This document shows positions 1 through 47,192 of a DNA stretch of 47,192 bases, piece after piece. A program made the position numbers and the translations under genes. Position 1 is the first letter of the stretch. Each line of letters starts with the position of its first letter. This DNA comes from an uncultured Flavobacteriales bacterium. Its GTDB lineage: Bacteria > Bacteroidota > Bacteroidia > Flavobacteriales_G > Salibacteraceae. The stretch is taken from assembly GCA_913020435.1 (NCBI GenBank), contig CAJVZZ010000019.1:1-47192 (forward strand). The letters run 5' to 3'. The notes under the pieces are model-generated. The model was not told the DNA's origin. It searched no databases and worked only from the letters and a program-made list of their open reading frames with translations.

Positions 1-56
1 ACATAAGCAACAGAAATTGCTAAAGTCATTTGTGCTAATCTTACTAAATTCTCCAT
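1..56 (-). CDS. DoxX-like membrane protein, N-terminal fragment (runs off window)
   Basis: The reverse strand reads an ATG at 56-54 followed by 18 open codons, beginning MENLVRLAQMTLAISVAYV, up to the window edge. This opening (a short polar start, then a hydrophobic helix ending in SVAYV) resembles the first membrane helix of DoxX-like proteins of Bacteroidota, but so few residues cannot prove the family. A TAnnTTTG-type box on the same strand at 203-196 supports a real divergent gene. Confidence 0.45.
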   Translation of the reverse strand, partial: MENLVRLAQMTLAISVAY

Positions 57-443
57 TGTATTAAATTTTTCTTATTTGAATAAATTTTCGGGATTCTTCC
101 CGTTTTAAATAGGATTTCTGTCTCCTTTTAAAAGTTGTGTTATTTTATTTTGCGAAAGGATATCATAAATTAACTAAACTAACTTTATGATACTGCAAAT
201 ATATTTAATCAAAGACGGTTAGTTGCTGTTCACGTATTGTCCAATAGAAGTAATTATTTTGCAGTTATAAGCTTAATTACTGGTCTATAGTTCAATTTAC
301 ACTTTCGCTTCTTTCACTTTGGAAACTACCTGCTTTTTTTCAATAAAATCTAGTTTTGGTGGAGCGCGCAAACTGACGGCGTTTCAGTTTACAATCATTA
401 AATGATTACAAATTCTTAAATTACAATTTACCTACAGAATCCC
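57..443. other. Intergenic region between divergent DoxX-like gene and gatB
   Basis: No coding frame is convincing here. The stretch holds the divergent minus-7 box at 196-203. A small GC-rich hairpin lies at 89-102 (CGGGA / TCCCG arms), inside the predicted leader of the minus-strand gene. An inverted repeat AAACTGA / TCAGTTT lies at 370-390 upstream of the gatB promoter. Nothing identifies a riboswitch or ncRNA. Confidence 0.5.
196..203 (-). promoter_or_regulatory. Bacteroidota minus-7 box for the DoxX-like gene
   Basis: The reverse strand reads TATATTTG, a perfect match to the TAnnTTTG minus-7 consensus. It lies about 140 bases upstream of the ATG at 56, giving a long leader that contains the hairpin at 89-102. 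Confidence 0.5.
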
Positions 444-451
444 TACTTTTG
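444..451 (+). promoter_or_regulatory. Minus-7 box for gatB
   Basis: TACTTTTG matches TAnnTTTG. The expected transcription start is about five bases beyond the final G, leaving a leader of roughly 18 bases before the gatB ATG at 474. Confidence 0.6.
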
Positions 452-473
452 CGAGCTGTTTTTAAACACATTT

Positions 474-1928
474 ATGTACCATTTACACGAGAAGTACGAA
501 GCGGTTATTGGATTAGAAATCCACATTCAATTGCTTACTAATAGTAAGGCCTATTCAAATGATTTGAATGAATATGGTGATGACCCGAATTCTAATATCA
601 GCGCAATTACCCTGGCACACCCAGGAGTACTTCCAAGAGTAAACGAGAAGCAATTGCAATATGCGATTTTACTTGGGTTGGCTTGTGAATGTGACCTTCG
701 AGAAGAAAACCAATACGCTAGAAAAAATTATTTCTATGCAGATATGCCGAAGGGCTATCAAATTACGCAAGATCAAACTCCAATTTGCACCAACGGATTT
801 GTTCGTTTAAAAGACGCTGACGGTAAAGAAAAGAAAGTGATTTTGACCAGAATTCACATGGAGGAGGATAGTGGTAAGAGTATTCACGATCAAGATCCGT
901 TTAATTCACTAATTGACCTGAATCGTGCTGGTACTCCATTATTAGAAATGGTGACTGAGCCAGACATTCGTTCGAGTATCGAAGCATACAATTTTGTTAC
1001 TGAGGTTAGAAAACTGGTACGTTACCTAGAAATTTGTGATGGTAACATGGAGGAGGGAAGTATGCGTTGTGATGCAAACATCTCTGTTCGAGAACGTGGT
1101 GCTGCTGAATACGGAACTAAGGTAGAGGTGAAGAACATGAACTCCATGCGTAACGTGCAACGTGCGATTGAGTATGAAATAGATCGACAGATAGAGGCTG
1201 TAGAAAATAACGAAGAAATTTTTCATGAAACTAGAAGTTTTGATGCTGCAACAGGATCGACTGCTGGAATGAGAAGTAAGGAAGACGCAAATGACTACCG
1301 CTATTTTCCAGAACCTGATTTATTGCCAGTATATCTTACTCAAGAAAAAATTGCTGGCGTAAAAGAAATAATGCCTCCGCTGCCCCATGAGCTATATAAT
1401 AAATACACTCAAGAACTAAAACTGAGTGACTACGATGCTCAAATCTTAACGGACAGTAAAGACGTGGCATTGTATTATGAAAAGATGATTGCTCTATCGA
1501 GTAATTATAAGATCTGCGCAAATTGGTTGATGGGTGAGGTAAAAGGCTATTTGAATGAAAAAGGATTGCACATTAGTGAGTTTCCAATTTCTGCCGAACG
1601 ATTGGTTGGATTGATTCAGTTGATTGAAGAAGGAAAGGTTTCTAATTCTATTGCAGGTCAAAAGGTATTTCCAGCCTTACTTGAAAATACGGACAAAACT
1701 GCTGCTCAAATAGCAGATGAACAAGGATTAGTTCAAGAAGATGATAGTGATGCTTTAATGGGATACATAAAAGCTGCTATTGAAGCATATCCTGAGAAAG
1801 CTGCTGATTATAAAGGTGGAAAAAAAGGATTACTTGGCCTATTTATGGGAGAGGTAATGAAAAGAAGTGGGGGCAAAGCTGACCCTAAAAAAACAAATGC
1901 GCTCTTGCGCGAAGAATTAGAAAAGTAA
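474..1928 (+). CDS. gatB: Aspartyl/glutamyl-tRNA(Asn/Gln) amidotransferase subunit B
   Basis: GatB is the tRNA-binding, amide-transferring subunit of the cytosolic GatCAB complex. It converts misacylated Glu-tRNA(Gln) and/or Asp-tRNA(Asn) to the correct amide using ammonia from GatA. The 484-residue length is normal for the family. Visible family motifs are YEAVIGLEIHIQL near residues 9-21, RIHMEEDSGKS, NRAGTPLLEMVTEPD, GSMRCDANISVR, and DYRYFPEPDL. The C-terminal YqeY-like tail domain covers about residues 330-484. The ATG at 474 sits just after a TACTTTTG box and gives the usual short N-terminus. The stop overlaps the next gene's ATG by one base (TAATG), suggesting coupled translation. gatA and gatC are not in the window. 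Confidence 0.97.
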   Translation: MYHLHEKYEAVIGLEIHIQLLTNSKAYSNDLNEYGDDPNSNISAITLAHPGVLPRVNEKQLQYAILLGLACECDLREENQYARKNYFYADMPKGYQITQDQTPICTNGFVRLKDADGKEKKVILTRIHMEEDSGKSIHDQDPFNSLIDLNRAGTPLLEMVTEPDIRSSIEAYNFVTEVRKLVRYLEICDGNMEEGSMRCDANISVRERGAAEYGTKVEVKNMNSMRNVQRAIEYEIDRQIEAVENNEEIFHETRSFDAATGSTAGMRSKEDANDYRYFPEPDLLPVYLTQEKIAGVKEIMPPLPHELYNKYTQELKLSDYDAQILTDSKDVALYYEKMIALSSNYKICANWLMGEVKGYLNEKGLHISEFPISAERLVGLIQLIEEGKVSNSIAGQKVFPALLENTDKTAAQIADEQGLVQEDDSDALMGYIKAAIEAYPEKAADYKGGKKGLLGLFMGEVMKRSGGKADPKKTNALLREELEK

Positions 1929-3052
1929 TGAAGAGAATTATTGGGTTGTTATTGGTTGCGGTTAGTGTTATTTTTTCAAGTTGTGACAAAGTAGAAGTAG
2001 TAAGTCCTTCAGGGTCATATATCGAAGGATATATAGAAGGAATTCAAGGTGGTGAACTGATTTTAGTGCAGTCGCTTATGGCAAATAGTATTGTAACCGT
2101 TGATACGATTATTCCAGATGCTGAAGGAGGTTTTACCATTGGACCAAATGTTCCGAATATTGGGTTTTATAGAATCTTCGTAAACAACAACAATTTCGTA
2201 AACCTAATTCTTGAGCCAAACGATACGTTACTTTTTAGTGCGAATGTGGAGGACTTGGAAGGTACTTATGCAATTGAGGGAAATGAAGAAACTCAAAAGC
2301 TAAAGGAGCTGAATGATATGTTAAACGTATATGTAGATAAAATTGATTCAATAAATAATTTAGTTGGAATAGCTAAATCAAATCAGTACTACAATGAGGT
2401 GGCTTTTTTAATGTCTGGCCAAGAAGAATTGCAAATGTCGACGGGAGAAAATATTAGAACTTTTGTAAAAGAAAATTCAACTTATTTGGCAAGTTTATCG
2501 GCTGTTCAGAAATTAGATCCCGATGGAGATTTTGATTTATTTGTGCTTGTAAAAGACGATTTAGTTCCAAAAATTGGTGGCACTCAATTGCACAACAATT
2601 TGGCAAGCCAGATAGGAATGTGGGCAAATGCACAAATGGGCGCTACAATGTTAGATATTAAACTAAACAATCCTGAAGGTGACGCTATTACGTTGTACGA
2701 TCAATTAGCAGAAGTAACGTTGGTTGATTTTTGGGCAAGTTGGTGCAGACCATGCAGAGGAGAGAATCCGAATATTGTAAAAGCATTTGAAAAGTATAAG
2801 TCAAAAGGATTTACAGTTGTTGGTATTTCATTGGATGAAGATGCTGAATTGTGGAAGCGTGCTATCAAACAAGACGGTCTTGCATGGACGCACATGAGTG
2901 ATTTGAAGCTTTGGAGTTCTGCTGCAGTGGCGCAATACAATATAGGCAGTGTACCGGCTAGTTTTTTGGTGGATAAAGACGGAAAGATTTTAGCGAAAAA
3001 TTTACGTGGTGCAGCTTTGGATTTAAAATTAACGCAGTTGTTGGGGGAGTAG
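1928..3052 (+). CDS. TlpA-like thiol-disulfide lipoprotein (DUF4369 + redoxin domains)
   Basis: This is a periplasmic or membrane-anchored thioredoxin-fold protein of the TlpA/ResA type common in Bacteroidota. Residues 1-19 form a lipoprotein signal with the lipobox cysteine at C19 (IFSSC). Residues about 25-130 resemble the DUF4369 domain that often precedes redoxin domains (EGYIEGIQGGELILVQSL). The C-terminal thioredoxin fold carries the active site WASWCRPCR with C273 and C276, and the cis-Pro region GSVPASFLVDKDGKIL. The 374-residue length is typical. It starts on the last base of the gatB stop codon, so the two are probably co-transcribed, although no functional link to tRNA amidation is known. 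The redox partner cannot be told from sequence. Confidence 0.9.
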   Translation: MKRIIGLLLVAVSVIFSSCDKVEVVSPSGSYIEGYIEGIQGGELILVQSLMANSIVTVDTIIPDAEGGFTIGPNVPNIGFYRIFVNNNNFVNLILEPNDTLLFSANVEDLEGTYAIEGNEETQKLKELNDMLNVYVDKIDSINNLVGIAKSNQYYNEVAFLMSGQEELQMSTGENIRTFVKENSTYLASLSAVQKLDPDGDFDLFVLVKDDLVPKIGGTQLHNNLASQIGMWANAQMGATMLDIKLNNPEGDAITLYDQLAEVTLVDFWASWCRPCRGENPNIVKAFEKYKSKGFTVVGISLDEDAELWKRAIKQDGLAWTHMSDLKLWSSAAVAQYNIGSVPASFLVDKDGKILAKNLRGAALDLKLTQLLGE

Positions 3053-3222
3053 TTCTCGATACACCATTCCTAACGTCATGGCACTCGAACTGACAAAAAT
3101 TGGTTTAGGTTATTGATACAATTTTATTTCATTCCTTGTAAAACAATCGAACTGAAAGGTTTATCGTAATTGTAAGTATTTGTCACTTCGAGCGATTCGA
3201 CTCAGGAGAATTGTATCGAGAA
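3053..3222. repeat. 170-bp inverted-repeat element (MITE/REP-like)
   Basis: The element starts directly after the preceding stop codon with TTCTCGATACA (3053-3063) and ends with the exact reverse complement TGTATCGAGAA (3212-3222). Inside, CACTCGAACTGACA near 3079 on the left is echoed in inverted orientation by TGTCACTTCGAGCG (3181-3194) on the right, so the ends form a nested imperfect palindrome. It encodes nothing convincing. Sequences of this style (CACTTCGAGCG...TCGAGAA) recur as intergenic repeats in Flavobacteria. I saw no second copy in this window and no clear target-site duplication. Confidence 0.65.
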
Positions 3223-3241
3223 GGACTTTTAGCCCACAATT

Positions 3242-3850
3242 TTAATCTTGAACGATTACTTTTTCTCTTCCAAAACCACGACCCCCAAAAATATCATCAC
3301 CGTACTAAAATAGAGGAAGTACTTGATCTTTTTCGAAAGTTGAAATAGAAGAATTATTGTTAACTAGTCTACTTTGTAGCAACCCGTTATGATCACCATC
3401 TGTCATTGCAGTTCCGTTAGACCATTTCTGATCATAAAGTTCTGCATCCACATGATAATGAATGTCGTACAATTCAACTTGGAGCTTAGAATCATCAATT
3501 TGTCTTCCAGTATAACTGAAATAATTTGCTATGCTTAGATTTTTTAAATAATGATTAATAGAGTCAACCCTGTCATACCAATATGCAGTTCCAAATGAAT
3601 CTGCAGGTATATTAGTATTGTCACTCATTGAAGTTTTATACACTATGTGTATGGCGATTCTAACTGTTCTAGATGGATATAGAGCAGTTACTATATCATT
3701 TTCTGATACAGTTGAACAACTCTGCGATTTTAGAATATAAAAAGGTGTAAACGCAAGTAAAATAACAAGATTTAAAACATGAAATAAAGGATAAATTGAG
3801 AAGATTTTAGTAAGTTTTATAAGTTGTTTATTTGTGAAGCTTATATGTAG
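3242..3850 (-). pseudogene. Broken gene for a membrane-anchored or secreted protein, unknown family
   Basis: One minus-strand frame is open from 3850 to a TAG at 3307-3305. It encodes a hydrophobic segment (FHVLNLVILLAFTPFYIL, then KSQSC, lipobox-like) and a soluble part with TVRIAIHIVYKTSM and YWYDRVDSINHYLKNL. There is no ATG before the hydrophobic segment; the first usable starts are a GTG at 3643 and an ATG at 3628, downstream of it. A plausible ATG (3860) lies in another frame, ending after ten codons. Beyond the TAG the same frame continues 20 codons as YGDDIFGGRGFGREKVIVQD before TAA at 3244-3242, and this tail looks like real protein. The gene therefore appears decayed by a 5' frameshift and a nonsense change. 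Alternatively a 112-residue product starts at the GTG. The RIAIHI segment faintly recalls N-terminal parts of secreted metalloproteases, but no HExxH remains. Confidence 0.5.
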
Positions 3851-3944
3851 TCATTTTCATTATTGATTATTAAGTTGGAATTATATCACATTTTGAAGTC
3901 GTTTCTTTTTTACGTTCTTTGGTGTTGCGAAAAATCAAAGAATT

Positions 3945-6317
3945 ATGAATGCTTTTTTTACCTCATTTTTTCTCCTAATAGCTAGTTTGGTTTATAGCCA
4001 GCATGCTCATCATACTTTTCAAACAGAAGAGGGAAGACGCTCCGATACCATAAACGTTTTGCATTACGAAATTGCATTGGATTTAACCGATTCTATTTCA
4101 AAAAAACTAAAAGGTGTTGCAGAAATCACTTTGTTGTCAAAGCAAAATGGACTTACGAAAGTAAATCTGGATTTACTGAAGTTAACGGTTGATTCGGTTT
4201 GGCTGGAAGGAACTCGCACAACGAACTGGTCACATAACGATACATTGCTTTCGGTCTCAACAAACTCAAAGAACAAAGGAGACACCATTCGAATTAAAGT
4301 TGCTTATCACGGTTTGCCATTTGGCGAACAATGGGGAGGCTGGTACAACAATGCGAATTACATTTTTAACCTTGGTGTTGGGTTTAAATCCATTCCGCAT
4401 AACCTTGGAAAAGTATGGCATCCGTGTGTCGATAATTTTGTAGAGAGAGCTACTTACACCGTTGGTTTAAAAACGTTTGGAAGTTGGATTGGTGTTGGGT
4501 CTGGGATTTTGACAAAAGTTGATACTGTACAAATAAGTCCTCGAATTTTAAACAGAACGTGGCAATTGAATCAAGAAATACCGACCTACTTATATGGAAT
4601 AGCTGCTGGCCGATACATTCTGCTAAAAGATACTTTTCAAGGCCCATTAACTACGATTGAATCTGACTTATACGTATTGTCATCGCAGCTTAACAGCATG
4701 CTCATTAAAACACAGCGACTAGAAGATTGCTTTAAACTGTACGAAACTAAATTTGGCAAGTATCGCTGGGATCGAGTTGGTTATTCTACCACTTCTCAAG
4801 GTGCAATGGAACACGCTACTAATATCGCAATTCCTCCAGGTGCTTCTGAATCGACTATTATGCACGAACTTTCTCATCATTGGTGGGGCGACCTTATTAC
4901 TTGTGAGTCCGATAGAGATATGTGGATTAACGAAGGAATGGCAGTTTTTTCGGAGTACTTATTTGCAGAAGACTTATACGGTAAAGAACAGGCGCGTTCA
5001 GACATGCACGGAGATTTATTTACAGTTTTAAATACAGCCCACAAACAGGAAGACGGATATCAACCAATTTCGGGTGTGCCCAGAGTGCATACTTACGGAA
5101 CACATACGTATAGAAAAGGAGCTTTGGTAGGACACAACTTAAGAGTGAAACTGGGAGATCAGAAAGCATTTTCGGGTTTCACTGATTTTTTGGATTCCAA
5201 TGAATTTTCAGCAGTAAACAGTTATGATTTCAGAGATGGAATGTCAAAAGCTACTGGAGTTGACCTTACTGAATTTTTTGACGATTGGGTATTTAGCCCC
5301 GGTTTGCCATGTTATGTAATTGATTCTTTTAAGGCTACTGCTAGTGCAGGATTGTACTCTATTGAATTAACGGTTAGACAGCTAAAAGCGAACTCCGATC
5401 ACTTTTTTGGAAAAATTCCATTGGAGGTGAAATTCTTAGATGCTCAATTTAATGAGCATTTTGAAACTATTGATGTTGGAGGAGAGTTGAGCACTGTCAA
5501 ATTGCAAATCCCAATTAATGCCGCTTATGCCACACTTAACCCAACATACAATTTGAACTACGCAATGACGGCAACCGATCAAGTCGTGAAATCTGCCGGT
5601 TCACTAAACGGGCAAGGATTACTCATTAATGCGCAAGTCTCTTCAGTTACAGATTCAGCATACATTAGGGCTCAAACGTATTGGACAGGACCAAATATTT
5701 CCTTGAGAAATGCTGTGGATTTGCGAGTTCGAGTAAGTTCGAATCGTTATTGGAGAATTGATGGTGTAGGTGCTGCAACCGTTATTTTGTCCGGGTTCTA
5801 CAACGCAAAAAAAGGCGAGAATGATTTTGGGTTGCTGAAATCTAGCGAAGATAGTATTGTAGTTTTATATCGTGAAAAGCCTGAAAACCCCTGGGAAATT
5901 TATAAAAACCCTATTATGAATATTGGTTTACTAACCGATTCTTTAGGTGGTTTTAGAATTGAGAATGGTGCACTTGGTGAGTATACGTTAGCAGAATACG
6001 ATCCTTCATTTAATGAGTCCTTGTTTGATTTTATTGGAGAGGAATTATCTGAGTCTAAATCATACTTAGAAGTTTTTCCTAATCCTAGTAATGATTGGAT
6101 TAGTATAAAAATCGCAGAAGGAGTTGAAGTACATATTACCATTTTGAATTCATATGGGGCAGAGGTGTGGTTATCTGATGTGGAATCAAATACAATGGAA
6201 ATTGATGTTTCTAACTGGCCATCTGGAGTGTATTATATTTTAGGTTACGAAGGAAAGGACATAGGGTCAGTTAATGCTCCAAAACCTATTGATTACAAAC
6301 GACTTATAGTTGAATAA
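3945..6317 (+). CDS. Secreted M1-family metallopeptidase with T9SS sorting domain
   Basis: This is a zinc aminopeptidase-type protein exported by the type IX system. Residues 1-18 form a Sec signal (FFLLIASLVYSQ). The catalytic site is HELSH (H307, E308, H311) with the third zinc ligand E330 exactly 18 residues later in NEGMAVFSE. The upstream exopeptidase loop reads GAMEH, where the family usually has GxMEN. TYGTHTYRKGA supplies the likely catalytic tyrosine. After the peptidase domain (to about residue 460) come beta-rich regions, and the last ~80 residues form a T9SS type A sorting domain (VFPNPSNDWISI ... WPSGVYYILGYEG ... RLIVE). It sits head-to-tail with a second M1 gene that starts on the base after its stop. 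Substrate unknown; surface or extracellular peptide digestion is inferred. Confidence 0.92.
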   Translation: MNAFFTSFFLLIASLVYSQHAHHTFQTEEGRRSDTINVLHYEIALDLTDSISKKLKGVAEITLLSKQNGLTKVNLDLLKLTVDSVWLEGTRTTNWSHNDTLLSVSTNSKNKGDTIRIKVAYHGLPFGEQWGGWYNNANYIFNLGVGFKSIPHNLGKVWHPCVDNFVERATYTVGLKTFGSWIGVGSGILTKVDTVQISPRILNRTWQLNQEIPTYLYGIAAGRYILLKDTFQGPLTTIESDLYVLSSQLNSMLIKTQRLEDCFKLYETKFGKYRWDRVGYSTTSQGAMEHATNIAIPPGASESTIMHELSHHWWGDLITCESDRDMWINEGMAVFSEYLFAEDLYGKEQARSDMHGDLFTVLNTAHKQEDGYQPISGVPRVHTYGTHTYRKGALVGHNLRVKLGDQKAFSGFTDFLDSNEFSAVNSYDFRDGMSKATGVDLTEFFDDWVFSPGLPCYVIDSFKATASAGLYSIELTVRQLKANSDHFFGKIPLEVKFLDAQFNEHFETIDVGGELSTVKLQIPINAAYATLNPTYNLNYAMTATDQVVKSAGSLNGQGLLINAQVSSVTDSAYIRAQTYWTGPNISLRNAVDLRVRVSSNRYWRIDGVGAATVILSGFYNAKKGENDFGLLKSSEDSIVVLYREKPENPWEIYKNPIMNIGLLTDSLGGFRIENGALGEYTLAEYDPSFNESLFDFIGEELSESKSYLEVFPNPSNDWISIKIAEGVEVHITILNSYGAEVWLSDVESNTMEIDVSNWPSGVYYILGYEGKDIGSVNAPKPIDYKRLIVE

Positions 6318-7886
6318 ATGCGAAAATTAGTATTTCTTTTATGTATTCCCATTATGGGAATTGCACAAGATTCCTACGAAAGACAACCTGAAATAGATGT
6401 TTTAAGCTATGCTGTGCAGATAGCGCTAAATGATTCTAATGATAGAATTACAGCAAAATCTGAAATAGAAGTTGTGTTGAATGGTGCAGTAGAACTCTTA
6501 TTTTTAGACCTAATCAATGAGCGAGAAGGCAAAGGAATGCTGGTTCAAGGAGTGTTTTTTGAGGAAGAAGCGTTGAATTTTTCGCATAAAAATGATAGAC
6601 TGACAATTGAACTGAATCAACGAATTAGAAATGATAGAGGGCTCCGACTTACAGTACTTTATGAAGGTGAGCCAACGGACGGCCTAATCATTTCAAAAAA
6701 CAAATATGGTGATCGAACATTTTTTGGAGATAATTGGCCAAATCGGGCACACCATTGGTTTCCGTGTATTGATCATCCCTCAGATAAGGCTTCAATTGAG
6801 TTTGATGTAATTGCACCATCGCATTATCAAGTAATTTCTAATGGCGAAAAAGTGCTAAGTAAAAAACAGAATAATGGTTTTACTCGAACTATTTATTCGA
6901 CCTCCCTTGTTTTACCGACAAAGGTCATGGTTATTGGAGTTGCCAAATTTTCAATTAATCTGTGCGAAGCGGGAAAACAAGTTACTCAATCTTCTGCTTA
7001 TGTATATCCGCAAGAGGAGGAACAAGGTTTTAGTGATTATTGTTCCACAACCGATATTCTTGAATGGTTTGAAAATAAAATTGCTCCATATCCTTATGAA
7101 AAATTAGCCCATGTTCAGTCTAAAACGCGCTATGGAGGAATGGAAAATGCTGGTTGTATATTTTATCACGAGAATAGTATTGACGGCAAACAAGGGTCTA
7201 AGTATCTATTTGCGCATGAAATAGCTCACCAGTGGTTTGGTAATTCAGCTTCAGAAAAAGATTGGCATCACGTATGGCTGAGCGAGGGTTTTGCAACTTA
7301 TTTAACAGAGGTTTATAAACAAGAAACAGCAGGTGAAATAGCTTTTAAGGAAGGAATGGAGCAGGCTAGAATTAAGGTGATTCGGTTTCAGAAAAAATAT
7401 CCAGAAGCGAAGATCATTGATACGAGCATTACTAACCTCAATCAATTATTGAATCCTATGACGTATCAAAAGGCCGCTTGGATGCTTCATATGCTCCGCA
7501 ATATAATTGGTGACGACGCATTTTGGAGAGGTATCAAGAGCTATTACGAAAAATATCAATATGGAAATGCTTTGAGCTCCGATTTTCAGATAGAAATGGA
7601 AAACGCGAGCAATAGAAATTTAGATATGTTTTTTGAAACTTGGCTGTATCAGCCTGGAATGGCAAAGGTAGAATCAACATTCAAGTACAAAAAGAAAAAG
7701 AGGCAATTAACGATAATATTAAAGCAACCAAAAAGTAACTGGTTCGTGATACCTATACAATTTGATTGGAGCTCTAAAGGTCCAATGGTTATGGATGCAC
7801 CTAAAATGAAGATTACTTTTGAGGATATCGAAAGGGGAGAGTTGGAGTGGAAGTTTGATGCCAAGAGTAACGTCTTGAAATGGTAG
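6318..7886 (+). CDS. M1-family aminopeptidase, secreted or periplasmic
   Basis: This is the second M1 zinc peptidase of a tandem pair. Residues 1-16 are a Sec signal (LVFLLCIPIMGIAQ). It carries the full M1 signature: the exopeptidase motif GGMENAG, zinc site HEIAH (H300, E301, H304) and E323 in WLSEGFATY 18 residues on, and the tyrosine in MTYQKAAWML. At 522 residues it is a compact two- to three-domain form lacking the T9SS tail of its neighbour, so it probably stays in the periplasm or goes through another route. The ATG follows the upstream stop immediately (6315-6317 / 6318), implying one operon. It shares the family but diverges strongly from the upstream protein, so the pair is not a recent duplication. 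Confidence 0.92.
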   Translation: MRKLVFLLCIPIMGIAQDSYERQPEIDVLSYAVQIALNDSNDRITAKSEIEVVLNGAVELLFLDLINEREGKGMLVQGVFFEEEALNFSHKNDRLTIELNQRIRNDRGLRLTVLYEGEPTDGLIISKNKYGDRTFFGDNWPNRAHHWFPCIDHPSDKASIEFDVIAPSHYQVISNGEKVLSKKQNNGFTRTIYSTSLVLPTKVMVIGVAKFSINLCEAGKQVTQSSAYVYPQEEEQGFSDYCSTTDILEWFENKIAPYPYEKLAHVQSKTRYGGMENAGCIFYHENSIDGKQGSKYLFAHEIAHQWFGNSASEKDWHHVWLSEGFATYLTEVYKQETAGEIAFKEGMEQARIKVIRFQKKYPEAKIIDTSITNLNQLLNPMTYQKAAWMLHMLRNIIGDDAFWRGIKSYYEKYQYGNALSSDFQIEMENASNRNLDMFFETWLYQPGMAKVESTFKYKKKKRQLTIILKQPKSNWFVIPIQFDWSSKGPMVMDAPKMKITFEDIERGELEWKFDAKSNVLKW

Positions 7887-7988
7887 AATAGTTTTGCATT
7901 CTTAAATAACTGTAAATATTAGTTAAGGTAACAATAGTCACCTTTGCTTTAAAATTATTATAACAACTTTGTTATCAAATTACTAGAT

Positions 7989-8462
7989 ATGAAAACAAAT
8001 AGAATCGGTTTAGACAATCAGAAAAGTGAAGAGCTTGCAGATTTATTAGGAGACTTACTTGCTAATTATTCTACATTCTATCAAAACGTTAGAGGATATC
8101 ATTGGAACATTAAAGGAGAAAAATTCTTTGAATTGCATTTGAAGTTTGAGGAATTGTACAACGATTTATTTATGAAAATTGATGAAGTTGCAGAGCGCGT
8201 GCTTACACTTGGTTTTGCACCGAATCATCAATTCACTGAATATTTCAAACAATCTGAAATTGCTGAAAGTAATGAAGTCACTAATGGAATTAAATCCGTT
8301 GAATCGATTCTTGATGCTTTTGAAATCTTATTAAAAAAACAGCGACATATATTGGATTTGTCGGGAGATATAAATGATGAAGGAACCAATGCTCAAATGA
8401 GTGATTATATAAGAGAGCAAGAAAAACTAGTTTGGATGTATTCAGCTTTTTTAAATCGTTAA
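7989..8462 (+). CDS. dps: Dps-family ferritin-like DNA-protection protein
   Basis: Dps forms a dodecameric cage that oxidises ferrous iron with peroxide and protects DNA in stress or starvation. The 157-residue length and four-helix pattern fit. The inter-subunit ferroxidase residues are present at canonical spacing: H38 in GYHWNIKG, H50, D65 and E69 in DEVAER. The extended lysine-rich DNA-binding tail seen in E. coli Dps is absent; only a short N-terminal MKTNR stretch is basic. It is monocistronic, bounded by a strong bidirectional terminator. A weak minus-7-like CACCTTTG lies about 38 bases upstream. Regulation (for example by OxyR) cannot be seen. Confidence 0.93.
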   Translation: MKTNRIGLDNQKSEELADLLGDLLANYSTFYQNVRGYHWNIKGEKFFELHLKFEELYNDLFMKIDEVAERVLTLGFAPNHQFTEYFKQSEIAESNEVTNGIKSVESILDAFEILLKKQRHILDLSGDINDEGTNAQMSDYIREQEKLVWMYSAFLNR

Positions 8463-8489
8463 GAAAGCGTTTAACCCAAAGTTAAAGTC

Positions 8490-8530
8490 AAAAAAAAACC
8501 CCGACTGGTTATACCAATCGGGGTTTTTTA
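8490..8530. terminator. Bidirectional terminator between dps and rplI
   Basis: A run of A, then the stem AACCCCGAcTGGT / ACCAaTCGGGGTT with a three-base loop, then a run of T. The A tract before and the T tract after let it serve both dps on the plus strand and the rpsF operon on the minus strand. Confidence 0.85.
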
Positions 8531-8546
8531 TGTTTTATAATACCAA

Positions 8547-8993
8547 TTATTCCTCTATAACTTCAAAGCTAATAGTGGTATCAACACCTTTCTGGAATTT
8601 TACTTTCGCTTCGTATGTACCAATTTGTTTAATTGGTTCATTAATGATAGTAATATTCTTACGTTCAACAGCATAACCTAAAGCTTTAATTGCATCAGCA
8701 ACTTGTAGGTTAGTAACTGAACCAAAGATTTTTCCATTCTCACCAACTTTAGCACCAATCTTAACTGTAATTGCAGCTAATTTCTCAGCAGCGACTTTAG
8801 CTTCTTTACGTACTTTTTCAATTTTGTGTGAGCGTTGTCTAAGGTTTTCTTCGTGTATTTTTTTAGCAGACACTGTCGCTAAAATTGCGCTACCTGTAGG
8901 AATTAAATAATTCCGACCGTAACCTGATTTCACTGAAACCATATCGTTAACTTCACCTAGTCCGTCAACGTTCTTTTTTAATATAATATCCAT
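8547..8993 (-). CDS. rplI: 50S ribosomal protein bL9
   Basis: bL9 binds 23S rRNA near the base of the L1 stalk and influences translational fidelity. The 148-residue protein has the N-terminal domain start MDIILKKNVDGLGEVNDMV and GYGRNYLIPTGSA, a central lysine/alanine/glutamate-rich connecting helix (residues ~45-80), and the C-terminal domain containing GKIFGSVTNLQVADAI. It is the last gene of rpsF-rpsR-rplI, 25 bases after rpsR, and is followed by the shared terminator. Confidence 0.97.
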   Translation of the reverse strand: MDIILKKNVDGLGEVNDMVSVKSGYGRNYLIPTGSAILATVSAKKIHEENLRQRSHKIEKVRKEAKVAAEKLAAITVKIGAKVGENGKIFGSVTNLQVADAIKALGYAVERKNITIINEPIKQIGTYEAKVKFQKGVDTTISFEVIEE

Positions 8994-9018
8994 GGTAATT
9001 GTCCTTCTGAATTATTAA

Positions 9019-9285
9019 TTACTTAAGTAAATCTCCTTTGTAAGGAAGAATAGCCAAATGACGAGCACGCTTTACAGCTGAAGCTACTTTTCTTTGGTAT
9101 TTTAGAGAAGTTCCAGTAATTCTTCTTGGAAGTAATTTCCCTTGATCGTTTACAAATTTCATAAGGAAATCACCATCCTTATAATCGATATATTTAATTC
9201 TGCTTTTTCTAAATCGGCAAAATTTTTCTTTAGTAATTTCAATGTTGATAGGCGTTAAATACCTAATATCTCCTTGTTGTGCCAT
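9019..9285 (-). CDS. rpsR: 30S ribosomal protein bS18
   Basis: bS18 is a small platform protein that heterodimerises with bS6. The 88-residue sequence shows the family core IKYIDYKDGDFLMKFVNDQGKLLPRRITGTSLKYQRKVASAVKRAR in segments such as LLPRRITGTSLKYQRKVA and the C-terminal HLAILPYKGD. The second gene of the operon, it lies 25 bases after rpsF. In Bacteroidota bS18, bS6 and bS21 together occlude the anti-Shine-Dalgarno, which agrees with the lack of SD sites in this window. Confidence 0.97.
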   Translation of the reverse strand: MAQQGDIRYLTPINIEITKEKFCRFRKSRIKYIDYKDGDFLMKFVNDQGKLLPRRITGTSLKYQRKVASAVKRARHLAILPYKGDLLK

Positions 9286-9310
9286 TATCTTTTTCTTTTT
9301 GGGTTAAAAA

Positions 9311-9673
9311 TTAAGCTTTAGCATCCGCTTTCGGAGCAGCTTTTTTGCCTCTATTAATTCTGCTTTCAGCAAAAGCAATAGAGTGTTTGTCCATTCTAAC
9401 GCTTAAAAATCGCATGATTTTTTCGTCGCGCTTCATGTCCAATTCTAGTTTTGCAATTTCTGCACCTTCCAACTCATACTCGAACAAGTGGTAAAAACCA
9501 GTTGTTTTTTTCTGAATTGGGTAAGCAAGCTTTCGCAAACCCCAATTGTCATTAAGAGTAATTTTAGCACCTAAGCCTTTTAAAGTGGCTTCATACTTTT
9601 TTACTGTTTCCTTTACCTGGTCATCAGATAAAACGGGAGTTAAAATGAAAACAGTTTCGTACCTATTAATCAT
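9311..9673 (-). CDS. rpsF: 30S ribosomal protein bS6
   Basis: bS6 binds the central domain of 16S rRNA together with bS18. The protein (120 residues) opens INRYETVFILTPVLSDDQVKETVKKYE and contains WGLRKLAYPIQKKTTGFYHLFEYE and a conserved region ending FLSVRMDKH. The tail is basic and alanine-rich (RGKKAAPKADAKA). It is the first gene of the rpsF-rpsR-rplI operon, with a minus-7 box and a hairpin directly upstream. Confidence 0.97.
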   Translation of the reverse strand: MINRYETVFILTPVLSDDQVKETVKKYEATLKGLGAKITLNDNWGLRKLAYPIQKKTTGFYHLFEYELEGAEIAKLELDMKRDEKIMRFLSVRMDKHSIAFAESRINRGKKAAPKADAKA

Positions 9674-9705
9674 AGTTTAAATGAATTTGTTTACTAATTT
9701 ATTTT

Positions 9706-9723
9706 CTGAATCCTAGAATTCAG
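9706..9723 (-). promoter_or_regulatory. Hairpin at the predicted 5' end of the rpsF mRNA
   Basis: On the minus strand CTGAAT - six-base loop - ATTCAG forms a perfect 6-bp stem starting about where transcription should begin (the minus-7 box ends at 9728). It may stabilise the mRNA end or take part in S6:S18 autoregulation. The CCG typical of the S6:S18-binding motif lies just upstream (9724-9727) and may not be transcribed, so this assignment is only a suggestion. Confidence 0.35.
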
Positions 9724-9727
9724 CCGG

Positions 9728-9735
9728 CAAAAGTA
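9728..9735 (-). promoter_or_regulatory. Minus-7 box for the rpsF-rpsR-rplI operon
   Basis: The minus strand reads TACTTTTG followed by C, identical to the gatB and rimO boxes. It lies 55 bases upstream of the rpsF ATG (9673). Confidence 0.6.
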
Positions 9736-9918
9736 CTCTTTTAAAGTAGGTTTTACAAGGGTTTTTGATTGTAAAATGCTCGATTTTTATGGTGTAATTA
9801 ATAACTATTAAAGTTCAGTGTTTACGGGCAATTGTTCTGATTCAATTGAAAAATATAAACTGAATAACTTGTTGACAAATTAATACGCTATGAAATGAGG
9901 CTGGACAACACATTCGGT

Positions 9919-9926
9919 TAAATTTG
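9919..9926 (+). promoter_or_regulatory. Minus-7 box for dnaX
   Basis: TAAATTTG matches TAnnTTTG and lies 16 bases before the dnaX ATG at 9943, predicting a leader of about ten bases. Confidence 0.5.
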
Positions 9927-9942
9927 TCAACTGCAGAGTCCT

Positions 9943-11019
9943 ATGGAAAATTATGTCGTTTCAGCTAGAAAGTATCGCCCACAAACATTTGATGATGTAG
10001 TCGGACAAGCGTCCATTACCCGTACGTTAGAGAATGCGATCAAAAACAATCACTTAGCTCAGGCCTTTTTGTTTTGTGGTCCGAGAGGGGTAGGTAAAAC
10101 TACTTGCGCTAGAATTTTGGCCAGAAATATTAATGAAGAAGTTGGAGTTTCAGCAGAAGAGGATTTTGCATTTAATATTTTCGAGCTGGATGCGGCCAGT
10201 AATAATTCTGTTGAGGATATTCGACACTTAATCGATCAAGTTCGAATTCCTCCACAAATTGGGAAGTACAAGGTATTTATAATTGATGAGGTTCACATGC
10301 TTTCTTCTCAAGCATTTAATACTTTTCTAAAGACGTTAGAAGAACCTCCTGCCCACGCTATCTTTATTCTTGCAACCACTGAGAAGCATAAGATACTTCC
10401 TACAATTCTCTCTCGTTGTCAAATTTTTGATTTTCGAAGAATTGAAATTCCAGACATTATTCTTCAACTGGAAAGTGTAGCTAAAAAAGAAAAAATTCAA
10501 GCAGATCATGACGCTTTGCATATCGTAGCTCAAAAAGCAGATGGTGCCATGCGAGATGCACTTTCAATATTTGATCAGTTAGTAAGCTTTTGCGGCAACA
10601 AGCTTACTTACAGTGATGTTATAGAGAACTTGAATGTTCTTGACTACGATTATTATTTCCGAATTACTGAGGCAATGGCTACAGCAGACATAGCTAAGTC
10701 TCTTGTTATTTTTGATGAAATTCTTGAAAAAGGATTTGATAGCCATCATTTTGTCAACGGTTTAGCCGATCATTTTAGAAATCTAATGGTGTGCAAAGAT
10801 CCCCAGACAATTGAATTATTACAAGTGGGAAAAGCCATTAGTGATAAGTACAGAGACCAGAGTAAACTATTGGAGGTTGACATTTTGTTGTATGCTTTAA
10901 AAATAACAGCCAAATGTGATGTTCAATTTAAAATGAGTCAAAATAAACGGCTCTTAGTTGAGCTTTGCCTGATGCAACTGTGTTCTATTAAGGAAGCGGT
11001 TGAAAAAAAAAAGGCCTAG
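9943..11019 (+). CDS. dnaX: DNA polymerase III gamma/tau, frame-0 product (gamma-like)
   Basis: DnaX is the clamp-loader ATPase subunit of the replisome. The 358-residue frame-0 product has Walker A GPRGVGKTT (K52), Walker B FIIDEVHML, and sensor-1/SRC region TTEKHKILPTILSRCQIFDFRRI, followed by the lid and collar domains. The usual four-cysteine zinc module between Walker A and LDAASNNS is replaced by a short acidic stretch (EEVGVSAEEDFAF), as I recall for flavobacterial DnaX. The frame ends at TAG 11017-11019, right after an A10 run, at the point where tau-specific sequence would begin. The remaining 222 codons continue in the -1 frame. Taken alone this is gamma-sized. Either the shift is programmed or the A run carries an error or mutation. 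Confidence 0.93.
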   Translation: MENYVVSARKYRPQTFDDVVGQASITRTLENAIKNNHLAQAFLFCGPRGVGKTTCARILARNINEEVGVSAEEDFAFNIFELDAASNNSVEDIRHLIDQVRIPPQIGKYKVFIIDEVHMLSSQAFNTFLKTLEEPPAHAIFILATTEKHKILPTILSRCQIFDFRRIEIPDIILQLESVAKKEKIQADHDALHIVAQKADGAMRDALSIFDQLVSFCGNKLTYSDVIENLNVLDYDYYFRITEAMATADIAKSLVIFDEILEKGFDSHHFVNGLADHFRNLMVCKDPQTIELLQVGKAISDKYRDQSKLLEVDILLYALKITAKCDVQFKMSQNKRLLVELCLMQLCSIKEAVEKKKA

Positions 11020-11048
11020 CTTATCTCATTCTTGAAGAAGAAGAGCTA
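10990..11048 (+). promoter_or_regulatory. Candidate programmed -1 frameshift/slippage site in dnaX
   Basis: Ten A residues (11003-11012) followed by GG contain, in the correct phase, the heptamer A AAA AAG (11007-11013), the same slippery site used in E. coli dnaX. A Shine-Dalgarno-like AAGGAAG (10990-10996) ends ten bases upstream, and a weak stem TAGCT (11017-11021) / AGCTA (11044-11048) lies downstream. The frame-0 stop comes one codon after the heptamer. Long A runs also allow transcriptional slippage, as in Thermus dnaX. Confidence 0.6.
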
Positions 11049-11684
11049 TTCGAAATCTTATTAAAACCCAATAATATTTCTTTAATTGAACCTCCTAAGG
11101 TTCAAACCGAATTGTCTGCAACCGCAACCTCAGATAACAGTAAGGAAAAGACTTCCAATCCAACCAATTCTGATTCAAAACCAGTATCGGTAAAGAAACG
11201 AGTTAAGATTGATGCAGGATTCCAATCTGGAATGATATCTATAAAAGGTTTTAAGAAAAAAACTGAACAAGAATCAGCTAAAAAAACGGAAGCCGAAGAT
11301 TTAAAAGGAAAACCAACAACTGCTTTTAGCGAAGAAGATTTCGTTTCCGCTTGGAACAAATATATCGTCTTGCTTAAAGAAACGGGTAAATCCAGTTTCG
11401 CAAGTACAATGGAGGTTGGAGCACCTACATTGGATGGTGAAGACGTAATGGTAGAAATTGAAAATACTGTTCAGGAAAATGAGTTGAACACAGAAAAGGC
11501 CGAATTACTTGGGTTTCTAAGGTCCACATTAAACAACTATTCTATTCAGTTGAAATACAATAAGGTAGCAGTGAAAGAGCAAACTAATTACTACACGAAC
11601 AGGGATCGATTTAATAGGCTAGTTGAATTAAACCCAACATTATTAGAGCTGAAAAAACGTTTTAATTTAGAGACGGATTATTAG
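11013..11684 (+). CDS. dnaX: dnaX continuation in the -1 frame (tau C-terminal part)
   Basis: From GGC at 11013 the -1 frame stays open for 223 codons. It begins GLAYLILEEEELFEILL, then a Ser/Thr/Lys-rich linker (residues about 35-110, basic KKRVKIDAGF and IKGFKKKTEQE), then a folded-looking C-terminal part (FSEEDFVSAWNKYIVLLKETGK ... YYTNRDRFNRLVELNPTLLELKKRFNLETDY). The FxxxWxxYxxxL pattern and the closing NPxLxxLKKRFxLExxY are typical of the Bacteroidota DnaX C-terminus. Joined to frame 0 by a -1 shift the protein would be 580 residues, a normal tau length. An internal TTG at 11112 could be read as a separate start, but the 33 in-frame codons before it favour a joined protein. Confidence 0.8.
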   Translation, partial: GLAYLILEEEELFEILLKPNNISLIEPPKVQTELSATATSDNSKEKTSNPTNSDSKPVSVKKRVKIDAGFQSGMISIKGFKKKTEQESAKKTEAEDLKGKPTTAFSEEDFVSAWNKYIVLLKETGKSSFASTMEVGAPTLDGEDVMVEIENTVQENELNTEKAELLGFLRSTLNNYSIQLKYNKVAVKEQTNYYTNRDRFNRLVELNPTLLELKKRFNLETDY

Positions 11685-11720
11685 CAAAACGGTTGATTAG
11701 TTACATAAATTGCCACATTA

Positions 11721-11767
11721 AAAAAGCCCTTCCGTCCTGATAGCTATCGGGATGGAAGGGCTTTAAA
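11721..11767. terminator. Long bidirectional terminator after dnaX
   Basis: The stem AAAAGCCCTTCC / GGAAGGGCTTT encloses a second, inner palindrome CCTGATAGCTATCGGG, so the whole folds as one long hairpin. It lies between dnaX and the convergent small secreted-protein gene. The inner sequence is a frequent palindrome in Bacteroidota intergenic DNA. Confidence 0.8.
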
Positions 11768-11788
11768 GCTCATTTTATAAAAGCGGTT

Positions 11789-12016
11789 TTAGCTTGCTTT
11801 CTTTCCAGCACAGCAACCTGAACCAGCTGCTTTTCCTTCACAACCTTTTTTGGTCGTTTCGGCTTTTTTATCTTTTTTAGATTTCTTTTTGTCGCCTTTT
11901 TTAGTTGCAAATTCAGTTGAAGTAGTTTCATTTGAATTCACACAGTTAAATGCAGATACAGTTGTATAACTGAATAAAGCTCCTGCCATTAAGGCTATTG
12001 TAAAATATTTTTTCAT
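11789..12016 (-). CDS. Small secreted Lys/Cys-rich protein
   Basis: This 75-residue protein has a clear signal peptide (MKKYFTIALMAGALFSYTTVSA) and a short mature chain of about 50 residues. The mature part is dominated by lysine (KKGDKKKSKKDKK) and ends with a cysteine/glycine cluster (GCEGKAAGSGCCAGKK) that could bind metal. I chose the ATG at 12016 over the in-frame start at 12040, because the latter lies inside the TATATTTG box (12045-12038) that would drive the gene. Similar tiny Lys-rich CC-tailed proteins occur in Flavobacteria without known function. It converges on dnaX across the long hairpin. Metal binding is inference only. Confidence 0.7.
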   Translation of the reverse strand: MKKYFTIALMAGALFSYTTVSAFNCVNSNETTSTEFATKKGDKKKSKKDKKAETTKKGCEGKAAGSGCCAGKKAS

Positions 12017-12037
12017 GATATTGATTTTAGTAACACC

Positions 12038-12045
12038 CAAATATA
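12038..12045 (-). promoter_or_regulatory. Minus-7 box for the Lys/Cys-rich protein gene
   Basis: The minus strand reads TATATTTG, 22 bases upstream of the ATG at 12016. It decides that start over the upstream in-frame start at 12040. Confidence 0.6.
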
Positions 12046-12140
12046 CATTAGTTGCTAATTCAAAATAGGTATCATTTATTACATAAGGTTAAAATTAGAT
12101 TTGATTGAGCAAACTGCAGATAACCTTAAAGGCAAATTTT

Positions 12141-12148
12141 TACATTTG
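12141..12148 (+). promoter_or_regulatory. Minus-7 box for the rhomboid operon, predicting a leaderless mRNA
   Basis: TACATTTG ends four bases before the ATG at 12153. With the usual spacing the transcript would start at or next to the initiation codon. Confidence 0.55.
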
Positions 12149-12152
12149 CCAA

Positions 12153-12761
12153 ATGTCAATTACGCTTATAATTATCGGTATTACGGCACTTGTGTCTTTT
12201 AACTGCTTCAGCAATAGATCCTTGTTTGATAAGCTGAAGTTTAATGCATATGCTATAGCACAGCAAAAACAATGGTACCGCCTTTTTAGCCATGCTTTGG
12301 TTCATGGAGATTGGATGCATCTGGGTGTGAACATGTTTGTACTATGGAGTTTTGGTTCTTCAGTAGAACGCTATTTTACAGCCTATTTCGGGTTCAAAGG
12401 AACGGTTCTTTTCATCATTCTTTACCTCGGAGGAGTCGCATTTGCGAGTGTTTCGGCATTGATAAAACACAAAGACAATTATTATTATAATTCAGTCGGT
12501 GCCTCTGGCGCAGTAGGTGCAGTTCTGTTTGCTAGTATACTATTGAATCCAATGAGTTCTATCTATTTGTTTTTTATACCTATTGGAATTCCTGCATTTA
12601 TTTTTGGTCCTATGTACATTGCATACGAAGTGTATATGGCAAAAAGATCTAATGATAATATAGCACATGATGCTCATTATTGGGGAGCTGTATTTGGCTT
12701 TATCTTACCTATATTATTTGAACCTAAACTGTTTGTGGTTTTTCTAGAGCAAGTCTTTTAA
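12153..12761 (+). CDS. Rhomboid-family intramembrane serine protease
   Basis: Rhomboids cleave transmembrane proteins within the bilayer. The 202-residue protein has about six hydrophobic helices and the key motifs HALVHGDWMHLGVNMFVLWSFG (L1 loop/TM2 region), GASGAVG with the nucleophile S118, and AHYWGAVFG with the probable catalytic H175. The open frame extends upstream to 12105, but the ATG at 12153 is preferred because it follows a TACATTTG box that the longer form would span, and it begins the first membrane helix. It is first in a tight group with the phosphatase at 12765 (3-base gap) and the PLP enzyme at 13247. The substrate is unknown. Confidence 0.88.
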   Translation: MSITLIIIGITALVSFNCFSNRSLFDKLKFNAYAIAQQKQWYRLFSHALVHGDWMHLGVNMFVLWSFGSSVERYFTAYFGFKGTVLFIILYLGGVAFASVSALIKHKDNYYYNSVGASGAVGAVLFASILLNPMSSIYLFFIPIGIPAFIFGPMYIAYEVYMAKRSNDNIAHDAHYWGAVFGFILPILFEPKLFVVFLEQVF

Positions 12762-12764
12762 AAT

Positions 12765-13247
12765 ATGAGAAAGATTATTTTTTTAGATCGAGATGGTGTT
12801 GTAAACGTTGAAAGAGGTGACTACACATGGAAGGTGGATGATTTTGAATTTACTCAAAACTTATTTGAAGCTTTGGGTAATTTCTCGGAAAAAGGATATT
12901 CATTTGTCATTATCACCAATCAAGGGGGAATCGCTAAAGGTTTGTATGGACATGAGGATGTTCTTCGATTGAATACCATTATAGCTAAAGAATTTGAAAA
13001 TCATAATTTAGAATTACTTGACATTTATTATTCGCCTTACCATTCAGACTTTTCAAAGTCACTAAGTCGAAAACCTGATAGTCTTATGCTCGAAAAAGCA
13101 ATTGATCGATACGGCATAGATGTTTCTAACAGTTATATGATTGGAGACAGTGAAAGAGATATTTTAGCAGCCCAAAAAGTTGGAGTAAAAGGAATATTGA
13201 TTGCAGCGAATTCAAGTTTAACGCGTATATTAGATCAAATAAAATAG
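12765..13247 (+). CDS. gmhB: HAD-IIIA phosphatase, GmhB-like (D,D-heptose bisphosphate phosphatase)
   Basis: GmhB-type HAD enzymes remove the 7-phosphate of D-glycero-D-manno-heptose 1,7-bisphosphate in LPS heptose synthesis; relatives act on histidinol phosphate. Motif 1 is FLDRDGVVN with nucleophile D8 and acid/base D10. Motif 2 is FVIITNQGGIAKG, and motif 3/4 are KPDSLMLEKA and MIGDSERDILAAQKVG. The length of 160 residues is close to the family. The four-cysteine zinc loop of E. coli GmhB is absent: the matching region reads YYSPYHSDFSKSLSRKP. Substrate specificity is therefore less certain. Its stop overlaps the next start by one base (TAGTG). Confidence 0.8.
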   Translation: MRKIIFLDRDGVVNVERGDYTWKVDDFEFTQNLFEALGNFSEKGYSFVIITNQGGIAKGLYGHEDVLRLNTIIAKEFENHNLELLDIYYSPYHSDFSKSLSRKPDSLMLEKAIDRYGIDVSNSYMIGDSERDILAAQKVGVKGILIAANSSLTRILDQIK

Positions 13248-14095
13248 TGAAACTGTTATTACATAACGGAAAATTAATTTCAGAAAGCACCTTTAATGGG
13301 CTCAATCGTGGTATGTATTATGGCGATGGTTTTTTTGAAACCATTCGATTTATTAATGGCAATGTTCACTTAATTGATATTCATCAAAAGCGAATGGATA
13401 TAGCATTTGTTGAACTCGGGCTCAAGAGAACGGCTTCTCTTTCAAGGTTAGAATTAACTAAAAGCTTTAGAAAATTAGCTGCGGCGAATGAACTGGATAA
13501 TGGTAAAATTAGACTAACGATTTTCCGGAAATGGGGAGGGACTTTTATTCCGGAGAGTGATGATTGTGATTGGATTGCAGAGCTTAGTCCTATTAAAAAC
13601 AGAGACTTTCAACTGAATCGAAAAGGCTTGCTTATTGACATTTATAAAAAAGAGAAAAAGTGGAGCGAATCTGCTAAATCTTTTAAATCTTTAAATGCAT
13701 CATTTTATGTGAATGCTGGACGATTTGCTCGTGAAAAAAGAGTTGATGAAGCATTTGTGTTAAACGAGAAAAATGAAATTATTGAATCGTTGTATTCAAA
13801 TATTTTCTATCAAAAAAAGGATCAACTATACACTCCACCAATCGAAGGTGGTGGTTTGCCGGGCATAATGAGGGCCTATGTAATTCATGTTTTGCAAAAG
13901 CAAGGAGTGGTGGTATTTGAAAAACCTCTTTTGGAAGATGAATTACACGAAGTTGATGAGTTGTTTTTGACAAATTCTATTCGAGGAATTCAATGGGTTG
14001 GAGGTTATAAAGCCAAACGATTTTACAGCAGGCACATCCGAGAATATTCCAATTATCTAAATAGAACGCTGTCAAAAGCACTTGCGATAAAATAG
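13247..14095 (+). CDS. Class IV PLP enzyme (branched-chain aminotransferase / aminodeoxychorismate lyase type)
   Basis: Fold-type IV PLP enzymes include branched-chain and D-amino acid aminotransferases and PabC. The N-terminus has the family pattern LHNGKLISESTF...NRGMYYGDGFFETIRF. The PLP-lysine should be in KSFKSLNASFYVNA. The C-terminal half has DEAFVLNEKNEIIESLYSN and GGGLPGIMRAYVI. The length (282 residues) suits either PabC or a D-amino-acid/branched-chain enzyme, and sequence alone does not decide. It starts with GTG at 13247, overlapping the upstream stop; an ATG start would remove conserved residues. It is last in the rhomboid-gmhB group. Confidence 0.85.
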   Translation: MKLLLHNGKLISESTFNGLNRGMYYGDGFFETIRFINGNVHLIDIHQKRMDIAFVELGLKRTASLSRLELTKSFRKLAAANELDNGKIRLTIFRKWGGTFIPESDDCDWIAELSPIKNRDFQLNRKGLLIDIYKKEKKWSESAKSFKSLNASFYVNAGRFAREKRVDEAFVLNEKNEIIESLYSNIFYQKKDQLYTPPIEGGGLPGIMRAYVIHVLQKQGVVVFEKPLLEDELHEVDELFLTNSIRGIQWVGGYKAKRFYSRHIREYSNYLNRTLSKALAIK

Positions 14096-14141
14096 AAATA
14101 AACAAGCCTTTTTTCTGATTAAATAAATCCATCTAACCGAC

Positions 14142-14149
14142 TACTTTTG
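14142..14149 (+). promoter_or_regulatory. Minus-7 box for rimO, predicting a very short leader
   Basis: TACTTTTG followed by C, ending nine bases before the ATG at 14159. Transcription should begin about five bases upstream of the start codon. Confidence 0.6.
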
Positions 14150-14158
14150 CAGGCGCTT

Positions 14159-15469
14159 ATGAAAACAAAAACACTTAAGAAAAACAAGGTGAATGTAGTA
14201 ACCTTGGGTTGTTCCAAAAATATTTTTGACTCTGAAGTTTTGATGAGTCAATTGAAGGCCAACAAGTTCGATGTACAACACGAAAGCAATGATGGTGAAG
14301 CTTCTACGGTAATAATTAATACCTGTGGTTTTATCGATAATGCAAAACAAGAATCCATTGATACTATTCTTGGTTGGGCAGATGCCAAAAAGAACGGAGA
14401 AGTAGACAAGGTTATGGTAACCGGTTGTTTGAGTGAGCGTTATAAAGATGAGCTAGCTGGTGAAATACCAGAAGTTGATGCTTGGTTTGGAACTCGCGAA
14501 TTGCCCCGCTTACTTAAAACTTTAAAAGCAGATTACAAACACGAATTAGTAGGAGAACGTTTATTAACGACTCCGTTGCATTACGCATATTTCAAAATAG
14601 CTGAAGGCTGCGACCGACCTTGCGCTTTTTGTGCAATTCCTTTAATGAGAGGAAAGCATGTTTCTACTCCAATGGATCAGCTGTTGAAAAACGCTAAGAA
14701 TTTGGCTGCTGGCGGAACCAAAGAATTGATTCTTATTGCTCAAGACTTAACGTATTACGGATTAGATATTTATAAGAAGCGTAACTTGTCGGAGTTGATG
14801 TCAAGATTAGCTGAAATAGAAGGTATCGATTGGATTCGACTACAATATGCTTATCCCTCTGGTTTTCCAATGGATATACTGGATGCGATGAATGAAAACG
14901 ATAATGTATGTAAGTATTTGGACATGCCATTGCAACACGCTAGTTCTAGTATGCTGAAATCAATGAAGCGCGGAATAAATCGAGAGAAAACAGATGCGTT
15001 AATAAAGAATATTCGAGAAAAGGTTCCTGGCATTGCGTTAAGAACCACTTTGATTACTGGATTCCCTGGAGAAACGGAAGCCGATTTTCAAGAAATGTTG
15101 GAATGGATTAAGGAAACTCGATTCGAAAGATTAGGTTGTTTCACTTATTCTCACGAAGAAAATACGAGTGCTCACGGTTTGGTTGATAATGTACCACCAG
15201 AAGTAAAACAAGATAGAGCCAATCAAATAATGGCTCTGCAGAGTGGAATTTCAATGGAATTGAATCAAGCTAAAGTTGGTAAAACTTACAAAGTCTTATT
15301 TGATAGAGTAGAAGGCGATTACTTTATTGGCAGAACGCAATACGATTCTCCTGAAGTGGATAACGAAGTATTAGTGCATAACAAGGATGGCTTTGCTAGA
15401 ATTGGCGACTTTGCCAATGTAGAGGTAACTGATGCTGAGGAATTTGATCTGTTTGGAAAGATCGTTTAA
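14159..15469 (+). CDS. rimO: Ribosomal protein uS12 methylthiotransferase
   Basis: RimO is a radical-SAM enzyme with two iron-sulfur clusters that methylthiolates the conserved aspartate of ribosomal protein S12. The N-terminal MTTase domain shows TLGCSKNIFDSEVL, INTCGFIDNAKQES and VTGCLSERY, giving the three cysteines of the auxiliary cluster. The radical-SAM motif is CDRPCAFC (C151, C155, C158). Further motifs are LRTTLITGFPGETEADF and a C-terminal TRAM domain (about residues 370-436). The 436-residue length is normal. I start at ATG 14159; an in-frame TTG at 14147 lies inside the minus-7 box. Confidence 0.95.
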   Translation: MKTKTLKKNKVNVVTLGCSKNIFDSEVLMSQLKANKFDVQHESNDGEASTVIINTCGFIDNAKQESIDTILGWADAKKNGEVDKVMVTGCLSERYKDELAGEIPEVDAWFGTRELPRLLKTLKADYKHELVGERLLTTPLHYAYFKIAEGCDRPCAFCAIPLMRGKHVSTPMDQLLKNAKNLAAGGTKELILIAQDLTYYGLDIYKKRNLSELMSRLAEIEGIDWIRLQYAYPSGFPMDILDAMNENDNVCKYLDMPLQHASSSMLKSMKRGINREKTDALIKNIREKVPGIALRTTLITGFPGETEADFQEMLEWIKETRFERLGCFTYSHEENTSAHGLVDNVPPEVKQDRANQIMALQSGISMELNQAKVGKTYKVLFDRVEGDYFIGRTQYDSPEVDNEVLVHNKDGFARIGDFANVEVTDAEEFDLFGKIV

Positions 15470-15664
15470 TTCTATTGCTGATAAGCTTTTTCAGTTTCCT
15501 GATTATGTCTGTTTAGGTCCAATTTCATTCCATTGAAGGGTTTTGTGTCTCCTTTGTTTTTTGGTCATTCTGAATTTTTTTAGAAAATCCATGTAAACGA
15601 TCTTATTTGAGATGCTGAAAATGAATTCAGTGCGTCTCAGCAGTATCATTAAACACCATTTTAA

Positions 15665-16744
15665 TTAAACGACTTCTAAAAAGCGATTTACGTCCTCTAC
15701 GTTATTGTAAAAATGAACGCCAACTCGAATGGTTCCTTCTCTGAACGTTACTACTGTGTTGTTCTTTTTTAAAACTTCATATTGCTCAGCAGTATAAGGC
15801 ATGCAGAAAAATCCTGCACGGTTTTTTACTGAAAAATCGCCAATAATTTTTCTTTTCTTTTGATCCAACTCACTCAACAAGTACTGAAGTAATTCAGCAT
15901 TTCGTTTTTCTATAGATTGAATGCCTAATTCAGTCTTTTCTCTGATTGCATTTCGAAGAGCTTCATATCCAGGAACGTTAGGATGAGAAGGTTGAAAGGA
16001 TTTAATTGAAGGTTGGTAAACAAAACTTCCGTTTTCAAGCTCGTACGAACCATAACCACCGATTTTCGGTTCGAATTTCTTAAGAAAATCATCTTTTATA
16101 CATAGAGTACCAGTACCTAACCCTCCATTCATCCATTTATAATTGCTCCAAATTAAAGCGTCGATCTTTGTTGCTGTAAAATTGATTTTAACTGCTCCGG
16201 CGCTCTGTGTAGCATCTACGATAATATGAACTCCGTTTCGTTCGCATATTGAACCCAGTTGTTCTAAATCAGCCTTATATCCAGTTCTATATTGCACATG
16301 ACTGATTATGATAAACTCAATATCATCTTCAATAAGATGCTTTTCAATAATATCATAATTGAAACTAAAATTATCAATTGCAGAAAAAGTATGAATATCA
16401 AATCCTTTTAATTGCAATGGAAGCAGAAGAGATGGGTAGTCATTTTCATAGACCAAAACTTTCTTTTTTCCAATGGTCTCGAGTAAAGAGTTGTAAGCAA
16501 AAGAAAAATTTGGAACCAATGCAGTTTCTGAAACTTTAGCACTAATGAATTCGGCTACTTCTTTTCGAGTGGGTTCCCATTCGTTCAACATCCAATGTTC
16601 AGGAGCTAGACTTCCTTTAGAAATAAAGTCTGCGTTAAAAGATTGACTAGATCTTAAAGTAGCATCAGAAATAAGACCACAAGCAGCCGTGTTAAGGTAG
16701 GTGCAGTTTATTAGTGCCGGATAGCTTTTTCTTATTAATTCCAT
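15665..16744 (-). CDS. Class V aminotransferase-fold PLP enzyme (cysteine desulfurase-like)
   Basis: This is a fold-type I, class V PLP enzyme of 359 residues. The PLP-lysine is in WSNYKWMNGGLGTG, and the aspartate that contacts the PLP ring is in IIVDATQSAGAV. The N-terminus (YPALINCTYLNTAACGLIS) is typical of the SufS/CsdA/kynureninase-like branch. The usual C-terminal active-site cysteine loop of true cysteine desulfurases is not evident; the matching region is RAGFFCMPYTAEQYEVL, and the end reads GTIRVGVHFYNNVEDVNRFL. The exact reaction is open: a selenocysteine lyase- or desulfurase-like activity is possible. The gene diverges from the persulfide dioxygenase, a sulfur-enzyme neighbour that may or may not be meaningful. 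A 7/8 minus-7 match (TTACTTTG) lies upstream on its strand. Confidence 0.82.
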   Translation of the reverse strand: MELIRKSYPALINCTYLNTAACGLISDATLRSSQSFNADFISKGSLAPEHWMLNEWEPTRKEVAEFISAKVSETALVPNFSFAYNSLLETIGKKKVLVYENDYPSLLLPLQLKGFDIHTFSAIDNFSFNYDIIEKHLIEDDIEFIIISHVQYRTGYKADLEQLGSICERNGVHIIVDATQSAGAVKINFTATKIDALIWSNYKWMNGGLGTGTLCIKDDFLKKFEPKIGGYGSYELENGSFVYQPSIKSFQPSHPNVPGYEALRNAIREKTELGIQSIEKRNAELLQYLLSELDQKKRKIIGDFSVKNRAGFFCMPYTAEQYEVLKKNNTVVTFREGTIRVGVHFYNNVEDVNRFLEVV

Positions 16745-16857
16745 ATTATAAATTATTGCTCAAAGTAATTGTATTTACCTTTATCGTGCTTAGGTTGCAT
16801 TACTCAATAAACGTTAATCAGTGACAATTATAACCCGGCTAGATTCTGACTACTATG

Positions 16858-16865
16858 TACATTTG
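16858..16865 (+). promoter_or_regulatory. Minus-7 box for the persulfide dioxygenase gene
   Basis: TACATTTG, 22 bases before the ATG at 16888. The longer open frame (from 16855) would place its start codon inside this box, so the downstream ATG is preferred. Confidence 0.55.
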
Positions 16866-16887
16866 TTCTGGAATTAAAAAGTTAACT

Positions 16888-18294
16888 ATGAAAGTAGAAC
16901 AGATATATACAGGATGTTTAGCAGAAGCTGCTTATTATATTGAATCAAATGGTGAAGTTGCCATAATTGATCCTCTAAGAGATCCTCAACCTTATCTAGA
17001 AAAACTAAGCGACAATGGCGATAAATTAAAATACGTTTTTGAAACGCATTTTCACGCCGATTTTGTTTCGGGACATATTGACTTAGCAAAAGCTACAGGA
17101 GCTAAAATTGTGTTTGGGCCTACTGCCAAGCCTTCGTACGATATTATTGAAGCAGCTGATAATCAAGAGTTTAAAGTAGGGAATATTACCATTAGGGTAA
17201 TGCACACACCGGGTCATACTTTAGAGTCTACAACCTACTTATTGTTAGATGAAGAAGGTAAAATGAATTCAATTTTCTCAGGTGATACCTTGTTTATTGG
17301 CGATGTAGGTCGACCTGATTTAGCGGTAAAGTCAGACTTGACAAAAGAAGATTTAGCAGGAATGATGTATGAATCGATTCACAACAAGATTTTGCCCCTT
17401 CCTAATGATTTAATCGTTTACCCAGGACACGGAGCTGGCAGTTCTTGTGGTAAAAACTTGAGCAGTGAAACTACCGATACACTAGGGAATCAAAAGGCGA
17501 TTAATTATGCGTTGGATGTAAAACTATCTAAAGCTGATTTTGTAAAGGAGCTTACCACTGGAATTTTACCTCCACCACAGTATTTCCCGAAAAATGCAAT
17601 GATGAATATGCATGGGTATGAGTCTTTTGAAGAGGTAAAAGACAAGGCGCTTAAATCCTTTGACGCCAAAACATTTCGTTCGGTTGCAGAAAGTACCGAA
17701 GCCTTAGTTTTAGATACTAGACATCAAAGTAAATTTATGGAAAGCCATATTCCAGGTTCAATTTTCATTGGTATTGATGGGAATTTTGCCCCATGGGTTG
17801 GCGCGCTAATTACTGATATTCATCAACCTATACTTATAGTAGCTGATGAGGGCAGAGCAGAAGAAATTGTCACACGATTATCTAGAGTAGGCTATGATAA
17901 GACTATCGGATTTTTAGAAGGTGGATTAGAAAGCTGGAAAGATGCAGGTTTAGAAACCGACTCTATGCCTACGATTTCAAGTGAAGGTTTCGAAAAAATG
18001 TATACTGACGAATTGATTGTTTTAGACGTAAGAAAACCGGGCGAATTTGAAGCAGAGCACCTAGAAACCGCAGAGAGCATTCCATTGGATTTTATAAATA
18101 GCAATATGGAAAAGATTGATTCGAGTAAGAACTATTATGCACATTGTGCTGGTGGTTATCGTTCTGTCATTTTTGGCTCAATTTTAAAGTCAAGGGGATT
18201 GCATAATCTTACAAATATTGAAGGTGGCTATAAGGAGCTATCAGAAACATCTATTCCTAAAACAAGTTTTGTTTGTCCGTCTGAAAAAAAATAA
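16888..18294 (+). CDS. Persulfide dioxygenase (ETHE1-like) fused to two rhodanese domains
   Basis: The N-terminal metallo-beta-lactamase domain (residues ~1-250) has ETHFHADFVSGH, MHTPGHTLEST, FSGDTLFIGDVGRPDL and YPGHGAGSSCGK, the pattern of ETHE1-like persulfide dioxygenases, which oxidise glutathione persulfide to sulfite. Two rhodanese domains follow, about 260-355 and 365-460. The first lacks the catalytic cysteine (IVADEGRAEE instead of a Cys loop), so it is probably structural. The second keeps it in YYAHCAGGYRS. The protein is 468 residues from ATG 16888. A free rhodanese starts four bases after its stop, so the pair likely acts together in sulfane-sulfur detoxification. Confidence 0.9.
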   Translation: MKVEQIYTGCLAEAAYYIESNGEVAIIDPLRDPQPYLEKLSDNGDKLKYVFETHFHADFVSGHIDLAKATGAKIVFGPTAKPSYDIIEAADNQEFKVGNITIRVMHTPGHTLESTTYLLLDEEGKMNSIFSGDTLFIGDVGRPDLAVKSDLTKEDLAGMMYESIHNKILPLPNDLIVYPGHGAGSSCGKNLSSETTDTLGNQKAINYALDVKLSKADFVKELTTGILPPPQYFPKNAMMNMHGYESFEEVKDKALKSFDAKTFRSVAESTEALVLDTRHQSKFMESHIPGSIFIGIDGNFAPWVGALITDIHQPILIVADEGRAEEIVTRLSRVGYDKTIGFLEGGLESWKDAGLETDSMPTISSEGFEKMYTDELIVLDVRKPGEFEAEHLETAESIPLDFINSNMEKIDSSKNYYAHCAGGYRSVIFGSILKSRGLHNLTNIEGGYKELSETSIPKTSFVCPSEKK

Positions 18295-18298
18295 AAAA

Positions 18299-18607
18299 AT
18301 GATTAAAAATATTACACCACCAGAGCTAGAAGTGATAGCTAAAGAGAATGAAAATGCAGTGTTAATTGATGTACGTTCTCCTGAAGAATGTGCTGAAGGT
18401 ATGGTTGACGGAGCTGAGAATATCAATATATTCGATACTGACTTTCTTGAGCGTATTGGTAAATTAGATAAGTCTAAGGACTACTACATGATTTGTAGGA
18501 GCGGTGGTCGATCGGGAAGTGCAGCTGGCGCAATGGACCAAATGGGTTTTGAATCTGTCTATAATATGGATGGCGGTATGTTGGCTTGGCAGGGAACGAC
18601 GGTATAA
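18299..18607 (+). CDS. Single-domain rhodanese
   Basis: This is a 102-residue sulfurtransferase domain. The motif VLIDVRSPEECAEGMVDGAENINI is the usual rhodanese opening, and the active-site loop is YYMICRSGGRSG with the persulfide-forming cysteine. The start at ATG 18299, four bases after the upstream stop, gives a standard domain; the frame is open further upstream, but that part overlaps the dioxygenase gene. No signal peptide, so it is cytosolic. Together with the upstream fusion it could relay sulfane sulfur to or from the dioxygenase (inference from operon). Confidence 0.9.
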   Translation: MIKNITPPELEVIAKENENAVLIDVRSPEECAEGMVDGAENINIFDTDFLERIGKLDKSKDYYMICRSGGRSGSAAGAMDQMGFESVYNMDGGMLAWQGTTV

Positions 18608-18626
18608 AAACGAATATTTCAATAAT

Positions 18627-18664
18627 TTAAAGCCCTTTCATTTATTTGAGAGGGCTTTTTTTAT
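18627..18664 (+). terminator. Terminator after the rhodanese operon
   Basis: AAAGCCCT / AGGGCTTT stem, extended by TC/GA pairs around an AT-rich loop, then a T run. It closes the dioxygenase-rhodanese transcript. Confidence 0.8.
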
Positions 18665-18980
18665 GCCTTGTTTTAGGATAATTTGGAATGAACCAACTAT
18701 TACCGACATTATATTTCGTCATTCGCGAGATTCCGAAAGCTACTGGAACAGGAGTTTCTTGGTATTATGAGATATTCGATCGCTACAGAGATTATTGCTA
18801 TTGCTTTCCAAAGATCGCAATATTGCTCACTTTTCATGCAATATTTTTCAGTAGAAACAGTAAAATAGCGTTCGTCAAGAGATTGTTAGAATTCATCATT
18901 TAATTCAACCAAGTCGCATAATTCTAAAATGAGATATCATCTCAAACTTTAGATTCGACAATTCATTCTATAAAGTCTTT
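18665..18980 (+). other. Intergenic stretch upstream of the haloperoxidase-like gene
   Basis: About 316 bases with no convincing gene. A plus-strand frame at 18688-18903 is open for 71 codons but is rich in Phe, Ile, Tyr and Arg without domain pattern, so I regard it as chance. A palindrome TGAGATatcATCTCA at 18930-18944, 37 bases before the next ATG, could be an operator. Confidence 0.45.
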
Positions 18981-20453
18981 ATGAAAAAAATTATTTTAAT
19001 CGGAATCGGCATATCAGTAATCACCAGTTGTGTAAGTCCTGAAAACGAACAAACAAAAACAACAGCAGCCGAAAATACTGTTGAAATGCCTAAAGGAGAA
19101 AACAACGTTGTATATAAGTGGGGAAAAATAGCCTTGGAAGGAACTGCTTTTGATACAGAGCGATTTAAACCAAGACCAACAATTATATCAAGGTATCTAG
19201 GACTTATAATGACATCAATGTTTGATACTTGGACTAGGTTTGACGAAAAGGCAAATCCAGCTTTGGTAAAATGTATTGAGAGAGTGCCTGAAAATATGCG
19301 AACACTTAAGAACAAACAAGAGGCTATAAGCTATGCCGCTTTTCGCACAATGAATGCATACTATTATTCAGATACTGCTGTATGGAAAAAGCGAATGAAG
19401 GCAATGGGCTATGACCCAATGAATACCTCTTTAGATCCAACTACCGCTGCCGGTTTGGGAAATCTAGTGGCTAAAACCATAATTGATCAGCGTAGCACCG
19501 ATGGAAGTAATCAAAATGGAGAATTGACTGAGGGTATGGCTTATAAAGATTATTCAGGGTACGCTCCTGTAAATACCGCAGATGAAAACACCGATATAAA
19601 TCGCTGGCAACCAAAGTACTTTAGCGATGGTGCAGGTGGTTCTTTTGCGCCAGGTTGTTTAACTCCTTATTGGCAACAGGTAAAGCCGCTTTTGATGGAT
19701 TCTGCCAGTCAATTTAGGCCAGGACCGCCGCCGGCTTATGGAACAGAACAATTGAAAAAAGAGGTTATTGAAGTAGTCGACTTACAGGCTAATATGACCA
19801 ACGAACAAAAAGCATTGGTTGAGTTTATGAGAGATGGTCCTCAATCGGTGCAACAAGGTGGACACTGGTTAGTATTTGCGCAAGAAGTCTCGATTAGAGA
19901 TCAGCACACGTTAGAAGCAGATGTGAAAATGTACTTCTTGGCAGAAAGTGTTGCTATGGATGGTTTTATTGCCAATTGGGATTCTAAAATGTTTTACGAT
20001 TATGCACGCCCTTATGCATTAGTGCACGAACAATTTAAAGGAAGAACTATTGCAGGTTGGGCTGGAGAAGTAGAAGGATGGAAAGACGAAATGCCGGGCG
20101 AAGAATGGAGGCCTTATTCTCCAGCAATATTTTTATGTCCACCATTTCCAAGTTATGCTTCAGGACACAGCACAATTAGCGGAGGATATGGAGAAGTGTT
20201 GCGATTATTTAAAGGAAACGATGAGTTTGGAGCAAGCGTTAGGCTCGTTCCCGGAATTATGACTGAACCGGATAAACTTGGAGATACCGTTACTATAAAC
20301 TTCCCGACTTTTACTGAAGCTGCTGAAATGGCAGGCATGTCACGAGTGCTGGGTGGCTATCATATACAGGCCGACAATATTGCGGGACTGGAGCTAGGTA
20401 GAGCTATTGCGAGGCACAATTTTGAAAAATATAAAGTGTTGTTAGGAGAGTAA
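18981..20453 (+). CDS. Vanadium-dependent haloperoxidase / PAP2-type phosphatase lipoprotein
   Basis: This is an exported acid-phosphatase-fold protein of the vanadium haloperoxidase family. Residues 1-17 are a lipoprotein signal ending at the lipobox SVITSC. The body is all-alpha, and the C-terminal half contains PPFPSYASGHSTISGGYGEV, the PSxxSGH motif that binds phosphate or vanadate. The last motif, around MAGMSRVLGGYHIQADNIAGLELG, supplies the SRxxxGxHxxxD element with the catalytic histidine. The 490-residue length suits the bacterial branch. Whether it is a haloperoxidase or a phosphatase cannot be decided. Its final 54 codons and terminator are duplicated at 22005-22213. Confidence 0.85.
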   Translation: MKKIILIGIGISVITSCVSPENEQTKTTAAENTVEMPKGENNVVYKWGKIALEGTAFDTERFKPRPTIISRYLGLIMTSMFDTWTRFDEKANPALVKCIERVPENMRTLKNKQEAISYAAFRTMNAYYYSDTAVWKKRMKAMGYDPMNTSLDPTTAAGLGNLVAKTIIDQRSTDGSNQNGELTEGMAYKDYSGYAPVNTADENTDINRWQPKYFSDGAGGSFAPGCLTPYWQQVKPLLMDSASQFRPGPPPAYGTEQLKKEVIEVVDLQANMTNEQKALVEFMRDGPQSVQQGGHWLVFAQEVSIRDQHTLEADVKMYFLAESVAMDGFIANWDSKMFYDYARPYALVHEQFKGRTIAGWAGEVEGWKDEMPGEEWRPYSPAIFLCPPFPSYASGHSTISGGYGEVLRLFKGNDEFGASVRLVPGIMTEPDKLGDTVTINFPTFTEAAEMAGMSRVLGGYHIQADNIAGLELGRAIARHNFEKYKVLLGE

Positions 20454-20500
20454 TTCGTTTTTAAATAGAATTTTAAAAAGCCCACTTTATCGGGCTTTTT
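20292..20500 (+). repeat. Direct repeat, copy 1 (haloperoxidase 3' end plus terminator)
   Basis: These 209 bases align without gaps to 22005-22213 (constant offset 1713). There are three mismatches, at 20303/22016, 20343/22056 and 20394/22107. Copy 1 is the genuine end of the intact gene. Confidence 0.95.
20473..20500 (+). terminator. Terminator of the haloperoxidase-like gene
   Basis: AAAAAGCCC - short loop - GGGCTTTTT directly after the stop. The same hairpin is present in the second repeat copy. Confidence 0.8.
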
Positions 20501-20581
20501 ATAGTCTATGATATTGCTTGAAAACAGGCATTAGTTGTGTTTAGTTAATACGAATTTTGTTTATTTTAGTAAAAAATTATT

Positions 20582-21862
20582 ATGAAATCTTTTTATTCAC
20601 TTTTTGCTTTGTGGTTTATTTCTTTTTCCTTAATGTCTCAAGTAGGAATTAATAATAGTAGTCCTGATTCAAAATCTGTTTTGGATTTGAAATCCAAGAC
20701 TAAAGGATTACTAATTCCAAGATTGACTTCAATACAGCGAGAAGCTCTGAGTGGAGGAAGTGGTTTTGCTCAAGGAATGATGGTTTATGATACCGACTTG
20801 GACATTTTGTTCATAGGCTATGGAAGTCCTAACAATAGTACAAAATGGTACGCAATGAATCCTTGGAAAACTGAATACAGGACATATAATAATGCTTCTT
20901 CCGCTGACATGACCACTATGACAAGTGGTAAAGCTAAACACGGAAACTTGGGCATAGGAACGCTCACCCCAACTAAAAAATTAACGATTTCAGGAAATGA
21001 TTATCAATTTGGCATCAAAAACACAACAAGAAAAGATATTTGGGGGCTAACCAATTGGGGAAATAATTTATATTTTCAATATACCCCCAATGGAAGTTCG
21101 GCCTCCAACAAAATGATTTTAACTTCAAGTGGTGATTTGGGCATCGGAACAATTAGCCCAAACTATTCATTAGATGTTAATGGAAGTGCTCGATTATCCG
21201 GAGGAAGCGTTTATTTGTGCCAAAGTTTAAATAATAGCGCTGGAAATGTTGGTATTGGTTTTGGCGGTCATAGTAATGTTAAACTCGCAATAAAGTCGAA
21301 TCAAACATATGCTTTAACGGTGGATGGCGCTGCCAAAATATCTGGCGGACATCTTCAATTGTGCCAAAGTTTAAATAATAGCGCTGGTAATGTTGGCATT
21401 GGAGCAGGTGCTGCCAGTAATGCTAAACTCCATATATCATCTAACCAAACTATTGCTTTGCATATAGTCGCTGGAACTGGTAGAGGTGTTTATGTCAAGA
21501 GCGGAACGAATGCTCAACCTGGAGGCGGTTCATGGTTGGCTGTTAGCGATGCGAGACTGAAGGAAGGCGTGGTAAGTTATTCAGATGGATTAAATGAATT
21601 GCTGCAAATCAAACCAGTTAAATTCCATTATACCAAGGAATCTGGCATTGGTTCGGGGAAAGAATATGTGGGTGTCATAGCACAGGATATGGCAAAGATT
21701 GCACCCTATATGGTTGAGCAGGCACCAATTCCGGGTTTAGATGGCGAATATTATAATTTGGACAATAGTGCCATGACTTATATGCTGATAAACGCTGTGA
21801 AAGAACAGCAGGAACAGATAAAAGCTTTAAAAAATGAGGTTGAAGCTTTAAAAAACAAATAA
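20582..21862 (+). CDS. Secreted repeat protein with C-terminal peptidase S74 (endosialidase chaperone) domain
   Basis: This is a 426-residue exported, fibre-like protein. A signal peptide (LWFISFSLMSQ) precedes the conserved Bacteroidota start GINNSSPDSKSVLDLKSKTKGLLIPRLT. Beta-rich repeats with LGIGT/VGIG turns follow. Two near-identical 48-residue units begin at G201 and each contain LCQSLNNSAGNVGIG. The last ~110 residues are an S74 intramolecular chaperone domain: SDARLKEGVVSYSDGL with the expected autocleavage serine, KEYVGVIAQDM, and a terminal coiled coil (VKEQQEQIKALKNEVEALKNK) for trimerisation. S74 domains occur in phage tail fibres, but no other phage gene is present. The gene sits between the two direct repeats, as if inserted. 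Confidence 0.88.
   Translation: MKSFYSLFALWFISFSLMSQVGINNSSPDSKSVLDLKSKTKGLLIPRLTSIQREALSGGSGFAQGMMVYDTDLDILFIGYGSPNNSTKWYAMNPWKTEYRTYNNASSADMTTMTSGKAKHGNLGIGTLTPTKKLTISGNDYQFGIKNTTRKDIWGLTNWGNNLYFQYTPNGSSASNKMILTSSGDLGIGTISPNYSLDVNGSARLSGGSVYLCQSLNNSAGNVGIGFGGHSNVKLAIKSNQTYALTVDGAAKISGGHLQLCQSLNNSAGNVGIGAGAASNAKLHISSNQTIALHIVAGTGRGVYVKSGTNAQPGGGSWLAVSDARLKEGVVSYSDGLNELLQIKPVKFHYTKESGIGSGKEYVGVIAQDMAKIAPYMVEQAPIPGLDGEYYNLDNSAMTYMLINAVKEQQEQIKALKNEVEALKNK
21182..21469 (+). repeat. Two tandem 144-bp units inside the S74 gene
   Basis: Units 21182-21325 and 21326-21469 each encode 48 residues with the shared core LCQSLNNSAGNVGIG and then SNVKLAIKSNQT / SNAKLHISSNQT. The DNA core TTGTGCCAAAGTTTAAATAA is identical at 21215 and 21359. 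Confidence 0.85.
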
Positions 21863-22004
21863 CAGCAAATCATATAAAACATAATAGTAATTCTAATAGC
21901 TCTTGTGTCATTGGCATTGAGCTATAAATGCAATACCCAAAGGCTGGCAACGTTGCAATGGTAAAAACAATACACCCGATTTAAAAGATAGATTTGTAGA
22001 AAGA
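21863..22004 (+). other. Non-coding spacer between the S74 gene and repeat copy 2
   Basis: 142 bases without a gene. It contains a perfect 10-base palindrome GCAACGTTGC at 21947-21956. No terminator for the S74 gene is obvious before the one in repeat copy 2. Confidence 0.4.
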
Positions 22005-22213
22005 ACTATAAACTTACCGACTTTTACTGAAGCTGCTGAAATGGCAGGCATGTCAAGAGTGCTGGGTGGCTATCATATACAGGCCGACAATATTGCGGGA
22101 CTGGAGTTAGGTAGAGCTATTGCGAGGCACAATTTTGAAAAATATAAAGTGTTGTTAGGAGAGTAATTCGTTTTTAAATAGAATTTTAAAAAGCCCACTT
22201 TATCGGGCTTTTT
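22005..22213 (+). pseudogene. Direct repeat, copy 2: orphan 3' end of a haloperoxidase-like gene
   Basis: This is a gapless copy of 20292-20500 with three substitutions. It preserves the reading frame to the same stop (22164-22166) and the same terminator hairpin, but nothing upstream of 22005 matches the gene. Two substitutions are synonymous (CGA to AGA, CTA to TTA) and one is Phe to Leu (TTC to TTA). No start codon gives more than a 41-residue stub. It is a remnant, though its hairpin probably still terminates the S74 transcript. Confidence 0.93.
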
Positions 22214-22353
22214 TTGGTTCTGAAATGGCAGTTTATTGTCATGGTTGTTAAAAACAACCAACTTCAAACCCATTACATCCCAAATTGTCAACTATTATAA
22301 TAAATGATCAAATAATTTAATTGAGATTTGTATTGTTTTAATTTGAGATACCT

Positions 22354-23400
22354 ATGAAAGAAATAGTAACACTAATTGCTGTACTTGCAGTTTTTACCAA
22401 CTGCACCAACTCCCAACAACAATCAACTACTGATGATGCAGCGCAAGTTACCATTCCAAGTATCAACACCACTTGGACGGATAAAATAGTGAAAACTGAA
22501 GCAGAGTGGAAGCAGCAGTTGAGCGCTGATGCATATGAAATTACAAGAGAGAAAGGCACAGAACGACCGTTTTCTCATGCCTATAACGATTCCAAAAAGG
22601 AAGGCGTATTTCTTTGCGTGGCTTGTCAAAATCCATTATTTGCTTCCAACACCAAGTTTAAGTCAGGTACCGGATGGCCAAGTTTTTACGATTTTTATTT
22701 TGAAAAGAGTGTAGCTGTAGGTTCGGATAATTCGTATGGAATGTCGCGTGATGAGGTAGTTTGTGCCCGTTGTGATGCGCATTTGGGACATGTCTTTAAT
22801 GATGGTCCAAAACCAACTGGATTGCGTTATTGCATTAACGGAGTAGCCTTACAATTCAAACCCCAACAGGATTTGCGTTCAGCGGTTTTTGCCGAAGGGT
22901 GTTTTTGGTGTGTTGAAGAGATATTTGAGTCAGTTAAAGGAGTTACAGCAGTTGTATCAGGGTATGCAGGGGGAGAAGAGGAAAATCCTACTTACCGACA
23001 AGTGGGCAGCGGAAGCACAGGGCATGCAGAGGCTATCGAAGTGACATACGATGCTGGTGTAATCAGCTATACTGAATTGCTTAAAGTCTACTTTAATTCA
23101 GGAGATATTACTCAGGTAAACGGCCAAGGAAACGATATTGGAAAACAATATCGATCCATTATTTTTTACAAAACAGATGAGCAACGCACACTTACAGAGA
23201 ATTATATCAAGAATCTAAATGATTCTGGAGAATACAGCCAGCCAATTGCTGTTGACGTAGAAGAGTTTACGAAATTTTATATTGCAGAGAAATATCACCA
23301 AGATTACGTTAAACTCAATCCTAATCAGAGTTACGTAGTAGCTGTATCCATTCCGCGTTATAAAAAGGCAATTCAGCTATTTCCTGAGTTACTGAAGTAA
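22354..23400 (+). CDS. msrBA: MsrB-MsrA fusion methionine sulfoxide reductase, lipoprotein
   Basis: This bifunctional repair enzyme reduces both R- and S-methionine sulfoxide. Residues 1-17 form a lipoprotein signal (VLAVFTNC). The MsrB domain (about 45-170) has the zinc pairs CVAC and CARC, SGTGWPSF, and the catalytic cysteine in LRYCINGVAL. The MsrA domain (about 175-348) has FAEGCFWCVEEIFESVKGV with the catalytic cysteine, SGYAGG, and GHAEAIEVTYD. The domain order is B then A, the reverse of the better-known Neisseria-type A-B fusions. The lipobox suggests repair of oxidised proteins in the periplasm or at the outer membrane. No further operon partner is evident. Confidence 0.93.
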   Translation: MKEIVTLIAVLAVFTNCTNSQQQSTTDDAAQVTIPSINTTWTDKIVKTEAEWKQQLSADAYEITREKGTERPFSHAYNDSKKEGVFLCVACQNPLFASNTKFKSGTGWPSFYDFYFEKSVAVGSDNSYGMSRDEVVCARCDAHLGHVFNDGPKPTGLRYCINGVALQFKPQQDLRSAVFAEGCFWCVEEIFESVKGVTAVVSGYAGGEEENPTYRQVGSGSTGHAEAIEVTYDAGVISYTELLKVYFNSGDITQVNGQGNDIGKQYRSIIFYKTDEQRTLTENYIKNLNDSGEYSQPIAVDVEEFTKFYIAEKYHQDYVKLNPNQSYVVAVSIPRYKKAIQLFPELLK

Positions 23401-23403
23401 GTA

Positions 23404-23769
23404 TTACTTCCGTATTTTTCTTTTCATAATAAAGGTGTAGAAGATATCACCACCTCGGCTTTGTCCATAAGGGACGACCGCATTAGATCCATTTAATAGA
23501 TAAAAGCCTTGTTCATTTAGTCTTTCTAGTTCTTTTATTATGGGAGATAAATCATTTTTCTTATCTGCCTTTTCTTTTTCAAATTCCTTTTCCTCGGTGG
23601 GTAAAGAACCTACAGTTGTGCTTATGTAGTTTCTTTTTCCGTCTTGAATAACTGAAATAATTGCATATTCTTCGGTTCGCACTGTAACCTCAGGAGTATA
23701 ATTGGTAAAGGCCATGAAGGCAAAAGCAACTGAGGCAAGAGCGGTAGTAATTATTAATGTAAGTTTCAT
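23404..23769 (-). CDS. Small secreted protein of unknown function
   Basis: I do not recognise this 121-residue protein. An N-terminal signal-like segment (LTLIITTALASVAFAFMAF) is followed by a strand-rich region (EYAIISVIQDGKRNYISTTVG), a charged helix (EEKEFEKEKADKKNDLSPIIKELERLNEQG) and a strand-rich tail (YLLNGSNAVVPYGQSRGGDIFYTFIMKRK). The pattern YAIISV... LERLNEQGFYLLN... FIMKR recalls DUF4177-like small domains (a variable-length helix between strands, ending in a basic FxxKR). That link is suggestive only. It converges with the Msr gene, four bases apart, and diverges from the rhodanese at 23829. Confidence 0.65.
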   Translation of the reverse strand: MKLTLIITTALASVAFAFMAFTNYTPEVTVRTEEYAIISVIQDGKRNYISTTVGSLPTEEKEFEKEKADKKNDLSPIIKELERLNEQGFYLLNGSNAVVPYGQSRGGDIFYTFIMKRKIRK

Positions 23770-23828
23770 GAATTTAAGTTTTGATTTTGTCCAAATTAAC
23801 GATTTTAGAAATAATTCCTAAATTTTTC

Positions 23829-24326
23829 ATGCTGAAGAAGTTGAAAATAATGTTGTTCATCATAGGCGCCTTACTAGGCTTTACACTAATTTTCGCTATG
23901 GTATTTAAGCAATGGTCGTATGAAAAAATGACACAAACAATATTGTCAAATTCAATTGAGCAGATCAGAGTATCTTCAGATGAGCTGGACGATTATACTA
24001 TTATTGATGCAAGGAGTAGCGCAGAATTTGATGTGAGTCATTTACCGGGTGCTATAAGAATCGATCCGGATAGCAAAGATTTTAGCTTAGAGCTCTTAGA
24101 TGCTAAAAAGCCATTATTGATATACTGTTCTGTTGGGTTGCGCAGTGAGAAAATAGGAGAGCGCATATTAAAACAATCAAAGTTGAAAGAGATTTATAAT
24201 TTGAAAGGCGGAATTTTTCAATGGGTAAACGATAAAAAACCAATTGTTAATTTAAATGGTAAAAGCACAACAAGGATTCATACGTATAATAAAGCTTGGG
24301 GTGTTTGGGTTAATGCTATAGAATAG
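23829..24326 (+). CDS. Membrane-anchored rhodanese-like protein
   Basis: A 165-residue protein with one N-terminal membrane anchor (LKIMLFIIGALLGFTLIFAMVF) and a rhodanese domain facing the periplasm. The domain starts DYTIIDARSSAEFDVSHLPGAIRI, and the active-site loop LLIYCSVGLRSEKIG keeps the cysteine. I start at ATG 23829 because it places the basic MLKKLK directly before the helix; the frame is open upstream to 23781 without a signal-like sequence. A periplasmic sulfurtransferase is inferred. Its neighbours give no further clue. Confidence 0.82.
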   Translation: MLKKLKIMLFIIGALLGFTLIFAMVFKQWSYEKMTQTILSNSIEQIRVSSDELDDYTIIDARSSAEFDVSHLPGAIRIDPDSKDFSLELLDAKKPLLIYCSVGLRSEKIGERILKQSKLKEIYNLKGGIFQWVNDKKPIVNLNGKSTTRIHTYNKAWGVWVNAIE

Positions 24327-24472
24327 CTTAATAGTTTTGTAAATATTAAACCGTAAAATTCTAATATCCTACTCTTACTAATTGTACAAAACGCGCTGAA
24401 TCATAGAACTGTGAGATTGATTTTTAGCCTTTATACAAATAGTATTCTGTCTGTATTTTTATCCATTGCATA

Positions 24473-25750
24473 TTAATGAAAGAACAAGTAGGCAATGAAA
24501 ATTGCGGCTATTATTCCGACTGAATCGGCAATTAACCCGCAGACCACAGTATATCTAGTTCGTGTAATGTTTACCGCTCCAAAATAAACAGCTAATGTGT
24601 AAAACGTAGTTTCTGTAGAACCTTGGAATACACTGGACAGCCTACCTGCAAAAGAATCAGCCCCAAAAGTGCTCATGGTTTCCACCATCATTCCTCTTGC
24701 ACCAGAACCGCTCAACGGTTTCATAAGTGCAGTGGGCATAGCATCTACAAAATCGGCGTTTAGTCCAGTTAAAGCAATTGCACCTCTAAGTCCCTCAATT
24801 AGAATATCGAGCGCGCCACTGGCTCTAAAAACACCAATAGCGACTAACATACCAACTAAGTATGGGATAATCTTAATAGCAACCTGAAACCCTTCTTTAG
24901 CTCCTTCAATAAACGACTCATATACATTGACTTTTCGTTTTACCGCTAGCCCAATAAAGGCAACGATTACCGTAAACAAAACGCCGTTTCCAATTAAGGA
25001 GCTTACTTTAGATACTTGGTCGGGAGAAAGGCTTGTTAGCCACCAAATAAAAACACAAATTGCCAATGTCATTGAACCTAAGTAGGCAAGAACCACTCTG
25101 TTTAAAAGATTAATTTTCTGGTAAATAGATACAGAAATGAGTCCGGCTAAAGTTGCAAAAAAGGTTGCCAATAGAATTGGTAAAAACACATCTGAAGGCT
25201 GTGCGGCTCCACCTGCAGCTCTTAAAGCCATTACTGAAACTGGAATCAATGTTAATCCTGAAGTATTTAAGACTAAGAACATGATTTGGGCATTGCTGGC
25301 CGTGTTTTTTGATGTGTTGGTTTCTTGCAGTTCGTTCATTGCTTTTAGACCAAGTGGAGTAGCGGCATTGTCCAAACCCAACATATTAGCCGAAAAATTC
25401 ATCATCATACTGCCCATTGCAGGATGATCTTTCGGTAATTCAGGAAATAACTTTCGGAAGAAAGGAGCAACCAATCTGGATAGAATATTAATCGCTCCAC
25501 CATGTTCTCCAATCTTCATAATACCGAGCCACAAGGCCATAATGCCAATCAAGTAGACGACGATAGAAATCGAAGTTTCCGTCATATCAAAAGTGGATTG
25601 TACTATGGCATGGAAAACATTTAGATCAGCATCGCCAAATTGGAAACCATAATTGGCTAAAAATTCTCGGAAGAAATAACCAACGACTCGCAATATCGCT
25701 ACTACGAATGCAATTAGAAAAAAGCCAATGAATATGTAATTGAGCGCCAT
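24473..25750 (-). CDS. Nucleoside-recognition (Gate) membrane protein, SpmA-SpmB fusion
   Basis: A 425-residue polytopic protein with about ten hydrophobic segments. The first half matches the SpmA-type domain (MMMNFSANMLGLDNAATPLGLKAM and IMFLVLNTSGLTLIPVSVMALR) and the second half the SpmB-type domain (IIPYLVGMLVAIGVFRASG and GLNADFVDAMPTALMKPLSGSGARGMMVE). In Bacillus the separate SpmA and SpmB take part in spore core dehydration, but fused forms are common in non-sporulating Bacteroidota, where their role is unknown. A perfect minus-7 box lies 17 bases upstream of the ATG. Confidence 0.9.
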   Translation of the reverse strand: MALNYIFIGFFLIAFVVAILRVVGYFFREFLANYGFQFGDADLNVFHAIVQSTFDMTETSISIVVYLIGIMALWLGIMKIGEHGGAINILSRLVAPFFRKLFPELPKDHPAMGSMMMNFSANMLGLDNAATPLGLKAMNELQETNTSKNTASNAQIMFLVLNTSGLTLIPVSVMALRAAGGAAQPSDVFLPILLATFFATLAGLISVSIYQKINLLNRVVLAYLGSMTLAICVFIWWLTSLSPDQVSKVSSLIGNGVLFTVIVAFIGLAVKRKVNVYESFIEGAKEGFQVAIKIIPYLVGMLVAIGVFRASGALDILIEGLRGAIALTGLNADFVDAMPTALMKPLSGSGARGMMVETMSTFGADSFAGRLSSVFQGSTETTFYTLAVYFGAVNITRTRYTVVCGLIADSVGIIAAIFIAYLFFH

Positions 25751-25766
25751 AGAAAGTTTATTGATT

Positions 25767-25774
25767 CAAATGTA
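25767..25774 (-). promoter_or_regulatory. Minus-7 box for the SpmAB-fusion gene
   Basis: The minus strand reads TACATTTG, 17 bases before the ATG at 25750, giving a leader of about 11 bases. Confidence 0.55.
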
Positions 25775-25835
25775 AGTTTTGCGAAAAAGGGTTTAAGATC
25801 TGTTTACGCTGAGTTATAAACAACGCAAATTAGTA

Positions 25836-26492
25836 TTACCGCTCCAAATACAATAATTCAAATCCTTTAAAATAAGGCCCTTGCAATATCATTTCGGTAG
25901 AGGAGAAGCGCACTACTGGAAAACTATTTTGATTGATTTTTAGAGCTCCATTTTCGTATTTGTATCCGTTTCTAAATTGAAAGAGATAAAATTGCTCGCT
26001 TCCATGTGTTACAAAAATACTGTCTTCGGTAACCTCATATTTCTCGGCGAATGTTCGAGAACTGTCTATGGGTAAATTGAAAATAGATACAGTTTGGTCA
26101 ACGTTTAATTGCTCACGAGTTTCAACCTTGGTTAAGGTCCAATTTCCCTGTATTTGATTTGCACTGGGGTAGGTGACTGTAATTCCAGTTTCGGCGGTTT
26201 CTTTTTTGTTTCCTTTTCGACTGAAACTAGTAAGTGATATTCTGTACGATCCGCCCGCGAAATAGGTATAAGGGACTTGCTCGGCGTTATTGAACTTGGC
26301 ACCGTTACCCATATTTATGACGTTATCGAAGCCACGTTCTGAACAATCAGATACAGTGATTGGCATACCGACCAGAATAGAAGTTGTTGAGGTTTCTACG
26401 CATGCATCTGGCTGCCGGTTACAGGCAAATAGCAATGGTAGAAGTAGTAAACTACATCTTAACCTTAAACTCTGAAGTAGTATGAAACTCAA
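25836..26492 (-). CDS. Lipoprotein with PKD-like N-terminal half, function unknown
   Basis: I do not recognise a named family. The 218-residue protein has a lipoprotein signal with the lipobox LLFAC near residue 24. Residues ~35-110 look PKD- or Ig-like ([19 protein letters not shown], then [20 protein letters not shown]). The second half ([14 protein letters not shown] onward) resembles lipocalin-like DUF domains that begin with a GxW motif. The only ATG, at 26492, lies inside the 3' end of prfC, a 41-base overlap, and the gene follows prfC on the same strand, so translational coupling is likely. Confidence 0.72.
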
Positions 26493-28047
26493 GATCGGGG
26501 TAATTTTCGCGTGCTTTTTCTAACATCCATGCTGACGGAGCCAAGAATACAGGATTATTATCCTTATCGTAACCAACATCACTTCCTTTCACTTTTACAA
26601 ACTGATCCATTTGACCTTGGTCTGTGGTTGTTATCCAACAAGCCAAGTGATAGTTCAAAGATTTGAAATCACAAGTCGCTCCGTATTCGTGCAATAGTCG
26701 ATATTGAATAACTTCAAATTGAAGATTTCCAACTGTTCCAATAATTTTAATATTTCCAGGTTGTTTGGTAAACAGCTGAGCAACACCTTCTTCTGTGAGT
26801 TGTTGGATGCCTTTTTCCAATTGTTTGGTCTTCATTGGATCTTTATTCACCACTTCTTTAAACATCTCTGGAGAGAAAGAAGGGATGCCCTTAAACATCA
26901 TGTCTTCACCTTCGGTAAGGGTATCGCCAATTTTAAAATTACCAGTGTCGTATAAGCCAATAACATCGCCTGGAAAAGCTTCTTCAATAACCTCTTTACT
27001 CTGGGCCATGAATGATGCGGGGTTAGAAAATTTCAATTTTTTATCTAAGCGAACATGCTTGTAAAAGGTGTTTCGTTTGAATTTTCCACTTACAATTCTC
27101 AAGAATGCAATTCGATCACGATGGTTAGGGTCAATGTTAGCGTGAATCTTAAAGATAAAGCCTGAAAATTTTTCATCGTTCGCAGTTACTTCTCTTTTGT
27201 CCGTGAAAACGGGTTGCGGAGTGGGTGCAATTTCGGTAAAGGTATCCAGCATTTCTTTAATCCCAAAGTTGTTCAATGCAGAACCAAAAAACACTGGAGC
27301 AAGCTTTCCTTTTAAGTATTGTTCTTTCTCGAATTGATCATAAACGCCATTAATCAACTCAACATCTTCGCGAAGGTCATCAGCATCTTTCTGACCCACT
27401 AATTCTTCCAATTTAGTATCTTCTAAACCAGATATTGGAACAATATTCTCGGCTACTTTCGATTTGTTTTCTGAATCGAAAAGATTCAACGTTCCGTCAA
27501 ACATTTTGTACACGCCTTTAAATTCTTTACCCATATTTATAGGCCAACTCAAAGGACGAACTTTTATGTCTAGTTTTTCTTCTAATTCATCTAACAAGTC
27601 AAACGGATCCCGTCCTGGACGGTCCATTTTGTTAATGAAAATAATTACGGGAGTATCTCGCATTCGGCAAACTTCCATAAGCCGTTCAGTTTGCGCTTCC
27701 ACCCCTTTTACACAATCAATTACTAGAATTACGCTATCAACTGCAGTAAGGGTTCGATAAGTATCTTCCGCAAAATCCTTGTGACCAGGAGTATCCAGAA
27801 TGTTTACGATTTTACCGTTATATGGAAAAGTCATAACGGAAGTAGCAACAGAAATTCCTCTCTGCTTTTCAATTTCCATAAAATCGGAAGCGGCCGTCTT
27901 TTTGATTTTGTTGTTCTTAACGGCACCAGCAACTTGAATTGCCCCTCCAAAGAGTAAGAATTTCTCGGTCAATGTTGTTTTACCAGCATCTGGATGACTG
28001 ATAATCGCAAAGGTTTTTCTTTTTTCTATTTCTTCTCTAAACTTCAT
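26452..28047 (-). CDS. prfC: Peptide chain release factor 3
   Basis: RF3 is the GTPase that removes RF1/RF2 from the ribosome after termination. The 531-residue protein has the P-loop [13 protein letters not shown], switch [10 protein letters not shown], and NKMD. The family signature [21 protein letters not shown] lies between them. Domains II and III follow, with [14 protein letters not shown] and the C-terminal [14 protein letters not shown]. The ATG at 28047 lies 22 bases after a perfect minus-7 box. The last 41 bases overlap the downstream lipoprotein gene. Confidence 0.96.
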
Positions 28048-28069
28048 GGAAATGCTTAAAATCGGTGTG

Positions 28070-28077
28070 CAAAAATA
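28070..28077 (-). promoter_or_regulatory. Minus-7 box for prfC
   Basis: The minus strand reads TATTTTTG followed by C, 22 bases upstream of the prfC ATG. A weaker plus-strand TACTTTAG at 28122-28129 may serve the divergent metallophosphoesterase. Confidence 0.55.
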
Positions 28078-28145
28078 ACTATTTGGAAATGTATATAGGT
28101 TGAATTCACTAATGATTAAAGTACTTTAGCCGAAACAAATTACTC

Positions 28146-30020
28146 ATGAATATAATAAATTATTATTTCCTTTTTTTAGTAATAGTTTTAAGTTTTAAGT
28201 CCAATGGCCAAGTGCCAAAAGTCTATACCAATATTTCTTTGGATAGAGGAAACGCTGTTGCCACGGTAAAAGGAAAAGAATACAGGGAATCCAACAATGG
28301 AGCTGGTTTTCATTTACAAGATTTAATAGGAAATCCACAAGGAACTCAGACGGGAGTGAAATTCAATTTTGGACCAAAAGTTCCTTCAGGTAAAGTCTAC
28401 TTCGGATTAATTAATCCAACAGATGGGAAATATCCGATGCCGGTCTATTTTAGAAGAACCGCTAAAATCAGTGCTTCTGTAACCGAGATTAATCTTATTC
28501 AGCTAAGAGGTAAGTACGATATGAGTGGTTGGGAAAAATCGAATGGTGGTTTTTTAGGATATAGAGTGATGGGGCCAGAGGGTCAGCTGCTTTACGATGG
28601 CCGATTGAGTTTTAAATATGAAAATGACATGTTTCGAGTGCCTCCCTCGATTATTGAAGGACCTACAATCAATCAACTAACCGATAACAGCGTGGTAATT
28701 TCCATGAAGTTGAACAAGCCAGGGCCAATTGTATTGAACGTAAACGATACAAAGTACGAGTCGAAAGGGAAAACTACTATTGATTTTAAGATTAGCAGTT
28801 TATCTCCAAATACGGAGTATAAGTACAGTTTAGAAGGAGTAGTAACCCGAAATTATGCATTTAAAACTAATCTTAAAAAAGGAGATAGAACTCCATTTGT
28901 TTTTGCATACGCTAGTGATTCTAGAGCTGGACAGGGTGGAGGAGAACGCAACTTATACGGAGCCAATTATTACGTGATGCAACGGATTGTGGCATACTCT
29001 AAAGCTAGAAATGTGGCGTTCTTGCAATTTACTGGCGACATGATCAACGGTTATTTGGCCGAAAAACAAGAAATGAATTTGCAATACGCCAACTGGAAAC
29101 GCTCGTTAGAGCCCTATTCCTCTTCCTTTCCTGTATATGTTGCCATGGGAAATCATGAGGCATTGGTCACCTATTTTTCTAATCCAGAAACTGCAGAGGA
29201 ATTTGGAATTGATCGTTTTCCATTTGAAACTGAAAGTGCTGAAGCTGTTTTTGCAACGAATTTCAGTAATCCCGTATCAGAATTAAAATCGGAAGATGGT
29301 GCAGCTTATGATCCAGATCCTAAAACGAAGGACTTTCCACCTTACGATGAAACCGTGTTTTCTTATGTGTATGGAAATGCAGCAGTTGTAGTGCTTAATT
29401 CCAATTATTGGTATGCATATGCGCTTAATCGATATCCCGGTACTTCAGGAAATATTCATGCTTATATAATGGACAATCAGTTGGAATGGTTCAAAGACGA
29501 ATTGAGGAAATACGAGTCTGATAAGGATATTGATCACGTTTTTGTAACCTTGCACACACCGTTTTTCCCTAATGGAGGACACGTTACTGACGATATGTGG
29601 TACAACGGCAAAAACTGGCCACGTCCAATTGTAGCAGGAGAAAAAGTAGAAAAGGGAATCATTGAACGTAGAGATGAGTTATTGGATGCAATGATTAACC
29701 AATCTTCGAAAGTTAGAGCGGTATTAACCGGTGATGAGCACAATTATGCTAAAACAAAAATTACCGAGGCTATGCCGCGTTATCCTGAAAACTGGGAAAG
29801 GCCAAAACTAAAATTGACGAGAACTATTTATCAGTTAAATAATGGATCGGCGGGAGCTCCTTATTATGCGAAAGAGAAAACACCTTGGTCTGATTTCGCC
29901 ACTAATTTCTCTACTCAAAATGTAGTTGTTTTGATAAATATTGACGGTAAGTCTGCAAATATTGAAGTACGTAACCCGTTTACCGAAGAATTGGTTGATG
30001 CCTTGGAATTGGCAAAATGA
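28146..30020 (+). CDS. Secreted metallophosphoesterase with fibronectin-like domain (purple acid phosphatase-like)
   Basis: A 624-residue exported protein with a Sec signal (LFLVIVLSFKSNGQ). An N-terminal beta-rich region of about 170 residues precedes a fibronectin/PAP-N-like module (PSIIEGPTINQLTDNSVVISMKLNKPG ... LSPNTEYKYSLEG). The calcineurin-like phosphoesterase domain carries the dimetal ligands in YASDSRAG, FTGDMING, MGNHEALVT, VTLHTPFFPNGGHV and LTGDEHNY. The layout resembles purple acid phosphatases, although the first motif has Ser-Asp-Ser-Arg rather than GDxG. The natural substrate is unknown; phosphorus scavenging is inferred. It overlaps the next gene by four bases (ATGA). Confidence 0.87.
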   Translation: MNIINYYFLFLVIVLSFKSNGQVPKVYTNISLDRGNAVATVKGKEYRESNNGAGFHLQDLIGNPQGTQTGVKFNFGPKVPSGKVYFGLINPTDGKYPMPVYFRRTAKISASVTEINLIQLRGKYDMSGWEKSNGGFLGYRVMGPEGQLLYDGRLSFKYENDMFRVPPSIIEGPTINQLTDNSVVISMKLNKPGPIVLNVNDTKYESKGKTTIDFKISSLSPNTEYKYSLEGVVTRNYAFKTNLKKGDRTPFVFAYASDSRAGQGGGERNLYGANYYVMQRIVAYSKARNVAFLQFTGDMINGYLAEKQEMNLQYANWKRSLEPYSSSFPVYVAMGNHEALVTYFSNPETAEEFGIDRFPFETESAEAVFATNFSNPVSELKSEDGAAYDPDPKTKDFPPYDETVFSYVYGNAAVVVLNSNYWYAYALNRYPGTSGNIHAYIMDNQLEWFKDELRKYESDKDIDHVFVTLHTPFFPNGGHVTDDMWYNGKNWPRPIVAGEKVEKGIIERRDELLDAMINQSSKVRAVLTGDEHNYAKTKITEAMPRYPENWERPKLKLTRTIYQLNNGSAGAPYYAKEKTPWSDFATNFSTQNVVVLINIDGKSANIEVRNPFTEELVDALELAK

Positions 30021-30559
30021 TAAGCACACAAAAGGATCAACTTAGAAAAGAAATGTTTGAGCTTCGAAAGCGCTTAAGTGTTGAACAACGAAAACGAGCC
30101 TCCGAAAAAGTTTGCGATCAGTTGATTGATTTAGTAAAAGACAAAAACTTGAAAACTGTGCATTGTTTTATCCCAATGGGTCAGGAAATTGATGTTCGTT
30201 CCTTTATTGAGTATTGTTTGGCGCAATCGGTAATTGTAGTTTGCCCAAAAACGTTAAAAAAAACACAATTAAAACACTTGGTATTGCGTGATTTAAACGC
30301 TGTTGAAAATGGTGTTTTTGGAACAGTTTATCCTGCTGGAGAGCGCGAGTTTACCGATGAATTAGATTTAATTATTGTTCCCGGTTTGGCGTTCGATATT
30401 CAAGGAGGCAGATTGGGTTATGGCGGGGGGTATTACGATACATTTTTAGCGACTCAGCCAAATGCAATTAAAATCGGAGTCGGGTTTGAATGTCAGTTGA
30501 TTTCTGAAGTTCCTATGGAAGAACATGATGTGAGTTTGATTAAATTCATTGCAGGATAG
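30017..30559 (+). CDS. ygfA: 5-formyltetrahydrofolate cyclo-ligase
   Basis: The enzyme converts 5-formyl-THF to 5,10-methenyl-THF with ATP. The 180-residue protein starts QKDQLRKEMFELRKRLS, contains VHCFIPMGQEIDVRSFIE, and ends with the diagnostic loop PGLAFDIQGGRLGYGGGYYD that binds phosphate and folate. Length and motifs are all typical. The ATG overlaps the stop of the metallophosphoesterase (ATGA), so the two are translated together despite unrelated roles. Confidence 0.94.
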   Translation: MISTQKDQLRKEMFELRKRLSVEQRKRASEKVCDQLIDLVKDKNLKTVHCFIPMGQEIDVRSFIEYCLAQSVIVVCPKTLKKTQLKHLVLRDLNAVENGVFGTVYPAGEREFTDELDLIIVPGLAFDIQGGRLGYGGGYYDTFLATQPNAIKIGVGFECQLISEVPMEEHDVSLIKFIAG

Positions 30560-30624
30560 CTGTTGATTGCTTAAATGACCAACATTCTCACTAACTTTAA
30601 CAGGCTACTTATGCAAATTAGGAG

Positions 30625-32853
30625 CTATTTCGTTAATCCCATATGAACTAATAAGTTGGTTGAAAAGGTGAGCATATTTTGCACCTCTTCCGTGCGGACA
30701 ATATGAACGTATTTAAATATCATAAGCGCTTCACCATTACTTTCAATATGATGTATTTCATTTTCGTCTAGAAAACGAATAAGATCATCAGTAAAAAATA
30801 GTCGAATTGCTTCTTCATTTTCTCCACTTAAATGAAACTTATGAGAGAAAGCAGGATGTTTCGTGAAATCAATAGCTCTATTTAATCTAGAAAAAGCCCG
30901 CACGCGTTCAGATATTCTATTAAAGAGCCCCTCTTTGTCAATAATAAATCGTGGTATTTTGACAGGCAGCTTAACAATTTGAACAGTAGTTTGATACACT
31001 TCAAGTGCAAACATAGCTCCTTCATCAAACACAATATCCGCAATCTCCCATTGAGCATTATTTTCTAGATCTTTTCCTTGCAACGAATTACTCTTCATTT
31101 CAATTGGGCGCGAATCGAAGAAATGAAAGTTTCTGAGATAAGAAGTGTTCCAATCTACCTCGCGATCGAATGACCAGCCATTGGCAATGGCCATTTTTTG
31201 CAACCGTATTTGGCGTTTCGTAATCCGTCTATTGACTCTTCCGGTAATAATTTTCAACGCTCTGTTATGGCTGGTAGAAGAGATATGACTGTCCAATCCC
31301 ACTAGTTTTACTGCTCCACCATAATTCTCCTGTATGCGTTTATAATCGATCATGTTTTCCATTATAGAAAGATCTACAATACGTGTTTGCGCCATATCAA
31401 TGCGCACAATAGCCCCTTTGGGAATCTTTCCAAGGAGCTTGTCGAGCTGCATTGCATATAAGAAATTTGCTATTCCTTTCAATTTAACGACGTAGGTTCC
31501 ATTGTCTAATTGATGCACTCTAGATCCTGATCGGTATATCATTTTAAAGAAAGTTATGAAGCCGACTTTTGCCAGGAGCATATGCAAAAGTAAGGTGACC
31601 AAAATTCCGCCTACTATTCCATATAACAAGCTTGTAAATAGCGTTATAATGAGTGTTGATGAAAGGAATAATAGCTGTTCTATTCCTTCATCATAGGCTT
31701 GTTTAAATACTTTAGGCGAAGCCAATTTATAGCCTGTGTGCATCAGTATTGCTGCCAAAGCCGCTAAAGGGATACTTCTCAAGATAGGAGCCAAAATCAG
31801 AATAAACAGAATTAGAAAGACGCCATGGAAGAAATTAGACCAGCTCGTCTTGGCATTGTGATTTAGGTTTACCGTACTTCTAACAATTACAGTTATAATA
31901 GGAAGTCCACCTATGGCTCCGGATATCATTGTACTTAGTCCAACGCCAATAAGATCTTTATCTAAGTCAGTCGTGCGCTTAAATGGATCTAACTTGTCAA
32001 CAGCACGCGCACTGGCCAAGGTCTCAATGGTGGCAATAGTAGTTATCGATAATACGGTGAGCCAAAAAGCGGAAGTACCGATCATACCAAAGTCAGGATG
32101 CATAATACTATCTAGCGGATTTTTAGGAATATCGACAAGTAAATCAGGTCCAACAGAGTATGCACTTCCATTGAAATACATAATATGTTCTGTAAAAAAA
32201 TCAAATGCGAATACTAACGGAATTGCTAAGAGTAACACCCACATTGGTGCGGGTATTAATTTAATAAACCTGTTATTAATTTTAGGATGGAAGATAAGCG
32301 CTAAAACACCTATCAATGCAATTAAAAAAACAAATGGATTCGCTGATGGTAGATTGTGGAAAATATCGGCTAGGCCATCTATCGTGCTGGTAGCATTGGT
32401 AGTTATTCCGAGAGCGTAATGTGCTTGTTTTGCAAAGATAATTATTCCAATTGCCGCCAAAACACCACGAAGTACGGATGACGGTAATAACTTGGCATAA
32501 CGCCCCATTTTAAGAGCGCCCATTGCAGCTTGAATCGCTCCAGCGAAAACTATTGCTGCCATCACATAATTGATGTTGCCATCTAAGGCGACTAGACCAC
32601 CAAGAATTACTGCAATTAATCCCGCGCCTGGACCATTTATTGAGACATGCCCACCTCGAAAAAATGTAGTTACAACGCCACCGATAATAGAGGAAATTAC
32701 TCCCGCCATTGGAGACAAGTCTGAAGCTACGGCAATACCTAATGCCAGTGGTAATGCTACTAATGAGACGCTTAGAGCAGCCAAAAGGTCGCTGCGCCAA
32801 TTTTCAATTAAGCCACTAATACCACTAGCGGGAACAGAGTTATTTGCCTTCAT
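30625..32853 (-). CDS. SulP-family anion transporter with STAS domain and long C-terminal extension
   Basis: A 742-residue inner-membrane transporter. Residues ~10-410 hold the SulP core: the entry helix region SDLLAALSVSLVALPLALGIAVASDLSPMAG, the SINGPGAGLIAVILGG loop, and ALASARAVDKLDPFKRTTDLDKDLIGVGLSTM. A STAS-like domain follows (about 445-550; KGAIVRIDMAQTRIVDLSIMENM). After it comes about 190 residues with no standard domain that I recognise, including WEIADIVFDEGAMFALEVYQTTVQIVKL. The substrate could be bicarbonate, sulfate or another anion; no carbonic anhydrase gene is adjacent. An antisense open frame inside it reflects codon bias. Confidence 0.9.
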   Translation of the reverse strand: MKANNSVPASGISGLIENWRSDLLAALSVSLVALPLALGIAVASDLSPMAGVISSIIGGVVTTFFRGGHVSINGPGAGLIAVILGGLVALDGNINYVMAAIVFAGAIQAAMGALKMGRYAKLLPSSVLRGVLAAIGIIIFAKQAHYALGITTNATSTIDGLADIFHNLPSANPFVFLIALIGVLALIFHPKINNRFIKLIPAPMWVLLLAIPLVFAFDFFTEHIMYFNGSAYSVGPDLLVDIPKNPLDSIMHPDFGMIGTSAFWLTVLSITTIATIETLASARAVDKLDPFKRTTDLDKDLIGVGLSTMISGAIGGLPIITVIVRSTVNLNHNAKTSWSNFFHGVFLILFILILAPILRSIPLAALAAILMHTGYKLASPKVFKQAYDEGIEQLLFLSSTLIITLFTSLLYGIVGGILVTLLLHMLLAKVGFITFFKMIYRSGSRVHQLDNGTYVVKLKGIANFLYAMQLDKLLGKIPKGAIVRIDMAQTRIVDLSIMENMIDYKRIQENYGGAVKLVGLDSHISSTSHNRALKIITGRVNRRITKRQIRLQKMAIANGWSFDREVDWNTSYLRNFHFFDSRPIEMKSNSLQGKDLENNAQWEIADIVFDEGAMFALEVYQTTVQIVKLPVKIPRFIIDKEGLFNRISERVRAFSRLNRAIDFTKHPAFSHKFHLSGENEEAIRLFFTDDLIRFLDENEIHHIESNGEALMIFKYVHIVRTEEVQNMLTFSTNLLVHMGLTK

Positions 32854-33115
32854 TATTTGTAAAAAAGATTAATATACGTTTTTTACAAGGAGAGGAGCTA
32901 TAAAGCTTGGGTTTGATCGAGTAGCTGAGATCTCATTATGATAATAGCCCACAGCATTTTAATTCGAGAGAGTTTGTTTGGGTGACTAGGTTGAATTGGT
33001 AAGAGGTGTATTCGTTTTTACTAGACCAAATTGTAAAATCTAAGATAAACTTCCAGAAGTCTAAACTTTCCTTGTTTACAATAAGTAAAAGTGGGGCTGT
33101 ATCCTTTTGGGCTAT
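32854..33115. other. Intergenic region between SulP gene and lipoprotein gene
   Basis: 262 bases. I see no gene, terminator or clear minus-7 box here. Confidence 0.4.
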
Positions 33116-33883
33116 TTAAAAATCAGGTTTCAGTTCTAATTCAATATAATCCGTTTTTAAAATGGAATCAATGTTTTTGATATTCGGTGGTGGTGGTTTC
33201 GAATCTTTAAACCAAAAAATTGGATAAATATTTTTTCTAAGTGTGTTTATTTCCACTTCACTTAGATCACAAATAGGCTTTTCTGCTAAATGCTCTATAA
33301 ATCGCATATATGCATTTATAGAGGATCTGAAAATTGAATATCTTGCTGTTAACTTTGTATTAGAATCGTAATTGAAATTAAAATGAATTGCTTGATTTCC
33401 ATTATTTAGGTCAGCTTTAAGCAAGCTTTTATAGATGGACATTTCCAAAGTGTCAAGGCTTAAAACTTTGCCATCAAATAAAATCATATTGAAGTCATTG
33501 AGCAGAATATCATAGGTGTGAAAATGCGCAGTTAAATATCCAACGGGATATTTGTCTTCGGCTTCTTGGCATATTCTGTCCGTAAAAAAATTAAGTTGAA
33601 AAGTATCATTTCCCACTTTTACAACTGCAGAATATTGACCAACGGTGTTGCAAATTTCAGTTTTGGTTTGCCGTTCAATAGAGTTGTAATTTTCTTGTAT
33701 TGATTTTGTCAAATCAAGAACAATAGAGTCACCAATGTTGGTGTTCATGAGTACCGAAGGGTTTATACAATTATCAACGTTTTCCGATTGAATTTCGCAA
33801 GACTGAAATAAGATGATTGATAAATATGCGAGGACGATTATTTTCAAAACTATAATAGTTTGCAGAGGTAAGTGAAATGACAT
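33116..33883 (-). CDS. Putative lipoprotein, function unknown
   Basis: I do not recognise this 255-residue protein. It has a hydrophobic N-terminal segment (TIIVLKIIVLAYLSIILFQSC) ending in a lipobox-like FQSC at about residue 29. The mature part is beta-rich and polar with scattered cysteines (NVDNCINP, KTEICNTVG, DRICQEAED, KPICDLSE). The end contains a Pro-rich turn (KDSKPPPPNIKNI). Both flanks are sparse non-coding DNA, and codon use looks native. It is probably a lineage-specific surface lipoprotein. Confidence 0.62.
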   Translation of the reverse strand: MSFHLPLQTIIVLKIIVLAYLSIILFQSCEIQSENVDNCINPSVLMNTNIGDSIVLDLTKSIQENYNSIERQTKTEICNTVGQYSAVVKVGNDTFQLNFFTDRICQEAEDKYPVGYLTAHFHTYDILLNDFNMILFDGKVLSLDTLEMSIYKSLLKADLNNGNQAIHFNFNYDSNTKLTARYSIFRSSINAYMRFIEHLAEKPICDLSEVEINTLRKNIYPIFWFKDSKPPPPNIKNIDSILKTDYIELELKPDF

Positions 33884-34019
33884 GACCGGATTAAAATATA
33901 ACTACTTTTTGGTTAATATAAGTAGGCCTTTCATGGCGATTCTAGCGGAACTCGGGTTCTGGTTATTAAATTTCATTGATGTCAAATTTACTACAACTTC
34001 TTCTATTACTGGTTAGTAC

Positions 34020-34322
34020 TTAATTGTTAGCCGTGGTTATTTTTAATGTCTCTTGAATAGTCCAAATGCCTATCGGAAATATTAAAAGTCCTATCAGTAT
34101 TCGAGTTAAAGTAATTTTCTTTTTGATTACAGGAATTCCGATTATGGTTGATAGGACCCAACGATTAATTTCAGTTTCATGGAATTCGTTTGTTAGAATA
34201 TTATATCCAATATTCAGTCTTACGATGTTTTGAATGGCGAATAAAAGATGTCGAAGAGTTCTAAGATTATTAAATTTAGAATGTGTGTTGAGCGAATAAT
34301 TATTTTTTTGAATAAGCCTTAT
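34020..34322 (-). pseudogene. Startless open frame, possible gene remnant
   Basis: One minus-strand frame is open for 100 codons from just after a TAA (34325-34323) to a TAA at 34022-34020. It has no ATG, GTG or TTG start that I can find. Its C-terminal part looks protein-like: a basic segment IPVIKKKITLTRI then a hydrophobic helix ILIGLLIFPIGIWTI. It may be the end of a decayed small membrane-protein gene or simply chance in AT-rich DNA. Confidence 0.25.
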
Positions 34323-34343
34323 TTAGAATGATTATAAATAAGC

Positions 34344-34351
34344 TATCTTTG
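34344..34351 (+). promoter_or_regulatory. Minus-7 box for the CoA-transferase gene
   Basis: TATCTTTG followed by C, ending ten bases before the ATG at 34362. It supports the first ATG over the in-frame ATG four codons later. Confidence 0.55.
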
Positions 34352-34361
34352 CTCTCAAAAG

Positions 34362-35642
34362 ATGAATTCAACTATGAAAACAGCCAATGAAGCTGTGAAA
34401 ATTATAAAATCTGGTAATAGGGTCTTTATTCATACTGCTGCTGCATCTCCAAAGCACCTTATTCAGGCTATGACAGATAGGTACGAAGAATTAAAAGATG
34501 TTGAAATTATCTCTGCGCATACAGAGGGTGAAGTACCTTATGCAGCAGATGTATATAAAGATAGTTTTACTATAAATTGTTTTTTTGTTGGGCACAATAT
34601 TCGCAGCCATGTGCAGCGAGGTAGAGCAAATTATATTCCAATCTTTTTAAGTGAAATTCCGATGTTATTCAGAAGTGGTAAAATGCCAATAGATGTTGCA
34701 TTAATTACTGTTTCACCACCAAATGAAAAAGGATTTTGCTCATTAGGTTGTTCTGTAGATATTTCTAATGCTGCAATTGATACAGCTAAATATGTTATTG
34801 CTCAAGTCAATCCAAATATGCCTTTTGTTCATGGTAATGGAATTATTCATATCAGCAAAATTCATGCATGTGTTCCTGTAAAGGATCCATTATATGAAAG
34901 AGCGATTAAACCCATTAGTGAATTGGAGAAGAAAATAGGAAAGAACATTGCTAGTTTAGTTGAAGATGGGGCTACATTGCAAATGGGTATTGGAGGGATC
35001 CCAGATGCTGCATTGTCTTACTTGAACCACCATAAAAATATTGGGATACATACAGAAATGTGCTCTGACGGAATTATTGATTTGGTTGAAAAAGGAGTCA
35101 TTAATGGCAGTAATAAAGTTACCGAACCCGGAAAAATAGTTTCTGGTTTTGCTTATGGAACAAAAAGAATTTATGATTTCATAGACAACAATCCATTGGT
35201 TAATATGATGGATGTGGGCTACGTTAATGATACTCGCACGATAAGAAAAAATCCAAAAGTAACTGCCATCAATAGTGCTATTGAAATTGATTTATATGGT
35301 CAAGTTTGTGCAGATTCTATAGGTACGCTTCATTATTCGGGAGTAGGAGGGCAAATGGATTTCATTAGAGGAGCGACATTGTCAAAAGGAGGTAAAGCAA
35401 TATTGGCACTGCCTTCTAGAACACAAAAAGGAATCCCGAGAATAGTGTCAGTTTTAAAATCGGGTGCATCAGTAGTCACAACAAGAGCACATGTTCAATA
35501 TATCGTAACTGAATATGGTATTGCCTCGATCTATGCAAAGAACTTAAAACAAAGAGCTCAAGAAATGATGAAGATAGCGCATCCAGAAGATCGTGAACTA
35601 TTATCTAAACAGATTTATGAAAATTCTAGAATTTTAGTTTGA
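34362..35642 (+). CDS. Acetyl-CoA hydrolase/transferase family protein (4-hydroxybutyrate CoA-transferase-like)
   Basis: Class I CoA-transferases move CoA between acyl groups through a gamma-glutamyl-CoA thioester. The 426-residue protein has the N-terminal domain with HIQAMTDR-like LIQAMTDRYEEL, SPPNEKGFCSLG, and LVEDGATLQMGIGGIPDAAL. The C-terminal domain has IHTEMCSDGIIDLVEKG, SAIEIDLYGQVCADSIG and HYSGVGGQMDFIRGA. The end reads VTEYGIASIYAKNLKQRAQEMMKIAHPEDRELL. The catalytic glutamate is probably in HTEMCSDG or in NSAIEID. It stands alone, flanked by decayed DNA on both sides. The acyl substrate is unknown. Confidence 0.88.
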   Translation: MNSTMKTANEAVKIIKSGNRVFIHTAAASPKHLIQAMTDRYEELKDVEIISAHTEGEVPYAADVYKDSFTINCFFVGHNIRSHVQRGRANYIPIFLSEIPMLFRSGKMPIDVALITVSPPNEKGFCSLGCSVDISNAAIDTAKYVIAQVNPNMPFVHGNGIIHISKIHACVPVKDPLYERAIKPISELEKKIGKNIASLVEDGATLQMGIGGIPDAALSYLNHHKNIGIHTEMCSDGIIDLVEKGVINGSNKVTEPGKIVSGFAYGTKRIYDFIDNNPLVNMMDVGYVNDTRTIRKNPKVTAINSAIEIDLYGQVCADSIGTLHYSGVGGQMDFIRGATLSKGGKAILALPSRTQKGIPRIVSVLKSGASVVTTRAHVQYIVTEYGIASIYAKNLKQRAQEMMKIAHPEDRELLSKQIYENSRILV

Positions 35643-35775
35643 TTATTTTGTTCTATAGTCCATTTCTTGAATTTCATATTTCAAATATATTGGGTTGAAG
35701 TTTAAAGCATTATTTTAGCAATAATGGTTAATATGATTTTGGTTTATATCGCATTAAAGTCTTCTGCTGTAAAGG
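35643..35775. other. Intergenic DNA downstream of the CoA-transferase
   Basis: No gene is visible. It lies on the C-terminal side of the katG remnant, but no further catalase-like sequence can be read in it. Confidence 0.4.
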
Positions 35776-35900
35776 TGTACTGCTTTTTTTGCAGCTTCCT
35801 CAATAGCCGTATTACCTCCTAAAACAATTAAATCTGCTATTGAAATTTTTTTACGTTCAGATTTAGCATTAACATCTTTTGATTCACTTTGAGTCAATTC
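35776..35900 (-). pseudogene. katG: Remnant of a catalase-peroxidase gene (katG fragment)
   Basis: On the minus strand, from about 35897 down to 35781, one frame encodes [18 protein letters not shown] and then [22 protein letters not shown]. This closely matches the C-terminal domain of KatG, where the segment [22 protein letters not shown] is highly conserved. Only about 40 residues remain. No start codon precedes it, the flanking haem-peroxidase sequence is gone, and a stop follows within ten codons (AVHLYSRRL then TAA). It is a deletion relic adjacent to aroE. Confidence 0.75.
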
Positions 35901-35962
35901 AAAGCTCCGCGGCTTGAGCCAAAAAATAAAAAATCAATTTGCAGAAGAATAATTTATCAAAA

Positions 35963-36703
35963 TTATAAACCCCAAACTTGCCAACTCTTTTCGGCTTGTA
36001 AACTCAACATTTCGTAACCATTTTTAATAGTAGCCCCTTTTGCTTCGCACTTGCTCAAGAACATAGATTTTACTGGATTGTAAACCAAGTCAAAAGCGAT
36101 GTGATGGCCTTTAATGGTTTGATACGGAATGTCTGCACAAAACAGAGTGTCCGGGTAAGTGCCTAGCGGAGTAGTGTTGATAATTAGGTTGTGTTCGAAG
36201 ATTGTTTTTTCGGTTAAATCTTGGTAGTTAATATCACCATTGTAACGGCTAACAAATTGGTAAGGAATATTTATTTGGTCCAGAGCATAAGCAACTGCCT
36301 TTGCTGCTCCTCCTGTTCCTAAAATCAGCGCTTTATTATCTATAGACAAATCTATTAATGGCTTTAAGGAACATAGGAAACCATACCAATCGGTGTTATG
36401 GCCTATTAGTTTAATCTGAGATAATTCTCGCTGAATTTCTATGCAATTAACCGCACCAATGGATTTGGCATCTTCTGAGAGCTTATCCAATAATGGAAGG
36501 GTGCTTTCTTTGTAAGGAATGGTAACGTTAAGGCCCTTTATTTCTGGTGATTTATGAACTAATGTCCTAAGCTCGCTGACCGAGGGCATTTCAAAATTTT
36601 TGTATTCACAATCTTGGATTCCTAGTAAACTGAATTTTTTTTCGAAGTAGGTTTTCGAAAACGAATGTCCTAAAGACTTACCGATAAGTCCGTAAGTTTT
36701 CAA
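35963..36703 (-). CDS. aroE: Shikimate dehydrogenase
   Basis: AroE reduces 3-dehydroshikimate to shikimate with NADPH in aromatic amino acid synthesis. The 246-residue protein shows GLIGKSLGHSFSKTYFEKKF (substrate-binding Ser residues), KGLNVTIPYKESTLPLLD with the catalytic lysine, and NTDWYGF. The nucleotide-binding loop is ILGTGGAAKAVAYAL, and INTTPLGTYPD and NGYEMLSLQAEKSWQVW follow. It is slightly shorter than E. coli AroE. Last gene of the five-gene minus-strand operon, it lies one base after the DUF368 gene. Confidence 0.95.
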   Translation of the reverse strand: MKTYGLIGKSLGHSFSKTYFEKKFSLLGIQDCEYKNFEMPSVSELRTLVHKSPEIKGLNVTIPYKESTLPLLDKLSEDAKSIGAVNCIEIQRELSQIKLIGHNTDWYGFLCSLKPLIDLSIDNKALILGTGGAAKAVAYALDQINIPYQFVSRYNGDINYQDLTEKTIFEHNLIINTTPLGTYPDTLFCADIPYQTIKGHHIAFDLVYNPVKSMFLSKCEAKGATIKNGYEMLSLQAEKSWQVWGL

Positions 36704-36704
36704 A

Positions 36705-37631
36705 CTATGCTTCTGTTTTAGGAGAAAACTTATCCATTACTATGATGAGCAAAAAACCAACCACCATCATCAATAATGCACCAAAAATCAAAGGTTCTGA
36801 TTCAGTGTATTGAGCTGGAAGTAAACTCATTTGAGTTACCGGAACTATTTCTCCGTGAGAATCAATACGTGTAGTCAAGGTTTCTTTCCAAGGCCAAACT
36901 TTGTTTAATGAACCAAACATAAAGCCAGTTAGTATAGCTATGGTCATGTTGTGAAACTTCTTGAACATATAACTTAATACATGAGAAAAAGAAACCAATC
37001 CTAATACACAACCTACCATGAAGGTGGCGATAACGGCAAGATTTAATTCACTCAAAGCACCCACTATGTACTCATATTTACCTAAGAGCAATAAGATGAA
37101 TGCACCAGATATTCCCGGTAGAATCATGGCGCAAATTGCCAACATACCGCATAAAAAGATAAACCAAAGTTCGGTAGGGGTTTGTGCAGGAGCCGCGATA
37201 GTAATGTAATACGCAATTGCACTTCCAAGAACAACTCCACCAATAGATTTTAGGTTCCATTTGGTGATACTTTTTGAAACCACATAAGCCGATGCTACGA
37301 TAAGTCCAAAGAAGAAACTCCAAACTAAAATTGGGTGTTCGGCTAATAAGTATTTGATCACTTTTGAGAGAGAAACAACGGATATACCAATACCTATAAA
37401 TAGAGCAACTAAGAAATTTCCATTGACTGTTTTCCACGTGGCATGAATACCTTCTTTGAAAAGCATTTTAATGGTATTCGGTTCTATTGATTTAAGCGAA
37501 TTAATCAATTCCTCATAAATACCTGTAATGAAAGCAATGGTTCCTCCAGAAACGCCAGGAACAACATCAGCTGCGCCCATGCCCATTCCTTTTGCTGTAA
37601 TTAGCAGATAGTCTTTAATACTTCTTTTCAT
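36705..37631 (-). CDS. DUF368 membrane protein (PopT-type undecaprenyl phosphate translocase family)
   Basis: A 308-residue polytopic protein with about eight or nine helices. The family start is GMGMGAADVVPGVSGGTIAFITGIYEELI, and a second similar loop is MLAICAMILPGISGAFILLLLGKYEYI; these internal repeats are diagnostic of DUF368. DUF368 members (PopT) have been reported to return undecaprenyl phosphate to the cytoplasmic face for wall and LPS synthesis. The role here is assigned by family only. It is fourth in the operon, three bases after the rhodanese. Confidence 0.9.
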   Translation of the reverse strand: MKRSIKDYLLITAKGMGMGAADVVPGVSGGTIAFITGIYEELINSLKSIEPNTIKMLFKEGIHATWKTVNGNFLVALFIGIGISVVSLSKVIKYLLAEHPILVWSFFFGLIVASAYVVSKSITKWNLKSIGGVVLGSAIAYYITIAAPAQTPTELWFIFLCGMLAICAMILPGISGAFILLLLGKYEYIVGALSELNLAVIATFMVGCVLGLVSFSHVLSYMFKKFHNMTIAILTGFMFGSLNKVWPWKETLTTRIDSHGEIVPVTQMSLLPAQYTESEPLIFGALLMMVVGFLLIIVMDKFSPKTEA

Positions 37632-37634
37632 AGG

Positions 37635-37958
37635 TTAACAAGGAATAATAGAAGTGTCAACTTCCTCTGACCAGGCAAGGATACCGCCAGTCAAGTTGTG
37701 TAAGTTTTGAAATTTATGGTGCACTTCTAGATAATCAATCATAGCTTCGGATCTATTTCCCGACCTACAATGCATAATTACTTTTCCAGTAGTTATAATT
37801 TCAGAAAGGTGATCTAAGATTTCGGCCATAGGAATCGATTTAGCCCTAACACCGAGGTTTGAGAAGTCGAATTCGTAGGTGTCTCGAATATCAATTATTT
37901 GCAAATCAGTTTCAGTTTGCATCAAATCTCTCAATTCGCTTGCACTAATTTGTTTCAT
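37635..37958 (-). CDS. Single-domain rhodanese
   Basis: A 107-residue cytosolic sulfurtransferase domain. It starts ISASELRDLM, has LQIIDIRDTYEFDFSNLGVRAKSIPM, and the active loop VIMHCRSGNRSEAMIDYL with the catalytic cysteine. The third gene of the minus-strand operon, it follows the phosphosulfolactate synthase gene by three bases. That adjacency to a sulfonate-forming enzyme may be functional. Rhodaneses are often placed in unrelated operons, so this is only a hint. Confidence 0.9.
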   Translation of the reverse strand: MKQISASELRDLMQTETDLQIIDIRDTYEFDFSNLGVRAKSIPMAEILDHLSEIITTGKVIMHCRSGNRSEAMIDYLEVHHKFQNLHNLTGGILAWSEEVDTSIIPC

Positions 37959-37961
37959 GCG

Positions 37962-38747
37962 TTATTTAATGACCTTATCGACAAGGTGTTCTGGTAAAAA
38001 CTGCATGAAAGTATCTCCTCGAAGTCCAACTCTTAATGTTTCCAATGGAATAACTTCATCGTAACCAATGTTTCCAAGATTTACATTATGTCCAAATTGT
38101 TCGATAAACCAAACTTGCTGAGGCTTTTTTGGTGCTTCCCAAAGAATATCATCTACATCAATATTTGCAATTATTCGGTTAACCAACATGGTGTGTGCAG
38201 TTCCATTTGGACGATAAATTCCAACGTTTCCTGACTCACGTGCTTCAGCAATTACTTTAAAGCTACCCGCTTCCAGTTCATTTTTCATCATGCTAATCCA
38301 CATTCCAGGACTAATGAAAATACCTTCTTCTTTGCTACCAACTTCACTCAGCACTTCTACTTCTTTTGCTAAATCAGTAATAAGTTCGCATTTTTTTCCA
38401 TGATCTAAAAAAATAGAACCGTCAGAAATTTCAGCACAATTCAAATTAAGTTTACTCAACAGCTTTTTATAATCATCATACATGTCTCGCATGAGAAAAG
38501 CCTCAAATAGGGTTCCGCCTAAATAAACTTTGATATCAGCTTCGTGATACAACTTAATTTTTTCGTCAATCCTTTTTGTACAAAAAGAGGTACCAAAACC
38601 AAGCTTTACGTAATCTGTAAGATCACTGGCTTGTTCAATAAAATCTTCAACCTGACGAACACTTAGACCTTTGTCCATCATCATGGTTAAGCCCGTTTTT
38701 CTCGGTTTTTCTGTTCTATCTGGTAAATGTGGAAGCGTGTAATTCAT
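37962..38747 (-). CDS. comA: Phosphosulfolactate synthase (ComA family)
   Basis: ComA adds sulfite to phosphoenolpyruvate to give (2R)-phosphosulfolactate, the first step of the PEP branch of coenzyme M synthesis in archaea. The 261-residue protein is a TIM-barrel-like ComA homologue: KPRKTGLTMMMDKGLSVRQVEDFIE, DYVKLGFGTSF, KVYLGGTLFEAFLM, EISDGSIFLDHGKK, IYRPNGTAHT, and LWEAPKKPQQVWFIEQFGHNVNLGNI. Homologues are frequent in Bacteroidota, where coenzyme M is not expected; a role in sulfolactate or sulfonolipid precursor formation is plausible but unproven. Second gene of the operon, it lies one base after the TPR gene. Confidence 0.9.
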   Translation of the reverse strand: MNYTLPHLPDRTEKPRKTGLTMMMDKGLSVRQVEDFIEQASDLTDYVKLGFGTSFCTKRIDEKIKLYHEADIKVYLGGTLFEAFLMRDMYDDYKKLLSKLNLNCAEISDGSIFLDHGKKCELITDLAKEVEVLSEVGSKEEGIFISPGMWISMMKNELEAGSFKVIAEARESGNVGIYRPNGTAHTMLVNRIIANIDVDDILWEAPKKPQQVWFIEQFGHNVNLGNIGYDEVIPLETLRVGLRGDTFMQFLPEHLVDKVIK

Positions 38748-38748
38748 A

Positions 38749-40146
38749 CTAAGAAAAGAAATCTTTTATTTCAATATCTGCCATTAATTGGGGGCAGTAT
38801 TCGAAAATAGATTGTTTTAAGTTATCATCAATAATTGTTGCATTTGTCCAAAACTCAAATGCATTATTTTTTCTGCCCATCAAAAAATGATAGGTACCTA
38901 TTCGGTAGATTAAATCGGGTTGATTCTTAAATTTTGCAAGTCCAGTTTCCAGCATTTCAATTGCCAAATATTTTTCGTCATTGCAGAAGTATAAATCTGA
39001 ATAGTCTAAATAAATCTCACTGTTTTTATGATCCAACTCTATAACCTTATCGTATGCTCTTTTAGCAGCATCAAAATAGCCAAGAGATTTACAAACATCT
39101 CCATATAAATACTGGACTAAACTATTGTCGGAATTCAACTTTAATGCTTTTTCGCAATAGTTTAGTGCTTCTTCGCCGTCTCCTAATTCAAGGTAGCAAT
39201 TTGCAGCACCAATCCATGCGTCCAAATGATCTTCATCTAGCTCTATTGCTTTTTGATAGGCAATTTTAGCTTTTCCAAATTTTTGTAAGTTTTCGAAGCA
39301 ATCCCCGATATAAAAATGAGTTTGCGCAGCAGGACCCTCTAATTCTAACGTACGCTCAAAAGCTTCAATGGCTTCTTGGTAACGGCCTAGTCTGCCCAGT
39401 ATGTTACCTTTATTATACCAACCAGAAGAAAACTCCTCAAAGGAAATTACAGAGTAATCAAAAGCATTAAGAGCTTCTTCATATTTCTCTAACGTGGTGT
39501 ATAAGTTACCTAGATTAAACCAAGCATGGTGGTTGAATGGGTTTGTGTGTAAGAAGGACTTGAAAAATTCAGCTCCTAATTTTTGATTACCGTTTACTTC
39601 ATAACAAAATGCCATTTCATATAAGCCTTCAATACTATCAGGAAATTCATTCATCATGACTTTTAGCCAATAAATTGATTGAGCAGGCTTTTCTAACGAT
39701 TGACATTCTGCGGCTAATTGAATATAAATATCTTCTTTACCGTCTTCGCAAAGCCCTAAAGCTTTTTTGTAGTGTATAATGGCGCTGTAATGTTCCATTT
39801 TACGACTGTAAACGTCACCTATACCAATAAAAATATCAGGATTAAATGGGTAGATTTCATCTAATTTCTTGAGAACGGAAAGCGCTTCGTCTAACTCGTT
39901 TTGCTCCATAAAAACTTCTGCTTTCTTTAGGTTAAGTTCTGCAGAATTTGGATGCTGGTATTGAGCAAAGACTAATGCTTTAACCGCTTTTTCTAGACGT
40001 AATGTGTTAAGGTAGTGGTCTATAATCACTTCCCATTCGTTAACATCAAAGTAATAGTAAGCAGTATCGGAAAACATATCTTCCAGTTTTACCAGCCTAT
40101 CCTGATTGTTATTGTCATCATACGAAGGGTCGAAATCTTCTCTCAT
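38749..40146 (-). CDS. Tetratricopeptide-repeat protein
   Basis: A 465-residue soluble protein built almost entirely of TPR units from about residue 35 to 430. Repeated patterns include GWYNKGNILGRLGRYQEAIEAFERTLEL, AWIGAANCYLELGDGEEALNYCEKALKLN and FNLGNLYTTLEKYEEALNAF. The N-terminus is acidic (MREDFDPSYDDNNNQD). No signal peptide or catalytic domain is seen, so it is likely a scaffold. The ATG at 40146 is chosen over the upstream ATG at 40245 because a perfect TATATTTG box lies between them (40179-40172). As the first gene of the operon with comA, rhodanese, DUF368 and aroE it may be co-regulated with them; its partners are unknown. Confidence 0.87.
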   Translation of the reverse strand: MREDFDPSYDDNNNQDRLVKLEDMFSDTAYYYFDVNEWEVIIDHYLNTLRLEKAVKALVFAQYQHPNSAELNLKKAEVFMEQNELDEALSVLKKLDEIYPFNPDIFIGIGDVYSRKMEHYSAIIHYKKALGLCEDGKEDIYIQLAAECQSLEKPAQSIYWLKVMMNEFPDSIEGLYEMAFCYEVNGNQKLGAEFFKSFLHTNPFNHHAWFNLGNLYTTLEKYEEALNAFDYSVISFEEFSSGWYNKGNILGRLGRYQEAIEAFERTLELEGPAAQTHFYIGDCFENLQKFGKAKIAYQKAIELDEDHLDAWIGAANCYLELGDGEEALNYCEKALKLNSDNSLVQYLYGDVCKSLGYFDAAKRAYDKVIELDHKNSEIYLDYSDLYFCNDEKYLAIEMLETGLAKFKNQPDLIYRIGTYHFLMGRKNNAFEFWTNATIIDDNLKQSIFEYCPQLMADIEIKDFFS

Positions 40147-40171
40147 GGGTGTTTTAAACCAACTATAAAAA

Positions 40172-40179
40172 CAAATATA
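40172..40179 (-). promoter_or_regulatory. Minus-7 box for the five-gene minus-strand operon
   Basis: The minus strand reads TATATTTG, 26 bases upstream of ATG 40146. With gaps of only one to three bases between the five genes it is probably their main promoter. Confidence 0.6.
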
Positions 40180-40284
40180 CCCAATATGAGATGCATCGTT
40201 TTTTAGGCATTGCAAAGTTGTTAAAAAGAAATTAACAGCCAACAACTATGGCAATTCTTTACCAATTAAAGACAGCTAAAAATT

Positions 40285-40292
40285 TATATTTG
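40285..40292 (+). promoter_or_regulatory. Minus-7 box for the phosphoglucosamine mutase operon
   Basis: TATATTTG followed by CC, about 43 bases before the ATG at 40335. It diverges from the box at 40172-40179. Confidence 0.6.
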
Positions 40293-40334
40293 CCAGCGCT
40301 ATAAACCCTAAACCTTAAACATTAGTAAGTAAGA

Positions 40335-41723
40335 ATGACTTTAATAAAATCAATTTCAGGAATCAGAGGAACCATAGGTGGTAAACCAGGAGATGGACTA
40401 ACGCCGGTAGATATAGTAAAATTTGCCTCGGCTTTCGGAACATGGGTTCTAAGAAGAAATGATCACGCAAAATCTACAATTGTAATCGGTCGTGATGCTC
40501 GTATATCTGGTCAATTAGTTTCAAATTTAGTTTCTTCAACCTTGCAAGGTTTAGGAATTGATGTAATCGACTTGGGACTGACAACAACCCCAACAGTGGA
40601 GATAGCAGTTACTCATGAAAATGCTCAGGCTGGAATTATCCTTACAGCAAGTCACAATCCAATTCAATGGAATGCATTGAAATTGCTGAATGAAAAAGGA
40701 GAATTCATCACAGGAGCTGATGGCGCTGAAGTGCTTGAAATAGCAGATAAAGAAGATTTTGAATTTGCTGAAGTAAGGAAGCTGGGAAAATACCTTCAAA
40801 ATGAAACCTATTTACAACGTCATATAGATATGATTTTGTCGATGGATTTGGTTGATGTAGACATTATAAAGAAAAAACAATTTAAGATTGTTGTAGACGG
40901 TGTAAATTCAACCGGAGGGATTTATGTTCCTGCACTATTAAAGGCTTTAGGAGTTGAGGTAATTGAATTACATTGTATACCAACTGGACATTTTGCTCAC
41001 AATCCAGAACCATTGCCGGAACACTTAACTGAGATTTCAGGCATGGTGAGTAAACATGATGCGCACTTGGGAGTTGTAGTCGATCCTGATGTCGATCGAT
41101 TGGCATTTGTATCTGAAGATGGTGAAATGTTTGGTGAAGAATACACATTGGTTGCTATTGCAGACTACGTATTGAGTAAAACACCGGGAAATACGGTTTC
41201 GAACATGAGCTCAACTCGCGCACTGAGAGATGTAACCGAAAAATACGGTCAAACTTATACTGCTTCCGCAGTAGGAGAGGTGCATGTAGTTACAAAAATG
41301 AAAGAAACCAATGCTGTAATTGGTGGAGAAGGAAACGGCGGTATCATTTATCCTGCATCACATTACGGAAGAGATGCTTTGGTTGGAATAGCACTGTTTC
41401 TTACACATTTGGCAAAAGAGAATAAGACCATGTCTATTCTGAAAGCAAGTTATCCGAGTTATCATATTTCAAAGAATAAGATTGAGCTTACTCCAGAAAT
41501 TGATGTAGACAAGATTTTGAGTTCAATTGAAAAGAAATACAGCAAATACCCTATAAACACCATCGATGGAGTTAAAATTGACTTTGATGAGGAATGGGTG
41601 CATTTGAGAAAATCGAATACTGAACCCATAATCAGAATTTATACAGAAAGTGCTAGTGCAAATACTGCCAGTAATTTGGCGAATAAAATAATTAGCGATA
41701 TCAAAGAGATAATCAAAAGTTAA
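40335..41723 (+). CDS. glmM: Phosphoglucosamine mutase / phosphomannomutase family
   Basis: This alpha-D-phosphohexomutase of 462 residues probably interconverts glucosamine-6-P and glucosamine-1-P for UDP-GlcNAc synthesis. The N-terminus is IKSISGIRGTIGG. The phosphoserine loop is TASHNPIQWNALKLL with S106. The metal loop is DPDVDRLAFV, the sugar-recognition loop is GGEGNGGIIYP, and the phosphate-binding loop near the end is RKSNTEPIIRIYTES. GlmM versus phosphomannomutase specificity is not settled by these motifs; GlmM is the more likely call in Bacteroidota. Its stop overlaps the cysteine desulfurase start by one base. Confidence 0.9.
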   Translation: MTLIKSISGIRGTIGGKPGDGLTPVDIVKFASAFGTWVLRRNDHAKSTIVIGRDARISGQLVSNLVSSTLQGLGIDVIDLGLTTTPTVEIAVTHENAQAGIILTASHNPIQWNALKLLNEKGEFITGADGAEVLEIADKEDFEFAEVRKLGKYLQNETYLQRHIDMILSMDLVDVDIIKKKQFKIVVDGVNSTGGIYVPALLKALGVEVIELHCIPTGHFAHNPEPLPEHLTEISGMVSKHDAHLGVVVDPDVDRLAFVSEDGEMFGEEYTLVAIADYVLSKTPGNTVSNMSSTRALRDVTEKYGQTYTASAVGEVHVVTKMKETNAVIGGEGNGGIIYPASHYGRDALVGIALFLTHLAKENKTMSILKASYPSYHISKNKIELTPEIDVDKILSSIEKKYSKYPINTIDGVKIDFDEEWVHLRKSNTEPIIRIYTESASANTASNLANKIISDIKEIIKS

Positions 41724-42859
41724 TGGAAAGAAGACAAGTCTTTTTAGATAATGCAGCGACAACTCCAATTGCACCAGAGGTTGTAGAAGCAATGATTCCG
41801 ATTATGACCGATTTTTATGGAAATCCATCATCGAGTCATTCTTTCGGCCGTTCTGTAAGAGCGCAAATAGAATATGCCAGAAGATCGATTGCCAAGCATT
41901 TGAATGTTACTCCTGCAGAGATTGTTTTTACTTCAGGTGGAACAGAAGCAGACAATATGGCCATTCGATGTTCTTTAAAAGAATTAAACATTAAACATGC
42001 TATAACAACGGATATTGAACATCACGCTGTTCTAAATACTTTAGAGTCAATTTGCGCAGAATATGGTGTTAAGCTGAGTAAAGTTCGAATTGATGAAAAA
42101 GGGTATGTAGATGTTTCTCATCTGGACGAGCTATTGGCGAATAACGAACGATCTTTTGTTTCAATCATGCACGCCAATAATGAAATCGGAAATTTGATTG
42201 ATTTGGATGAGGTTTCAGAACTTTGTTTAAAGCACAATGCTGTTTTTCATTCGGACACTGTTCAAACAATGGCACATTACCCATTTGACTTTTCTAAAAC
42301 TAAAATTGATTTTGCCACTTGCTCGGCACATAAGTTTCACGGCCCCAAAGGGATTGGTTTTTTATACATCAATAAAAACCTAAAGATAACCTCTATGATC
42401 ATTGGTGGAGGACAAGAAAGAGGCTTGCGAGCAGGAACTGAAAATGTCTATGGAATTGTTGGTTTAGCAAAAGCCATGGACTTATCCTATACGGATGTTG
42501 AAGAACATGCAGCTCATATAAAAGGACTGAAGCACGCTATGCTGGAACGTTTTCAGAACGAATTGCCAGGAGTGTCCTTTAATGGTGATCCAAAAGGAAA
42601 TTCGTTGTACACCATTTTAAACGTGGCGTTACCACCAACTGAAAAGGCTGGAATGTTACTTTTTAATTTGGATATTAATGGTATTGCCGTTTCTGGTGGT
42701 AGTGCGTGCAGCAGTGGTGCCGGAACTTCTTCTCACGTTTTAGCGGGTATCGATGCTAATCCAGATTATCCAGCAGTGCGCTTTTCGTTTTCTAGGTATA
42801 CTACCAAAGAAGAGATAGACTATGCAGTAGACTGCGTTTTAGAATTCTACAATAACTAA
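41723..42859 (+). CDS. Cysteine desulfurase (NifS/IscS family)
   Basis: This PLP enzyme removes sulfur from cysteine for iron-sulfur cluster or thio-modification pathways. The 378-residue protein has VFLDNAATTPIAPEVVEAM, PAEIVFTSGGTEADNMAI, the PLP-lysine in CSAHKFHGPKGIGFL, and the catalytic persulfide loop SGGSACSSGAGTSSHVL. This is the class I NifS/IscS type. It overlaps the glmM stop by one base and is followed after four bases by the glycosyltransferase gene. No iscU or suf genes are nearby. Confidence 0.95.
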   Translation: MERRQVFLDNAATTPIAPEVVEAMIPIMTDFYGNPSSSHSFGRSVRAQIEYARRSIAKHLNVTPAEIVFTSGGTEADNMAIRCSLKELNIKHAITTDIEHHAVLNTLESICAEYGVKLSKVRIDEKGYVDVSHLDELLANNERSFVSIMHANNEIGNLIDLDEVSELCLKHNAVFHSDTVQTMAHYPFDFSKTKIDFATCSAHKFHGPKGIGFLYINKNLKITSMIIGGGQERGLRAGTENVYGIVGLAKAMDLSYTDVEEHAAHIKGLKHAMLERFQNELPGVSFNGDPKGNSLYTILNVALPPTEKAGMLLFNLDINGIAVSGGSACSSGAGTSSHVLAGIDANPDYPAVRFSFSRYTTKEEIDYAVDCVLEFYNN

Positions 42860-42863
42860 TATA

Positions 42864-44375
42864 TTGGAACAAATAAAGTATTACTGGAATCACCGACCAC
42901 TGACATTTATTCTAGTACTTGCTTTCTTGGTGCGTATTATTTCTATCCTTTTTAGTAAAGGCTACGGAATGCATGATGATCATTTTTTGGTTATCGAAGC
43001 AGCGCAAAGTTGGGTCGATGGATACGACTATAACAGTTGGTTACCAAAAAACAGTAGTGATGGTTCACCAACAGGACACTCTTGGTTTTATGTTGGATTG
43101 CACTACTATTTCTTTAGTTTTTTAGAATCAATAGGAATTGTAGGCGCTCAAACAAAATTATATTTCGTTCGCTTTTTGCATGCTCTTTGGTATTTGCTTG
43201 CCATTCGATTTGCTTATAAAATTACGCTGAAACTGAATGGCGAGTCCACTGCAAAAATGGTTGGGCTGTTTATTGCGTTTTTGTGGTTTACACCAATAAT
43301 GAGTGTAAGAAATTTGGTAGAGGTAGTTTGTTTAACTCCGCTGTTAGGAGCTACTTGGTATCTAGTGAAAAATGAAAGTCTGACCTGGAAGAATATAATT
43401 TTCGCAGGTCTGCTTATGGGCGTTTCTGTTTCAATCCGTTTTCAAACTGTGTTGTTTTTGGGTGGAATGGGACTGGTGTTGTTGAGCAAAAATATTTTTA
43501 AAGCAGCTGTATTAGGTTTGTTTTTTATGTTGTCTTTATTTGTTTGTCAAATTGGGGATTTATTCTTGTGGGGCAGGCCTTTTGCAGAATTCGGAGAATA
43601 TATAACTTACAATTTCGCCAACAAAACCACCTATTTTGTTAGACCTTGGTATATGTATTTTGGAACAATCGGTGGGTTATTGCTCCCTCCGTTCAGTCTA
43701 TTTCTATTTGCCGGTTGGTCTAAAGTTTTCAAAAAGAAATACTTACTTGTTGCCATACCATCGTTGATCTTTTTTGGGTTTCATTGTTATTTCCCAAACA
43801 AACAAGAGCGATTTATCATTCCGTTTATTCCCTATTTTATAATTCTTGGTTGGATAGGTTGGGAGCAGCTATTAAAGCAATATGCTCATAAACTAGAAAA
43901 GGTTAGCCATTACGGAATGCGGTTTTTTTGGGGATTGAATATAATTCTACTAGTAGCGATCACTCCCTCATATTCCAAAAAGAGTAGAGTAGAGTCTATG
44001 GAGTACCTTAATGATGTCCCAAATTTTCAGGGTGCTTATGTAGAGAAGTCTTTTGAGTATTCAGCACCTTTGCTTCCTCAGTATTATTCTGGCAAATGGG
44101 TGACACCCGTTAATTTTAAAAAGCATGCTTATTTAGATACTATAATTAGCAGTTATACCAGACAGCCAAAGGAGATAAGAAGAAACCATATTGTGTTTTT
44201 TGAAGCAGAAATTTTAGACGAGAGAATACGTTTTTTCGAAACGAATTGCAATTGTGAATTAGTTCAATTAGCCGTTTTTGAGCCTAGTTACCTCGATCAA
44301 TTCGTACATTGGCTAAATCCAGTGAACGATAATGAGAAGGCATTTGTCTATGAGTTAAAATACACCAAAGAATGA
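42864..44375 (+). CDS. GT22-like membrane glycosyltransferase (ALG9/PIG-B type)
   Basis: A 503-residue polytopic protein with ten or more hydrophobic helices. An acidic pair sits in the first outer loop (GYGMHDDHFLVIEAAQSWV), as in GT-C glycosyltransferases, and a later loop YFPNKQERFIIPFIPYFIIL matches the HKEERFxxP motif of the GT22 (Alg9-like mannosyltransferase) family. A C-terminal soluble part of about 130 residues follows the last helix. The start is TTG at 42864, four bases after the cysteine desulfurase stop; the first ATG would delete helix 1. The likely donor is a polyprenyl-phosphate sugar, acceptor unknown. It overlaps the next gene by four bases (ATGA). Confidence 0.8.
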   Translation: MEQIKYYWNHRPLTFILVLAFLVRIISILFSKGYGMHDDHFLVIEAAQSWVDGYDYNSWLPKNSSDGSPTGHSWFYVGLHYYFFSFLESIGIVGAQTKLYFVRFLHALWYLLAIRFAYKITLKLNGESTAKMVGLFIAFLWFTPIMSVRNLVEVVCLTPLLGATWYLVKNESLTWKNIIFAGLLMGVSVSIRFQTVLFLGGMGLVLLSKNIFKAAVLGLFFMLSLFVCQIGDLFLWGRPFAEFGEYITYNFANKTTYFVRPWYMYFGTIGGLLLPPFSLFLFAGWSKVFKKKYLLVAIPSLIFFGFHCYFPNKQERFIIPFIPYFIILGWIGWEQLLKQYAHKLEKVSHYGMRFFWGLNIILLVAITPSYSKKSRVESMEYLNDVPNFQGAYVEKSFEYSAPLLPQYYSGKWVTPVNFKKHAYLDTIISSYTRQPKEIRRNHIVFFEAEILDERIRFFETNCNCELVQLAVFEPSYLDQFVHWLNPVNDNEKAFVYELKYTKE

Positions 44376-45133
44376 GATTAACTTTTCTTGGTACAGGAAC
44401 TTCACAAGGAATTCCTGTAATTGGAAGCAAACATCCCGTATGTTTGAGTAATGATTCACGCGATAAGAGACTGCGGACTTCAGCATATATCGAAATAGAT
44501 GGAAAATACTTGGTAATAGATACGGGGCCTGATTTTAGGCAGCAAATGCTCAATAATCAAATCCAGCAAGTTGATGCTGTTTTGTATACGCACGAACATC
44601 GAGATCATACTGCAGGATTTGATGATATAAGACCCTTTAATTTTATGCAGAAAAAGGATATGCCTTTGTATTGTTCGGATAGAGTTGGTGAAGCAATGCG
44701 ACGGGATTATGCCTATGTTTTTGAAGCCAATAAATATCCTGGAGCACCTGGAGCTGTAATTCATGAAATTGAAAACAAACCCTTTCAAGTAGAAGGTATA
44801 AGTGTTATGCCGATTGAAGTCATGCACATGAAATTGCCTGTTTTTGGATTTCGAATAAATGATTTAACTTACATTACAGACGCAAAAACTATCTCAACCC
44901 AAGAAAAACAAAAAATATTAGGCAGTAAAGTGTTGGTTTTAAATTGCTTAAGAATTGAAGAGCATTACTCACATTTCAATTTAGCAGAAGCTCTTTCCCT
45001 AGTGGAAGAATTGAAACCAGAACAAGTCTATTTTACGCACATCTCTCATTTATTAGGCTTCCACGAGGAGGTCTCAAAATTATTACCTAACAATGTTAAA
45101 CTTGCATATGATGGCTTACAAATTGAAATTTAA
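44372..45133 (+). CDS. MBL-fold metallo-hydrolase, PhnP/RNase Z-like
   Basis: A 253-residue metallo-beta-lactamase-fold hydrolase. The opening LTFLGTGTSQGIPVIG and the metal motif TGPDFRQQMLNNQIQQVDAVLYTHEHRDHTAGFDDIRPF (key part THEHRDHTAG) are typical of the PhnP branch, which acts on cyclic phosphodiesters. Later ligands are MHMKLPVFGF, YITDAKTIS and the final VYFTHISHLLGFHEEV. No phn genes are near, so the physiological substrate is uncertain. It overlaps the glycosyltransferase by four bases and the nuclease start by 23. Confidence 0.9.
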   Translation: MRLTFLGTGTSQGIPVIGSKHPVCLSNDSRDKRLRTSAYIEIDGKYLVIDTGPDFRQQMLNNQIQQVDAVLYTHEHRDHTAGFDDIRPFNFMQKKDMPLYCSDRVGEAMRRDYAYVFEANKYPGAPGAVIHEIENKPFQVEGISVMPIEVMHMKLPVFGFRINDLTYITDAKTISTQEKQKILGSKVLVLNCLRIEEHYSHFNLAEALSLVEELKPEQVYFTHISHLLGFHEEVSKLLPNNVKLAYDGLQIEI

Positions 45134-46724
45134 TCTCCTTTTCCTATTTATTGCACCTATTTATGTGATTGGTCAAACGAACATTAACTTCGGATCGATC
45201 AATGAAAAGTCTTCGACCTTTAAATCGGTGAATTACAATTCAACTGATTTCCCCAAAGGGTCTGGAGATTCTGTTTATACCTATTTCACTATTATGGGAA
45301 ATGATTGGACAACAGCTGGTGTTACTGCCCCTATCAAAGCTGGGGTCAAACCCGGTGCTTCTGGTCAGGTTAATGTTAGTTTTAAACCCAATCAAAATGT
45401 AGTTCACAAAGGACTAGTTTTGGTGGAAAGTGAGTATTCCGTCGAGCAAATTGTTGTGGTAGAAGGGCAAGGAACTTTCTCGAATAATTATTATTCAACT
45501 ACCAGAAACTTGAACGAAGAAGCACTGAAAACTGCGCTAACTACTTTATTGAATAACGGTACAGTTAGCTTAGGCTACAGCACAGCTCGGGATAATATGT
45601 ATGCAACTATTGATAATAGTGGTGGGCGAGTTGAATGCGTCTATACCGGTAAAATGGCTGCTTTTACAACTAGAGCAGGTGCCAATAATGCCAGTTTTAA
45701 TTGCGAACACACTTATCCTCAAGGATTTTTTAGTAGCAGTGATCCCGAGAAATCAGATATCCACCATTTATTTCCAACTACAACGACTTCAAATTCAAGA
45801 AGAGGAAACGATCCTTTTGGGACCGTTTCGAGCCCTTCATGGCAAGACGGAGGCTCGAAGTCGGGTGGAGGTAACTTTGAGCCTAGAGATGCTCAAAAAG
45901 GTATTGTAGCTCGTTCGATGATGTATTTCGTTTTACGTCATGGAGATTTTAATGATGGAGGAACTCCATTTCTAAGTAAACAAGAAGCTATTTTAAGAAC
46001 TTGGAACAATCAATTTTCTGTTACTCAGCAAGAGAAAGATCGAAATACAGCTATTTTTGGATTGCAGAAAAACAGAAGTCCTTTTGTAGATTATCCTCAA
46101 TTATTAGAAAGGATTGCTAAGATTTCAGGAACGTCAAATGCGTCTGCGAAATTCGATTTACAATTGAGTCGAAATTTGCGTGACATGACTTTTGGGAGTT
46201 TGGACACTCAAACGATTCAAGCGGTATTATACAATGGTGGAAATCAAGAAATAACGGTTTCTTCCATCGATTTTGAAAATAGTCAGCTGAAGCTAGTGGG
46301 CTTTACTCAAACGTTTCCGCTAAAATTAGCAGCAGGTAGCTACTTATCATTTCGTTTTGGAGGTGCCGCAGGGGCAGTTATAGATTTTGACGATAATTTG
46401 GTTATCAAAACAAATGCTCCAGGCAGTGCTAATTTAAAGTTCAATTACAAAGGCAGTGCAAAGGCTAATTCATTAGAAGAGTTGAATTTACAAGCGATAT
46501 CGGTTTATCCAAATCCTGCTCAAAACAAAATTTCTTTTGATGGCTTGTCTTTTACGGATGCTAAATTTGAAGCAGTAGTTTATAATTCCATTGGAAAATT
46601 GATGATTAGCACTGATCTTAATTCAAATGAATTGGACATCTCTCAATTGCCTTCAGGAAGCTACGTTGCAGTGATTAATGAGAACGGTTCTACCGTTTTT
46701 CAAAGTCGTTTTGTAAAAGACTAG
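45111..46724 (+). CDS. Secreted endonuclease I family protein with T9SS sorting domain
   Basis: An extracellular DNA/RNA-degrading enzyme is expected. From ATG 45111 the protein is 537 residues: a signal peptide (KLKFNLLFLFIAPIYVIGQ), a beta-rich ASPM/Ig-like domain (residues ~20-110), then an endonuclease I domain. That domain contains NCEHTYPQGFF, SDIHHLFPTTTTSNSRRGNDPFG and the region YPQLLERIAKISG. A second beta domain leads to a T9SS type A tail (ISVYPNPAQNKISFDGLSF ... LPSGSYVAVINENG). Starts at 45093 and 45108 are also in frame; 45111 gives the neatest signal peptide. The start lies within the upstream gene's 3' end, so it is co-translated. Confidence 0.88.
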   Translation: MAYKLKFNLLFLFIAPIYVIGQTNINFGSINEKSSTFKSVNYNSTDFPKGSGDSVYTYFTIMGNDWTTAGVTAPIKAGVKPGASGQVNVSFKPNQNVVHKGLVLVESEYSVEQIVVVEGQGTFSNNYYSTTRNLNEEALKTALTTLLNNGTVSLGYSTARDNMYATIDNSGGRVECVYTGKMAAFTTRAGANNASFNCEHTYPQGFFSSSDPEKSDIHHLFPTTTTSNSRRGNDPFGTVSSPSWQDGGSKSGGGNFEPRDAQKGIVARSMMYFVLRHGDFNDGGTPFLSKQEAILRTWNNQFSVTQQEKDRNTAIFGLQKNRSPFVDYPQLLERIAKISGTSNASAKFDLQLSRNLRDMTFGSLDTQTIQAVLYNGGNQEITVSSIDFENSQLKLVGFTQTFPLKLAAGSYLSFRFGGAAGAVIDFDDNLVIKTNAPGSANLKFNYKGSAKANSLEELNLQAISVYPNPAQNKISFDGLSFTDAKFEAVVYNSIGKLMISTDLNSNELDISQLPSGSYVAVINENGSTVFQSRFVKD

Positions 46725-47123
46725 GAGGGGCTATTTCTTTAAATGTCACTAGTTATTTGCTCAATCCGTTGGGCTCAGCTTTTGTCACAGACCAAAAAGA
46801 ATTAGAAGCAAAGCCTTTATAAATAAATCAACAACAATTATTGTGCTCACAGTTAAATACTCGAGTCAAGTTCTAAGTTAATTTACACTCTATAGAAGTA
46901 TCTAATTATTAAGCTGAAACCTGGAAAGTTGAAAATTTGAAACTTGTGATTTTGCTTCTTTAAAATCTACCGTTAGTAACTTAGATGTAAATAAATAAGC
47001 CGAAAATTTCCAAAGAATGGAGCATGCGTTGCTCTATAACTTAACTTAAAATATCAGCATTTGTGTCTGTAAATATTTTGAGGGAATTTAATATTCTATG
47101 ATTTGTTATCAATACTTCAACCA
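46725..47123. other. Terminal intergenic stretch
   Basis: About 400 bases with no convincing gene, RNA or hairpin terminator. AT content is high and all frames are broken. Confidence 0.4.
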
Positions 47124-47192
47124 CTATGCATCTCGAGAGTAGTCTATAGTTTTTTGTAAAGTAATGGGTTCTCCTATTTTGCGTATGATCAC
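47124..47192 (-). CDS. Possible C-terminal fragment of a minus-strand gene (runs in from outside)
   Basis: From the window edge the minus strand is open for 22 codons (VIIRKIGEPITLQKTIDYSRDA) to a TAG at 47126-47124. The composition is protein-like, but another minus-strand frame is also open here for about 50 codons, so the correct frame is not certain. Confidence 0.25.
   Translation of the reverse strand: MIIRKIGEPITLQKTIDYSRDA

Follow-up and report, generated by a model that had tools for sequence, protein, structure and literature searches.

The DNA analysed here, a stretch of 47,192 nucleotides from an uncultured Flavobacteriales bacterium (the window), carries on its forward strand an intact gene of 490 amino acids (18981-20453) for a VCPO-like/PAP2 haloperoxidase-family protein, with profile matches to DUF6851, the VCPO second-helical-bundle and PAP2, which is followed by a rho-independent terminator (20474-20501, z = -4.4). 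Beyond about 1.5 kb of further DNA (20501-22004) the end of this gene and its terminator appear a second time, and an intergenic region (22214-22353) then leads to the native downstream neighbour, a forward-strand gene for a fused MsrB-MsrA methionine sulfoxide reductase (msrAB, 22354-23400). The name msrAB, like those given to the rhodaneses and to the array neighbours, comes from reading translations.

The two copies (20292-20500 and 22005-22213, both on the forward strand) align without gaps over 209 bp with three mismatches (copy 1/copy 2: 20303 C/A, 20343 C/A and 20394 C/T), exactly as a sequence-only reading of this DNA had described them. Such a match is far above chance expectation, and a whole-genome search found no third copy of the repeat. 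As that reading also had it, copy 1 completes the intact haloperoxidase gene, and copy 2 is an orphan end that retains frame, stop codon and terminator. Copy 1 comprises the 3′ end, stop codon and terminator of the gene; copy 2 has the final 53 codons, and its terminator, too, is rho-independent.

The DNA between the copies contains one complete gene and one relic, and no other full-length copy of it was found in the genome. The complete gene is the single S74 gene that had been noted there (20582-21862, forward strand), with a signal-peptide-like start (signal peptides of this family were judged by eye). It encodes a 426-aa, presumably secreted protein with an N-terminal module of about 140 aa that is common to the array genes described below, internal repeats, and a C-terminal S74 chaperone domain (PF13884, E=3e-11). 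Two 144-nt (48-aa) tandem repeats, 70% identical, occupy window positions 21164-21451 within it. Viral S74 matches are distant (26-38% identity), and a search of the literature on S74 proteins in Bacteroidetes returned nothing useful.

The spacer between the S74 stop codon and copy 2 holds a feature that the first reading overlooked, a truncated and decayed phage-tail-collar relic, AINAIPKGWQRCNGKNNTPDLKDRFV (approximately 21903-22004, forward strand), whose reading frame runs straight into the haloperoxidase frame of copy 2 as an in-frame fusion. The relic resembles phage tail-fibre proteins; its match to PF07484 (E = 0.0046) is short of that profile's curated cut-off, and among the loci compared it comes closest to a collar protein encoded in the arrays of a genome from the same genus (E = 4.5e-9). 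The upstream part of the collar fragment is degenerate, a decay that may predate the insertion. Relic and S74 gene belong to one secreted family, whose members combine a common N-terminal module with a C-terminus of the collar or of the S74 type.

Comparison with closely related genomes had been named as the check on this structure, and the nearest relative that carries the haloperoxidase, the Crocinitomicaceae MAG SAT3021 (82% amino acid identity to the target protein), is the only genome showing an empty site: its haloperoxidase gene, terminator and msrAB follow one another with nothing in between, and the contig is colinear with it on both sides of the duplication. The 148 bp 3′ of copy 2 can be aligned over their full length with the 147-bp intergenic region of SAT3021, which is of nearly equal length, whereas the DNA 3′ of copy 1 gives no comparable alignment (p = 0.16 against shuffles); with one relative and p = 0.008 against shuffles for copy 2, this flank test offers modest evidence that copy 2 is the one joined to the native flank. 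Since the 5′ part of the gene joins copy 1 and the native flank joins copy 2, the DNA between them appears to be an insertion, and the empty site in SAT3021 puts its size at about 1.5 kb; 209 bp of the target were duplicated. The dissimilarity between the native flank and the DNA that follows copy 1 speaks against an insertion into the intergenic region that left copy 1 untouched upstream of it. Two further genomes of the genus do not inform on the empty site, since one (G003) has no haloperoxidase at its msrAB locus and no haloperoxidase match was found in the other (G001). In G003, two opposite-strand genes (L125, 4927-6796), one of them an AAA-type ATPase by eye, stand upstream of msrAB in place of the haloperoxidase.

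Of the three differences between the copies, the first replaces Phe by Leu in copy 2, and the other two are synonymous (CGA/AGA and CTA/TTA); all were polarised with four relatives. The relatives conserve Phe at the first site, which makes the Leu of copy 2 the derived state. At the synonymous sites copy 2 has AGR and TTR codons, as do SAT3021 (L033) and the loci L034 and L005, so that the CGA and CTA of copy 1 are derived. With only three changes this is weak evidence, but it suggests that the intact gene gained both silent changes and the orphan end the amino acid change. The suggestion that copy 2 had diverged as part of a functional allele thus runs against the polarity, in that copy 1 holds the derived state at both synonymous sites and copy 2 the only amino acid change.

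In three genomes of the same genus (G001, SAT3021 as G002, and G003), genes with the common N-terminal module and a collar or S74 C-terminus are arrayed between ftsZ and kbl, and the family is also represented on two contigs of the genome to which the window belongs. Judged by its signal peptide (by eye), N-terminal module and S74 C-terminus, the S74 gene in the window belongs to this family as an ectopic member. Partial duplications recur among the arrays. One case lies in G001 (L091), where a collar relic (5563-5655) and a truncated copy of a neighbour gene's 5′ end are fused at an 8-bp shared sequence, ATGGGCAT, a microhomology with a chance of about 2e-4; the 96-bp collar fragment there has 95% identity with a complete collar gene that lies 3 kb off. 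In G003 (L090), a relic of the N-terminal module (5110-5400) adjoins a collar gene and a truncated copy, about 80% identical, of a START-domain gene, and contig C3 of the window's own genome has further family relics. A 466 kb sample of that genome was scanned for direct duplications (≥100 bp, ≥80% identity, copies within 8 kb), which, besides the window's duplication, turned up only in the S74/collar family's array and in one internally repetitive protein. Given these recurring junctions of relics with truncated neighbours, together with the scan, the family seems to undergo partial duplication readily, with breaks both in its own genes and in their neighbours, and the window's duplication seems to be an ectopic case.

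The reading that we favour, at a probability of roughly 55%, is that about 1.5 kb from an S74/collar-family locus was inserted recently at the haloperoxidase terminator by illegitimate recombination, with duplication of the last 209 bp. We observe the duplication itself, a relative with an empty site, a collar relic at the junction and similar partial duplications in the sister arrays, and we infer the donor, the singleness of the event and its enzymology. The donor DNA would have consisted of the S74 gene and a relic of a collar-type sister gene; the donor sequence was not found, the closest array genes having about 65-75% DNA identity in the N-terminal part alone. In a template-switching route, synthesis would run through the gene and its terminator, jump to the S74 locus and jump back to a point 209 bp upstream, so that two template switches could yield the whole structure in one event. 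Equivalently, a spontaneously joined fragment bearing the 3′ end might have circularised and integrated by a single crossover, and circularisation followed by single crossover is a reported fate of linear DNA in E. coli (PMC3240628). The breakpoints in the window look unrelated, and the 8-bp microhomology is known from the sister-array junction in L091. The partial duplications in the S74/collar family point to illegitimate recombination rather than to a dedicated cassette, and the event looks like an ordinary DNA-repair or recombination accident that needs no new mobile-element class. It would have been tolerated because the haloperoxidase, its 3′ end having been copied as the surface-protein gene came in, was kept intact and a terminator stands after both genes. 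On this account the insertion is tied to the repeated partial duplications within the gene family, and it illustrates how modular secreted S74/collar genes may spread beyond their home array.

Among bacterial illegitimate insertions and duplications, homology-facilitated illegitimate recombination, circularisation with single crossover, and short-homology rearrangements have been described (PMC3240628, PMC3411829). These processes, too, give rise to one-off insertions and direct duplications, the junctions of which have little homology or none; the known cases were caught experimentally with a known donor, whereas no donor was found here. Merodiploidy generated by natural transformation, as reported in Streptococcus pneumoniae (PMC3784515), likewise involves partial duplication of chromosomal DNA, there driven by transformation, but differs in that here the segment between the repeats is foreign to the locus.

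The strongest competitor, although still unlikely, is a tandem duplication followed by a deletion. An S74-collar segment would first have come to separate haloperoxidase from msrAB. A stretch bounded by one breakpoint in the 3′ end of the haloperoxidase gene and another in the collar gene would then have been tandemly duplicated, which would have created the junction of relic and 3′ end, and the second S74-collar copy would later have been lost. Tandem duplication does yield a relic fused to a truncated neighbour, and the junctions in L091 and L090 resemble such duplications. The scheme nevertheless needs at least one extra event, and its deletion would have to start from the terminator T-run and restore the flank to about the same length as in SAT3021. 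The sequence-only reading had taken a full second haloperoxidase gene in relatives as a mark of this course. None of the target type turned up in the ortholog-bearing genomes found, each of which gives one strong haloperoxidase match (in one genome split across two contigs), and a single strong match per genome is no sign of a second full gene.

Less probable again is the integration, site-specific or of Campbell type, of a small circular cassette made of the S74 gene and a homologous 3′ end, with copy 1 borne by the element and copy 2 the displaced native end. The prophage e14 in the icd gene of E. coli has the same outcome: its integration moves a 165-bp 3′ end (icdC) away from the gene, which is regenerated with 12 nucleotide differences (PMC11148124, PMC6379469). 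The window shares with it an intact upstream gene, an orphan 3′ end of similar size beyond the insert, few and mostly silent differences, and an empty site in a relative; copy 2 is, moreover, ancestral at both synonymous sites and joined to the native flank. However, e14 is a 15-kb prophage integrated site-specifically, whereas the 1.5-kb insert here comprises one gene and a relic and lacks a recombinase. Nor are the differences between the copies of the sort that an imported functional allele would bring; drift after the duplication also accounts for all three. A search with the tyrosine-integrase profile PF00589 found no match in the insert or elsewhere on the window's contig, in agreement with the earlier remark that no integrase is nearby, and the genome's three matches lie on contigs C13 and C39. 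The unit does not occur elsewhere in the genome, the duplicated 3′ end has no relevant match in phages or viral contigs, its plasmid matches are distant homologues (<60% identity), and the collar relic at the insert's edge is decayed. Membership in site-specific integration is therefore not supported. The sequence-only reading, which had described a cassette integration, is borne out in that extra DNA stands at the 3′ end of the gene, the gene is regenerated and the native end is displaced, as the empty site and the flank indicate; its circular or recombining cassette finds no counterpart in a tyrosine integrase on the contig, in terminal inverted repeats or in a phage or viral relative that carries the 3′ end.

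DDE transposons and insertion sequences carry terminal inverted repeats and typically duplicate 2-14 bp of their target. The insert does not fit an element of this kind: its ends form no terminal inverted repeats, and its duplication measures 209 bp.

A misassembly that joined strain variants is improbable, slightly more so than the circular cassette. It is conceivable because the genome is a draft of 50 contigs and the 1.4% difference between the copies equals strain-level divergence; on the other hand, the joins of relic to copy 2 and of terminator to S74 gene are new adjacencies and not simply alternative haplotypes of one locus, colinearity with SAT3021 continues on both sides, and the ratings of the genome are 98.4% for completeness and 0.2% for contamination. 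Very improbable is the broader idea that the surface-protein genes of the family travel in small non-autonomous cassettes, which would pick up or bring along the ends of neighbour genes and regenerate them on integration, as a recombinase-free or trans-mobilised analogue of e14/icd integration; the recurrent pairing of family relics and truncated neighbours in three genomes would then be the cassette footprint.

The arrays themselves (L090-L094, and L088 and L089 on the genome's own contigs) consist of secreted-protein genes with the N-terminal module and swapped collar or S74 C-termini, with many relics between them, at the ftsZ-kbl locus in L090-L092 or elsewhere, and look like a fast-shuffling surface-protein family. 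In L089 (3300-3713), one relic of this module contains two TGA stops and adjoins the START-domain gene. Genes for LytTR-type response regulators and sensor-kinase-like proteins (by eye) are interleaved with the collar/S74 genes in L090 (7000-18500) and L091 (11984-12688).
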